A program made the position numbers and the translations under genes. Of a DNA stretch of 51,040 nucleotides, positions 1-51,040 are shown piece by piece. The notes under the pieces are model-generated. The model saw only the letters and a list, made by a program, of their open reading frames with translations, searched no databases and had not been told where the DNA came from. The stretch lies in contig CAIJVD010000007.1 in NCBI GenBank assembly GCA_903824045.1, positions 1-51,040 on the forward strand. Direction: 5' to 3'. This DNA comes from an uncultured Chlorobiaceae bacterium. GTDB taxonomy: Bacteria; Bacteroidota; Chlorobiia; Chlorobiales; Chlorobiaceae. The stretch's first letter is position 1. Every line of letters begins with the position of its first letter.

Positions 1-212
1 CAATATTGTCAACTACTTCAAGCACAAGGTCTCAAACGCTGTATCTGAAGCCATAAACAGCAAGATCCAGCTATTAAAAGCAAGTTCGAGAGGGTTTAGG
101 AGCTTCGAAAGCTACAGGATAAGAATTCTCTTTTACTGTGGGAAGCTTGAAATGCAACTATAGCGGGTGCAGTAAAATGAAATTTAGTTTCCATTAAATT
201 CCGCGAAATGCC
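1..212 (+). mobile_element. ISL3-family insertion sequence, right end (cut by window edge)
   Basis: This is the 3' end of an insertion sequence. It contains the transposase C-terminus and ends in the 14-bp terminal repeat TTCCGCGAAATGCC at 199-212. The same 14 bp in inverse orientation (50900-50913) starts the IS copy at the other edge, which fixes the element boundary. The next 8 bases (213-220, ATACATTT) would be one copy of the 8-bp target duplication usual for ISL3 elements; the other copy lies outside the window. The element ends 20 nt before the TTG start of the next gene, so it has replaced that gene's native upstream region. Confidence 0.85.
2..163 (+). CDS. ISL3-family transposase, C-terminal fragment
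   Basis: The frame starting at base 2 runs open to a TAG at 161-163 and gives 53 residues, including NYFKHKVSNAVSEAINSKIQ, ASSRGFRSFESYRIR and ILFYCGKLEM. This is the characteristic C-terminal end of ISL3-family DDE transposases. Only the tail is present because the window starts inside the gene. Bases 72-141 are identical to the transposase tail at the right edge, after which the two copies diverge (stop codons TAG versus TAA). Confidence 0.85.
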   Translation, partial: NIVNYFKHKVSNAVSEAINSKIQLLKASSRGFRSFESYRIRILFYCGKLEMQL

Positions 213-232
213 ATACATTTTAGGAGACTCAA

Positions 233-1075
233 TTGTTCAATCTTTTAATTAGTGGCAGTGGATGGGCAAAATCAAGAGATACCATGCCCATCGGTCGTGT
301 GTTCGAATATACGGATCAGGAATTAATTGCAAACTTTCGTGCTGCAGATGGAACTATTAATTTTAGTGCTTTATCGTCACTTCCATGCCTATTCATGCAA
401 GAAACATTTGGTGACAGGAGCAGGGAAGTACGAGTCGGAACAATAATTCATGCAGCAATAACAGGGAAAGACGTTTTGCTTGAATATGCCTTAGATCCAC
501 GCATTCCTCCTTTTACCAATTCAGTTATTGAAGATTTTGCCCAAGAGTTTGGCATTTCTGACACATTTGAATTTAGTCGAACTCATTGGGCAATTAAGGA
601 CATAAACCTTTTTCAAGTATTGTTACATAATCTTCAACCACGGCGACAACAACCAAAAGTCTTTACAATTTCAGACCCCGAGAGAATTGAGCCTACGCTA
701 GTTTCTGCAATGATGCCATTCCATCCGGATTTTGACAATGTATACGGGAAAATAAAAATATTATCAGAATCTGTAGGTTTGCACTGTCGACGTGCTGACG
801 ATATTTGGGAGAATCCTGCAGTTATTCAAGATGTTGTATCGTTAATTGATCGTTCAAAAATTGTGATATGTGATTGCTCAAAGCGTAATCCAAATGTGTT
901 TTATGAGATAGGGATTGCTCACACACTCGGGCGTGAAACAATATTAATCACTCAGTCAGAATACGATATCCCTTTTGACCTGCGTCATTTGAGATATATC
1001 CAATATCTTAATAATGGCGAAGGAATTGCTGCCTTGTGTGCTAAGTTGTTACTTCGGTTACAGAATTTGATTTGA
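233..1075 (+). CDS. Nucleoside 2-deoxyribosyltransferase/TIR-like protein (integron cassette 1)
   Basis: A 280-residue soluble protein with a TTG start and a good ribosome site (AGGAG at 222-226, 6 nt away). Residues 1-150 form a domain I do not recognise. Residues 155-270 form a Rossmann-like fold of the nucleoside 2-deoxyribosyltransferase/TIR-like group, with SAMMPFHPDFD (158-168), CRRADDI (185-191) and RNPNVFYEIGIAH (218-230); Glu225 is at the place of the family's catalytic glutamate. Such domains hydrolyse or bind nucleotides and often act as effectors in anti-phage systems; that role here is inference. The gene is followed 14 nt later by an attC site, so it is an integron cassette. The IS end is 20 nt upstream, so its present promoter may come from the IS. 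Alternative: a housekeeping nucleoside-scavenging enzyme. Confidence 0.7.
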   Translation: MFNLLISGSGWAKSRDTMPIGRVFEYTDQELIANFRAADGTINFSALSSLPCLFMQETFGDRSREVRVGTIIHAAITGKDVLLEYALDPRIPPFTNSVIEDFAQEFGISDTFEFSRTHWAIKDINLFQVLLHNLQPRRQQPKVFTISDPERIEPTLVSAMMPFHPDFDNVYGKIKILSESVGLHCRRADDIWENPAVIQDVVSLIDRSKIVICDCSKRNPNVFYEIGIAHTLGRETILITQSEYDIPFDLRHLRYIQYLNNGEGIAALCAKLLLRLQNLI

Positions 1076-1089
1076 AAAAATGCAAAATT

Positions 1090-1179
1090 GCATAACCAAA
1101 AAATTAAGCTGACGGCGAGAAGCGCGGCGGTGCTGACGGAGCGTATTATTTGGCACCGCAGCTTATTTATTCGTTATGC
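1090..1179 (+). other. Integron attC site 1
   Basis: A 90-bp imperfect palindrome bounded by GCATAAC (1090-1096) and the core GTTATGC (1173-1179). Inside it, AAGCTGACGG (near 1107) pairs with CCGCAGCTT (near 1156) leaving one extra A unpaired, the unpaired base that sets attC strand choice. The site lies just after the stop of the 280-residue gene, as expected of a cassette. Confidence 0.82.
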
Positions 1180-1244
1180 ATTTTGATACCGAGCGTTCAG
1201 TCTCCAGAATCTCAAAATAATTTAGCAATTAGGGGAGTTTTAAA

Positions 1245-1907
1245 TTGGAACCTAAAGCAATAGTCCCCCTATCTGAACGGTCAGCCAGGAGCGTATGGAA
1301 AGAGATATTGGTACTATCTGTTGCGGGTACATCTAGCGCTGTAGGGCTCAACATCTGGATGTCACAGAAGGATTGGATTGGACACTTCGGTAAATCAATC
1401 GAAATTCACCCATTACCTTTCCTGGCCTCGGCAGTCGTGTTGGGGGCCATTTGGACGATTCGCGGAACGTTTGGTTTCTTCCGCTCGAATAACGTTGCCC
1501 CTATGGATCGAGACGATTACTTACGCCTTCGAGATTTGTACGGGGAATCTAGCGATTTTCCATCAGACAGGCTAACGAGATGGACCATCGCTGTCCTTCT
1601 TGTTACAGGAAGCTACGCGTTTCAAGCGGCACCAGACGCTGGTGATTCAACAAGGGTTTCTATTTTTACTTTCTGGCTACCCTTGTTGATGTACCTGTCT
1701 GCCGCCGTGTATGCATTTGATGTAACTTTAGTTTGTTTTGCTCTCGCGGCTGTTGCAGCATTGCTCTGGGGCATTTCTCTACTTCCTATTCCATTGGCCA
1801 TAGTAGTAGGTGCGGGAATAATCGCATATGCAATTTACAGGCGAGGAAAAAGTGCGAGGAGCACGCAACCAATCCCGGAAGACAAGAGTGAGCCTGAAGA
1901 GAAGTGA
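1245..1907 (+). CDS. Multi-pass membrane protein, probably truncated by a nonsense mutation (integron cassette 2)
   Basis: A 220-residue protein with TTG start and strong ribosome site (AGGGGAG, 1231-1237). Hydrophobic segments lie near residues 23-39, 56-75, 113-130, 142-160 and 163-197. The C-terminus is hydrophilic and acidic and ends KSEPEEK before a TGA at 1905-1907. The same frame continues open for 77 more codons to a TAA that overlaps the next attC site, so the original gene was probably about 298 codons and this is its N-terminal three quarters. No family recognised. It lies in a cassette between attC1 and attC2; the membrane part is intact and could still be made. Confidence 0.6.
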   Translation: MEPKAIVPLSERSARSVWKEILVLSVAGTSSAVGLNIWMSQKDWIGHFGKSIEIHPLPFLASAVVLGAIWTIRGTFGFFRSNNVAPMDRDDYLRLRDLYGESSDFPSDRLTRWTIAVLLVTGSYAFQAAPDAGDSTRVSIFTFWLPLLMYLSAAVYAFDVTLVCFALAAVAALLWGISLLPIPLAIVVGAGIIAYAIYRRGKSARSTQPIPEDKSEPEEK

Positions 1908-2141
1908 GAAGCCGAAGCTCGGCTTAAAGCGTTCGAAGCTGTATTGGCGGAGGCTGATTTATTCGCTTATGAACTAAACCATGGCTTAATCCCAGACGGA
2001 AACTCTGAGAGCAATCCAGGTTACGGACCAATGGACTTGGGTGAGTGGCGAGAATGGAAGCAGCAAGGGTTCGAGCAGACAGGGAATCTTTGGTTTAATC
2101 ATCCGGACGGGTTGCCCCCAAAAGAGAATGATGCCGCATAA
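1908..2141 (+). pseudogene. C-terminal tail of the cassette-2 membrane protein, separated by an in-frame TGA
   Basis: The frame of the preceding gene continues without interruption after its TGA for 77 codons to a TAA at 2139-2141. The tail begins EAEARLKAFEAVLAEAD and continues with a hydrophilic, acidic sequence containing LGEWREWKQQG and NLWFNHPDGLPPK. It reads as real protein, and its stop codon lies inside attC2 as cassette stops commonly do. A single TGG to TGA change would explain the break. A TTG at 1944 could restart translation, but no clear ribosome site precedes it. Confidence 0.6.
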
Positions 2142-2222
2142 CATGGCGCTCGACCTCGCTCTCTTCGGTCGCTGGACGCTGCGCGATAAAGCCGCGCAGC
2201 GCCGGTCAGCTTTACGTTATGC
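2136..2222 (+). other. Integron attC site 2
   Basis: An 87-bp site bounded by GCATAAC (2136-2142) and core GTTATGC (2216-2222). Internally GCTCGACC (2149-2156) pairs with GGTCAGC (2204-2210) with one unpaired base, followed by a GC-rich imperfect stem. The terminal 7-mers are the same as those of attC1, so the two sites belong to one array. The stop codon of the cassette-2 frame (2139-2141) lies inside the left box. Confidence 0.85.
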
Positions 2223-2239
2223 CCTAAGAGAGATAATTC

Positions 2240-2368
2240 ATGAGCCTTAGCGTCTCTCCTTCAAGCTCAATCCGATGGGCTGGCGTGTACAGCTTCCAGC
2301 TTCCGGGACGTTCGGAAAGCGCCGATGAAAACCGGAGAAAGCATCGACGAGGGGACGTTCGTAACTAA
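2240..2368 (+). pseudogene. Start of a small cassette ORF run into a dispersed repeat
   Basis: An ATG 17 nt after the attC2 core opens a 42-codon frame (MSLSVSPSSSIRWAGVYSFQ...). From about residue 23 the frame is made of the dispersed repeat described at 2305-2376, so the second half is not native coding sequence. The distance from attC to the start codon is typical of a cassette gene. I read it as the 5' end of a third cassette gene broken by the repeat. No family recognised. Confidence 0.3.
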
Positions 2369-2376
2369 CTCAACTT
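2305..2376 (+). repeat. Dispersed repeat, copy 1 (short form)
   Basis: GGGACGTTCG (2305-2314), then GAAAGCGCCGATGAAAACCG (2315-2334), then a second GAGGGGACGTTCG (2349-2361) followed by TAAC and a downstream block ending ACTTG. The same blocks recur near 6489-6538, 7480-7730 and 9375-9630. The 37-bp insert is flanked by a direct repeat of GGGACGTTCG. Its origin is unknown. Confidence 0.6.
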
Positions 2377-3025
2377 GTTTTCGTCGCTACCCGTTTACCC
2401 AAGGAACCACCCGGCAAGGCGTTCTGTAATATTGATCAAGAGAAGCTCGCTCATTGTGGCTTGATAAGGTTATTCGCACCGGTTCGCGGTATCAACAAAA
2501 CATTATATCGCAATACGTTGATACTCCTGCCCGACTCTCAGCAAAAACATCTGTCAAGATAGTGTTGTTTTCCGAACCTTCAAAAACAGGGGGGACGGTG
2601 AGGATGGGCGAGCAGGGATCGGGGCACTTGCAACACTATCGATGAGTCAAGATTTTTAGGAAAATTCCCGACAGATCGGGGAGAAAGATTCTTTTGTAGA
2701 AGATTCAGCCAATAAGCTCTCCCCAGCTCTTATAATCGGTTTATTATTAACCCAATGAAGAAGTGTTTGTTGAGTGTTACGCTGCGGAGCTATTTTTAAT
2801 GGAGTTTGCAGTATAGTTGACAGGTTGTAAACTGTATTTTATTATAATGATGCACTCAAGTCTCCGAAAAAAAAGAAATATATCGCATAAGTTACTTTTA
2901 TTAAATCAATTAATAGTTATTAGTCTGGTTCAGAATTTATGTGTTACATGGGTTTTGTATTCAAAAAACTGCGAGTTAAATGGTTCAACAAACGCCTTGT
3001 TAAGCAGAGAGTGAAAAATGAAGTA
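2377..3025. other. Intergenic stretch without a recognisable gene
   Basis: I see no supported gene in about 650 bp. The stretch becomes AT-rich after 2700. It contains one member of the short palindrome family, TCCCGACAGATCGGGGA at 2666-2682. The short open frames here (62-65 codons) lack ribosome sites and family features. Confidence 0.5.
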
Positions 3026-3061
3026 TTGACTTATAGTCCACATTTGATTATTTTAAAACTT
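3026..3061 (+). promoter_or_regulatory. Methyltransferase promoter overlapped by a C-box operator; leaderless mRNA predicted
   Basis: TTGACT (3026-3031) and TATTTT (3049-3054) are separated by 17 bp and form a sigma-70-type promoter. Its predicted start falls on, or within a base or two of, the ATG at 3062, so the transcript should be leaderless; there is indeed no ribosome site. GACTTATAGTC (3028-3038) is a perfect C-box (GACT-N3-AGTC) overlapping the -35 element. Bound controller protein would be expected to repress the methyltransferase once enough has accumulated. Confidence 0.75.
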
Positions 3062-3916
3062 ATGAGCACACAAGATTTTATAAAAACTCTCGGTACTCCA
3101 TATTACGAATCAGAGTCAGTGATTATCTATAACTCTGATTGTAGAGATGGTATTAACAGACTGAAGAACTCAGACTTAGCTATTGATTGTACGATTACTA
3201 GCCCTCCATATAATATTGGAAAAGAGTACGAAGAAATTATTGGACTTGTAGAATATCGGGATTGGCTTTCAAATATCGTTAACAGCATTTATGACATAAC
3301 TTCGGATTCTGGTGCGTTTCTTTTAAATGTTGGGTATGTTGATGTGCCGCAAAAAGGAAAAGCAGTTCCGATTACATATCTACTGTGGGAACATATTGAT
3401 TTTTATCTTCAGCAAGAGATAATTTGGAACTACGGTGCAGGTGTGGCCTGCAAAAAAATGTTGTCACCGCGAAATGAAAAAATTCTTTGGTATCTTAAAA
3501 ACGCTTCTGAGTATACTTTTAATCTTGATGAAATCAGAGATTCTGATGTAAAATATCCCAACCAAAAGAAAAACGGAAAACTCAGGTGCAATACACTTGG
3601 GAAAAACCCATCTGATGTCTGGCAAATAGCAAAGGTTACATCAGGAGACAATAGGGCTTCAGCAGAAAGGACTGATCATCCGGCGCAATTCCCAACAGAT
3701 CTTATTGATAGGCTAGTAAAAGGCTTTACAAATAAGAATGACATAGTGTTAGACCCGTTCATGGGTTCAGGTACGACCGCAGTTAGTTGCATAAATAATG
3801 GTCGTAAATGTATTGGATTTGAAATAAGACCTGATTATTGCGAGATAATTAAATGGCGTCTCGAGCGAACTTATCAAGTAAAAAAACAAGAGGAAAATGT
3901 TTTATCTCTATTTTGA
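3062..3916 (+). CDS. Type II restriction-modification system DNA methyltransferase (probably N4-cytosine)
   Basis: It transfers a methyl group from S-adenosylmethionine to the system's recognition site, protecting host DNA. In the 284-residue protein counted from 3062, TSPPYN (46-51) is the catalytic motif IV, in the SPPY form usual for N4-cytosine enzymes. DPFMGSGTT, about 50 residues from the C-terminus, is the AdoMet-binding motif I. The order IV before I marks the beta class. The frame is open from an ATG at 2939, but I chose 3062 because promoter and C-box lie directly before it. The gene is convergent with the endonuclease and overlaps its 3' end by 9 bp. N6-adenine methylation is the alternative. 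Confidence 0.88.
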   Translation: MSTQDFIKTLGTPYYESESVIIYNSDCRDGINRLKNSDLAIDCTITSPPYNIGKEYEEIIGLVEYRDWLSNIVNSIYDITSDSGAFLLNVGYVDVPQKGKAVPITYLLWEHIDFYLQQEIIWNYGAGVACKKMLSPRNEKILWYLKNASEYTFNLDEIRDSDVKYPNQKKNGKLRCNTLGKNPSDVWQIAKVTSGDNRASAERTDHPAQFPTDLIDRLVKGFTNKNDIVLDPFMGSGTTAVSCINNGRKCIGFEIRPDYCEIIKWRLERTYQVKKQEENVLSLF

Positions 3917-4495
3917 GTACAATGTGATAAATTTCAAACTATATGTTTCAGGAGATAATCGTGCTTGTTGACCAGTTGAAGCAGATTGAGCAATCCAGTC
4001 GGAATGTTCGATATAACCAAATTTTATAGCGGTAATATTCGGTTTTGGGTTTTTTTCTGTTGGCTTTTCAAAGTTTACTGTTATGAAATAACCGTCTTTG
4101 TTTTTTCTTTGCCCTTCCGTTGCAGGTTGTGCGTAACTACGGTTTGCAAAAATCTGGGATTTGTTTGAAGATGCTTTTATTTCTACGGAGAAATCTTCAT
4201 CAGTAACACAATGAATATCTTTTTCAGTCTTGTTTTTCCCGACACGAAAAATCTTTGGGTATTTGATATTGAAATTGTGAGCAACTAGTTCATGCAAAAA
4301 AAAGCTGATAATTTGTGGTGCTGGAAATATTTCTTTCCCAATTTGGAATGGACCGATATGTGAAGTAAATATTGCCTCCCAAGACATACGTACAACTGAT
4401 ACTACTTCTTCTTTTGAAAAAGGGTGTTTTTTTATGAGTGCCTCTGTGATTTTTTTCCATTCAGACTTTGATTTACCTGCATACGGAGAGTTCAT
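3908..4495 (-). CDS. Type II restriction endonuclease, ScaI-like family
   Basis: A 195-residue protein in the endonuclease position: directly after the controller gene (ATGA overlap at 4492-4495) and tail-to-tail with the methyltransferase. A PD-(D/E)XK-type core is visible as DEDFSVEIKAS in mid-protein, followed by SQIFANRSYAQ and near the end HSDWIAQSASTGQQARLS. From memory of the family these blocks match ScaI-type enzymes, which cut AGTACT; this specificity is a guess without an alignment. Translation is probably coupled to the upstream controller gene. Codon use is AT-rich compared with the core genes further right, in keeping with horizontal acquisition. Confidence 0.7.
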   Translation of the reverse strand: MNSPYAGKSKSEWKKITEALIKKHPFSKEEVVSVVRMSWEAIFTSHIGPFQIGKEIFPAPQIISFFLHELVAHNFNIKYPKIFRVGKNKTEKDIHCVTDEDFSVEIKASSNKSQIFANRSYAQPATEGQRKNKDGYFITVNFEKPTEKNPKPNITAIKFGYIEHSDWIAQSASTGQQARLSPETYSLKFITLYSK

Positions 4496-4737
4496 TCTTT
4501 TTCCTCGATGTTGATTAAAAGCTTATTTAAAAAGGCTTTATTGGTTAGCCCTAGCCCTTTAATTACTTTTTCAAGTGAGTTTACTGTAAGATTTCGAGCA
4601 AGTCGCTCAACGCCAGATATATACGTTCTGTCTAAATCTGAATTTTCTGCAAGTTTTTCTTGGCTCAATCCAATAGAGACACGCTCATCTTTTATTGTCT
4701 TGGCTACAGCAAGTAACAGTTTAGTTGTGCTTTCCAT
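4492..4737 (-). CDS. Controller (C) protein of the restriction-modification system, XRE-type
   Basis: An 81-residue helix-turn-helix regulator of the size of known C proteins. GLSQEKLAENSDLDRTYISG (residues 23-42) is the DNA-binding helix-turn-helix, followed by VERLARNLTVNSLEKVIKGL. The pattern is close to C.Esp1396I as I remember it. In such systems the dimer first activates its own operon from a left site, delaying the endonuclease until methylation is done, and represses from the right site at high level. Both sites can be read upstream (4746-4787), and a further C-box sits on the methyltransferase promoter. The gene overlaps the endonuclease start by 4 bp and has no ribosome site, which fits a leaderless transcript. 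Confidence 0.9.
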   Translation of the reverse strand: MESTTKLLLAVAKTIKDERVSIGLSQEKLAENSDLDRTYISGVERLARNLTVNSLEKVIKGLGLTNKAFLNKLLINIEEKE

Positions 4738-4745
4738 AATTCGTA

Positions 4746-4787
4746 ATTATACGCAAAGGTAGACTATCAGACCACGGACTATAAGTC
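4746..4787 (-). promoter_or_regulatory. Paired C-box operator and leaderless promoter of the controller-endonuclease operon
   Basis: Read on the minus strand: GACTTATAGTC (4787-4777), CGTG, then GTCTGATAGTC (4772-4762), and the -10 box TATAAT (4751-4746). The first box is a perfect C-box and the second an imperfect one. Their centres are 15 bp apart, and the second overlaps the expected -35 position (4774-4769), as in known activator/repressor C-box pairs. The -10 box ends 8 nt before the ATG at 4737, so transcription should start at or next to the start codon. Confidence 0.8.
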
Positions 4788-5173
4788 ACTACTGAGTTGA
4801 TGCCGATATCCATGCAAGAATAGCCGAGCTACGCAGGTTCTCTTGACATTTATCGAAAATGCGCTGTTTGTCTTTTAAGGGTAATGTCGATGTGAAAATT
4901 ACAATTCTTTAAACTTTCATCCGCAGTTCAGTCTTTCAGCACTATTCGGTTACCCTGCATGTCGAGTATAGGATTATGGATTGATGATGCCCCGACAATT
5001 CTCTTACCTGCTTTTATTTTGTTTATTTATGACGGAAAAATCTGTAGCTTTACAGTATTATATTGCGGTACTGTTTTCACTGAAGAGTAGATCATTTGTG
5101 ACGGGTTGTCAGGCATGTATTATTTGGATTACCATTCAAAAATCTTCGGTTTAGGCGGATCAATCTAATTATT
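4788..5173. other. Intergenic stretch without a recognisable gene
   Basis: About 390 bp between the restriction operon promoter and the attC-like core at 5174. I find no open frame with a ribosome site, no repeat shared with the rest of the window, and no left half of an attC site to match the core. Confidence 0.4.
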
Positions 5174-5180
5174 GTTAGCC
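5174..5180 (+). other. Lone attC core site (GTTAGCC)
   Basis: GTTAGCC fits the integron core GTTRRRY and lies 2 nt before the ATG of the protease cassette, as expected of a cassette junction. No matching left box was found within 130 bp upstream, so the preceding attC appears truncated, perhaps by the event that brought in the restriction-modification DNA. A 7-bp match can also be chance. Confidence 0.45.
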
Positions 5181-5182
5181 CT

Positions 5183-5842
5183 ATGAAGGCAATCAAATCT
5201 GCCATGCCGGTATTGATCGAAACCGGGTACGACGAGTGGCCATACGCGGTACGCGGCACTTTCTTTGTGGCAGACGTCGCGGGTGCCATGTACGTTGTTA
5301 CCGCGCGGCATGTGGTTGAGGGTAATAGCGCAACTTCAGTCTTCTTTCGCTACCGCAGTGGCTCTCGGTATAGCTTGCCGTTAGATCAAACAGTAATCGT
5401 CAAAGAATATGCTGGCCCTGAAAGCCCTGAGTACACCGATGTAATCCTCTACCGCATCGCAGTCGATGAAATATCAGAGCCCTTCGTCAATGCAAAATTG
5501 GATACTGAAAGAAGGCCTTGGAGCCTCCTCACAAAAGGTGATTCAATAATTTTTCGAGGCTATCCTTCGGAGCTTCAAGGTGCGGAGGCTAGCGGCCTCA
5601 AGGAGCAGGGTGTCGTCATGGACGCAAAGTACAGCGGCCTCGGTACTCACCCTGGCTGTCATGAGATTGAGTTGTTCCCATCGGAGCTGTTCACGTTTCA
5701 TGACGGCTTCAGCGGCTCACCAGTTTTTCTATTCAAGGACGGCAAAACTCAGCTGGTTGGCTTGCTGGTAAAGGCAAACTCTTATCAAAGCAGGGCTCTG
5801 TTTGTAGATGGGTCAGTTATTCATGCATTGGCGTCGGGCTAA
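5183..5842 (+). CDS. Trypsin-like serine protease, cytoplasmic (integron cassette)
   Basis: A 219-residue protein with the chymotrypsin-fold triad in order: His43 in VVTARHVVEG, Asp86 in EYTDVILYRI, and Ser177 in DGFSGSPVF, where GFSGSP matches the usual GDSGGP. There is no signal peptide or membrane segment, so it should act in the cytoplasm, unlike DegP/HtrA enzymes; it also lacks a PDZ domain. Stand-alone trypsin-like domains of this kind occur in bacterial immune systems as effectors activated by a partner; that role is inference. The gene starts 2 nt after a core site and its TAA (5840-5842) lies within attC3, so it is a compact cassette. A 63-codon frame inside it is a shadow. Confidence 0.85.
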   Translation: MKAIKSAMPVLIETGYDEWPYAVRGTFFVADVAGAMYVVTARHVVEGNSATSVFFRYRSGSRYSLPLDQTVIVKEYAGPESPEYTDVILYRIAVDEISEPFVNAKLDTERRPWSLLTKGDSIIFRGYPSELQGAEASGLKEQGVVMDAKYSGLGTHPGCHEIELFPSELFTFHDGFSGSPVFLFKDGKTQLVGLLVKANSYQSRALFVDGSVIHALASG

Positions 5843-5914
5843 CAAGAGCATCAAGCCGACGACCACGCCTCCGCTTCGCAACGGTACTGCTGCGGCTTAT
5901 GTTCGGCGTTATCC
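5837..5914 (+). other. Integron attC site 3
   Basis: A 78-bp site bounded by GGCTAAC (5837-5843) and core GTTATCC (5908-5914). Internally AAGCCGACG (5853-5861) pairs with CGGCTT (5893-5898), with an unpaired base and a GC-rich stem. The protease stop codon overlaps the left box. The core differs from those of attC1 and attC2, which is normal between unrelated cassettes. Confidence 0.8.
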
Positions 5915-5926
5915 ATCAATGAATAA

Positions 5927-6087
5927 ATGCTTTCGGAAAATTTCTTTTTTTATTACGATGCCCCACAGCATGTTTATATCACTATGCGAAACCTTCTTTA
6001 ATCGATCGTGGGTATGAAGCGTGGCAAGATGCCGATCCCGACAGGTTGGGATCAGCGTTACCAGGGGTAAACAGAATTTCTTTTTGA
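5927..6087 (+). pseudogene. Frameshifted remnant of a cassette gene
   Basis: An ATG 13 nt after attC3 opens MLSENFFFYYDAPQHVYITM and stops after 24 codons. A one-base shift restores LIDRGYEAWQDADP, which reads on smoothly. Inside this second part sits a 16-bp palindrome (6036-6051); without it the frame would read WQDADQRYQG and stop. I read it as a small cassette gene with a frameshift and a palindrome insertion. No family recognised. Confidence 0.35.
6036..6051. repeat. Short palindromic element TCCCGACAGGTTGGGA
   Basis: One of three related palindromes in the accessory region (also 2666-2682 and 10182-10197), consensus close to TCCCGACWSRTYGGGA. It can form a 6-7 bp stem. It sits within a decayed cassette gene. 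Confidence 0.55.
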
Positions 6088-6766
6088 GGCACCTGCTGAT
6101 CTACATATTCCCCAGTGCTGCCAAAAATAGCTCGAAGTTGATTATTTCCTGTTCCAGTCTGACTCTGTTGCTGAGGCGGTTTTCGCGGAAGTCGTTGTGT
6201 GGACGAGGGGACATCCTATATTGAAACCACCAAAAACAAAGTTTTACCGTTTACACAATAACCCAACCGGTGCTGTTCACAGCACAAAATAAAGAGGCGG
6301 GTTGCTCACTTCTGTAGAATCTCGTACCTTATCGTTATCTGGTATCCGACATGCTGATGAACGGCTGTCAAGCATCCTTTGTCCAGGTTCCAGGATTCGA
6401 GTTCAACTTCGGGGGCATTGTTTGATAACGATAATAACTCCTCACCCCTCTTACCTTGTTCTACCGATAACTTTATTTTATAAAATCAGTTATCCGCTAT
6501 TTCACCAACGAGGGGACGTTCGTAACAAACTCTACTTGCGTCGGCATTTCAGCCTTCCACCGTTATCCGTTTGCCCCTTTCTGTTGGGGTGATGAGTGTT
6601 GTTTATATTCTGATCTCTCCTCGCCCGCAACTTTGCTTTTTGTTGAGTTTTAGTGGAAAGATCGATATCTTTGCAGTAAGAAATTCGAGGTAAGCTGTCC
6701 GGTTATTTTTTTTCTGATATAGATTGATCATTCTCAACAATGTCAGGATAAGAAAAGGAGGAGAAT
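6088..6766. other. Non-coding accessory stretch with dispersed repeat copy 2
   Basis: No supported gene. A partial repeat motif (GACGAGGGGAC) lies near 6202. A fuller copy at 6489-6538 reads GTTATCCGCTATTTCA, then CGAGGGGACGTTCG, then TAACAAACTCTACTTG. The same junction occurs at 7681-7730. The open frames here have no ribosome site. Confidence 0.5.
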
Positions 6767-7387
6767 ATGAGCGAACACAACAAGCGCCTTTCAATAATGC
6801 AGTTACTGGTGGCTATGATTGTTATCTGCGTAATAGCTTTTGGTACATGGAGCATCGTCACAAACCAAAATATATGGCCAAGAAGCGAAGCTCTTCAGAA
6901 AGCGCTCACCACAATGTGTTATCAAAAGCTGTCCGACCGTTCCATTGTAGCAAGTGTAATCCTCAATAATTTTATAGAAACGCGTTGGAGTGCCTCTATG
7001 TGGAGCGGTGTATACTGGGGCTGCACGTTTGCATCAGCGTTGCTTAGTGCATTGGCGGCACTGACCCTGAAGCTTGAATCGTTCATACGAAGTGAAGAAG
7101 CGAAGAAGGATATGGCCGCAGTATTCTCGATAGCCGCTGCTCTCCTTATAACCATATCAACAAGTGGCGATTTTCAACGGAAATGGCAGGCTAATCGAAT
7201 AGCAGCAGCCGAATTGGAGAAAGTTGGATATGAATTCCTTGAAGCGAACGGTGACCAAGCACGTTCTTATTTGGCGAAAGTCGGAAACATCCTGTTGCGG
7301 AGGCAAATGGCAATAGTTGGAGGAACTGAAAATGACAAGTTACTTTCTGAGCCGGAAGCGGCTGCGGGCAAGGATCAAAAGCAATAA
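6767..7387 (+). CDS. SLATT-like membrane protein of unknown function
   Basis: A 206-residue protein with an excellent ribosome site (AGGAGG about 6 nt before the ATG). Hydrophobic segments lie near residues 10-31, 82-103 and 117-134, followed by an amphipathic cytoplasmic helix containing FQRKWQANRIAAAELEKVGY and YLAKVGNILLRRQ. Two close membrane segments followed by a W..NR..A..LE helix recall SLATT/DUF4231 proteins, the predicted pore-forming effectors of nucleotide-signalling defence systems. The match is by eye and weak. No nucleotide cyclase or SLOG partner gene is adjacent. Nearby cargo (protease, TIR-like protein, restriction-modification) supports a defence setting. Confidence 0.55.
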   Translation: MSEHNKRLSIMQLLVAMIVICVIAFGTWSIVTNQNIWPRSEALQKALTTMCYQKLSDRSIVASVILNNFIETRWSASMWSGVYWGCTFASALLSALAALTLKLESFIRSEEAKKDMAAVFSIAAALLITISTSGDFQRKWQANRIAAAELEKVGYEFLEANGDQARSYLAKVGNILLRRQMAIVGGTENDKLLSEPEAAAGKDQKQ

Positions 7388-7891
7388 TGACTGAAGCAAT
7401 TCGCTTCGGATGTACTGAAGGGGCGGACGGTATTCATTTCATTCAGTTCATGCTTTGAGGGGGTGCTGGAAATTTTGAGCGCGCCGATGAAAACCAGCAG
7501 AGAGTAGGGTATGCAAGTTACTCACATGAAAGGCACAACCACCCTTCACACCCCGAGTCATGCCTCGATAGCCAGCAATGGAATGGGGAAGCGTTGACAG
7601 GGGAAAGCGCAGGTTCCCTATTGATCTTCAACCGCCAGACCGCTGTCCATAAATCCCAATAACTCCATTCAAAACAGTCCGTTATCCGCTATTTCAACAC
7701 CGAGGGGACGTTCGTAACAAACTCTACTTGTTTCCCACAGTTCAGCTTCAGAATTTGCTTCCGGTGGTTATTGATCTCTCCCCCCAGTTTCATTCTTAGC
7801 GATATCCATACCGTTTCCGTAATTTATTTCTGCTGGCGATGGTTCACGATCTCTTGCGAAAGATCGGTGGCCTGATTTCGAAACTTAAGAA
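7388..7891. other. Non-coding stretch with the left flanking repeat
   Basis: About 500 bp without a supported gene. Positions 7480-7730 are the left copy of a direct repeat whose right copy is at 9375-9610. The last 160 bp before the next gene show nothing I can name. Confidence 0.5.
7480..7730 (+). repeat. Direct repeat A, left copy (about 235 bp plus target-like tail)
   Basis: Begins GCGCCGATGAAAACCAG (7481) and shares long near-identical runs with 9375-9610, including CCGAGTCATGCCTCGATA, CAGCAATGGAATGGGGAAGC and CAATAACTCCATTCAAAACA. It ends CGAGGGGACGTTCG followed by TAACAAACTCTACTTG. The first 140 bp also match the 5' part of the group II intron at 9612, so the repeat probably derives from an intron end plus flanking DNA. 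Confidence 0.75.
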
Positions 7892-9274
7892 ATGCGTGGG
7901 TGTATGACAGAGCAGGAACTTCTCATGGTTTTGGCCGAAGGTGAAGGCTATCGCATTGAATTCAAGGAGCAGCTCTCCAACCTTGACAAGGAGTTTGTTG
8001 GATTTGCTAATGCTTCAGGCGGGTTCATTTTTCTGGGAATCGCAGACGACAAGAGTGTCAAAGGTTTTGATATAACCAATAAAGTCAAGTCGCAGATACA
8101 GGATATTGCCCGCAATTGTGATCCGCCCGTACAGATTCTTTTTGAGGAGTTTCAGAACATTTTGATCGTCGAGGTTCGGGAAGGAACGGACAAACCATAT
8201 CGCTGTACATCTGGTTTCTATAATCGAACCGGCCCCAATGCTCAGAAGATGAATCGGGATGAGATTCTGGAGTTTGTGAAATCCGAAGGCAAGGTCCGCT
8301 TCGATGAGTTGATCAAGCGTGATTTTAGTGCTGATGATTTCGATGAAACAAAATTCGATCAATTTTTACGTAAGGCTGGAATTTCCAGGGTTATGGAAAC
8401 GACCTCCATGCTGAGGAACCTGCACGCGGCAGAAATACAGCAGAGCCAATGCTTCTATTACAACACCGCTGTGCTTTTCTTTTCGAGGAACCTTGCGGAT
8501 CACTACTTTCATACCTGTGTAACCTGCGCTATATATAAAGGTGTGGACAAGGTGACCGTGCTCGATCGAAAGGATTTTAACCGTGACATTGTCGAAAGCA
8601 TTGATGAGGCAGTGCTCTATCTCAAGCAGCATCTTAAAGTTCGCTATGAGTTTGACGGATCTCCGGCGCGCAGGGAGATTCCGGAAATTCCTTATGAAGC
8701 TCTTCGCGAAGCGATCATCAACGCAGTGATCCATCGGGACTATTTTGAAAAGGGTGCCAATGTCATGATTGAAATTTATGATGACCGGGTGGAGATAACC
8801 AGTCCGGGAGGGTTGCCCAAAGGTCTTAAGGTTGAAGATTTCGGTAAGGTGAGCCTGCTGCGAAATCCTAACATCGCCAACCTGATGCAGCGGATTGAGT
8901 ACATAGAAAAGATGGGTACCGGTGTGATGCGAATGCAAAAACTGTTGGCGGAGGCAGGCCTTGAACCCCTGAAATACGAGTTCTCCGGCTTTGTACGCGC
9001 AGTATTTCGTCGTTTTCCGGTTACCGAGCAAGCTACCGAGCAAGCTACCGAGCAAGTCGGGGGGGAGAAGCTGCACGCCATATTGGATTTTTGTTCTGAG
9101 GCCAGAAGCAGAGAAGAGATTCAGGTATTCTTGGGGTTAAAGCACCGAGAACATTTCCGGGCAGAGATTCTGGCACCTTTGCTCAAAGCTGGTTTGCTGG
9201 TTCCAACGATACCTGACAAACAGAACAGTCCCAAGCAAAAATATATTACAGTGAGGTCGTTGTGGAATGAGTAA
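7892..9274 (+). CDS. AlbA/Schlafen-type putative DNA-binding protein with GHKL ATPase domain
   Basis: A 460-residue protein. Residues 12-125 form an AlbA_2 (Schlafen-like) domain, with YRIEFKEQLSN and FANASGGFIFLGIADD; the RTGPNAQKMNRDEI block follows. A middle region precedes a GHKL-type ATPase segment with EALREAIINAVIHRDYF (about 275-291), ITSPGGLPKGL and MGTGVMRM. Then comes the linker VTEQATEQATEQ and a winged-helix C-terminus. This is the RecG-like HATPase_c_4 architecture common in mobile and defence regions; its substrate is unknown. ATG 7892 and ATG 7904 (MTEQELL) are both possible and neither has a strong ribosome site. It is flanked by 240-bp direct repeats and may have been moved or amplified by them. 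Confidence 0.8.
   Translation: MRGCMTEQELLMVLAEGEGYRIEFKEQLSNLDKEFVGFANASGGFIFLGIADDKSVKGFDITNKVKSQIQDIARNCDPPVQILFEEFQNILIVEVREGTDKPYRCTSGFYNRTGPNAQKMNRDEILEFVKSEGKVRFDELIKRDFSADDFDETKFDQFLRKAGISRVMETTSMLRNLHAAEIQQSQCFYYNTAVLFFSRNLADHYFHTCVTCAIYKGVDKVTVLDRKDFNRDIVESIDEAVLYLKQHLKVRYEFDGSPARREIPEIPYEALREAIINAVIHRDYFEKGANVMIEIYDDRVEITSPGGLPKGLKVEDFGKVSLLRNPNIANLMQRIEYIEKMGTGVMRMQKLLAEAGLEPLKYEFSGFVRAVFRRFPVTEQATEQATEQVGGEKLHAILDFCSEARSREEIQVFLGLKHREHFRAEILAPLLKAGLLVPTIPDKQNSPKQKYITVRSLWNE
9041..9061 (+). repeat. In-gene 12-bp tandem repeat encoding TEQA
   Basis: ACCGAGCAAGCT is repeated (9022-9057 region) and encodes the linker TEQATEQATEQ between ATPase and winged-helix domains. Such in-frame repeats are typical of this protein family and can vary in copy number by slippage. 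Confidence 0.6.
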
Positions 9275-9374
9275 GTACAATAACCCGAAGCTACTCATGG
9301 CCTGCTCTGCCGATAGCTAACATAACAGTTAAAGTTCGATAGCCGTTCAGGGGTGGGATGCAGGACATCCAGTA

Positions 9375-9610
9375 AGCGCCGATAAAAACTGGTAGAAAGT
9401 AGAATATGCAAGTTACTCACATGAAAAGCATAGCCAGCCATCATAGCCCCGAGTCATGCCTCGATATCCAGCAATGGAATGGGGAAGCGTTGACAGGGGA
9501 AAACACAGGCGTCCTATTGAGTTCCAACCGCCAGACCGCTGTTCCTAAACCCCAATAACTCCATTCAAAACAGCCCGTTATCCGCTTTTTCAACAACGAG
9601 GGGACGTTCG
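9375..9610 (+). repeat. Direct repeat A, right copy
   Basis: The right partner of 7480-7714, about 1.9 kb away in the same orientation. It also ends CGAGGGGACGTTCG (9598-9610). Here the end is followed by GAAAGCGCCGATTAAAACCG, the presumed 5' part of the group II intron, instead of TAACAAACTCTACTTG. Confidence 0.75.
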
Positions 9611-9957
9611 GAAAGCGCCGATTAAAACCGGTAGAAAGTAAAGAATGCAAGAGTCTTATATGAAAGGTTTAGCCAGCCATCATAGCCCCGAGTCAAGCCT
9701 CGATCGTCAGCAATGCGATGGTGAAAAGCGTTGACAGGGGAAAGCGCAGGCGCTGTAATGAGTTCCGAAATTACCCCAATCCGTAGGCATACCTTATTGA
9801 ACGAAAGGGAAAGCAACACTGACCGTACTGTTATGGCGAGGTATGGTTGGCTACGGCGGAATTAAAGACCAGCAGCATGTGTGGACGCTTTCTACACGGG
9901 AATCGGGAGACCCGGCAAGCTCCCTGGCCAAAGGCAAAAGGCAGGAGGGTAGTATCA

Positions 9958-11482
9958 ATGAAGGAGAGAACCCGAAGAATTGATGCAGAAGCGAACCGGG
10001 AGTCGGACGGTGTAATAGTACCCGAGAAGGAGCCGAACAGAGAAACCCCTGTTTCGACGGAGGCTGTGGAGGTAAGGACACCGGCCAGGAGGAACGCCGG
10101 AGAAGAACCCAGCAGCCGGATACAGAGCCGGAACATGGTGTCGTTCGGACTCGAAGGCGTGCGAACACGAGCCAAAACTGATCCCGACTCGTCGGGACTG
10201 CTTTACTGCACTGCTGCACCACATCACTCCTGAACTGCTCCGCCAAAGCTTTTATGAGCTGAATCGTAAAGCAGCGCCGGGAATCGACGGTGTGACATGG
10301 CAGGGTTACGAAGAGCGGCTTGAAGAACGCCTGCCGACCCTGCACACAGAAATCCACAAAGGCAGCTATCGAGCAAAACCGGTACTGAGGACGTATATCC
10401 CGAAAGCCGATGGTCATAAACGCCCTCTGGGCATAACGGCCATAGAAGACAAGCTTGTCCAACAAGCCGTAGTCAATGTGCTGACGGTGATATATGAAAC
10501 AGAATTCTATGGATTCTCCTACGGATACCGGCCCGGTCGAAGCCAGCACGGAGCGCTGGATGCCTTGGCAACAGCCATTCTGACGAAGCGCATTAACTGG
10601 ATACTGGATGCAGACCTGCAAGGATTCTTTGACAGCATACCGCATGAACGCCTGCTCGAATTCATCAGAAAACGAGTTGGAGACAAACGGATACTGCGCC
10701 TGATCAGCAAATGGCTGAAGACGGGATACAGCGAAGACGGACGCATCTATCGGCAAACAGTAGGCACACCACAGGGGTCGGTGATTTCGCCGCTGCTGGC
10801 CAACATCTATCTTCATTACGCACTGGACGAATGGGTGGAAAATGAACGACGAACCCGTCCAAACGGGGAAGTCATCATTGTGAGATACGCCGATGATATG
10901 GTATTGGGCTTCCAGTACAAGAACGAGGCGGAACGATATCTTGCAGCCCTGAAAGAACAGTTGTCCGGTTACGGCTTGACACTGCACCCTGAGAAAACCC
11001 GTCTGAAAGAGTTCGGTCGATATGCCGCAGAAGGACGGAAGAAACGGGGAGAGGGAAAACCGGAAGGATTTGATTTTCTGGGGTTTACACACCTGTGCAG
11101 CAAGAACCGGAAAGGAGGCTACTTTCTGAGACGGAAGACCATAAGCAAACGACTGCGCCAAACGATACGGGAAGTCAAGGATGCCCTCAGGATGAGGATG
11201 CACGCACCCATAAAAGAGACAGGAATCTGGCTGAAAAGTGTTGTGCTGGGTTACGGGCAATACTTTGGCGTACCGGGAAACATCAAGGCCCTGAAAAGCT
11301 TCAGAGACCTTGTGGCCAAAGCGTGGTACTGGAGCCTGAGGCGCCGTAGCCAGAAAGGAACAGCTATGACCTGGCAACGATTTACGCCCATCGTAGATGC
11401 TTATCTCCCGCGCCTCCGACTATGCCACGACTTCCCGGAGGTACGATTCGCCATCACTCAAGGCAGGAGCCGTATGCGGTAG
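9958..11482 (+). pseudogene. ltrA: Group II intron reverse transcriptase/maturase (LtrA type), frameshifted
   Basis: It would copy the intron RNA and assist its splicing. ATG 9958 with ribosome site GGAGGG starts MKERTRRIDAEANRESDG, and that frame runs to about 10180. From there the protein continues in the next frame with FTALLHHITPELLRQSFYEL, AAPGIDGVTW, the catalytic YADD, GTPQGSVISPLLANIYL and an intact maturase region to 11482. The break coincides exactly with a 16-bp palindrome (10182-10197); removing it rejoins the frames as AKTDCFTALLHH. A GTG at 10292 leaves a 396-residue frame, but this lacks the N-terminal RT0 region, so activity is unlikely. A sequencing error is unlikely given the palindrome. 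Confidence 0.85.
10182..10197. repeat. 16-bp palindrome inserted in the reverse transcriptase gene
   Basis: TCCCGACTCGTCGGGA is a perfect 7-bp inverted repeat around TC. It is one of three related palindromes in the accessory region. Deleting exactly these bases restores the reading frame from ACTGA to CTGCTTT. Confidence 0.75.
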
Positions 11483-11500
11483 TTCCGCACGTACGGATCT
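11467..11500 (+). ncRNA. Group II intron domain V
   Basis: A 34-nt hairpin beginning GAGCCGTATGCGG, with loop TAGT and a return strand CCGCACGTACGGATCT. The usual family sequence has CGGUUCU at the end; here it is CGGATCT, which places an A opposite the G of the catalytic AGC triad. Confidence 0.75.
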
Positions 11501-11756
11501 GTGCGGGGGGTGCCGGGTAACAGGCATCCCTACCGCGACTGAAAACATCGACTTGTGAGCGTAACTCAATATTAGGTCTTTAAATCTCTATGGTTTGCTT
11601 CACAGAACGTCGAGGCACCGATTGGTGAGTGTGCCATCGAAATAGTTATCAGGAAGCGTTAAAATGCCTGAGGGTGGGCACGTTGTTCAATAGCTGCAAT
11701 AGCGAGGAGATACCAAGAGGCGGATGTGCGAGAAATAGCTGCAGTTTGAGGTTAGT

Positions 11757-11787
11757 TTGAGGAGTTACAAGTCCAGTAACTCCTCAA
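11757..11787 (-). terminator. Strong hairpin downstream of guaA
   Basis: TTGAGGAGTTAC and GTAACTCCTCAA form a perfect 12-bp stem with a 7-nt loop, 25 nt after the guaA stop. There is no clear U tract on the minus strand, so it may be an RNA-stabilising hairpin or a weak terminator. The rest of 11540-11812 shows no gene. Confidence 0.5.
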
Positions 11788-11812
11788 AAAATAAGTAGTT
11801 AAAAAATCTAAA

Positions 11813-13354
11813 TTATTCCCACTCGATTGTTGCCGGGGGTTTCGATGATATATCGTAGGCGACGCGGTTGATGCCTCGGACTTCGTTGATGATGCGGTTT
11901 GAGACGCGGGCGAGGAAGTCGTGCGGAAGCGGAGCCCAGTCGGCAGTCATACCGTCCGATGATTCGACAGCTCTGAGGGCAAGAACGTTTTCGTAGGTTC
12001 GCTTGTCGCCCATGACGCCGACCGACTGCACCGGGAGCAGAACGGAGAATGCCTGCCATACCTGCTGATAGAGTCCGCTGGTTTTCAGTTCGTCGATATA
12101 GATTTCATCTGCCTCACGAAGGATGTCGAGCCGTTCCCTGGTGATTGAGCCGAGCACCCTGACCGCAAGCCCTGGGCCGGGAAAGGGGTGGCGCATGAGG
12201 ATGTCCTCTGCGATGCCGAGTTCCCGCCCGACTGAACGCACCTCATCCTTGAAGAGCTCGCGCAGCGGTTCAATCAGCTTGAGCTTCATGCGTTTTGGCA
12301 GGCCACCGACATTGTGGTGCGACTTGATGGTTTCGGACGGTCCTTTGACGCTTATGCTTTCAATAACATCAGGATAGAGGGTGCCCTGCACGAGGAATTT
12401 TTCCTGGTGCATGTGCTCTTCGAAGACCTGGATAAAGGTTCTGCCAATAATTTTTCGCTTCTTTTCCGGAGATGCGACGCTTTTAAGGCGGTTCAGGAAG
12501 AGATCGGTGGAATTGGCAAGAGTTATTTTCAGGCCGAGGGGCTTGAGGAAGCTCATCACTCGTTCTGCTTCGTTTTTCCGGAGCAGTCCGTTGTCGACAA
12601 AGACGCAGTGGAGCTGCTTGCCAATCGCCTTGCTTACCAGCACTGCGGCAACGGTTGAGTCAACACCGCCGCTGATTCCGCAAATAACGGTTTCGTTGCC
12701 GGCTTTGCGGCGGATCTCATCAATCTGGTGATCGATAAAGCTTTTAGACGACCAGTCCGGTTTGATGCCTGCGATATCGATCAGGAAGTTCGAAAGCAGT
12801 TGGCGGCCGTAGAGGGTGTGCTGCACTTCGGGGTGAAACTGCAGTGCGTAGATTTTCAGGGCGCCTTTGCTGCCGTAGGTCTCCAGGGCGCACATTTCGG
12901 AATTTCCGCTGCTCGCCGTTACCCGGAACCCTTCAGGAAGCCTGGTTACCTTGTCGCCGTGGCTCATCCAGACGTCGGAGTCGGGAATGTTGTGAAAGAG
13001 CATGCTCTCATGATCGCCGTCACGCTTGATGAGGATTTTGGCACGACCGAACTCCTGTTTCGAAGAGCTGGCAACTTCACCGCCAAAATGTTTGGCGATG
13101 GCCTGAAGGCCATAGCAGATGCCGAGTATCGGGATGCCGAGCGAAAAGATACCGGGGTCGGGCAGTATGGCCGATTCGTCATAGACGCTGGTCGGTCCTC
13201 CGGAGAGGATGATCGCTCCTGGGTTGTGCTCCCTGACGGTTACCGGAGAGGTATTGTAGGGAAGAATCTCAGAATAGATGCCCAGTTCACGGATACGACG
13301 GGCGATCAACTGGGTGTATTGTGACCCGAAATCCAGTACTAATACCGATTGCAT
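11813..13354 (-). CDS. guaA: GMP synthase (glutamine-hydrolysing)
   Basis: It converts XMP to GMP with ATP and the amide nitrogen of glutamine, the last step of de novo guanine nucleotide synthesis, in the cytoplasm. At 513 residues it is full length. The N-terminal class I amidotransferase domain has the nucleophile Cys80 in [11 protein letters not shown] and the His of FHPEVQHT. The ATP-pyrophosphatase domain has [12 protein letters not shown]. The C-terminal dimerisation domain ends with [13 protein letters not shown], the conserved end of GuaA. It lies 34 bp after the penicillin-binding protein gene on the same strand and is probably cotranscribed with it. Antisense frames over it are shadows. 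Confidence 0.97.
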
Positions 13355-13388
13355 AAAAACGCGGTTGTTTGATTAAAGGAACAGGAAC

Positions 13389-15671
13389 TCAGTATGTCTT
13401 CTCCGGTTTCTTGCGTGGAGCCGGGGTTGGGTTTTTGGGTGCGGGTGCGGCTGATGGTACGGCACCTTCAGCAGGAGCTGTGAGGGTTTCTGCCGGCACA
13501 GCACTTTTTCCAGCAGCCCTGCCGGGGTTCGACTGATAGTATTTGAACCCTTTTGGGGTGAAGTATTCGATATAGACATCGTTGCCGAGCAGTTCCGATG
13601 GGGCGTTGGTTTGACCGGACATCGGCACCGCAATAACCGTCTCGGGAATATGGAAATACCTGTTTTCAAGCTTCAGTGAGGGGTCGCTGTAGCAGCGCTT
13701 CATGAACTTTGCCCAGATAGGCATGGCTGCGCGTGCGCCTTGGCCGTACTCCATCGAAGTGAACTTGATACGCTCGTCATCGAACCCTGTCCAGACCACG
13801 GCGACAAGCTGTGGAGTGAAGCCGGCAAACCAGGCGTCTCTCATGCTCTGGGTCGTGCCTGTTTTACCTGCCGCTTCGATGTCGAAACCGTAACGGGAGC
13901 GCATGGAGGCCGCCGTGCCTTTGTTGACGACATCCTTGAGCATTGAGACCATCACAAAGTTGGTTGTCGAATCAATAGCAAACCTGCGGTTTACACTTGA
14001 TTCCGATATCAGGTGGTTATGCTTGTCCTGCACCTTCAAAATCGACAGCGGTTCAGTCCATGTGCCGTTGTTGGCAAAGGTTGCATAGGCGCCGGCAAGC
14101 TCGAGCGGTGAGACTTCGGCGGTGCCGAGGGCGATGGAGAGGTTGGTGGGCATCGGCGAGTTGAGGCCCATTTTTCTTGCATAGGTGATGATTTCCGATG
14201 GGGAGAGCTGCTCGTAGGCGAGCCTGACGGTCACCTGGTTGAGCGAGCGGGTCAAGGCGGCACGCAGGGTGGTCATGCCTCCTGACGAACCGTCGGAGTT
14301 CCTCGGCGACCAGACGCCGTTGCCGCTTTTAAGCTGAAGCGGCTGGTCGAGCACCGTGAAGCTTGCCGGCAATCCCTTGTCGATCGCTGTCGTGTAGACA
14401 AATGGCTTGAAGGTAGACCCAGGCTGTCGCTTTGCCTGCCAGACATGGTCGAACTGGTACTTGTAGTCGTCAGGAGAGAGGCTGTTGCCGCCGAGCCATG
14501 CCTTGACGTGGCCATTGGTCGGGTCAATTGCCACCAGGGCTACCTGAATCCTCGTTTTCGAGCGCAGGAGCTCGTTGACCCAGGCCTGATCGGCCTTGAG
14601 CTGGGCCATTGTCTGCTGGTCGCTGAGTCCGTCCTCCTTAAGGCCCTTGTATCGTTCGCTCTCGGTGATGATCTGGTTTTTCAGCGATTCTGTCCAGTGC
14701 CATGAGCGGTCGAATGCGGCCTGAAGCTCACCAAGATGCTCTGTCGCTGCCTCCTGGGCGTAGCGTTGCATGCGGCTGTCGAGGGTCGTCTGGATGGAGA
14801 GACCGTCACGGTAGAGGTCGATGTTGCTCAGCATCGATGTCGGCTTGATGGTCTGGCGGATATACTCGGTAAAATATGGGGCCAGGCCCTGACGATTGAC
14901 GCCGGTGTATTTCAGCACAAGCGGCGTTCTCTTTGCTGCTGCCGCCTGTTTGGCGGTAATGAAATTTTCCTTTTCCATCAGGGAGAGGATGAGGTTCCTT
15001 CTTCCGATGGCATTGGCTGGTGATTTCGCGGGGTTATAGCCGGTAGGATTTTTCAGTGTTGCTATAAGCGAGGCGCTCTCCGGCAGCGTGAGCTGGTATG
15101 CCTGTTTGCCGAAATAGGTAAGGGCAGCGGCCTCAATGCCGTATGCCCCTGCTCCAAAATAGACGGTGTTGAGATAGAGGGCCAGAATCTCGTCTTTCGT
15201 ATAGGTCTTTTCGAGTTCGATTGCCGTTACCAGCTCCTTGAGCTTTCTGGTGACGGTGCGTTCCTGGCTCAGATAGAGATTTTTTGCAAGCTGCTGTGTA
15301 ATGGTGCTCGCACCCTGCCAGCGCCGACGACCCTTGATGATATTCTCTCCCATCGCCAGCGTCAGACGACGCAGATCAACGCCCCAGTGGCTGTAGAATG
15401 CCACATCTTCCGTTGCGATGAGGGCGTAGCGTGCCGACATCGGAATAGACTTGAGCGGAATAAACGTGCGGTTTTTCAGAAAGAACTTGTGCAGGAGTAC
15501 CCCGTCTTCCGAATAGACGAGGGAGGCCAGTTCAGGGTTGGGGTTTTCAAGCTCCTCGATGCTCGGCAGGCCGATAAGAGAGCCCGCTTCGCATGCTTTC
15601 GGCGTAGAAAGTGTGAAGGCGATGAGCGTAATGAAAAAGAGAAGAAGACTTCTGGAAAATAGTTTGCTCAC
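13389..15671 (-). CDS. Class A penicillin-binding protein (peptidoglycan glycosyltransferase/transpeptidase)
   Basis: It polymerises lipid II and crosslinks peptidoglycan at the outer face of the inner membrane. One N-terminal anchor (SRSLLLFFITLIAFTL) precedes the GT51 domain with catalytic ATEDVAFYSHWGVD and GASTITQQLAKNLYLS. The transpeptidase domain has GSTFKP (nucleophile Ser in STFK), SLNQ and KTGTTQ. The C-terminal tail is rich in Pro and Ala (AAPAPKNPTPAPRKKPEK). The frame is open to an ATG at 15797, but that start would overlap the upstream gene by 65 bp and add 42 residues before the anchor. I prefer GTG 15671 (about 760 residues), although its ribosome site is weak. It belongs to the PBP1A/PbpC-like group. 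Confidence 0.92.
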   Translation of the reverse strand: MSKLFSRSLLLFFITLIAFTLSTPKACEAGSLIGLPSIEELENPNPELASLVYSEDGVLLHKFFLKNRTFIPLKSIPMSARYALIATEDVAFYSHWGVDLRRLTLAMGENIIKGRRRWQGASTITQQLAKNLYLSQERTVTRKLKELVTAIELEKTYTKDEILALYLNTVYFGAGAYGIEAAALTYFGKQAYQLTLPESASLIATLKNPTGYNPAKSPANAIGRRNLILSLMEKENFITAKQAAAAKRTPLVLKYTGVNRQGLAPYFTEYIRQTIKPTSMLSNIDLYRDGLSIQTTLDSRMQRYAQEAATEHLGELQAAFDRSWHWTESLKNQIITESERYKGLKEDGLSDQQTMAQLKADQAWVNELLRSKTRIQVALVAIDPTNGHVKAWLGGNSLSPDDYKYQFDHVWQAKRQPGSTFKPFVYTTAIDKGLPASFTVLDQPLQLKSGNGVWSPRNSDGSSGGMTTLRAALTRSLNQVTVRLAYEQLSPSEIITYARKMGLNSPMPTNLSIALGTAEVSPLELAGAYATFANNGTWTEPLSILKVQDKHNHLISESSVNRRFAIDSTTNFVMVSMLKDVVNKGTAASMRSRYGFDIEAAGKTGTTQSMRDAWFAGFTPQLVAVVWTGFDDERIKFTSMEYGQGARAAMPIWAKFMKRCYSDPSLKLENRYFHIPETVIAVPMSGQTNAPSELLGNDVYIEYFTPKGFKYYQSNPGRAAGKSAVPAETLTAPAEGAVPSAAPAPKNPTPAPRKKPEKTY

Positions 15672-15732
15672 TGTAGCGATTGATCTTAGGGTTTTATCCG
15701 GCAGTTTATGTGCCGAAAGCCGGAGATGGAGA

Positions 15733-16674
15733 TCAGGCCTCCCTGCTGCCTGTCTGTTCTTCCGGACTCTTTTTATGCAATTGTTCCGCAAATTCAAAAT
15801 GTTTTTTCAGCGTGGCGGCAAATCTTGCGGTATCCTCGAGCATGGGCAGGTGGCCGAGATCCATGAACTTCGCAAGGTTGGTCGCTGATGCGGACTCTTT
15901 TTTGCGTTTGTTGAAGAGGGTGATCGTGCCTTCCGGCGGAATGGTGTGATCCTCCATGCCGACACAGCAGAGCACCGGAGCGGTGATCAGCAGGACGTGA
16001 CGGGTATAGGTTCTCAGCGCCTCAGGGTCGATTGAAAACTTTCCTACTGCATTGGTCGCTTCCTTGTCGGACTGGGTGAAGTCTTCGACAATGATGTCGC
16101 GGTATTTCTGGCCGATCTCTTTGGCTGCGGCCCGGTTGATGAACATTTTTTTCAGCGGGTCGATCAAAAAGATATTGCGGAAGTTCATCGACACATCAAT
16201 AAGGCCGCCGAGCATGAAGAGCCCAAAGGAGGTGAAAGCTGTGTCTTCAAAAATGCCGCAGGCAATGATGGTTGACGATACCAGCGCATTGCGGTATCGA
16301 AGGCAGAGTTCCGTGGCTACCATGCCCCCCATGGAGTGACCCACAATATGGAGTTTTTTCTCTTTGTCAAGTCCGAGATGCTCGATGAGTTCGCCCGCCT
16401 CGTCGGTAAATCCCTGAATGGTGAAGTCCGGGGCGTATCCATCGATGATGGTCCGACCCGTGCCGCTCTGGTCATAGGTGATGCAGCGGTAGTTTGCCGA
16501 CAGCTGCTCTACAAGCGGGTGCCAGTAGCGGGCGGAGATGGCCCAGCCATTGACGAAGAGCACCGCCGGCTTGCGGCTGCCCTCGGGGTCGTTTTCTGCG
16601 CTGTCTTCATAGTAGAGCCGGCAGCGTTTGGACTCTAAGTAACTCATGGGCTTGCATGGTTGTGTCGAAAACAA
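15733..16674 (-). CDS. Alpha/beta-fold hydrolase
   Basis: A 313-residue cytoplasmic hydrolase. VLFVNGWAISARYW (38-51) carries the oxyanion-hole region. GHSMGG (112-117) has the nucleophile Ser114. The acid is probably the Asp in GMEDHTIPPEG and the base the His in MDLGHLPMLED near residue 275. A cap domain of about 70 residues lies between them. The substrate cannot be told from sequence; esterase, thioesterase and C-C hydrolase activities all occur in the family. An internal ATG at residue 10 (MSYLESKRC) is an alternative start. It is first in a minus-strand run with the penicillin-binding protein and guaA. Confidence 0.85.
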   Translation of the reverse strand: MFSTQPCKPMSYLESKRCRLYYEDSAENDPEGSRKPAVLFVNGWAISARYWHPLVEQLSANYRCITYDQSGTGRTIIDGYAPDFTIQGFTDEAGELIEHLGLDKEKKLHIVGHSMGGMVATELCLRYRNALVSSTIIACGIFEDTAFTSFGLFMLGGLIDVSMNFRNIFLIDPLKKMFINRAAAKEIGQKYRDIIVEDFTQSDKEATNAVGKFSIDPEALRTYTRHVLLITAPVLCCVGMEDHTIPPEGTITLFNKRKKESASATNLAKFMDLGHLPMLEDTARFAATLKKHFEFAEQLHKKSPEEQTGSREA

Positions 16675-16833
16675 AATCTAATATATATAACAATAAGAAC
16701 TTTTGAGCACCTCTATTAGCCCTGTAGTGGCCAGCATCATGATGCCGCTGCTTTGCCGGAATACGCATCATTGAGTACATTACGACGGCTCCTGTACGGC
16801 GCCCTCCTTTTCTACTTATAAACGTTCGAGCAC

Positions 16834-17496
16834 ATGGATCACACCCTGACTGGCATACTCCTCTTTTTGGCAGACTTTATTATTCATATCGACAAGCATC
16901 TCGTCACTCTTGCAGGGGAGTACGGATTGTGGCTCTACGGTATTCTGTTCCTTATCGTTTTCTGTGAGACAGGACTCGTGGTAACGCCCTTTTTACCGGG
17001 GGACTCCCTGCTTTTTGCCGCCGGCTCACTGGCTTCGATAGCGGGATCATCGCTTGATCCGAACCTGCTCTTCCTTGTCTTTTTTACTGCCGCCATAACG
17101 GGCGATAATCTCAACTACCTGATTGGCCGCACAATCGGGCCCAAGGTGTTCAGCTATGAAAAATCCCGCTTTTTCAACCCTGAGCATCTCGTTCGCACCA
17201 ACGGCTTTTTTACGAGATACGGGGGCAAGACCATCATCATCGCCCGCTTCATTCCCATTGTCAGAACATTCACTCCTTTTGTCGCCGGTATCGGCGCCAT
17301 GCCCTACAGCCGGTTTATTGGCTACAGCGTTTCCGGAGCACTGCTCTGGGTCGCTCTTTTTTGCTACAGCGGCTACTTTTTTGGCCAACTTCCTGTCGTT
17401 CAGGAGAACTTCAAGCTCCTTATTCTCGGAATTATTCTCGTATCAGTAATGCCGCCCGCTATAGGCTACCTGAAGCACCGGCTTCCAGGCAAATAA
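16834..17496 (+). CDS. DedA-family membrane protein
   Basis: A 220-residue inner-membrane protein of the DedA/SNARE-associated (VTT) family, whose members flip lipids such as undecaprenyl phosphate or support proton-dependent homeostasis. FLPGDSLLFAAG (about 53-64), NYLIGRTIGPKVF and GGKTIIIARFIPIVRTFTPF match the family's re-entrant loop and conserved Arg motif. Four or five hydrophobic segments are visible, including residues 33-50, 80-100 and 160-182. It has its own upstream region, divergent from the hydrolase gene. Confidence 0.92.
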   Translation: MDHTLTGILLFLADFIIHIDKHLVTLAGEYGLWLYGILFLIVFCETGLVVTPFLPGDSLLFAAGSLASIAGSSLDPNLLFLVFFTAAITGDNLNYLIGRTIGPKVFSYEKSRFFNPEHLVRTNGFFTRYGGKTIIIARFIPIVRTFTPFVAGIGAMPYSRFIGYSVSGALLWVALFCYSGYFFGQLPVVQENFKLLILGIILVSVMPPAIGYLKHRLPGK

Positions 17497-17831
17497 GGAT
17501 TCCACAAATGTTGATGGAATGTTGAGAACTCCACTCTTCATCTCTTTCTGTCTCAGGCTGACGGGAGGGCAGGGGTCTGCTGATTGGGCGCCTTGGTTTC
17601 GCTAAGTTACTTTGATAAAATTAAATACGGCTTCTTGTCCGTTCAGGATCCCTGTCGCTGTTACTTCTTGCGTAACTTCAGGAAATTTTGGCAATTATGA
17701 CAAAAATGTTGACAATTCCGGTAGAGGGCGATCTCTGCAGGGCGCATGGCTGTAGGGAAAACGGGGAAAGCCGAAAAAAATAGTACATTTATCGCTGGAT
17801 TTTTTTATACTTACTCCCGAATTCTTCATAT
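17497..17831. other. Intergenic region upstream of tRNA-Pro
   Basis: About 335 bp without a gene. TATACT at 17807-17812, about 20 nt before the tRNA, is a candidate -10 box. A TTGACA at 17710 has no fitting -10 box. Nothing else is recognisable. Confidence 0.4.
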
Positions 17832-17905
17832 CGGCGTATAGCGCAGCCTGGTAGCGCACTTCCTTGGGGTGGAAGGGGTCGTGGGTTCAAATCCCGCTAC
17901 GCCGA
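17832..17905 (+). tRNA. tRNA-Pro (anticodon GGG)
   Basis: A complete 74-nt cloverleaf: acceptor CGGCGTA/TACGCCG, D arm AGCGCAGCCTGGTAGCGC, anticodon stem CTTCC/GGAAG with loop TTGGGGT (anticodon GGG), and T arm GTGGGTTCAAATCCCGC. The CCA end is not encoded. Confidence 0.95.
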
Positions 17906-18024
17906 CTCTCTTTTTCGCATACATTCCCCGGCTTTTCTGCTTTTTCTGAATTACTTCTGCGGTTCATTTCAACCCGCACCTCAATTGCACCTCTTTTCTC
18001 TTCCCGGTTCTGTATATTTCCCCC

Positions 18025-19287
18025 ATGGATATCCATTCGAAACTGCAGATCCTTTCCGGTGCGGCGCGTTATGATGCATCATGCTCTTCGAGCGGGAGCC
18101 GGAGGGAGGGGTCTTCGACGGGTATCGGCAATACCTCCAGCAGCGGTATCTGCCACTCCTGGTCGGATGACGGCCGATGCATCTCCCTTTTCAAGATTCT
18201 CCTCTCCAACGACTGCCGTTACGACTGCGCCTACTGCGTCAACCGCTCGTCGAACGAGGTGGAGCGGGCATCCTTTAGTGTCAGGGAGGTCGTTGACCTG
18301 ACGCTCGATTTTTATCGCCGAAACTATATTGAGGGGCTTTTTTTAAGCTCCGCCGTCATGCAGAGCCCGGATCACACCATGGAGCGCATGGTCAGCGTGG
18401 TCGAAACACTTCGCCGAGAGGAGCAGTTCGGCGGCTATATTCACCTCAAGATTATTCCCGGATCGAGCAACGAGCTGGTTCGAAAGGCGGGGCTCTACGC
18501 CGACCGCATCAGTGTCAATATTGAACTTCCCTCACAGGCGTCGCTCAAAAGGCTGGCTCCCCAGAAACAGAAAGATGGCATTCTCCAGCCCATGGCGCTT
18601 ATCGGCAAGGAGATAGCGACGAACTCACTTGAGCGGCGCCGAACCCGACTGGCCCCCCGTTTCGCTCCTGCTGGCCAAAGCACGCAGATGATTATCGGAG
18701 CAAGCCCTGAAAGCGACTTCCAGATTCTCCGCCTCTCCCAGGGACTCTATAAAAAGATGAATCTCAAGAGGGTCTATTACTCGGCCTACATTCCCGTCCT
18801 CAGCGACAACCGCCTGCCTGTACTGGCTTCACCGCCGCTGCTTCGCGAGCACCGGCTCTATCAGGCCGACTGGCTGTTGCGCTTCTACGGTTTTTCAGCC
18901 GAAGAGATTCTCTCCGACAGTGAACCCTTTCTCGACGAGTCGTTCGATCCAAAAACCGCATGGGCCCTTCGCCACCCCGAATTTTTTCCGGTTGAAATCC
19001 AGAGCGCGGACTACGGAACGCTTCTGCGGGTGCCGGGAATCGGCGTGACCTCTGCCAAACGCATCATTGCCGCCCGTCGCTTTTCAGCCATCACCACCGA
19101 TGGTCTTAAGAAGATCGGGGTCGTCATGAAGCGCGCAAAATATTTCATTATCTGCTCCGGAAGCTCCTGGGCGTCAACAGGCAGCTCTCCTCTTATTATC
19201 CGTCAGCTTCTCCTGAACAGTGACGGCCATCAGCCCTCTGCTCCGGCACCTTCCCGGCAGATGCTTCTTCCCGGCCTCCATGCCTGA
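18025..19287 (+). CDS. Radical SAM protein linked to uracil-DNA glycosylases (TIGR03916-type)
   Basis: A 420-residue radical S-adenosylmethionine protein. CRYDCAYC (about residues 64-71) is the CxxxCxxC motif holding the 4Fe-4S cluster. The C-terminal part has a helix-hairpin-helix, LLRVPGIGVTSAKRIIAARR (about 331-350), that suggests DNA binding. Family members are called putative DNA modification/repair proteins and occur next to the partner found directly downstream; the reaction is unknown. The last 35 residues, after YFIICSG, are less typical. The downstream gene starts within or 4 nt after its stop codon, so the two are cotranscribed. A family 4 uracil-DNA glycosylase gene is in this window, but 22 kb away. 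Confidence 0.9.
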   Translation: MDIHSKLQILSGAARYDASCSSSGSRREGSSTGIGNTSSSGICHSWSDDGRCISLFKILLSNDCRYDCAYCVNRSSNEVERASFSVREVVDLTLDFYRRNYIEGLFLSSAVMQSPDHTMERMVSVVETLRREEQFGGYIHLKIIPGSSNELVRKAGLYADRISVNIELPSQASLKRLAPQKQKDGILQPMALIGKEIATNSLERRRTRLAPRFAPAGQSTQMIIGASPESDFQILRLSQGLYKKMNLKRVYYSAYIPVLSDNRLPVLASPPLLREHRLYQADWLLRFYGFSAEEILSDSEPFLDESFDPKTAWALRHPEFFPVEIQSADYGTLLRVPGIGVTSAKRIIAARRFSAITTDGLKKIGVVMKRAKYFIICSGSSWASTGSSPLIIRQLLLNSDGHQPSAPAPSRQMLLPGLHA

Positions 19288-19291
19288 TTCC

Positions 19292-20029
19292 ATGAAACGC
19301 TATCTCTACGACGGCTCTGCGGACGGACTTCTCTCTGCAATTGCATGGATTCTTGAAGATGAGGCCGATCCCCAGGCCCTCATGCTTGCCAAAAGGGAGG
19401 ATACCTTTTTTGAGGAGGGATTTTTTATTGCCACCGACGAGGCCCGTGCCGAAGCGTATTTTTCGCGGCTGAAGCACCTTGCTCCCGATGCGGCGCGCAT
19501 CATCTACTTTTTCATGCTTTCCGAAAAGGAGGGAATGGAAACAAGCCTGCTCCGCTACTGCGCCCTCGCACTGCGCCATGGGGATGCAATCAAGGGGTAC
19601 CTGACCCATCCGGCGGTGAACGATATTATTGGCACTTCAAGAAAAGCATCGCGGGAGCTGCACCGCATGGAGGGACTGCTTCGCTTCGAAAAGCTCCGTG
19701 ACGGCGCCTACCTTGCCAGAATGGAGCCTGATCACAACATCATCCAGCCGCTCGCATGGCACTTCAGCCGCAGGCTTCGAGCCCAGCACTGGTTTCTCTA
19801 CGACCTCAAGCGCAGCACGGCGGCGCAGTGGAGCCAGGGCAAGCTTCGCTTCGGCACCATTGAACAGTTTACTGCCCCCGCCCTTTCCGACGATGAAAAA
19901 GCGGTGCAGGCCCTCTGGCAAGCCTTCTTCAAGACCATTGCCATTCCGGACCGCAAGAACCCCCGCCTCCAGAAATCCAACATGCCGATGAAGTACTGGA
20001 AGTACCTGACCGAGAAGCAGGGCGAGTGA
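19292..20029 (+). CDS. Radical SAM partner protein, TIGR03915/DUF4130 family
   Basis: A 245-residue protein beginning MKRYLYDGSADGLLSAIAW, the characteristic start of the DUF4130 (TIGR03915) family, which is found beside or fused to uracil-DNA glycosylases and partnered with the radical SAM protein upstream. RLRAQHWFLYDLKRSTAAQW and the C-terminal MPMKYWKYLTEK are further family blocks. Its function is unknown and is presumed to be in nucleic acid repair or modification. ATG 19280 (MPDSMKRY) overlaps the upstream stop; ATG 19292 gives the canonical N-terminus and was chosen. A longer frame from 19220 lies inside the upstream gene and is not used. Confidence 0.88.
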   Translation: MKRYLYDGSADGLLSAIAWILEDEADPQALMLAKREDTFFEEGFFIATDEARAEAYFSRLKHLAPDAARIIYFFMLSEKEGMETSLLRYCALALRHGDAIKGYLTHPAVNDIIGTSRKASRELHRMEGLLRFEKLRDGAYLARMEPDHNIIQPLAWHFSRRLRAQHWFLYDLKRSTAAQWSQGKLRFGTIEQFTAPALSDDEKAVQALWQAFFKTIAIPDRKNPRLQKSNMPMKYWKYLTEKQGE

Positions 20030-20074
20030 TACCCCGCCGAACACCGTTTTATTGATAACACCATTCATTACCTC

Positions 20075-20545
20075 ATGAAAAAAGCCATTCTCCTCCTGTT
20101 TCTTATGATAACGGCCCTCTGGGGGGCCAATGCTGCCGAGAGCGTCGCCCCTGACACGGCAACGCCCTCCACCGGCAGTATCAGGATGCGTTTCAGCAAG
20201 CTTCGCACCACCAAAGGGCATATCCGCATTGCGCTCTTCTCCTCCCGTGACGGGTTTCCGGGCAAGTTCGAGAAAGCTGTCCAGAGCACCTTCATTCAGG
20301 CTGATGACCCGAAATGCGAGGCGACGATCGAGAACGTTCCTTACGGGGTCTATGCTGTCAGCGCCTATCACGACGAGAACGGTAACGGGAAAATGGATAC
20401 AATATTTCTGATCGGCATCCCCAAAGAGGGTGTGGGCTGCTCGAACAATCCGAAAAGCCGCATGGGCCCGCCTTCGTTTGCCGATTCGAAGTTCACTCTC
20501 GGCGAGAGCCTGATTGAGTTCGACATCCAGATGCGCTACCTTTAG
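20075..20545 (+). CDS. DUF2141 exported protein
   Basis: A 156-residue protein with a signal peptide (MKKAILLLFLMITALWGANA, cleavage near residue 20). The mature part is a DUF2141 beta-sandwich domain with GHIRIALFSSRDGFPGKF, VPYGVYAVSAYHDENGNGKMD and the C-terminal GPPSFADSKFTLG. The DENGNGKMD loop looks like a calcium or metal-binding loop. It should be periplasmic or outer-surface located; its role is unknown. It follows the radical SAM pair by 45 bp and may share the transcript, but no functional link is apparent. Confidence 0.85.
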   Translation: MKKAILLLFLMITALWGANAAESVAPDTATPSTGSIRMRFSKLRTTKGHIRIALFSSRDGFPGKFEKAVQSTFIQADDPKCEATIENVPYGVYAVSAYHDENGNGKMDTIFLIGIPKEGVGCSNNPKSRMGPPSFADSKFTLGESLIEFDIQMRYL

Positions 20546-20707
20546 GAGTTTCCCGAAAGGCAAGTGGCTTGAGTATCTATCCTTGCAACCCTGGATGTTG
20601 CCTCAATATTGTTCCGCAAATCCATATATTTGTACGCGACTATTTCGCCATCAGGTTGCGGTATTTGTGACTTTTTTGCTGACGGGCAAAATCATGAGTG
20701 CAGTGAC

Positions 20708-21298
20708 ATGAAAGGAGTTGAGCAAATCAAGGCATGGATGGAGAGTGTCCCTTTTCTGACCAAAGAGGATCTCGATCTTTTTGAACCGTTTCTTTCAGTC
20801 ACAACCTTTGCCGAAAAACAGCTTCTGTTATCGGAAGGAGAGATCTGCCGGGAGATCTGCTTTGTGACTTCGGGTCTGTTCAGGATCTACTACCTCTCGG
20901 ATGGCAAAGAGATAAACACAGGCTTTTTCTTTGAAAATGAGTTTGTCGTCGATTACGAGAGTTTTATCAACCAGAAGCCGAGCCGGTTTTATATAGAGGC
21001 GCTGGAGGATTCAGTGGTCATCCCTTTGCCGCATGATCTATTGATGCATGCCTATAATACATCGAAAAACCGGGAGCGGTTCGGCAGAATGAAGGCAGAG
21101 GAGGTTGCCCGAATGACAGCCGAGAGAGTCGAAAGTTTTCTCTTTATGGATGGAAAGGCTCGCTCCCTGTGGCTTGTAAAGGAGCGGCCGAATATCTTTG
21201 AGAGAGTCTCGCTCTACCACATTGCCTCCTGTCTCGGCATGGAGCGTGAAAGTTTGAGCCGTATCCGCAAAGCCATTGTGACCCGGAAAGGAAGGTAA
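20708..21298 (+). CDS. Crp/Fnr-family transcriptional regulator
   Basis: A 196-residue regulator. Residues 15-120 are a cyclic-nucleotide-binding-like beta-barrel (LLLSEGEICREICFVTSGLF, YLSDGKEINTGFFFENEFV). A dimerisation helix follows, and the C-terminus has a helix-turn-helix, VSLYHIASCLGMERESLSRI. No cysteine cluster typical of oxygen-sensing FNR is visible. The ATG at 20708 was chosen; the frame is open further upstream to 20609, but that part lacks family sequence. The next gene, a carotenoid-isomerase-like flavoprotein, starts 193 bp downstream on the same strand and may be a target. Confidence 0.88.
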   Translation: MKGVEQIKAWMESVPFLTKEDLDLFEPFLSVTTFAEKQLLLSEGEICREICFVTSGLFRIYYLSDGKEINTGFFFENEFVVDYESFINQKPSRFYIEALEDSVVIPLPHDLLMHAYNTSKNRERFGRMKAEEVARMTAERVESFLFMDGKARSLWLVKERPNIFERVSLYHIASCLGMERESLSRIRKAIVTRKGR

Positions 21299-21491
21299 CG
21301 CCCACCACTTTTGCGACTGTTGCGGCCTGGCCCGGATAAGCCCCTATTCCAGAAAACCACCGCTGAAGATCGCGTATGCTCGATTTTTGTTGCCCTATTG
21401 AGCAGAGGAATGTGACATATGTCAATGGTTTCGTCGCGCATGGAGAGTACTTTTTTTCTGTGACTGGGACGTAAACCTAAAACGCTATCAA

Positions 21492-23075
21492 ATGAAGGAT
21501 TTTGATGTCATCATTATCGGAGGCGGGCTTGGTGGCCTGACGGCCGGAGCAAAACTTTCCAAAGAGGGCAAAAAGGTTTTGCTGATGGAACAGCATACGG
21601 TGCCAGGAGGGTGTGCGACTACCTTCAAACGAAAAGATTTTCTTGTTGAAGCCGGCCTCCATGAGATGGACGGTCTTGATTCGGAAGATTCAAAAATGCA
21701 GGTGTTCGATGAACTGGAAGTGCTCAAGAATCTTGATTTTGTTGAAGTCCCGGAGTTTTACCGGTTTAAAAAAGGGCGCACGGACATTGTCATCCCGGCA
21801 AAGGGGGAAGAGGCAATCAAGGTGTTTGTGCATCACTTTCCAGCCGAGGAAAAAGGGATCCGAAAATATTTTCGCACTATTGACGCCATTCGCAGTGAGA
21901 CCTTCCGCTTTATGAATCTTCCGCACTGGAAGCAGCGGCTTCTGATGCCGGTTATGCCGTTACTCTATCCTCATATTTCGGTTGCTACGAGCAAGGTGTT
22001 GACGGTGCTTTTTCCTCTCTTTCCCCTGCTTCATCCCGGCCTGCTTTTTGGTGACTACAGGACGATTGGCGGATTTTTGAATGGCATTATTCGCGATGAA
22101 GAGCTCAAAATGGTGTTGCTGGCCAACTTCGGCTACTATCATGACAATCCCGATGAACTCGCCCTGCTCTACTACAGCATGGCACAGGGCAGTTACTACC
22201 GCGGTGGCGGTCATTTCATCAAGGGAGGCTCACAGCAACTCTCCAATTATCTCGCAGGGTACATCACCAGCCACAATGGCCAGGTCATGCTTGGCAGGCT
22301 GGTGACAAGAATTCTGATTGAGGATGGCAGGGCGGTTGGCGTTGTCTTCCGCAAAACGCGTGGCAGTGCGGGTGAAGAGCAGACACTCTATGCCGATACC
22401 ATTGTGGCCAATACCGCACTTCCCAATGTCGAGGCGATGCTCCCCGAAAAAGAGCGGGCAATGATTCAGAAGAAAACCGCAGGCTTCAGGCCCTCCTGCT
22501 GCGTTTTGAGTCTCTATCTGGGTTTCAGGCGCGAGATTTCCGAATTGAACAACCGGGCGTACTCTACCTTTGTTTATAACGAGGAGGCGAAAACGGTGAA
22601 AGATATCGTTGCCTCTCTGCACGACGATATTACCAAAAGAGGGTTTGCCTTTGTTGACTACAGCCAGATTGATTCCGGTCTTGCCCCGAAGGGAAAGAGT
22701 TTCGGGGCCCTCTGTACCATCGACTATCTGAGCGACTGGGAGTGGCTCAGCGAGGAGGCATACCGCCAGAAAAAGGAGGAGGTGTCGCAAGCCTTCATCA
22801 AAAAGCTTGAAAAGCTCATTCCGGGCATAACGGAGGAGATCGAGTACTATGAGCTCGGCACGGCAAAGACGGTTCAGCGCTATACCCTCAATCCCTGCGG
22901 AGCGATCTACGGTTATGCGCAGTTGCCGAAACAGTCCGGCACCCTCTACCGTCCGAAGAACACTTCGCCGGTAAAAAATCTCTATTTCGCATCGGCCTGG
23001 ACTTTTCCCGGTGGCGGCTTTACCGGAGCGATGCTCAGCGGGTGGTTCTCTGCCCGTGACATTCTTGGGAAATAG
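21492..23075 (+). CDS. FAD-dependent phytoene desaturase/carotenoid isomerase-like oxidoreductase
   Basis: A 527-residue flavoprotein. IIIGGGLGGLTAGAKLSKEG (residues 6-25) is the FAD-binding dinucleotide fold, followed by EQHTVPGGCATTF as in CrtI/CrtISO/retinol-saturase proteins. The C-terminus has YFASAWTFPGGGFTGAMLSG, the second FAD contact of the family. Carotenoid isomerases of this kind convert poly-cis to all-trans lycopene; retinol saturases reduce a C=C bond. Which of these applies cannot be decided from sequence, and no other carotenoid gene is nearby. The protein has no signal peptide and is probably membrane-associated through hydrophobic stretches near residues 155-190. Confidence 0.8.
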   Translation: MKDFDVIIIGGGLGGLTAGAKLSKEGKKVLLMEQHTVPGGCATTFKRKDFLVEAGLHEMDGLDSEDSKMQVFDELEVLKNLDFVEVPEFYRFKKGRTDIVIPAKGEEAIKVFVHHFPAEEKGIRKYFRTIDAIRSETFRFMNLPHWKQRLLMPVMPLLYPHISVATSKVLTVLFPLFPLLHPGLLFGDYRTIGGFLNGIIRDEELKMVLLANFGYYHDNPDELALLYYSMAQGSYYRGGGHFIKGGSQQLSNYLAGYITSHNGQVMLGRLVTRILIEDGRAVGVVFRKTRGSAGEEQTLYADTIVANTALPNVEAMLPEKERAMIQKKTAGFRPSCCVLSLYLGFRREISELNNRAYSTFVYNEEAKTVKDIVASLHDDITKRGFAFVDYSQIDSGLAPKGKSFGALCTIDYLSDWEWLSEEAYRQKKEEVSQAFIKKLEKLIPGITEEIEYYELGTAKTVQRYTLNPCGAIYGYAQLPKQSGTLYRPKNTSPVKNLYFASAWTFPGGGFTGAMLSGWFSARDILGK

Positions 23076-23181
23076 TCTTTCAATAGGGCGACAGGGTGAT
23101 CGGTCTGGTTCTCATTCGAGCTTACCCTTGAGCCGGAGAATCATCTCCTCAGGAGATAAACGCTAAACGACTGGGTGTTAT

Positions 23182-23649
23182 ATGAAAAAAACGGTTATTG
23201 CAGGTCTTTTGGGTGGCCTTGCCATGAATCTGATGATGCTGCTAACATTCCGGACGATTGGATTTGGATGGGATGGTAAGGGGATTCTGCTCAGCTCCCC
23301 CATCCAGAGCGCGAAACTGATCGCCGTATGGACCAAACTCGAGCCGCTGCCGCTCATCGCGGTCAATCCTCTTCCTGTTATCGCAGGCCTTCTTCTGTTA
23401 GGGGTTGGCCATGCATTCATCTATCGCATGGTTTCAGCGGCATGGCCTGCAGGGTGGTTGCAGCGGGGTTGGCGGATGGCGGGCCTCGTTTTTTTTATGA
23501 CCTACCTGTTCTGGGAGTTTTTCACCCCCTTTAATCAGTTCGGTGAGCCGCTCCCCCTTATTGCACTCGAACTGTTGTTCTGGGCGGCCATAGCATGCGC
23601 GGAGTCACTGGTCCTTGCCTTTTTCATGGAGCGTGACCAGAATTCCTGA
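23182..23649 (+). CDS. Small integral membrane protein, unknown function
   Basis: A 155-residue protein with about four membrane segments (residues 4-22, 58-80, 98-113 and 124-147) and short charged ends. I do not recognise a family. It starts 106 bp after the flavoprotein gene on the same strand and ends 89 bp before glycerol kinase, so it may be part of that run. A role beside the flavoprotein is possible but only by position. Confidence 0.65.
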   Translation: MKKTVIAGLLGGLAMNLMMLLTFRTIGFGWDGKGILLSSPIQSAKLIAVWTKLEPLPLIAVNPLPVIAGLLLLGVGHAFIYRMVSAAWPAGWLQRGWRMAGLVFFMTYLFWEFFTPFNQFGEPLPLIALELLFWAAIACAESLVLAFFMERDQNS

Positions 23650-23738
23650 TGGACTCTCTCTGTATCCGGGCTGAAGCTGCGGAGTGAAGTTGATGCGATG
23701 ATGCAAGGAGTTTCTCTTTGGAATGGGTATTTTAAGGC

Positions 23739-25190
23739 ATGGCCATTCTTGCAATCGACCAGGGCACAACTGGCAGCACCTGCATCCTTTTCGACGAGAG
23801 GGGTGCCGTTATCGCAAAAGCCTACAGGGCGCTTACCCAGATCTATCCCGAAGCGGGTTGGGTGGAGCATGATGCCGAGGAGATCTGGCTCGGTGTTGTG
23901 GACGGGGTGAGGGAGCTGCTTTCAGTGGCCGGTGTTTCTGTAACAGCCATCGGCATTACCAACCAGCGCGAAACCACTCTTCTCTGGCATAGAGCAACCG
24001 GTCGCCCGGTGCACAATGCCATCGTCTGGCAGTGTCGCCGCACCAGCGAGCTTTGCAGGAGGTACGAGGCGGATCGGGAACGCATTGCCGAAAAAACCGG
24101 ACTACCCCTTGATCCTTATTTCAGCGCCACAAAAATCCGGTGGATCCTTGAAAATGTTGAGGGCCTGAATCCGGATAAGCTGCTTTTCGGCACCATCGAC
24201 AGCTGGCTGGTGTGGAAGCTGACGGGTGGCAGGGTGCATTCCACCGACTTTACCAACGCCTCAAGAACCCTCCTCTTCAACATTCGCGACATGGAGTGGG
24301 ACCGCGAACTGCTCGATCTTTTCGCGGTGCCGGAATCGATGCTTCCCGAAGTCAAGAGCCCGATGGACGATTTCGGTCGTGTATCGGCTATTGCGGAGCT
24401 CAAGGGCGTCCCCATTGCCGCCGTGGCTGGTGATCAGCAGGCCGCCCTCTTTGGCCAGTGCTGTTTCGAAGAGGGAAGCGTCAAGAATACTTACGGCACA
24501 GGGTGTTTTATGATGATGAACACCGGCCGCCAGTTTTACCGCTCGAAGCACGGCCTGCTGACAACGCTCGCCATCGACCGCAACGGCGCCGCTTGCTACG
24601 CGCTCGAAGGCTCGGTATTCATTGGTGGCGCGGTTATGCAGTGGCTGCGCGATGAGCTGAAGCTGATTGGGCACGCCGGGGAGTCGGAGGCGATGGCCAT
24701 GCAGGCAGGAGGGAACGGGGGCGTCTATCTTGTTCCCGCCTTTGTCGGTCTTGGGGCGCCCCACTGGCAGCCTGATGTACGTGGTGTGATCACCGGGTTG
24801 ACGCGGGGGGCTAACAGCAATCATATTGTCCGGGCGGCGCTTGAATCGATAGCATATCAGTCCTTCGATGTTTTCAGGGCCATGGTGGCTGACAGCGGAA
24901 TTCAACCCCAGTCACTCACGGTTGACGGCGGCGCAGCGTCCAACGGCTTTCTCATGCAGTTTCAGGCAGACCTGCTCAGAGTTCCGGTCCATAAACCGGC
25001 AATGATCGAGTCAACCGCACTCGGCACGGCCTTTCTGGCCGGGCTTGGAAGCGCTCTCTGGGCCTCTGCAAGGGAACTGATTGCGCTCCAGGGTGTTGCA
25101 TCTGTTTACACCCCCGAAATGGCTTCTGCAGCAAGAGATGAACTGCTTGCCGGCTGGAGAAAAGCTCTCAGGCAGGCGATGACGTCGTAA
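23739..25190 (+). CDS. glpK: Glycerol kinase
   Basis: It phosphorylates glycerol to sn-glycerol 3-phosphate with ATP. The 483-residue protein belongs to the FGGY kinases: AIDQGTTGSTCILFD (residues 4-18, phosphate-binding loop), ITNQRETTLLWHRATGRPVH, NAIVWQCRRTSELC, AGDQQAALFGQCCF and VDGGAASNGFLMQFQADLL (adenosine site). The length is slightly below that of enterobacterial GlpK (502). No glycerol facilitator or glycerol-3-phosphate dehydrogenase is next to it, so it may serve lipid precursor recycling instead of glycerol catabolism. Confidence 0.92.
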   Translation: MAILAIDQGTTGSTCILFDERGAVIAKAYRALTQIYPEAGWVEHDAEEIWLGVVDGVRELLSVAGVSVTAIGITNQRETTLLWHRATGRPVHNAIVWQCRRTSELCRRYEADRERIAEKTGLPLDPYFSATKIRWILENVEGLNPDKLLFGTIDSWLVWKLTGGRVHSTDFTNASRTLLFNIRDMEWDRELLDLFAVPESMLPEVKSPMDDFGRVSAIAELKGVPIAAVAGDQQAALFGQCCFEEGSVKNTYGTGCFMMMNTGRQFYRSKHGLLTTLAIDRNGAACYALEGSVFIGGAVMQWLRDELKLIGHAGESEAMAMQAGGNGGVYLVPAFVGLGAPHWQPDVRGVITGLTRGANSNHIVRAALESIAYQSFDVFRAMVADSGIQPQSLTVDGGAASNGFLMQFQADLLRVPVHKPAMIESTALGTAFLAGLGSALWASARELIALQGVASVYTPEMASAARDELLAGWRKALRQAMTS

Positions 25191-25206
25191 TACAAAATGA
25201 GATTCC

Positions 25207-25428
25207 ATGACACATCCAGAAGAACATGACACCGGTCTGCAAAAAAACTCCCTCTGCCCTATCTGCGGCAAGGAATTTACCTGCAGCCTCTCCTCATCAT
25301 GCTGGTGCGCTTCCAAAGCTGTTCCGGATCATGTGCGCGCCTATCTCTCGGAACGTTATGAAAACTGCATCTGCGGCCCCTGCCTCGACCTGCTGATCGA
25401 GAAGGCCGGAAGCGGCGAAAGCCCCTGA
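25207..25428 (+). CDS. Cysteine-rich CWC-family protein
   Basis: A 73-residue protein with eight cysteines: 17, 20, 26, 32, 34, 54, 56 and 59. LCPICGKEF and SSCWCASK match the CWC family (the C-W-C triplet at 32-34), and the second cluster CICGPC completes a metal-binding knuckle. Zinc binding is likely; the function is unknown. It starts 16 bp after glpK and is probably cotranscribed. Confidence 0.82.
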   Translation: MTHPEEHDTGLQKNSLCPICGKEFTCSLSSSCWCASKAVPDHVRAYLSERYENCICGPCLDLLIEKAGSGESP

Positions 25429-25513
25429 TTCGGGTGCCGTTATTAATTCAGTTGAATTGCAGTCGCGGCAGCTGTACATTGCCTCATTGCCACCGAAACA
25501 CTAAAACAGCGCC

Positions 25514-26329
25514 ATGCAAAAGGAAACGATCACCATACTCGGATGCGGCTGGCTTGGGCTGCCGCTTGCCGAGGCTTTACTGAAGGATGGATATGCCGTG
25601 AAAGGCTCCACCACGGCGGAGGAAAACATTGAACCGCTGCGCCAGGCGGGTATTGAGCCCTACCTGATTCGCCTCAATCCAGAGATGGAGGGAGAGGAGA
25701 TAACCGATTTTCTGCAGAGTGATGTTCTTGTCGTCAACATTCCGCCGGAGCGGAGGGAGGATATTGTCGAGTATCATATCGAGCAGTGTTCATCGCTGAT
25801 AGACGCTCTCGGACAGTCAACCGTGCGCTCTGTGCTCTTTGTCAGCTCGACCTCGGTCTACCCGCCGGTATGCCGTGAGGTTGTGGAGGAGGATGCCATT
25901 GACCCGGAGAGCCTTGCCGGACAGGCGCTGCTGCACGTCGAGGAGATGCTGATGCAGGAGAGCGGCTTTCAGACAACCGTTCTCCGCTTTGGAGGCCTTG
26001 TCGGCTACGACCGCAGCCCGGTGAACTATCTCGGCACCATGAAGGCCATTACCCACCCCGATCAGCCGATGAACCTGATCCACAGGGATGACTGCGTCAG
26101 GATCATTTCGGAGATCATCCGTCTCCGGCAGTGGGGCGAGGTGTTCAATGCCTCTGCGCCGGTTCATCCTTCCAGAAGGGCGTACTACGGACGGGCAGCT
26201 GAAGCCTCGGGGATTGAGCTCCCTTCCGTTGAAGAGTCGGGCGAAACAGCCCCATACAAGCTGGTGAACAGCGACAAGCTGATGAAGGCGCTGAACTACA
26301 GCTTTACGCATCCAGATCTGTCGTTATAG
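25514..26329 (+). CDS. NAD(P)-dependent epimerase/dehydratase-like protein (SDR, YeeZ type)
   Basis: A 271-residue atypical short-chain dehydrogenase. ILGCGWLGLPLAEALLKDGY (8-27) is the NAD(P)-binding loop. SSTSVYPP holds the family's serine region, while a canonical YxxxK pair is not evident. LRFGGLVGYDRSPVNYL and NLIHRDDCVRII are typical of the nucleoside-diphosphate-sugar epimerase branch. Its substrate is unknown. It lies 85 bp after the CWC gene and is convergent with the next gene (28 bp apart). Confidence 0.8.
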   Translation: MQKETITILGCGWLGLPLAEALLKDGYAVKGSTTAEENIEPLRQAGIEPYLIRLNPEMEGEEITDFLQSDVLVVNIPPERREDIVEYHIEQCSSLIDALGQSTVRSVLFVSSTSVYPPVCREVVEEDAIDPESLAGQALLHVEEMLMQESGFQTTVLRFGGLVGYDRSPVNYLGTMKAITHPDQPMNLIHRDDCVRIISEIIRLRQWGEVFNASAPVHPSRRAYYGRAAEASGIELPSVEESGETAPYKLVNSDKLMKALNYSFTHPDLSL

Positions 26330-26357
26330 CCCGAACCGGGAGCGTTTTTTGCGCTGC

Positions 26358-26828
26358 TTACAAAATGAATTCAAGATCGTATCCCTCTTTTGCTGCTCCA
26401 TCGACAAACTGCAGGAGGGATGCGAGAAATTCGAGAAAAGCGTCTGAATCAATCTTTCTCAGGTATGTTGCTCCGACCGGTTGATCCTGCCAGCCGAGCA
26501 GGATCAGCTCCTCCTTGCCGGGGGTTATGCGGTCTATCCCCTCGCGGATGATCTTCTGCATGGCGGCGAGGCTGCCCGAGGGGAGGAACGCTTCATCCCA
26601 GCTGTCGAGGCCGTTACCGCTTTCGGAGATGAAGGTGAGGGAGTTGAGCGCCTCCGTCATGCCGTAATGAAAGAGTGCCGCATAGTCGTGCGCGCTCAGC
26701 TCGAGTGTGGAGTAGGTTTTGTAGGTTTCATCCTGAAGCCTTACCCGGTTGATGCTGCCCGTTCGGTATATTGAGAGCTCCCGGTGCAGGGGGTTGCTGT
26801 CGTCTATAAGGATCTGCCGGACATTCAT
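26358..26828 (-). CDS. Hypothetical protein
   Basis: A 156-residue soluble acidic protein I do not recognise. It starts MNVRQILIDDSNPLHREL and contains SAHDYAALFHYGMTEALNSL and KEELILLGWQDQPVGATYL. It has no signal peptide, membrane segment or cysteine motif. It is a single gene between a convergent epimerase gene and the divergent clpC promoter. Its base composition matches the flanking core genes, which supports it as a resident gene. Confidence 0.7.
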   Translation of the reverse strand: MNVRQILIDDSNPLHRELSIYRTGSINRVRLQDETYKTYSTLELSAHDYAALFHYGMTEALNSLTFISESGNGLDSWDEAFLPSGSLAAMQKIIREGIDRITPGKEELILLGWQDQPVGATYLRKIDSDAFLEFLASLLQFVDGAAKEGYDLEFIL

Positions 26829-26887
26829 GGGCGAAAGGGAGTGAGGAGAACCTTTAACAGGGTGATGGAGTTTTGCATTATATGTAA

Positions 26888-26916
26888 TTGCTTTTAACTC
26901 GCTATCTTTATATAAT
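26888..26916 (+). promoter_or_regulatory. Predicted clpC promoter
   Basis: TTGCTT (26888-26893) and a consensus TATAAT (26911-26916) are separated by exactly 17 bp, 85 bp before the clpC ATG. No CtsR or heat-shock operator repeat could be seen around it. Confidence 0.65.
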
Positions 26917-27001
26917 TCTTTTTAGAGAGAGATTGTACCATCTGCATGTCAGGAGACGATGAAGCCGGGTACTAAAAAACAATTTTACCGATACATAACG
27001 A

Positions 27002-29545
<2,544 letters not shown>

Positions 29546-29572
29546 TCCAGACGATTGCGCAATCTTCATCAT

Positions 29573-29606
29573 AAAAAAAGCCCCCGGTTCGCCGAGGGCT
29601 TTTTTT
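29573..29606 (+). terminator. Rho-independent terminator after clpC
   Basis: AAAAAAAGCCC, CCGGTTCGCCGAG, then GGGCTTTTTTT: a GC-rich stem with an A tract before and a T tract after, so it can work in both directions. Confidence 0.88.
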
Positions 29607-29639
29607 ATGTCATTGCGTTCCTTGCAGGGTGCGCGGATG

Positions 29640-29752
29640 GGATGACGATTCCCATGGGTTGGCACCCATGGCTACCGACATGTCGCCGCTACGCGGCTGG
29701 GTGCGCGGCTGGGGAGGGGGCTCCTGAATGCCGTAGGCATGACCTGTTGGTA
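29640..29752. repeat. Intergenic palindrome-rich element
   Basis: It contains CCATGGGTTGGCACCCATGG (29652-29671, 8-bp stem), then GCCGCTACGCGGC and TGCCGTAGGCA, three hairpin-forming units in about 110 bp between the two terminators. It looks like an interspersed intergenic repeat. No second copy occurs in this window, so its repeat status is from recollection of similar sequences. Confidence 0.4.
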
Positions 29753-29757
29753 GCTCT

Positions 29758-29790
29758 AAAAAAAAGAGCCACCTTTCAGGGGCGGCTCTT
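29758..29790 (-). terminator. Rho-independent terminator after trpB2
   Basis: On the minus strand AGAGCCGCC and GGTGGCTCT form a stem around CCTGAAA and are followed by a run of eight T. It lies about 20 bp after the trpB2 stop codon. Confidence 0.88.
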
Positions 29791-29810
29791 CCAGACAGCA
29801 GTTTTTTTAT

Positions 29811-31184
29811 TCAGATCTGCGGGGCTTTCGGGTGATCCTTGACGGCCAGGAGCGAGCGCTGCAGGAGCTCTTCGGGCAGCGGGTAGTCGCTGAGTTTGCC
29901 GGAGAGGAAGGCGTCGTAGCCCTGGAGGTCCATAAGGCCGTGACCCGACCAGTTCATGAGAATGACCTTCTCCTTGCCCTCTTCCTTGGCCTTTTTTGCT
30001 TCGCGGATGGTCTGGGCGATCGCGTGCGAGGTCTCTGGCGCGGGGATGAAACCTTCGGTATGGGCGAAGAGCAGCGCGGCCTGGTAGCATTCGATCTGGC
30101 CGATTGACGTCGCATCAATCAGCCCGAGCTGCTTGACATGGCTGACGAGCGGGGACATGCCGTGGTAGCGCAGGCCGCCGGCATGGATGGCCGGGGGGAT
30201 GAAGCCGTGACCGAGGCTGTGCATGGGGAGCATCGGCGTCATTTTTGCCATATCGCCTGAATCATAGATGTAGGGTCCTCGGGTGAGGGTCGGGCAGGCT
30301 TCGGGTTCGGTTGCAATAATTTGAACATCCTTGCCATGAATCTTGTCGCAGATGAAGGGGAAGCTGATTCCGGCAAAGTTCGATCCTCCGCCTGCGCAGC
30401 CGATGACGATGTCGGGGTAGAGGCTGACCTTCTCGAGCTGCTTGCGGGCTTCGAGGCCGATGATGGTCTGGTGGAGCATGACGTGGTTGAGCACACTGCC
30501 GAGCGCGTAGCGGGTGTCGTCACGTTCAACTGCCTGCTCGATCGCTTCGCTGATGGCAATGGCCAGGCTTCCTGGAGTGTCGGGGGTTTCAGCGAGGATC
30601 TTTCGCCCGATGGCGGTCAGGTTGCTCGGGCTGGCAATGCACTCCGCTCCCCAGGTGTTCATCATGATCTTGCGGAAGGGCTTCTGGTCGAAACTGATGC
30701 GAACCATGAAGACCTTGCAGTCTATGCCGACAAGCTTGCAGCTCATGGCAAGCGCGCTGCCCCACTGACCGGCGCCGGTCTCGGTAATGAGGTGCTTGAT
30801 GCCGAACTGCTTGTTGTACCATGCCTGCGGGACGGCGGAATTGGGCTTGTGACTGCCGGCAGGAGAGACCCCTTCGTTTTTGTAGAAGATCTTGGCGGGT
30901 GTGCCGAGTGCGGCTTCAAGCCTCCTTGCGCGGTAGAGCGGCGATGGGCGCCAGAGTTTCAGGATGGCCTGTACCTCTTGGGGAATCTCTATCCATCGCT
31001 CGGTGCTTACCTCCTGTTCGATCAGGTTCATCGGAAAAACCTTTGCAAGGGCATCGGGTCCGATCGGTGTGCCGTCAGGGCCAACAGGGGGAGGCAGAGG
31101 TATGGGGAGATCGGCCTGGATGTTGTACCACTGACGGGGCATTTCGTCCTCGGTAAGCAGGATCTTCGTTGGTTCCGAACTCAT
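29811..31184 (-). CDS. trpB2: Tryptophan synthase beta-like protein TrpB2
   Basis: A PLP enzyme that condenses indole with serine to tryptophan. At 457 residues it is longer than standard TrpB (about 400) and has the TrpB2-type N-terminus (PRQWYNIQADLPIPLPPPVG). The PLP lysine lies in GSHKPNSAVPQAWYN. IGCAGGGSNFAGISFPF is the phosphate-binding glycine loop, and ITETGAGQWGSAL carries the E-T-G-A-G-Q substrate loop. It stands alone without trpA, as TrpB2 usually does, suggesting indole salvage or a second synthase. A terminator follows. Confidence 0.93.
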   Translation of the reverse strand: MSSEPTKILLTEDEMPRQWYNIQADLPIPLPPPVGPDGTPIGPDALAKVFPMNLIEQEVSTERWIEIPQEVQAILKLWRPSPLYRARRLEAALGTPAKIFYKNEGVSPAGSHKPNSAVPQAWYNKQFGIKHLITETGAGQWGSALAMSCKLVGIDCKVFMVRISFDQKPFRKIMMNTWGAECIASPSNLTAIGRKILAETPDTPGSLAIAISEAIEQAVERDDTRYALGSVLNHVMLHQTIIGLEARKQLEKVSLYPDIVIGCAGGGSNFAGISFPFICDKIHGKDVQIIATEPEACPTLTRGPYIYDSGDMAKMTPMLPMHSLGHGFIPPAIHAGGLRYHGMSPLVSHVKQLGLIDATSIGQIECYQAALLFAHTEGFIPAPETSHAIAQTIREAKKAKEEGKEKVILMNWSGHGLMDLQGYDAFLSGKLSDYPLPEELLQRSLLAVKDHPKAPQI

Positions 31185-31234
31185 GATGGTAAGGGTTTGT
31201 ATTTATGTAGTTGAGGATGAAATGATGCGAGATG

Positions 31235-31751
31235 TCAGGATCGTTCTTTTACCGAGTCAATGTATATCGTATCAGGGCAGATATCCTGCTTATGAGGCCA
31301 TACTACAGTGCCATTTGACACGGTGACCCGCCAGAAATAATTCATGTCCCTTAATTCCTGGAATATTCCAAAATCAAGAAGTCCGGAGCAGTCGAAGTAT
31401 CCTTTCTCTCCATTAGTAAAGAGGGTGGGCAGCTTGTAATTTTCAGTTGGAACAACTTCCGGAATTCGTGGATTCATGGCTCGCCACAAAGGTTCAATCT
31501 TGTATGGTTGCTGGCCGGATAAAGTGAGTTCCCAGTCAGCCAGAAGCTCATCCTTATGCAATTCGATCCAGGCTTGGAGAAGCTTCATTTTTGATTGGGG
31601 AATGTGACCGTCGAGAACTTCCCCATCAGGGATTGCAACTATTACTTCATCTGCTTGATAAGCTACATGTATTATGTGGAGTATGGTGTTGCTTGTTGTC
31701 CCTGAAGTACATATAGATAATGATTCCGTAGAACATCGATATTGACGGCAT
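31235..31751 (-). pseudogene. DUF4160-DUF2442 fusion protein, broken by a 1-bp frameshift
   Basis: From ATG 31751 (ribosome site AGGAGA) the protein starts MPSISMFYGIIIYMYFRDNK and QHHTPH, a DUF4160 start. One extra base near 31671-31675 (CATAATACATG for CATATACATG) then shifts the frame. In the next frame it continues IHVAYQADEVIVAIPDGEVL and QAWIELHKDELLADWEL (rest of DUF4160), followed by a DUF2442 domain (YKLPTLFTNGEKGYFDC, GTVVWPHKQDICPDTIYID). The two domains are usually separate neighbouring genes thought to behave like a toxin-antitoxin pair; fusion into one chain is notable. A 189-codon frame from 31804 covers the same DNA but has an unrelated N-terminus. A sequencing error at the break cannot be excluded. 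Confidence 0.75.
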
Positions 31752-31894
31752 AGTTCTCTCCTTTTGTCAGGCTTATATGAAGCCCCGAGGGCGTTGCACT
31801 CCAATCGATCGGCGGATTATATCCCGGAATGTTACAAAACCGGGCATGAAAAAGCAACATCGAGAGGAGTCGGGAAAGTATTGAAAAGCAGATG

Positions 31895-31983
31895 TGGTGC
31901 CGAAGGCGGGAATCGAACCCGCACGTCCATTGCTGAACACGGGATTTTAAGTCCCGGGCGTCTACCAATTCCGCCACTTCGGC
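31895..31983 (-). tRNA. tRNA-Leu (anticodon UAA)
   Basis: On the minus strand: acceptor GCCGAAG/CTTCGGC, long variable arm typical of class II tRNAs, anticodon stem CGGGA/TCCCG with loop CTTAAAA (anticodon TAA), and T arm GCGGGTTCGATTCCCGC. The CCA end is encoded (31895-31897). Confidence 0.95.
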
Positions 31984-32089
31984 CTGTCGCCTGCCTTGAC
32001 AGGCAAGCCAATTTACTATCTTCAAAGGGTTTCCCCAAAAAAAACCGGTCTGGGCGGGGGGCCATTTTTTCCTCGTTGCACGTGGGTCG

Positions 32090-33157
32090 TCAGGACGAGA
32101 AATGGTCATATCCCTTGATCGAGGAGAGGTCGATCTGCATCCCGTAGATATCCGAAAGACGGATCCCTTCCTCGGGGCCAGTGGTCTCTCCGATGATGGC
32201 TATGTCGCGGTTGTCGGCAATTGCGGCATGTTCCTCTTTCGGGATGGTAAAGAGGAGCTGATAGTCCTCTCCTCCCCGCAGGGCCCATGTTATGGCGTCA
32301 TCCTGCAGCTCATCGGCTATCGCTCGTGTTTCGGCGTGGATGGGGATTCGGCCTTCATGAATCAATGCCCCGGTGTTCGAGCGCCGGCAGAGGTGGTGAA
32401 GGTCGGAAGCGAGCCCGTCGGAGATGTCGATCATCGCACTTGGGAGAATATCGCCTTCACGGAAAAATCTTACGATATCGAGTCGGGCCGTGGGGAGCAG
32501 CTGGTTTTGAATGGCCAGGCTGTACTCCTTGAGGTCGGCCATGAGGCTTTTGCTGTAGGGCTCGTTGTTTTCGAAGTGCTCCACCATGATCTGTTTTTCG
32601 CGCATGAGGAGCTTCAGCCCGGCAGCGGCACCTCCGAGCGATCCGGTGACGCAGATGAGCTCTCCTGGTTTTGCACCGCTTCGCATGGTGACCCGCTCGG
32701 GGGATACCTCTCCGGTCATGGAGACCGATATGACCAGTCCCGAGCTGGATGCGGAGGTGTCGCCGCCGGCAATTGCCAGTCCGTACTCCACTGCGGCATG
32801 GCTCATGCCCCGATAGAGCTCCTCGACCATTTCGACGGAAAATGAAGCAGGAATGGCAATGGAGATGAGGGCGTAGCGCGGGATGGCGTTCATCGCGCAG
32901 ATGTCCGATACGTTGACGCTGATAGCCTTGCTTCCGAGATGTTTGAGTGGCGTCGTCAGGAGATCAAAATGGATTCGCTCCACAAGCATGTCTGTGGTCG
33001 AAACCTGGAGAAGCTTTCCGGATGTCTGGTAGATTGCGCAGTCGTCACCGATTCCTGAAAGCAGTTCCGGAACGGCTTTGAGGGTAGGCTCTGCAAGCTC
33101 GGCGATTCTGTCGATAAGGCCGAACTCCCCGATTCCCGATATGGCTTTATATGGCAT
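32090..33157 (-). CDS. thiL: Thiamine-monophosphate kinase
   Basis: It phosphorylates thiamine monophosphate to the active cofactor thiamine diphosphate. The 355-residue protein of the AIR synthase/PurM fold has LLSGIGDDCAIY and STTDMLVERIHFDL (Mg-ATP binding), GGDTSASSSGLVISVSMTGE and MIDISDGLASDLHHL. The start MPYKAISGIGEFGLIDRIAEL at 33157 is the family's usual beginning; the frame extends to 33229, but that part is atypical. It is divergent from ftsY with about 100 bp between the starts. Confidence 0.93.
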   Translation of the reverse strand: MPYKAISGIGEFGLIDRIAELAEPTLKAVPELLSGIGDDCAIYQTSGKLLQVSTTDMLVERIHFDLLTTPLKHLGSKAISVNVSDICAMNAIPRYALISIAIPASFSVEMVEELYRGMSHAAVEYGLAIAGGDTSASSSGLVISVSMTGEVSPERVTMRSGAKPGELICVTGSLGGAAAGLKLLMREKQIMVEHFENNEPYSKSLMADLKEYSLAIQNQLLPTARLDIVRFFREGDILPSAMIDISDGLASDLHHLCRRSNTGALIHEGRIPIHAETRAIADELQDDAITWALRGGEDYQLLFTIPKEEHAAIADNRDIAIIGETTGPEEGIRLSDIYGMQIDLSSIKGYDHFSS

Positions 33158-33259
33158 AATTTTGTGTAAATTGGTGTCCGGGCTGCGCTCCCTGCGAACT
33201 CTCGTTGCAGCGCGTCCGACTGATTTCAATCAACAACCAGAGACAATATCTCCTTTTTT

Positions 33260-34213
33260 ATGGGTTTTTTTGACAAGTTCAAATTATCAAGGCTGACTGA
33301 GGGGCTCGGCAAAACCCGTGAAACCCTTCGGGAAAAGCTCTCTGTCATTACCAAGGGCAAAACCGGGATCGATGACGACTTTCTCGAAGAGCTCGAGACG
33401 ATTCTGGTGGGAGCTGATGTCGGCGTTGAAACAACCCTCGGTATTGTTGATGCCATAACTGATCGGGCTAAAAACGAGACCTACAGCTCCGAAGCGGAGC
33501 TCAACGGAATGCTGATGGCGGTGATGCAGCAGATGCTGGCCGAAACAGGCCAGGATCATCCAGTGGATTTCCATGCGCAGCTTCCCGCCAAGCCCTATGT
33601 GATTCTGATAGTCGGCGTCAACGGTGCCGGCAAGACTACCAGTGTCGCCAAGCTGGCTCACAACTACGAACAGGCAGGTAAAAAAGTCATTATCGCCGCG
33701 GCCGACACCTTCAGGGCGGCGGCCTATGAACAGCTGAAGATATGGGCAGACAGGGCGGGAGTTCCGATCATAGGCCAGGGGCAGGGGGCCGATCCCGCTT
33801 CGGTTGTGTTTGATGCGGTCAGCTCTGCGGTCTCCCGAAATGCCGACGTTGTGCTGGTCGATACGGCTGGCCGACTGCACAATAAAAGCCATCTCATGGA
33901 GGAGCTCGCAAAGATCATGCGCGTGGCAAAAAAGAAGATCCCTGAGGCTCCCCACGAGGTTCTGCTGGTGCTTGATGGCACGACCGGCCAGAACGCCGTG
34001 CAGCAGGCCAGGGAGTTTACGAAGTTTGTCCATGTGACCGGCCTTGTGGTTACCAAGCTCGATGGCACTTCCAAGGGGGGAATCGTGCTCTCCATTTCGC
34101 GTGAACTCAATCTGCCGGTCAAATATATCGGTGTCGGTGAGAAAATCGACGATCTCCAGCTTTTCGACCGTTCAGCGTTTGTTGAGGCGCTGCTCGGCCG
34201 TGAGCCGAAATGA
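33260..34213 (+). CDS. ftsY: Signal recognition particle receptor FtsY
   Basis: The membrane-associated GTPase that docks SRP-bound ribosomes at the translocon. The 317-residue protein lacks the long acidic A domain of enterobacterial FtsY, as in many bacteria; its N-terminal amphipathic stretch (MGFFDKFKLSRLTEGLGKTR) resembles the membrane-targeting helix. The NG domain has GVNGAGKTT (119-127), AADTFRAAAYEQL, DTAGR, TKLDGTSKGG and GVGEKIDDLQLFD. Confidence 0.96.
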   Translation: MGFFDKFKLSRLTEGLGKTRETLREKLSVITKGKTGIDDDFLEELETILVGADVGVETTLGIVDAITDRAKNETYSSEAELNGMLMAVMQQMLAETGQDHPVDFHAQLPAKPYVILIVGVNGAGKTTSVAKLAHNYEQAGKKVIIAAADTFRAAAYEQLKIWADRAGVPIIGQGQGADPASVVFDAVSSAVSRNADVVLVDTAGRLHNKSHLMEELAKIMRVAKKKIPEAPHEVLLVLDGTTGQNAVQQAREFTKFVHVTGLVVTKLDGTSKGGIVLSISRELNLPVKYIGVGEKIDDLQLFDRSAFVEALLGREPK

Positions 34214-34216
34214 GGT

Positions 34217-34753
34217 TCACTCTGCAATCATTCCTGGAATCTTTTGCGCGAGCAGCTTCAGGATGCTTTTCTCGTCAGATATTCTGAGGATATGCGTGCT
34301 GTTTCTGGTATCCTGCGCGCCAAGGCGCGGCGCCAGGAGTGAGGATTCCTCAATCGACTCAAGAAGCTCCGAGAGTTGATTTTCCAGCCTTATGGGGCTT
34401 CGGATGAGGAGGATGTGGCTGATCTCCGCCTGAGGGAGGTCGAGCAGGTAGTCGATATGCCAGCGGACTTTTTTTGCCGGGGGCGCGGTCGTGTTTTCTG
34501 TGGCTATGCCTTCATTTTTCAGGATTTTCAGGAGGCCAACCCTTATGCTATGGGGAGCCCTGTCGTCCGAACGTGTCGCGTGCCGAAGCACTCTTGCCGC
34601 AAGCGAAGCGCCGTTTTTTGAAGTGCCGAGCGCAGAGCCTATATAAAGATAACTTCCTTCCGGTATCGTCAGGAACTCGCCCTTGCGGAACCTGCCGAAT
34701 GCCACTCTGGAGGGGGCTCCAACCCTTGTCAGGATGATGTATGAGCCCATGCG
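34217..34753 (-). CDS. DUF123 (GIY-YIG-like) protein
   Basis: A protein of the DUF123 family, a GIY-YIG-nuclease-like fold. MGSYIILTRV and IPEGSYLYIGSALG carry the paired YI/YIG motif. LAARVLRHATRSDDRAPHSI and KKVRWHIDYLLDL are further family blocks. The 178-residue form starts at ATG 34753; ATG 34786 would add 11 residues and neither start has a clear ribosome site. A second, divergent segment follows residue 115. The activity is untested in the family; a nucleic-acid role is assumed. It ends 3 bp from the convergent ftsY stop. Confidence 0.82.
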   Translation of the reverse strand, partial: RMGSYIILTRVGAPSRVAFGRFRKGEFLTIPEGSYLYIGSALGTSKNGASLAARVLRHATRSDDRAPHSIRVGLLKILKNEGIATENTTAPPAKKVRWHIDYLLDLPQAEISHILLIRSPIRLENQLSELLESIEESSLLAPRLGAQDTRNSTHILRISDEKSILKLLAQKIPGMIAE

Positions 34754-34916
34754 GTATTTATTGCCGAAAATGGTAAACTTGGTCAACGGGCGTTGTTTTT
34801 TGTTGATTTTGATGCAATATTAGCCTTCCCGGAGGGGTAAGTGAAAGCCGATGCGCTCAATTGAAAGATAAGTTTTTCAGCAGACTCAAGGGGCAACCGC
34901 AGAAAGGTTTCATCCC

Positions 34917-35573
34917 ATGAAAAAGCCGGACAGGATTCTGGAACTCAGGCGGCGCGAGATGGTAGAGGCGCTGGGGCGTTACGGCATTGTGAACCGGAGG
35001 GTGCTTGATGCTTTTCAGGATGTTCAGCGCCATCTTTTTTTTGCTGAAGGGAGTCGCGAGACCGCCTATGATGATTCGGCCTATCCGATAGGGTTCGGTC
35101 AAACCATTTCACAGCCCTATACGGTGGCTTATATGACGACGCTCCTGGTGGAACGTAGTCCAGCGGGCAAGGTGCTTGAAGTTGGTACAGGGTCGGGTTA
35201 TCAGGCAGCGATTCTTGATGCTCTTGGTTATTCGGTGATTACGGTTGAGCGGATTTACGAGCTCTATGAAAGGGCAAAAAAACTTTTTTTGCGGCTTGGT
35301 CTTGATATAGTTGTCCATTTTGGAGACGGTACGCTGGGGTGGAAGGAAGATGCCCCGTTTGACGGTATTATTGTCACCGCAGGTGCGCCCTCGGAGCCGG
35401 GGTCATTGCTGCGGCAGCTCGCCAATAATGGCTGCATGGTCATACCGATAGGCGACTTTGTTTCACAGCAGATGACGGTTTTTCGCAAAACCGGTGAAGA
35501 GTTGCAGCGAGAGGTGTTTCAGCATTTCTCCTTTGTGCCGCTTGTCGGCAAAGAGGGATGGGAAGGTAGTTGA
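34917..35573 (+). CDS. pcm: Protein-L-isoaspartate O-methyltransferase
   Basis: It repairs aged proteins by methylating isoaspartyl residues with AdoMet. The 218-residue protein has YPIGFGQTISQPYTVAYMT, the family's substrate and cofactor loop, and VLEVGTGSGYQAAILDAL (AdoMet motif I), then FDGIIVTAGAP. The length is normal. It is followed by a PpiD-like folding factor 39 bp downstream, so the pair forms a small protein-quality unit. Confidence 0.95.
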   Translation: MKKPDRILELRRREMVEALGRYGIVNRRVLDAFQDVQRHLFFAEGSRETAYDDSAYPIGFGQTISQPYTVAYMTTLLVERSPAGKVLEVGTGSGYQAAILDALGYSVITVERIYELYERAKKLFLRLGLDIVVHFGDGTLGWKEDAPFDGIIVTAGAPSEPGSLLRQLANNGCMVIPIGDFVSQQMTVFRKTGEELQREVFQHFSFVPLVGKEGWEGS

Positions 35574-35612
35574 CGCGATTTTTATAACAATATCTTAATG
35601 AAGGGATGAGCT

Positions 35613-37718
35613 ATGGCTGTAATGTCCAGCTTGAGGGAGAAGACCCATATACTGATGTACGTTCTTGCCGCGGCGTTTCTTGGGCTGATTGTTTTTGAGT
35701 GGGGAATGAGTTTTTCCGGATTTTCCGGCAAGGTCACCCAGGCGGGAAAAATCAACGGAAAGGTTATTCCGATGGCCCAGTATGACGAGGTCTACAAGGA
35801 GTTTGCTGCAAACTATCGGAGAACGAACCCGTTGGCTGAAATGACCCCTGAAGCAGAGCTGGGGCTTCGTGAGCAGGCCTGGAATATCGTTGTCGACCAG
35901 ACTCTTCTGGATCAGCAGTTTGAGAAATTCGGCATTACCCTGCAGGACCGGGAGGTTGTCGATGCTCTTGAGAGCCCGGCCCCGCCCATGGTCATCCGCC
36001 AGAATTTTACCGATCCTGCAACCGGCTCGATTGATCGCAAGAAGCTCGATGGCGCTCGCCGCGAACCCCGCAACAAGGAGCTGTGGCTTCAGATTGAAAA
36101 GATTGTACGCCAGGAGCTCAAGGTCAACAAGCTTATCAGGGCTTTGCAGACTCTTGATCACGTTACGGGAAGGGAGATCGATGATATCCTGAGCCGTCAG
36201 TTTTCCCGTTTTTCAGCTTCGTTTATCTCCGTGCCGTTAAGTTATGCTGGCGCTGACAGCGGATTTCCGGTCAAGGATGATGAGGTCAAGAAGTACTACG
36301 ATGAGCACAAAGAGCTCTTCAAACAGCTTCCTTCACGCAAGGCGGATTTCGTATTCTTCCCTCTGACCCCCTCCGGAAAGGACAGCCTTGCGGTTCGCAC
36401 GGAGCTCGAAACGATTCGGGCCGAGTTTTCCGGTCCGGTCAATGACAGCGATTTTGTCAAGGTTCAGAGCGACCGTCCGACCGGGATCAATGTTTCATAC
36501 AATCGCTCCGATTTTTCACCTGCAGCCGGTGCGGCTCTTTTCAGCTCGTCGAATCTGAAGCCGGGAACGGTAGTCGGGCCGATAGCCGACCGTGGTGAGT
36601 ACCGGCTGATCAAGATCAAGAAGGCAGGCTCATCCGCTCAGCCTGTGGCAAGGGCGTCGCACATACTGCTTCGTTTCAATCCTGCAAGCAGGGGGGATGT
36701 CCAGAGAGTCAGGGATCTTTCGCTTTTTATCATGAAGCAGCTTCAGTCAGGCGCCTCATTTGAGGCTCTGGCCCAGAAATACTCTGCTGATCCTGGCAGC
36801 GCCCAGAGGGGTGGTGACATAGGATGGTTCAGCAAGGATCGTATGGTGCCCGAGTTTGCCGCTGCTGTTTTCAGTGCTCGTCCCGGTGCGGTTGTCGGGC
36901 CTGTGCAGACTCAGTTCGGTCTGCATATCATCAAGGTTACCGGTTTTGACCAGACAGCCATTCAGTGCTCGGAGATCGTCAGGAACATAAGACCTTCCAC
37001 CGAAACGGTCGATAGCGAACGCCGCCTTGCCACGGCTTTCCAGATGAGTGCCAAGGATAAAGGTTTCGACAAGATTGCCGCTCTTCAGAAGCTGCATGTT
37101 GAGAAAACCGGTGAGTTCGGCCGCCATACGCCTGTGCCTCTCGTCGGATACAGTGAAAAGATTACGGCGTTTGCCTTCAAGGGCAAGGAGGGGGAGCTTT
37201 CAGACGTTATCGAGACCGAAAAGGGATTTTATATCATGCGCCTGACAGGCATGAACGATACCGGATACCGCTTGCTTGACCAGGAGATGAAACAGCGGAT
37301 TACCGCGGAGCTGGTTCGGGAAAAGAAAGGTGTGGCACTGGAGAAAAAACTTGCCGGATGGGTAAAAGCGCCGGGTGCGACCCTCGAAAAGATAGCGGCT
37401 GCCAATGCAGGGCTGAAGCTTTTCAGCGCTGAGGAGATTCGATGGAGTGACGGTTTCATACCCGGATACGGGGTGGATCGTCCCCTTGTGGAGGCGATGT
37501 CGGGTCTTGTGACGGGAAAGCTGTCGCAGCCGGTGAAAACGATTGACGGTTATGCGCTTGTGCTGCTCAACAGCAAAACACTGCCGGCGGGGCTTGACCT
37601 CAAGAGAGAGAGAGCCGGGGTTGCACCTCAGCTTCTCAGGGCAAAGCAGGAACAGTTGTTTGCCGAGTATTTCGCTTCGCTGCGCAAGAATGCCAAGATT
37701 GAGGATTTCCGGCCCTGA
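35613..37718 (+). CDS. PpiD/SurA-like membrane-anchored peptidyl-prolyl isomerase
   Basis: A 701-residue periplasmic folding factor. A single N-terminal anchor (ILMYVLAAAFLGLIVFEWGM, about 12-31) is followed by a SurA_N-type chaperone region with helical segments (YDEVYKEFAANYRR). A parvulin domain (ASHILLRFNPASRG ... GGDIGWFSKDRMVPEFAAAVF ... TQFGLHIIKVTGF) lies at about 348-445, with a second, weaker parvulin-like repeat after it (LVGYSEKITAFAFKGKEGEL). The topology and length are those of PpiD, which helps newly translocated outer-membrane proteins fold. Ribosome site AAGGG lies a few bases before the ATG. Confidence 0.88.
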   Translation: MAVMSSLREKTHILMYVLAAAFLGLIVFEWGMSFSGFSGKVTQAGKINGKVIPMAQYDEVYKEFAANYRRTNPLAEMTPEAELGLREQAWNIVVDQTLLDQQFEKFGITLQDREVVDALESPAPPMVIRQNFTDPATGSIDRKKLDGARREPRNKELWLQIEKIVRQELKVNKLIRALQTLDHVTGREIDDILSRQFSRFSASFISVPLSYAGADSGFPVKDDEVKKYYDEHKELFKQLPSRKADFVFFPLTPSGKDSLAVRTELETIRAEFSGPVNDSDFVKVQSDRPTGINVSYNRSDFSPAAGAALFSSSNLKPGTVVGPIADRGEYRLIKIKKAGSSAQPVARASHILLRFNPASRGDVQRVRDLSLFIMKQLQSGASFEALAQKYSADPGSAQRGGDIGWFSKDRMVPEFAAAVFSARPGAVVGPVQTQFGLHIIKVTGFDQTAIQCSEIVRNIRPSTETVDSERRLATAFQMSAKDKGFDKIAALQKLHVEKTGEFGRHTPVPLVGYSEKITAFAFKGKEGELSDVIETEKGFYIMRLTGMNDTGYRLLDQEMKQRITAELVREKKGVALEKKLAGWVKAPGATLEKIAAANAGLKLFSAEEIRWSDGFIPGYGVDRPLVEAMSGLVTGKLSQPVKTIDGYALVLLNSKTLPAGLDLKRERAGVAPQLLRAKQEQLFAEYFASLRKNAKIEDFRP

Positions 37719-37757
37719 TGCAGGCGCCTCGCCCGTTCCTCTTCCCCTCTTTTTCGC

Positions 37758-39521
37758 TCAATGGGCTGCCTGGAACCTTTCCAGGCACGCCTTTATCCCC
37801 GCGGCCGTATCGATTGCGAGGCACTCTCTGGCGAGTGCTTCAGTCTCGGTAATCGAATAGCGTGATACCTCTGTCTTGAGGTCGGCAATCTCTGAAATGA
37901 CAACGCTGAACCGCCTCAGTCCGCATCCAAGAAGGAAGGGGAGCGCAAGCGGATCAGATCCCATGTCGCCGCAGATAATCGCCCTGCAGTGGTTACTCCG
38001 GGCGGCCGAAATGATGCGGTGCATCTGCCGGATAATTGCCGGATGGAACTTTTCAAAAAGATCCTGCACAATGACGTTGTTTCGGTCGACGGCAAGGGTG
38101 TACTGCGTCAGGTCGTTTGTGCCTATGCTGATGAAGTCGACACAGCGCGTTATCTCCTCAATGAGCTCTACTGCGGCCGGGACCTCAATCATCGCCCCCA
38201 AGCCAGGCTTGTCGATCTGCAGGTCTGTTTCGGCTATAAGTTCAGCATAGATCCGGTCTACCATGGCGCGAACATGGCGGATCTCTTCAAGCGACATAAT
38301 CATGGGGAGCAGGATATCAATGTTCCCGTTGGTATTGGCTCTTATGATCGCCCTGAGCTGGGTGTCGAGTATTTCGGGCATGTCCATCAGTATGCGGATT
38401 CCCCTCCACCCGAGGTTCGGGTTGAGCTCCTTGACGGCGGAGTAGATCAGCTTGTCGCCCCCGATATCAAAAAGGCGGATGTCGAGCGGCATTGGCGCTA
38501 TGGTATCGGCCATCTCCCGATAGCAGGAGTACTGTTCGGACTCCTTTGGTACGTTTGTGCCGTCCGTAAAGAGGTTTTCGCTTCTGAAGAGGCCTACTCC
38601 TTCAGCGCCGGACGAGCGGAGGGCGAGCAGCTCCTCCTTGAAGTCGATATTGGCAAAAAAGGTGATCCTGACGCCGCATTTTGTCGTGGCAGGGAGTTCG
38701 GCGGTCAGGCTTGCATCGTCGACATGCTTTTTTTCCTCACTCTGCTTTGTTCTGAACTGCTCAAGCGTGGCTTGCTCAGGATTGGTGACAACCGTTCCGG
38801 TGCTTCCGTCGATGATCATTGGCATCCCTGTTGAGACTTTTTGGGAGAGATTGCCAAGACCCGCCACAATCGGAATGTTGAGCGACTTGCAGATCAGAGA
38901 TACATGTGAGGTCTTTCCGCCAGTATCAGTGATAAATCCCTTGATGTTGCAGCGGCTCAGGAGGACGACATCGGCCGGCGAAAGGTGATGTGATGCGACG
39001 ATTACTCCCTCGGGTATCCATGAGTGCAGCTTCCGGATGTGCAGGTTTCTGATGATCCGGTCCTTGATATCGTGGATGTCGTCGGCCCTCTCCTGAAATG
39101 CCTGATCGTCGGATTTTCTGAACATTTCCAGGTACTTGTCGAACTCCTCCTCGATAACGATATGGGCCGGTTTTCTTTCGGTGCGGATACGATTGCTGAT
39201 GGCCTCAATCAGGACAGGATCGTGAAGCATCATGATCTGGGCGTTAAAAATGTCGGAGTACCCCTTTCCGAGTTTTCGTGTCGTTACCCGCTCAATTTTC
39301 TTGAGTTCCTTTTCCGAGCGGTGCAGTGCAGAGAGAAACCGCTCGATCTCTTCGCCGATATCTTTTCTGTTCAGCGCCTCTATCTCATGATTGCCCTGTT
39401 CCTTGACGAAGCTGTAGCAATCTCCTATGGCAATGCCTCGCGATGCGCCAATGCCGCTGTATCGCTCTTCAGGGTTTGCTGTATTGACGGATGCTTTCAG
39501 TGGGTGTTGTTTTTCTGGCAT
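37758..39521 (-). CDS. ptsI: Phosphoenolpyruvate-protein phosphotransferase (PTS enzyme I)
   Basis: A 587-residue enzyme that takes phosphate from phosphoenolpyruvate and passes it to HPr. The phosphohistidine lies in TGGKTSHVSLICKSLNIPIV. The PEP-binding barrel has GAEGVGLFRSENLF, RLFDIGGDKLIY and the C-terminal catalytic Cys in PFLLGCGLRRFSV; the motif RGIRILMDMPEI is also typical. No HPr, HPr kinase or sugar permease gene lies in the window, so the partner must be elsewhere; a regulatory, non-sugar PTS is plausible for an autotroph. It starts 9 bp after dnaB at the end of the minus-strand operon. Confidence 0.93.
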   Translation of the reverse strand: MPEKQHPLKASVNTANPEERYSGIGASRGIAIGDCYSFVKEQGNHEIEALNRKDIGEEIERFLSALHRSEKELKKIERVTTRKLGKGYSDIFNAQIMMLHDPVLIEAISNRIRTERKPAHIVIEEEFDKYLEMFRKSDDQAFQERADDIHDIKDRIIRNLHIRKLHSWIPEGVIVASHHLSPADVVLLSRCNIKGFITDTGGKTSHVSLICKSLNIPIVAGLGNLSQKVSTGMPMIIDGSTGTVVTNPEQATLEQFRTKQSEEKKHVDDASLTAELPATTKCGVRITFFANIDFKEELLALRSSGAEGVGLFRSENLFTDGTNVPKESEQYSCYREMADTIAPMPLDIRLFDIGGDKLIYSAVKELNPNLGWRGIRILMDMPEILDTQLRAIIRANTNGNIDILLPMIMSLEEIRHVRAMVDRIYAELIAETDLQIDKPGLGAMIEVPAAVELIEEITRCVDFISIGTNDLTQYTLAVDRNNVIVQDLFEKFHPAIIRQMHRIISAARSNHCRAIICGDMGSDPLALPFLLGCGLRRFSVVISEIADLKTEVSRYSITETEALARECLAIDTAAGIKACLERFQAAH

Positions 39522-39530
39522 AGTCCAAAC

Positions 39531-41054
39531 TTAAAAAGGTGCTTCGTCCTGGGTTATGAATGTTCCTGCATTTGTGTTTCCATGCTCCGGTGCCGAGGGC
39601 GCGTAGTGTTCTTGATCCTGATAATCGCCTGATGAATTGTTGCCGCTGACATAGCTCCCGGCCGGCGACTGAAAACGTCCATAGTTTTTCAGGAAGAGCA
39701 GTCTTATGTCGCCGATAGGGCCGTTTCTCTGCTTGCCGATAACGATTTCGACCACATCCTTGGTCGATGAGCCATCCTCAAAGGTCTGCTTGCCGTACAT
39801 CTCCGGTCTGGAGAGGAACATGACAACGTCTGCATCCTGTTCAATCGAGCCGGACTCCCTGAGATCGCTCAGCTGAGGCCGCCGGTCGCCCGTACGCTGT
39901 TCGACTGAGCGGTTGAGCTGTGCAAGGGCGATGACAGGAATGTTCAGTTCCTTGGCAAGCGCCTTGAGCGAGCGCGATATCTGGGCGATCTCCTGTTCCC
40001 GGTTGGTTTTGCCGTCCCTGACCGGACTCACCAGCTGGAGGTAGTCGACCACAAGCATACCGATATTGTGCTCCTGTTTCATCCGCCTGGTCTTGGCCGC
40101 AAGCTCCATGATGGAAATTCCGGGAGTGTCGTCGATGAAGAGCTTGGCTTCATTGAGCTTGTCCATGCTGTTGATGATCCGGCCCATCATTTCAGGGGTG
40201 ATGCGTCCGGTCCTCACAAGCTGTGATTCGACGTAGGCTTCGGCGCACATCAGCCTTATGGCGAGCTGGACTTCTGCCATTTCAAGGCTGAAAAAGAGAA
40301 CGGGGGTATCGAAATCCACTGCGGCATTTCGGGCAAGCGCAAGAGCAAAAGCGGTTTTGCCGGCCGAAGGTCTGGCGGCGATAATGATCATGTCTGAAGG
40401 CTGGAAGCCTGCCGTGAGCTGATCGAGTTCGGAAAAGCCTGATCCTACGCCGGTGACTGATGACTGCGATGCCCGGAGGCTTTCGAGCATTCGTATGCCG
40501 TTCTTGACCAGCTCCTTGATCAGGGAGGCTTTCTTCTTGATTCCCGCCTGGGAGATATTGAAAAACTGCTGAGAAGCGTGTTCGACAAGGTCGAAGATGT
40601 CCATCGACGAGCTGTAGGCAATACCGGATATTTTTGCCGATATCGAGATCATTCTCCTGTAGAGGTACTTCTCCTTCGCCAGCCGGGCATAGTACTCGAT
40701 ATTGGCCGCACTGATTACCTTGCCCGAAAGCTCGGCAAGATAGTGGCGCCCGCCGACGGGTTCGAGCTCGTTCATTTTCAGCAGCTCTTCGCTCACCGTG
40801 ATGATGTCGATCGCCTGCCGTTTATGGTAGAGCTGCATCATGGCCTTGAAAATGATCTGGTGACGCCGTTCATAAAAGACATCACCGCCATTCTCGCCGA
40901 AGATCTGGATGACCTGCTCTATCGGGTCATCCTCAAGCAGGATGCAGGCCAGAACCTCCTGTTCGATCTCGGTCGAATAGGGAGGGATTCGACTCTCCTG
41001 GCTGAAATCGATATCCTTGGCGAAATCTATGCTGTCCGGTGCTTTCTTGATCAT
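39531..41054 (-). CDS. dnaB: Replicative DNA helicase DnaB
   Basis: A 507-residue hexameric 5'-3' helicase of the replication fork. The N-terminal primase-interacting domain (PPYSTEIEQEVLACILLEDD onward) is joined by a linker to the RecA-like domain with ARPSAGKTAFALALARNAA (Walker A), LFFSLEM, MLVVDYLQL (Walker B) and the arginine region ALAQLNRSVEQR. No intein is present. The last 70 residues are Ser/Gly/Asn-rich and probably disordered. Its ATG overlaps the stop of the uracil-DNA glycosylase gene (ATGA), so translation is coupled. Confidence 0.96.
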   Translation of the reverse strand: MIKKAPDSIDFAKDIDFSQESRIPPYSTEIEQEVLACILLEDDPIEQVIQIFGENGGDVFYERRHQIIFKAMMQLYHKRQAIDIITVSEELLKMNELEPVGGRHYLAELSGKVISAANIEYYARLAKEKYLYRRMISISAKISGIAYSSSMDIFDLVEHASQQFFNISQAGIKKKASLIKELVKNGIRMLESLRASQSSVTGVGSGFSELDQLTAGFQPSDMIIIAARPSAGKTAFALALARNAAVDFDTPVLFFSLEMAEVQLAIRLMCAEAYVESQLVRTGRITPEMMGRIINSMDKLNEAKLFIDDTPGISIMELAAKTRRMKQEHNIGMLVVDYLQLVSPVRDGKTNREQEIAQISRSLKALAKELNIPVIALAQLNRSVEQRTGDRRPQLSDLRESGSIEQDADVVMFLSRPEMYGKQTFEDGSSTKDVVEIVIGKQRNGPIGDIRLLFLKNYGRFQSPAGSYVSGNNSSGDYQDQEHYAPSAPEHGNTNAGTFITQDEAPF

Positions 41055-41707
41055 GGTTCGTCTCTGTTTTCGTGTCGAGTCCCTGCTCCGGAGAGCTTTT
41101 CATAGTGGCGTCGCATCAGCTGAACATCCTCCCAGCCCCCCTTTTTCCATTCGGGATTGCGGAGCAGGGCAGCGGGATGATAGGTTACAAAACAGTCATA
41201 CTCCCTCCATCGAACAAGCTTGTTTCTCATTGCGCCCAAGGCCAGCTTGTTTTCAAGGATGGTGTTTGCTGCAACTTTGCCGAGTATCAGGATGATTTTA
41301 GGCTTGATGCTCTCCAGCTGAGAGAGAAGCCAGGGCATGCAGCAGACGATCTCATCGTCGAGAGGGTTGCGGTTTCCAGGTGGACGGCACTTTAGGATAT
41401 TGCAGATATAGACCTCCTCCCTTGCAAAACTGACTGCCTGCAGGATTTTGTCGAGAAGCTGTCCCGATCGTCCGACAAAGGGTCTTCCCGAAGCATCCTC
41501 TTCTGCGCCCGGCGCTTCACCGATCACCAGCAGCTCTGCCGAGGGGTTGCCTTCGCCAAAGACGAGGTTCCGCCTTGTTTCGGCCAGCCGGCATTTCCGG
41601 CAGAGCCTTGCCCTCTCCTGGAGCGTGGCGAGATCCTCGAACCGGAGAGAGGGCTGCTCTCTGTGCAGAGGGAGGCCCTCTGTGCTTTCAAATAATAGTC
41701 CGGGCAT
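41051..41707 (-). CDS. Family 4 uracil-DNA glycosylase
   Basis: It removes uracil from DNA as the first step of base excision repair. In the 218-residue protein, four cysteines hold a 4Fe-4S cluster: the first pair in ARLCRKCRLAE, the third in ICNILKCRPPGNRNP. GEAPGAEEDASGRPFVGRSG is the family 4 active-site motif, and YHPAALLRNPEWK the second. It is coupled by a 4-bp overlap to dnaB, linking replication and uracil repair on one transcript. The extra N-terminal residues (about 20) are unremarkable. Confidence 0.94.
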   Translation of the reverse strand: MPGLLFESTEGLPLHREQPSLRFEDLATLQERARLCRKCRLAETRRNLVFGEGNPSAELLVIGEAPGAEEDASGRPFVGRSGQLLDKILQAVSFAREEVYICNILKCRPPGNRNPLDDEIVCCMPWLLSQLESIKPKIILILGKVAANTILENKLALGAMRNKLVRWREYDCFVTYHPAALLRNPEWKKGGWEDVQLMRRHYEKLSGAGTRHENRDEP

Positions 41708-41724
41708 TCAGCAGTCGGTCATGT

Positions 41725-42957
41725 TCATGCATTACCTGCGTTGACGGGGGTGAGCCGCTCTATGGCATCAAGCAGCTGTTCGGCGGCCTCGTCCTTCGTT
41801 AGCTTCGGAAGCTCCAGAGTTTCGCCATGGCGGTCAATAAGGGTAAGAATATTCGTATCGACCTCGAAACCGGAGTTTTTACCATCAAAATAGTTGAACG
41901 CAATCAGGTCGAGCTGTTTGGCTTCAAGTTTTTGGCGGGCACACTCAACTCCCTCCCTGGTTTCAAGCGCAAATCCCACTGCAAGCTGTTTCGGGGATCT
42001 TTGCTTGCTGAATTCGGCAAGAATGTCGGGATTGCGTACAAGGGCGAGCTGCATCTCGGCGTCCTCTTTTTTTATTTTCCCTTCATAAGGCGCCCGGGGG
42101 CGGTAGTCTGCCACCGCTGCTGCCGCTATGAATACGTTGCAGCTGCTGAACACTTCCTCTGCGGCGGCATGCATATCTGCTGCGCTTTCGACATCGATGC
42201 GTGTTACTCCGGGCGGTGTTTCCAGGTGAACGGGTCCGGTAATGAGCGTCACCAGGGCTCCGCGTTTTGCAGCGGCGCGGGCGATCGCAAATCCCATTTT
42301 ACCTGAGGAGTAGTTGGAGATGAAGCGGACGCCGTCGATTTTCTCCCTTGTCGGCCCTGCCGTGACAAGCACAGAGCGGCCATGAAGCGGCGAATGTCTC
42401 TCTTCTGAGCGAAGGGATTGCTGGAGATGTGAAAGGATTGCTTCAGGCTCAGGCATTCTTCCCAGCCCGCATTGACCCGAGGCGAGCTCACCGCTCTCAG
42501 GGGGGATGATCGTGCATCCCTGCCCGGCAAGCGTAGCGATGTTGCGCTGGACGGAGGCTGAGAGATACATCTGGCCATCCATTGCAGGAAAGATCAGCAC
42601 CGGTTTGCCGGGACGCAATGTCAGGAAGCAGGCGGCAAGCATGTCATCGCAGAGTCCTGCCGCGAGCCTTCCGAGGCTGTTGGCTGTCGCCGGGGCGATG
42701 AGCAGTGCATCGGCCCACTCTCCAAGTGAGATATGGTGGGTGAAGTCGGTGGTGCCGGAAGAGGGAAATATGGCCCTGTAGACGGGTTCCTGGGAAACGG
42801 TTGCCAGGGCAAGTTCACTGACGAAACGGGCCCCTCCCTCCGTGAGGACAACCTTGACGTTCGCACCCTCTTTTTTCAACAACCGGACCAGTTGAGGTGT
42901 TTTGTAGGCCGCTATGCCGCCGCAGATGCCGATAATAATGTTTTTTCCTCTCAACAC
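41725..42957 (-). CDS. coaBC: Bifunctional phosphopantothenoylcysteine decarboxylase/phosphopantothenate-cysteine ligase
   Basis: It catalyses two consecutive steps of coenzyme A synthesis. The N-terminal CoaC flavoprotein half has GICGGIAAYKTPQLVRLLKK (residues 11-30), the active His in THHISLGEWAD and the PAMDGQMY segment. The CoaB half has VTAGPTREKIDGVRFISN and SSGKMGFAIARAA (nucleotide-binding loop), and AAAVADYRP. The length of 410 is usual. It lies between tamB (63 bp) and the glycosylase gene (17 bp) in the same operon. Confidence 0.95.
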   Translation of the reverse strand: MLRGKNIIIGICGGIAAYKTPQLVRLLKKEGANVKVVLTEGGARFVSELALATVSQEPVYRAIFPSSGTTDFTHHISLGEWADALLIAPATANSLGRLAAGLCDDMLAACFLTLRPGKPVLIFPAMDGQMYLSASVQRNIATLAGQGCTIIPPESGELASGQCGLGRMPEPEAILSHLQQSLRSEERHSPLHGRSVLVTAGPTREKIDGVRFISNYSSGKMGFAIARAAAKRGALVTLITGPVHLETPPGVTRIDVESAADMHAAAEEVFSSCNVFIAAAAVADYRPRAPYEGKIKKEDAEMQLALVRNPDILAEFSKQRSPKQLAVGFALETREGVECARQKLEAKQLDLIAFNYFDGKNSGFEVDTNILTLIDRHGETLELPKLTKDEAAEQLLDAIERLTPVNAGNA

Positions 42958-43020
42958 GACCTTGCCTTTCGGGGTTTATTTCAGAATGGATTATCAACTA
43001 ATGTACAAAAACAGCAGGAT

Positions 43021-46000
43021 TTATTTCTTCTTGTCGGACGACGGGATGATGCGTTTCCAGAACTCATCCCAGGTGCGGAAACGCTCCCTGTAGGAGAGGC
43101 TTGCCCCCCACGTTTCTGAGGGTGTCTGCAGGTTGACAGCGGTCGCCTCATTGCCGTTTTGACCGTAGGAGCGGTAGGCTTCTACATAGACTTTAGGCGT
43201 GACCCGGTACTCTATTTTCTGACCGCTGCCATAATAGTCCTGCACTACTGACTGGCGCATTGTTGGTGCGCTTCCCGTTCCGATAAAGCGAACCTTTCCG
43301 CCGGTTCCCGGCACATTGAGCGCCAAGTAGAGGTCGAGTCCGCTCAGTGCGCCACGCTTGTCGACACCTACGTTGACGTTGAAGCTTTCCAGGCCGGCAA
43401 AATCCTGCACCACTTTTGAGATCTGGGATGAAATCATTCCGGTGCCGGCGGAAAAACCTACGCTTGAGACGGCAAGATTGCTGATCTGACCGGCGCTGCC
43501 GGGCCGGATATACCACTGCTTTGAGAGCAGCATGGAGATGACGTTCAGTTCAGCGTTTGGATCGACCTGGCTGGCCTTGCCGCCGATAACATTCGCCGAT
43601 GCATAAGGCTGCGTCTGCTCGTTCAGGTAGTAGCCCATCGCGACCTGCGGCTCGTTGAGTGTGCCGGTAATGGCAAGCAGCAGTTTTACATTGTCGCGCT
43701 CGCCGGTCTGCTGGTTCGAAGCGTTCACATACTTGCCGCCGTAGAGGTTGTCCATCACTCCGCTCCGGATATCGACATTGTTCCAGGTGATTTTTCCGCC
43801 ATCCTGCAGGTCGAAGTTCGAATTGGAGAACTTGTATTTTCCTCCGGCTACATTGACCGATCCGAAGAGCCGGTACTGCTGGTTGTTTTTATTGACAATC
43901 AGGGAGAGATTGTTTATCGATGTTTCGAGCTGTTCACCTCTGAGGCGATCGAAGATCACCGTATACTTCAATGGCTCAATACCGCTCAGTCGGAGATTTT
44001 TTATCTGAAGGATATCGAGAAGCGAGTAGTAGAACTCGGCCGGTCTGGAGCTCTTTGCAGGGCTCTTTTTGAGGGCGGGCCCTTTGGATGCATAGCGTGG
44101 CACGAACTCAATAAACCGGTTGACGCCTACATATTTGGCGCTCTCATTTGCTCCTATCCTGTAGAGTGAGAAATCAGCGGCGTTTACCCTCAGCTCTCCC
44201 TCAACAGCCGGAGCGGTGATGGTTCCCGTGACCTGCATATTGTCGGTTGAGCCTGTTATGGAGCCGAAAGATGTTTCGTCCTTTTTGTCTTTCTTGTCAA
44301 ACAGCAGCAGCTTGTCGAATCTTCCCTCAAGAGCCAGTGCGCCAGGCACCAGCCTTTCAAGCTTCACCAGCCCGTTTATTTTTCCCGAACCCTTGAAGTT
44401 GTCGTGAATCGTTATATCCCTCAGTTCCACGGCTTTCGGGGTGACGTAGACTTCGCCGTCAAGAAGGTAGGACACCTGCGTAGGCTCGATCTTGATTTTT
44501 GTGCCCTGAAGTCTGCTGGTCAGGTAGATGTCGGGCTTTGGTGTTTGCCCCTCAATTCTGAGCGTTGTGGGTATGGTGCCTTCTGCTGATTCGAAAAAGG
44601 GGAGCAGGTATTCAAGAAACTGCGCAGAGAGATTGTCGGAGCGAAGCGCCATGCTGACAAGCTGGCGTTCGGGGACCTGGATGCGCAGGGGGTAGTAGCT
44701 GAGAAGCATGGGAACGCTCCCGGTTCCGTCGATCGTATTCATCGAGAGATTGCCCTCCGCCGGAGTTGCCGTTGCTGCGGCGTTGCTGTGCAGCTCGAGC
44801 TTGAGCATGCTTCCGCTGTGGACGGCGCTGCCGCGAAGGGCGCCGATGCTGAATTTATCGTAGCGGACACTTTTTCCGTCGAGCTTCAGCGTGGTGGTTT
44901 TTGAGCCGGGGTTGCCCTGTACCGAGAGCGATGCGTTGATGGTTCCAGAGAGCGCGTCAAGGGTGGGGTTTAGTGCAAAGCGTTTCAGCTCGTTGAGCTC
45001 AACGCCTGAGAGTGTGCATTGAAAACTTCCGCTCTTTGAGTTGCTGAGCTCGCCATCCAGCACAACCTGCTGGGAGCCCTTCGTGACGCTGAAGCGGTTG
45101 AAGTGGGCAGATGTTCTGTCGAAGAGGATGCGGGATCCCTCGTTCGCCTGCCAGATGCCCGAAGAGCCTTTCATTGAGAGACGGTTGAAGAGCAGGTCAT
45201 AGCTGCCGCCATTTCTCGATAGAGAGAGCTTTGCCGAAAAGCTCTGCTGTGGATCGGGGATCTCAATGTCCACCGAGCCGTCCACCCTTGATGGAGTATA
45301 AACGGCTGAAAAGAGCGATTCACCGGCCTTTTTTTCTCCGATGGCAATGGCCGATGCCCTTCCGCTTGCCGTTGCTTTCGCTACGCCGCCGGCGCCGCAC
45401 TCAACTTCCGTCTCCAGGGCAAGATTGTCAACCAGCAGGCTGTTCTGGAGGCGCAGACGGGCAAGTTTAATGGAGGAACTTATTGAACACACTCCGCTGC
45501 GATATGCAGCATGGCCTTCAGCGCTGCCCTTCAGGGAGAGTTCCTGAATGGGGATGAATGGGGCGAGGGGGGCGATCTCCTTGACGTTGATACGGTAGTT
45601 GACCCTGAACGGATCATTGAGGGTTGCAGCCGCACTTTTCGAGGCCGGAAGAGCGGTGCGCCAGATGTCCTGTGCAGCTATTTCACGCTGCAAGCCTGAT
45701 GAGGCAAGGTTACCGAGTGCCACCAGCTTTTCGATGGTATAATCGCCTTCGGCCATGATGTCGATAAAGTCGCTGGTGAGGCTTGCTTTTGACGAACGGC
45801 CACTCTGCGTTATCTCGAGCGTTGCCTTCGAGCGATCCTTCAGCGGGAAGCCGTTGATGGAGGATGGGGAGAAGAGCATGGCCGCCGAGATGTTCAGTGC
45901 GCCAATGTCAAAGCTTGACCCCTGCAGCTCTATTGAGCCGTTCAGATCTGTTTTGAACTCGCCTGTAGCAAGGGCCTTTGCTACGTCGATTCCGGTCATC

Positions 46001-47532
46001 CGGCCGGATGCATGGTAACGGGGGCTTTTGTTTTTCCAGTCTATCCATCCTTCAAGGGCGAGTGTTGTCGGGTTGTTTTTCAGGCTGATTGTCGAATTCA
46101 TCACCCCGCCGCTGTAATTCACCGATACGACACCCTCCTTTACCGGTTGATTCTGCCAGAAAGAGTCGGAGAGATTCATCTCCATCGCCAGCGGCCCAAC
46201 TGCTTTTGCGTTGCCTCTTCCCTGAAAGCTTCCTGTGGCATTGACCAGGCTTTTTCCGATTGAGGGGGAGATGAGCTTGTGTGGCTTAAGATTTTTCAGC
46301 GCGAATGTGCCCTTGCCGGCCACCGTCTCCCCCTCTGCCCTTGAAGCTTCCGCGTTCAGTGATGCGTCACCGATTGCTGAACGGAGGCTTAGCTCTGCCT
46401 TAAGTGCTTCGAGAGTTCCTTTCAGGCGAGCCAGCAGGGTGATATCACCCGTGTTATGAATGGCCGTGCGCCAAGCGTTGTCAGGCAAGAGGGATTCGAT
46501 CAATGTGGATGCGATTTTTGAGCTGTCGCACTCAATTCTGTAAGCCAGCGCTTTTCGGTTCTGCAGGTTGAGCAGATCTCCCTTGAGCTTGATGCGGCTG
46601 TTACGATGAGCCAGCTGGAGGTCCAGTATCTCGATATTGTCCTTCTTCCCCCTGGCGTTTCCTTTCAGCGAGTAGAGGCCTTCCGGCAGACCCAGAGAGG
46701 GGAAGAGCAGCTTCAGGTCGTTGCTATGCAGGGCGAGCTCCTGAATCGAGAGAAAGGATTTGCCAGGCGCGCTCGCCTTCAGGCTCCCGGGTGAGAAGAT
46801 GTTGAAGTTGTCAATGGTTGCCGATAGCTCAGCGCGACTTTTATTTCCCTTGGCTTTGAAGGCAAGAACCTCTGATCGTTGCTGCGAAAAAAGAAATTTT
46901 GCCGAGGCACTCTGCAGTGCGAAATTCGACTGGGGAGTGGTGAACTGCAGCTTGTCGAGTGTTCCTTTCAGAAACCTCTTTTTTGCGGAGAGGGCCGAGA
47001 GCTCCATCGAGATATTCTTCAGCTCAAGATGCAGGCTGTCAGGACTTTTCAGGTTTGCTCTGTAGGAGATGCTGCTATGTTTTGCCTGAATCTTTTTGCA
47101 GTAAAAAAGCTCCAGTTGAGATTTTGTCGAATCCGGGTCGCGCGACTTGAATGCCTCGACAATGTTAAGCTTTCCGCTCTCATCTCTGACAATGCGTGCC
47201 TGCAGGGCATCCGCATCGAGATTTCTCAGGTAGAGCCGCTTGATTTCCGGCTGAAGAAGGGTGAGGAAGTTGAATTTCAAAGAAACGGTTCGGGCCTCCA
47301 GCGCCGCTGTTTTTTCACCGGGTCCATAGATTCGGGGATTGACAAGCGTGACTGTGTTTGGAAAATTGAGGTGCAGTTCCTGCAGTTCCAGACGGCCAAA
47401 AAGCTTTTCGTTGAAGAGTGAAACCGCCCGTTTCTTGACAAGAGCATCGAGCACCCCGCTGTTCAGGACGATCATGGTGATGAGTGAGAGCAGCAACACG
47501 AATGCCGATATTGCCGTCAACACCCGAAGCAT
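43021..47532 (-). CDS. tamB: TamB/AsmA-like translocation and assembly module protein
   Basis: An approximately 1,500-residue envelope protein with one N-terminal anchor (LTAISAFVLLLSLITMIVL) and a long repetitive beta-taco body spanning the periplasm. The C-terminal DUF490 (TamB) domain contains KYKFSNSNFDLQDGGKITWN and later NVNVGVDKRGALSGLDLYLA. TamB-like proteins carry phospholipids to, or help insert proteins into, the outer membrane. The frame is open to 47598, but that start overlaps rfaE2 by 59 bp; ATG 47532 (MLRVLTAIS) lies just after the rfaE2 stop and keeps the anchor at the N-terminus. GTG 47553 is another option. Confidence 0.9.
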   Translation of the reverse strand: MLRVLTAISAFVLLLSLITMIVLNSGVLDALVKKRAVSLFNEKLFGRLELQELHLNFPNTVTLVNPRIYGPGEKTAALEARTVSLKFNFLTLLQPEIKRLYLRNLDADALQARIVRDESGKLNIVEAFKSRDPDSTKSQLELFYCKKIQAKHSSISYRANLKSPDSLHLELKNISMELSALSAKKRFLKGTLDKLQFTTPQSNFALQSASAKFLFSQQRSEVLAFKAKGNKSRAELSATIDNFNIFSPGSLKASAPGKSFLSIQELALHSNDLKLLFPSLGLPEGLYSLKGNARGKKDNIEILDLQLAHRNSRIKLKGDLLNLQNRKALAYRIECDSSKIASTLIESLLPDNAWRTAIHNTGDITLLARLKGTLEALKAELSLRSAIGDASLNAEASRAEGETVAGKGTFALKNLKPHKLISPSIGKSLVNATGSFQGRGNAKAVGPLAMEMNLSDSFWQNQPVKEGVVSVNYSGGVMNSTISLKNNPTTLALEGWIDWKNKSPRYHASGRMTGIDVAKALATGEFKTDLNGSIELQGSSFDIGALNISAAMLFSPSSINGFPLKDRSKATLEITQSGRSSKASLTSDFIDIMAEGDYTIEKLVALGNLASSGLQREIAAQDIWRTALPASKSAAATLNDPFRVNYRINVKEIAPLAPFIPIQELSLKGSAEGHAAYRSGVCSISSSIKLARLRLQNSLLVDNLALETEVECGAGGVAKATASGRASAIAIGEKKAGESLFSAVYTPSRVDGSVDIEIPDPQQSFSAKLSLSRNGGSYDLLFNRLSMKGSSGIWQANEGSRILFDRTSAHFNRFSVTKGSQQVVLDGELSNSKSGSFQCTLSGVELNELKRFALNPTLDALSGTINASLSVQGNPGSKTTTLKLDGKSVRYDKFSIGALRGSAVHSGSMLKLELHSNAAATATPAEGNLSMNTIDGTGSVPMLLSYYPLRIQVPERQLVSMALRSDNLSAQFLEYLLPFFESAEGTIPTTLRIEGQTPKPDIYLTSRLQGTKIKIEPTQVSYLLDGEVYVTPKAVELRDITIHDNFKGSGKINGLVKLERLVPGALALEGRFDKLLLFDKKDKKDETSFGSITGSTDNMQVTGTITAPAVEGELRVNAADFSLYRIGANESAKYVGVNRFIEFVPRYASKGPALKKSPAKSSRPAEFYYSLLDILQIKNLRLSGIEPLKYTVIFDRLRGEQLETSINNLSLIVNKNNQQYRLFGSVNVAGGKYKFSNSNFDLQDGGKITWNNVDIRSGVMDNLYGGKYVNASNQQTGERDNVKLLLAITGTLNEPQVAMGYYLNEQTQPYASANVIGGKASQVDPNAELNVISMLLSKQWYIRPGSAGQISNLAVSSVGFSAGTGMISSQISKVVQDFAGLESFNVNVGVDKRGALSGLDLYLALNVPGTGGKVRFIGTGSAPTMRQSVVQDYYGSGQKIEYRVTPKVYVEAYRSYGQNGNEATAVNLQTPSETWGASLSYRERFRTWDEFWKRIIPSSDKKK

Positions 47533-47539
47533 ATGGAGT

Positions 47540-48052
47540 TTAATGCGTTCCACCGTCGTTAGCTGCTTTAGAGTGAAGATGGATGATTTTTTCAACAATG
47601 CCGGTTGTTGAGCGGCCTTCCAGCAGGGGGACCGTCAAGACGTTGCCTCCGTTTCGAAGAACAGCTTCCGCACCGGCAATTTGGCTAATATCCCAGTCCG
47701 ATCCCTTGACAAGAATATCGGGAAGCACTTCCTCGATAAGCGATTGCGGGGTATCTTCGTCAAATATGGTGACGGCATCGACCGATTCCAGGGCAGAGAG
47801 TACCATGGCCCGGTCGCTTTCACTGCAGAGAGGCCGGTCGGGACCCTTCAGGCGCTGCACCGAAGAGTCGCTGTTAAGCCCGATGATGAGCCGCTCTCCG
47901 AGTTTTCGTGCGGCGGCCAGATACTGGACATGACCCGCGTGAAGGATATCAAAGCATCCGTTCGTAAAGACCACCTTTTTGCCGGCCGCCTGCCAACTCC
48001 TGACCTTTTCAGGAGCCTCACGGCGGTCAAGAAGTTTGCTGGTGTCACTCAT
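47540..48052 (-). CDS. rfaE2: D-glycero-beta-D-manno-heptose 1-phosphate adenylyltransferase (RfaE domain II)
   Basis: It makes ADP-heptose for lipopolysaccharide inner core. The 170-residue stand-alone second domain of RfaE/HldE has VVFTNGCFDILHAGHVQYL (nucleotidyltransferase HxGH), GLNSDSSVQRLKGPDRPL and DILVKGSDW. The sugar kinase domain (RfaE1) is not in the window. ATG 48052 (MSDTSKLLD) was chosen; the frame is open to 48217 but that part has no family sequence. It heads the operon rfaE2-tamB-coaBC-udg-dnaB-ptsI and is divergent from a lipid A acyltransferase. Confidence 0.93.
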   Translation of the reverse strand: MSDTSKLLDRREAPEKVRSWQAAGKKVVFTNGCFDILHAGHVQYLAAARKLGERLIIGLNSDSSVQRLKGPDRPLCSESDRAMVLSALESVDAVTIFDEDTPQSLIEEVLPDILVKGSDWDISQIAGAEAVLRNGGNVLTVPLLEGRSTTGIVEKIIHLHSKAANDGGTH

Positions 48053-48195
48053 GCTCAAGGATTGTTTGCAGGGATTTGCCGGAAGCGGGGTAAAAGATAA
48101 ATTTCGGATATATTTTTTCAATTTAGCGTATACTCTTCGATTGTCCGCATGCTTAATATACAGACGAAATTCATGAGAGAGAGAGGAGAGGGCTG

Positions 48196-49095
48196 GTGAA
48201 ATTTTCAGACGGAGCAACCTACCGGATGCTCATGATCCTCGGTCTTTTTGTCAGGAGCATAGGCCGCCTGAAATCGACCGCTGTCGCGCATCTCATCGGC
48301 AGTTTTGTCTTTCATATACTCAAAACAAGGCGCTCGATGGTTGAGAGGAACCTTGCGCTCACTTTCCCGAAAAAAAGCCGCGCTGAAATCCGCGATATTG
48401 CACGAAAAGTCTATCGCAACCAGGCGGAAAACATCATAGAGGTACTCCGTCTTCCCATGATCAGAAACGCGGAGGATGCTGCAAGCCTTGTCGATGTCGA
48501 CGGCCGTCAACTCCTTGAAAAAACTGTTGCCCGGCACAAAGGCGGGGTGATTGTATCGGCACATTTCGGTAACTGGGAGTTGCTCGGGCTTTGCGGTGGA
48601 CTGCTCGTGGCGCCTCAGGTCGTTGTCATCAAACCGTTGAAAAACCCGGAAGTTAATAATCAGATTAATGCCTGGAGAACCAGGTTTGGAAACCGTATGG
48701 TCTATGATGCCCAGGCGGTGCGTGAGGGGCTCAGAACTTTGCGAAATGGCGGGTTGCTCTCAATTCTTGGAGACCAGTCGGACCGCAATGGTGCTTTTTT
48801 TATGGAATTTCTTGGCCGCCAAGCTTCGGTGTTCCTTGGTCCCGCATTTCTGGCCCTTAAAGCCGGAGTCCCATTATTTGTCTCTATGTGCCACCGGACC
48901 GAAGATGGCCGTTATGCGGTTGATATTGAAGAGATAGATATGAGCGGCCTTGGAAGCAGCAGGCAAGATGCCGAGAAACTTGCCGTCCGATATACAAAAG
49001 TTATTGAACGCTATATCTACCGCTATCCTGAAGAGTGGTTCTGGCTCCACGACCGGTGGAAGCGCAGTGCGGAAATCACTCCTTCAGCAGAGTGA
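48196..49095 (+). CDS. Lipid A biosynthesis acyltransferase (LpxL/HtrB family)
   Basis: It adds a secondary acyl chain to lipid A or to a related glycolipid at the inner membrane. The 299-residue protein has a hydrophobic N-terminal region, RSMVERNLALTFP, the catalytic HFGNWE (H-x4-E type, in GGVIVSAHFGNWELLG), GGLLSILGDQSDRNGAFFMEF, and WFWLHDRWK near the end. It starts with GTG at 48196 after AGGAGAG. Divergence from rfaE2 places two lipopolysaccharide genes head to head. Confidence 0.92.
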   Translation: MKFSDGATYRMLMILGLFVRSIGRLKSTAVAHLIGSFVFHILKTRRSMVERNLALTFPKKSRAEIRDIARKVYRNQAENIIEVLRLPMIRNAEDAASLVDVDGRQLLEKTVARHKGGVIVSAHFGNWELLGLCGGLLVAPQVVVIKPLKNPEVNNQINAWRTRFGNRMVYDAQAVREGLRTLRNGGLLSILGDQSDRNGAFFMEFLGRQASVFLGPAFLALKAGVPLFVSMCHRTEDGRYAVDIEEIDMSGLGSSRQDAEKLAVRYTKVIERYIYRYPEEWFWLHDRWKRSAEITPSAE

Positions 49096-49220
49096 AATGC
49101 GGCGAGTGCAGTCCCTCCATTCGATTCCCTTAAATTTGTGCACAAAATACGTATGTTTGCAACTGCAAGTGAATGCTGTCAAGTTCTCAAGAGAGATAAC
49201 CGGTTTTCCACAGGTAGAGC

Positions 49221-50426
49221 ATGTCCGGTAATGTATCAGTTATAGTTATCGGTGGCGGGATAGTGGGCTTGTCTACTGCTATGCGTATTTTGCAGTCAAG
49301 GCCTGCAGCGCGGGTACTTCTTGTCGAAAAAGAGTCACATATCGCCCGGCATCAGACCGGCCATAACAGTGGCGTGCTGCATTCAGGTCTCTATTACAAG
49401 CCGGGCTCCCTGAAAGCTCTCAATTGCAGGAGTGGATACAGCCAGATGCTCGAGTTTTGCCGTGAGGAGTCAATTCCTCATGAGGTGTGCGGGAAACTTG
49501 TTGTAGCGACTACTGATGCCGAGTTGCCGAGGCTGGATGAGCTTCATCGCAGGGGGGTGGCAAATGGCCTTGCTGGCCTTCGACTTCTGAGCCCTGAAGA
49601 GATCCGGGAAATAGAGCCATACTGCAGGGGGCTTGGAGGGTTGTTTGTGCCTCAGGCAGGCATTGTCGATTATACGGCAGTTGCCGCCAGGTATGCTGAA
49701 AAGCTCATTGAGATGGGTGCCGAGATTGTCTGTGGCGAGCGGATCGTTGATATCTGCCCAAAAGGGAGTCGAGTAGAGGTGATTGGCGAATCGCGCACCT
49801 GGAGCGGAGATGCTGTTGTTGCCTGCGCAGGTCTTCAGTCCGACCGGCTGGCACTTAAAACTGATTCATCGCTTCCGTTGCGGATCCTCCCTTTTCGTGG
49901 TGAATATTACCAGCTCAAGTCGTCTGCGCCGAAACTGGTCAATCATTTGATCTATCCGCTCCCTGATCCCGCATTTCCTTTTCTGGGGGTACACTTTACT
50001 CGAATGATTGGCGGCGGTGTTGAGTGTGGCCCCAATGCAGTGTTTGCTTTCGGTCGTGAGGCATACCAGAAAACCGATTTCAACCTGCGCGATACATGCG
50101 ACGCCCTTCTCTGGCCCGGCTTTCGTAAAGTGGCGGCCAAACATTGGCGATCCGGGTTGGGTGAGTATCACCGCTCATTCAGCAAACGGAAATTTGTTGA
50201 GGCTTTGCAGCAGCTCATTCCCGAGATCCAGGCCTGCCACCTTGACGATGGAGGGGCCGGCATCCGGGCGCAGGCAAGCAGTTGCCAGGGTGACCTGCTG
50301 GACGATTTTGATTTTCGAATCAATCGCAGGGTGATCCATGTTTGCAATGCTCCGTCCCCTGCAGCCACCGCCTCATTATCCATCGGTCAGACCATAGCCG
50401 AGAAGGTTCTGCCGCTTCTTTGCTGA
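49221..50426 (+). CDS. lhgO: L-2-hydroxyglutarate oxidase
   Basis: A 401-residue FAD enzyme that oxidises L-2-hydroxyglutarate to 2-oxoglutarate. VIVIGGGIVGLSTAMRIL (7-24) is the FAD-binding fold. RHQTGHNSGVLHSGLYYKPG is the characteristic LhgO/L2HGDH block, with the His and the start of the substrate pocket; AGVVDY is replaced by AGIVDYTAVAARYAE. GGAGIRAQ near the C-terminus is the second FAD contact. It may recover carbon lost through side reactions of 2-oxoglutarate metabolism, a central pathway in reductive-TCA autotrophs (inference). Confidence 0.92.
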   Translation: MSGNVSVIVIGGGIVGLSTAMRILQSRPAARVLLVEKESHIARHQTGHNSGVLHSGLYYKPGSLKALNCRSGYSQMLEFCREESIPHEVCGKLVVATTDAELPRLDELHRRGVANGLAGLRLLSPEEIREIEPYCRGLGGLFVPQAGIVDYTAVAARYAEKLIEMGAEIVCGERIVDICPKGSRVEVIGESRTWSGDAVVACAGLQSDRLALKTDSSLPLRILPFRGEYYQLKSSAPKLVNHLIYPLPDPAFPFLGVHFTRMIGGGVECGPNAVFAFGREAYQKTDFNLRDTCDALLWPGFRKVAAKHWRSGLGEYHRSFSKRKFVEALQQLIPEIQACHLDDGGAGIRAQASSCQGDLLDDFDFRINRRVIHVCNAPSPAATASLSIGQTIAEKVLPLLC

Positions 50427-50474
50427 GTTAGAGCAGATAAACGTTATTTAAATCACTATAGGTGTGCCTGATTT

Positions 50475-50636
50475 ATGGATATTTTGTTCGTAAATCCATA
50501 CTTCTCCAGCAAATCCTGTCGGTGTTTGGCAAACGTTTACTCGGCGATAGAACCCCCGCGAGGGTTATACCGGCACATTTATGATATTCAGTATTCCGGG
50601 ACGAGTAATCAATCGGTTTTGTGGCGTTCATCGTAG
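50475..50636 (+). pseudogene. N-terminal remnant resembling a B12-binding radical SAM protein
   Basis: An ATG opens a 53-codon frame, MDILFVNPYFSSKSC ... ANVYSAIEPPRGLYRHI, ending in TAG. ILFVNP at the very start and an IEPP segment soon after are the hallmarks of the N-terminal cobalamin-binding domain of BchE-like radical SAM proteins. The rest of such a protein (400+ residues) is missing. Only a weak ribosome site (AGGTG) is present. I read it as a decayed gene; chance is possible. Confidence 0.3.
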
Positions 50637-50696
50637 CTTGCAATCGGAGTTAATCAGTGGGCATAAGCATAGGGTAAACATGCGGATCACGTCATT

Positions 50697-50918
50697 ATGA
50701 AGCTAATAAGCGTTTGCATACCAACATATGAAATGAATGGCTATGGCGACCAATTCCTAAGACATAGCCTGGAAATTCTGGAATTACAAGGATTCAAAGA
50801 TTATGAAGTTGTGATTTCTGATCATTCTCAGACCAGTATAGTTAAGGATGTTTGCGACGCCTATAACAATCGAATTGATATTGCTTATTTAAAAAATAAG
50901 GCATTTCGCGGAAGTTAA
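50697..50918 (+). pseudogene. Family 2 glycosyltransferase, truncated by IS insertion
   Basis: ATG 50697 starts MKLISVCIPTYEMNGYGDQF, the nucleotide-sugar-binding start of GT2 enzymes, continuing ELQGFKDYEVVISDHSQT (first metal-binding region). After about 67 codons the frame enters the IS terminal repeat at 50900 and ends at a TAA inside the IS (50916-50918). A normal enzyme has about 300 residues. Its AT-richer composition than the core genes suggests a surface-polysaccharide cluster lying beyond the IS. Confidence 0.85.
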
Positions 50919-51040
50919 TGGGAGCCAGACTTTATTTTACTTCACTGGTTAGAGCTGCATTTCCAGCTTTCCACAGTAAAAGAGAATTCTTATCCTGTAG
51001 CTTTCGAAGCTCCTAAACCCTCTCGAACTTGCTTTTAATA
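50900..51040 (-). mobile_element. ISL3-family insertion sequence, right end (cut by window edge)
   Basis: The terminal repeat GGCATTTCGCGGAA (50900-50913) is the inverse of the one at 199-212. The preceding 8 bases, AAAAATAA (50892-50899), would be the target duplication. The element is in opposite orientation to the copy at the left edge, and both transposases point into the window. The two copies share 70 identical bases of transposase and then diverge, so they are sister copies, not one element seen twice. Confidence 0.85.
50949..51040 (-). CDS. ISL3-family transposase, C-terminal fragment
   Basis: Thirty codons of the transposase tail (ASSRGFRSFESYRIRILFYC, then GKLEMQL and TAA), the same as at the left edge apart from silent changes near the end. 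The rest of the gene lies beyond the window. Confidence 0.85.
   Translation of the reverse strand, partial: LKASSRGFRSFESYRIRILFYCGKLEMQL

Follow-up and report, generated by a model that had tools for sequence, protein, structure and literature searches.

What kind of control governs the three genes at 3026-4787 of this contig, and how would it order the production of a methyltransferase and the endonuclease that it protects against? The window, by which we mean the whole 51,040-nucleotide stretch analysed, is contig 7 of a 37-contig, 2.09-Mb (2,085,430-base) genome. An earlier note, made from the letters of the DNA, had seen here a complete controller-regulated type II restriction-modification (R-M) system in what appeared to be a green sulfur bacterium. 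The host is confirmed by an FMO protein (E 3.9e-220). The system is also complete: the layout is that of Esp1396I, and all three open reading frames are intact and full length, M running rightward and C and R leftward, so that they converge.

3062-3916, forward strand: M, DNA methyltransferase, 284 aa
4737-4492, reverse strand: C, controller protein, HTH, 81 aa
4495-3908, reverse strand: R, ScaI-family restriction endonuclease, 195 aa

The three genes match the PADLOC models Control_protein, REase_II and MTase_II. C lies directly upstream of R in the same orientation, with the C stop and R start overlapping as ATGA, and the R-side pair overlaps the end of M by 9 bp. We consider it very probable (roughly 87%) that this is a horizontally acquired, complete type II R-M system with Esp1396I-like regulation, in which controller binding, timing, leaderless starts, specificity and activity are predictions from the sequence.

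The enzymes themselves belong to well-defined families. R matches RE_ScaI (PF09569) over the whole profile (1-192 of 192; 7.7e-74; 248 bits vs a cut-off of 25), which bears out the proposal of a ScaI-like endonuclease. D93, E105 and K107 (D-x11-E-x-K) are invariant in five homologues and, by their PD-(D/E)xK pattern, are candidate catalytic residues. An AlphaFold model of R built from a two-sequence alignment (pLDDT 43) was too poor to confirm the nuclease motif. M matches N6_N4_Mtase (PF01555; 4.3e-53), and its motifs TSPPY (46-50) and DPFMGSGTT (231-239) are invariant or nearly so in five homologues. It is probably an N4-cytosine methyltransferase. The ScaI R-M system (AGTACT) falls in the same Pfam family as R, and a common specificity is suggested by that family membership alone. 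The target is thus most probably AGTACT, protected by N4-methylcytosine, to judge solely from the family name. AGTACT shows no special depletion, its 225 sites in 2.09 Mb lying within the range for the genus, and long-term restriction at AGTACT therefore leaves no trace. For the same reason site avoidance was rejected as a proof of specificity; the site count speaks neither for nor against cleavage at AGTACT. We also rejected the idea that R shares its specificity with the C-associated Sbo13I/NruI enzymes, as PMC2890505 does not connect those enzymes with the ScaI family.

The regulatory sequences lie in and around the two promoters.

3026-3054, forward strand: M promoter, -35 TTGACT (3026-3031), 17-bp spacer, -10 TATTTT (3049-3054)
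3028-3038, forward strand: O_M, single operator GACTTATAGTC with flank GTCCACA, over the -35 box of the M promoter
4777-4787, reverse strand: O_L, distal operator GACTTATAGTC, then CGTG as in Esp1396I; predicted activation site
4762-4772, reverse strand: O_R, proximal imperfect operator GTCTGATAGTC, over the C/R -35 region; predicted repression site
4774-4769 and 4751-4746, reverse strand: C/R promoter, with a poor -35-like TGGTCT and a perfect -10 TATAAT
4506-4501, reverse strand: Shine-Dalgarno (SD)-like GAGGAA of R, inside the end of C and 5 nt before the R ATG

All three boxes had been noted earlier, the one at 4777-4787 as the exact reverse complement of that at 3028-3038 and the one at 4762-4772 as imperfect, and all three are where they were placed. 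O_L and O_R thus stand in tandem before C and R (the whole site reads GTGACTTATAGTCCGTGGTCTGATAGTCTACC), with O_R over the core promoter and the centre of O_L about 45 bp upstream of the predicted C/R transcription start, while the single O_M covers the core promoter of the convergent M gene. The exact 11-mer GACTTATAGTC has two copies in the whole 2,085,430-base genome, one at each promoter. When the 18 bases around each copy are read towards its gene, 17 are identical. None of 300 dinucleotide-shuffled pairs of upstream regions reached this match, the maximum being 15. Once mismatches are allowed the operator motif occurs in the window at chance frequency only, so the significance of the operators lies in their exact identity, placement and conservation rather than in counts.

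The predicted reader of these boxes is C, an HTH_3 protein whose best solved relative is C.Esp1396I (structure match, 5.5e-15; about 48-50% identity). Mutation or structure has identified R35, T36, Y37, R46 and S52 of C.Esp1396I as DNA-contact residues (PMC4041747), and in the alignment these correspond to R37, T38, Y39, R48 and S54 of the window protein. The operators agree as well. Esp1396I, from plasmid pEsp1396 of Enterobacter sp. RFL1396, has convergent C-R and M genes and three operators. Its O_L core and flank GTGACTTATAGTCCGTG are identical to those of the window, its C/R site (L010) reads GTGACTTATAGTCCGTGTGATTATAGTCAACA, and the distance from the end of O_R to the -10 box is 10 nt in both. 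The oligonucleotides described in PMC3758141 carry the same operator core. The two systems differ in their enzymes, as the Esp1396I endonuclease is of the BstXI family and its methyltransferase is dissimilar to M. They differ too at the M promoter: O_M of Esp1396I lies downstream of the best-scoring predicted M -10 (TAGAAT), whereas O_M of the window lies over the -35 box. There is a precedent for a C protein that represses through the -35 of an M promoter in Kpn2I (PMC6237814). The AhdI methyltransferase acts as its own repressor in place of C (PMC11736437), and both AhdI and PvuII differ from the window system in their C-protein and endonuclease families.

By analogy with the circuit logic of Esp1396I (PMC4041747, PMC6337176), the system would work as follows. 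In a newly entered cell no C would yet sit on the M promoter, and methyltransferase would be made at once. C and R would initially appear only in small amounts, since a good -10 combined with a poor -35 gives their promoter a low basal activity. Once C had built up, its dimers on O_L would bring RNA polymerase to the C/R promoter, giving positive feedback and a delayed appearance of R. Dimers on O_M would cover the M -35 box and repress M, and at higher levels of C a second dimer on the weaker O_R would shut the C/R promoter. The C and M mRNAs would begin at their start codons, and R would be translated from an SD-led start overlapping the C stop. The binding of C to O_M, O_L and O_R, with its effects on the promoters, is predicted from these likenesses.

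A locus from another phylum can be set beside this one. The Bacillota metagenome-assembled genome SKS3.bin19 (JAJZSC010000358.1, L003) carries a direct orthologue, with R 76%, M 77% and C 71% identical. Its flanking genes are unrelated to those of the window, but it has the same convergent gene order, all three operators and the same promoter-to-ATG geometry, and its M has the start and the length (284 aa) of the window M. O_L is exact and O_R reads GACAGATAGTC. O_M, kept as GACATATAGTCTACA, appears as GACATATAGTC, overlapping a consensus TTGACA. The M promoter of the orthologue (TTGACA-17-TATATT) is closer to consensus than that of the window, and its -10 stands 6 nt before the ATG, as does that of C. 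That the same regulatory geometry is found in two phyla is the best evidence for functional operators and for leaderless starts.

Might the HTH protein act on the C/R promoter alone, and the box before M be incidental? E. coli plasmid systems of the ScaI family, which have no recognisable box before M, would fit this. Here, though, the box is an exact copy, one of the two in the genome, and it sits over the -35. It is also kept in the Bacillota orthologue, where it carries the flank TATAGTCNACA of the Esp1396I O_M. We regard an incidental box as highly improbable, and prefer to treat all three operators as parts of one control system.

The other relatives of the ScaI family are regulated less uniformly. 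The E. coli plasmids NZ_CP104531.1 and NZ_CP063352.1 share the arrangement of C-R convergent with M, and their enzymes are recognisably similar (R 46%, M 59-61% identical). Their C is only 38% identical and belongs to another branch of the tree, the C boxes before C are degenerate, and M is preceded by an SD sequence and another open reading frame, with no recognisable O_M. A further relative, from the phylum Bacteroidota, lacks GACT boxes and its C is divergent, and a third has no adjacent C gene. As these relatives differ in C gene and boxes, control is variable within the ScaI enzyme family. In a small C-protein tree the window and Bacillota proteins group with Esp1396I-type C and apart from C of the E. 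coli ScaI-family plasmids (97/99), which, with 80 columns and long branches, is moderate evidence. The enzymes, unlike the C proteins, group by ScaI family, while in Esp1396I and its plasmid relatives the same controller type is paired with BstXI-family endonucleases. The controller and operators therefore look exchangeable between enzyme lineages.

We turn to where the messages begin. The earlier claim that both -10 boxes set transcription starts at or next to the start codons stands as geometry. The M -10 box ends 7 nt before ATG 3062, with the predicted start at the A of that ATG, although TATTTT fits the consensus at four of six positions and is not strong. The C -10 box lies 8 nt before ATG 4737, and the predicted start is at the ATG or at most 2 nt away. 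It had also been claimed that both genes lack ribosome sites. As an observation this is correct, M and C having no SD-like sequence, but as an argument for leaderless messages it does not survive a control with the host's own genes: an SD-like tetramer is present in only 3 of the 21 other genes of the window. Its absence is normal in this host and so gives weak support to leaderlessness, and we rejected it as a proof.

The same control lends something to another explanation, in which genes and operators are genuine while the transcripts have leaders, whether short or long, and the host simply makes no use of SD sequences; 18 of the 21 other window genes lack one. In Esp1396I the C start codon stands about 30 nt beyond the position equivalent to the -10; as it is further downstream than here, C of Esp1396I is not leaderless by the geometry of the window. 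The spacing argues the other way. For M and C it measures 7 and 8 nt in the window and 6 nt each in the Bacillota orthologue, and in an E. coli ScaI-family plasmid the value for C is 7 nt. The C transcripts of AhdI and PvuII are leaderless by experiment (PMC5333194, PMC2997769). Leadered transcripts thus seem unlikely. The prediction of leaderless transcripts for M and C is a good one, because the Bacillota orthologue keeps the three operators together with the -10-to-ATG spacing. R does carry an SD-like site, on which the earlier note was silent. For the C/R operon we predict one message on which C is leaderless and R SD-led; GAGG-type sites also precede R in L003 and in locus L006. A leaderless C transcript is not in itself new, as C-dependent examples have been demonstrated experimentally for AhdI and PvuII. 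What is, modestly, unusual is the combination of Esp1396I-type three-operator control, a ScaI-family enzyme, and M and C that are both predicted to be leaderless.

The R-M block seems foreign to its host. Its GC content is 36%, whereas the core genes on its right have 52-55%. The endonuclease was absent from all 60 relatives searched, and the locus is rare, occurring in 2 of 394 genomes of the phylum. The system was likely acquired horizontally, and recently. Among the viral contigs and phage records searched there were no relatives of R, and the operator string was not found in the viral contigs searched.

Its position is informative. The block lies between an attC-like site (ending at 2222) and a copy of the serB 5' region on one side and an attI-like element on the other.

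2424-2594, forward strand: copy of the serB 5' region, 171 bp, 96% identical, flanking the R-M block
5117-5177, forward strand: attI-like element, 61 bp, 92% identical to the element that immediately follows the integron integrase gene of this genome

In the intact platform, found on contig C8 of the same genome (33299-36051) and in several congeneric genomes (G002, G014 and G022), the integron integrase gene (identified by TIGR02249) lies between the serB 5' region and the attI-like element. The R-M block occupies the place where the integrase gene would be expected. Our claim is limited to that, because the attI-like element, of about 60 bp and with 1-11 copies per genome in the genus (L044-L058), often occurs with no integrase nearby, beside unrelated or housekeeping genes.

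Several other features were seen on the contig. Sites resembling attC at 1090-1179, 2136-2222 and 5837-5914 (GCATAAC...GTTATGC; GGCTAAC...GTTATCC) bound small open reading frames. The attC scan was non-specific, shuffled windows giving as many hits; it is the layout, together with the integrase, that suggests that the left end of the contig holds an array of integron cassettes. We considered whether the R-M genes form a single integron cassette and rejected this, as no attC-like site directly follows them. A trypsin-like open reading frame (5183-5842), which comes directly after the attI-like element, weakly matches the PADLOC LmuA model; in another genome of the genus (L045) the start of this reading frame again stands behind an attI-like element. 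An open reading frame at 233-1072 (280 aa) matches the PADLOC TIR-effector model weakly (E 9.9e-8). Further to the right are group II intron matches at 9409-11539 and 7514-7642 (Rfam RF02005, RF00029), with a reverse-transcriptase-like open reading frame (10292-11482); upstream lie two more intron copies, both partial and of the 5' part. An inverted repeat of 151 bp (88%) is present at both contig ends (72-222 and 50890-51040) and is probably the end of an insertion sequence at which the assembly broke.

One could go further and suppose that a second, duplicated integron platform (serB copy, R-M block, attI-like element, cassette) lost its integrase gene to the R-M block, which now anchors the adjacent cassette array. 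We think this very unlikely. If true, a leaderless, C-timed R-M system would be a self-stabilising anchor for a cassette array in green sulfur bacteria.

The same surroundings bear on whether the system still works. It could be intact in sequence but silent or decaying, a recent relic at a disrupted integron platform that no longer restricts. The undepleted AGTACT sites, the 60 relatives without the system, the atypical GC content and an insertion adjoining duplicated serB and attI-like sequence all suit such a history. Set against this are three full-length open reading frames with conserved motifs, and operators and promoters shared with another phylum, implying that function has been under selection. 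A silent relic is in our view quite unlikely, and an intact C-controlled system is the reading that we retain.

The locus adds a good example to a known type of system and is no surprise. It shows the regulatory module of Esp1396I, C with its three operators, recurring almost unchanged in two other phyla with another family of endonuclease, which favours the idea that controller/operator cassettes and enzyme genes are swapped as modules. The locus also offers a clean natural comparison of how the position of the M operator, over the -35 or downstream of the -10, and a leaderless C affect timing. As a rare and likely recent acquisition, the locus could serve as a marker of genetic barriers in green sulfur bacteria.
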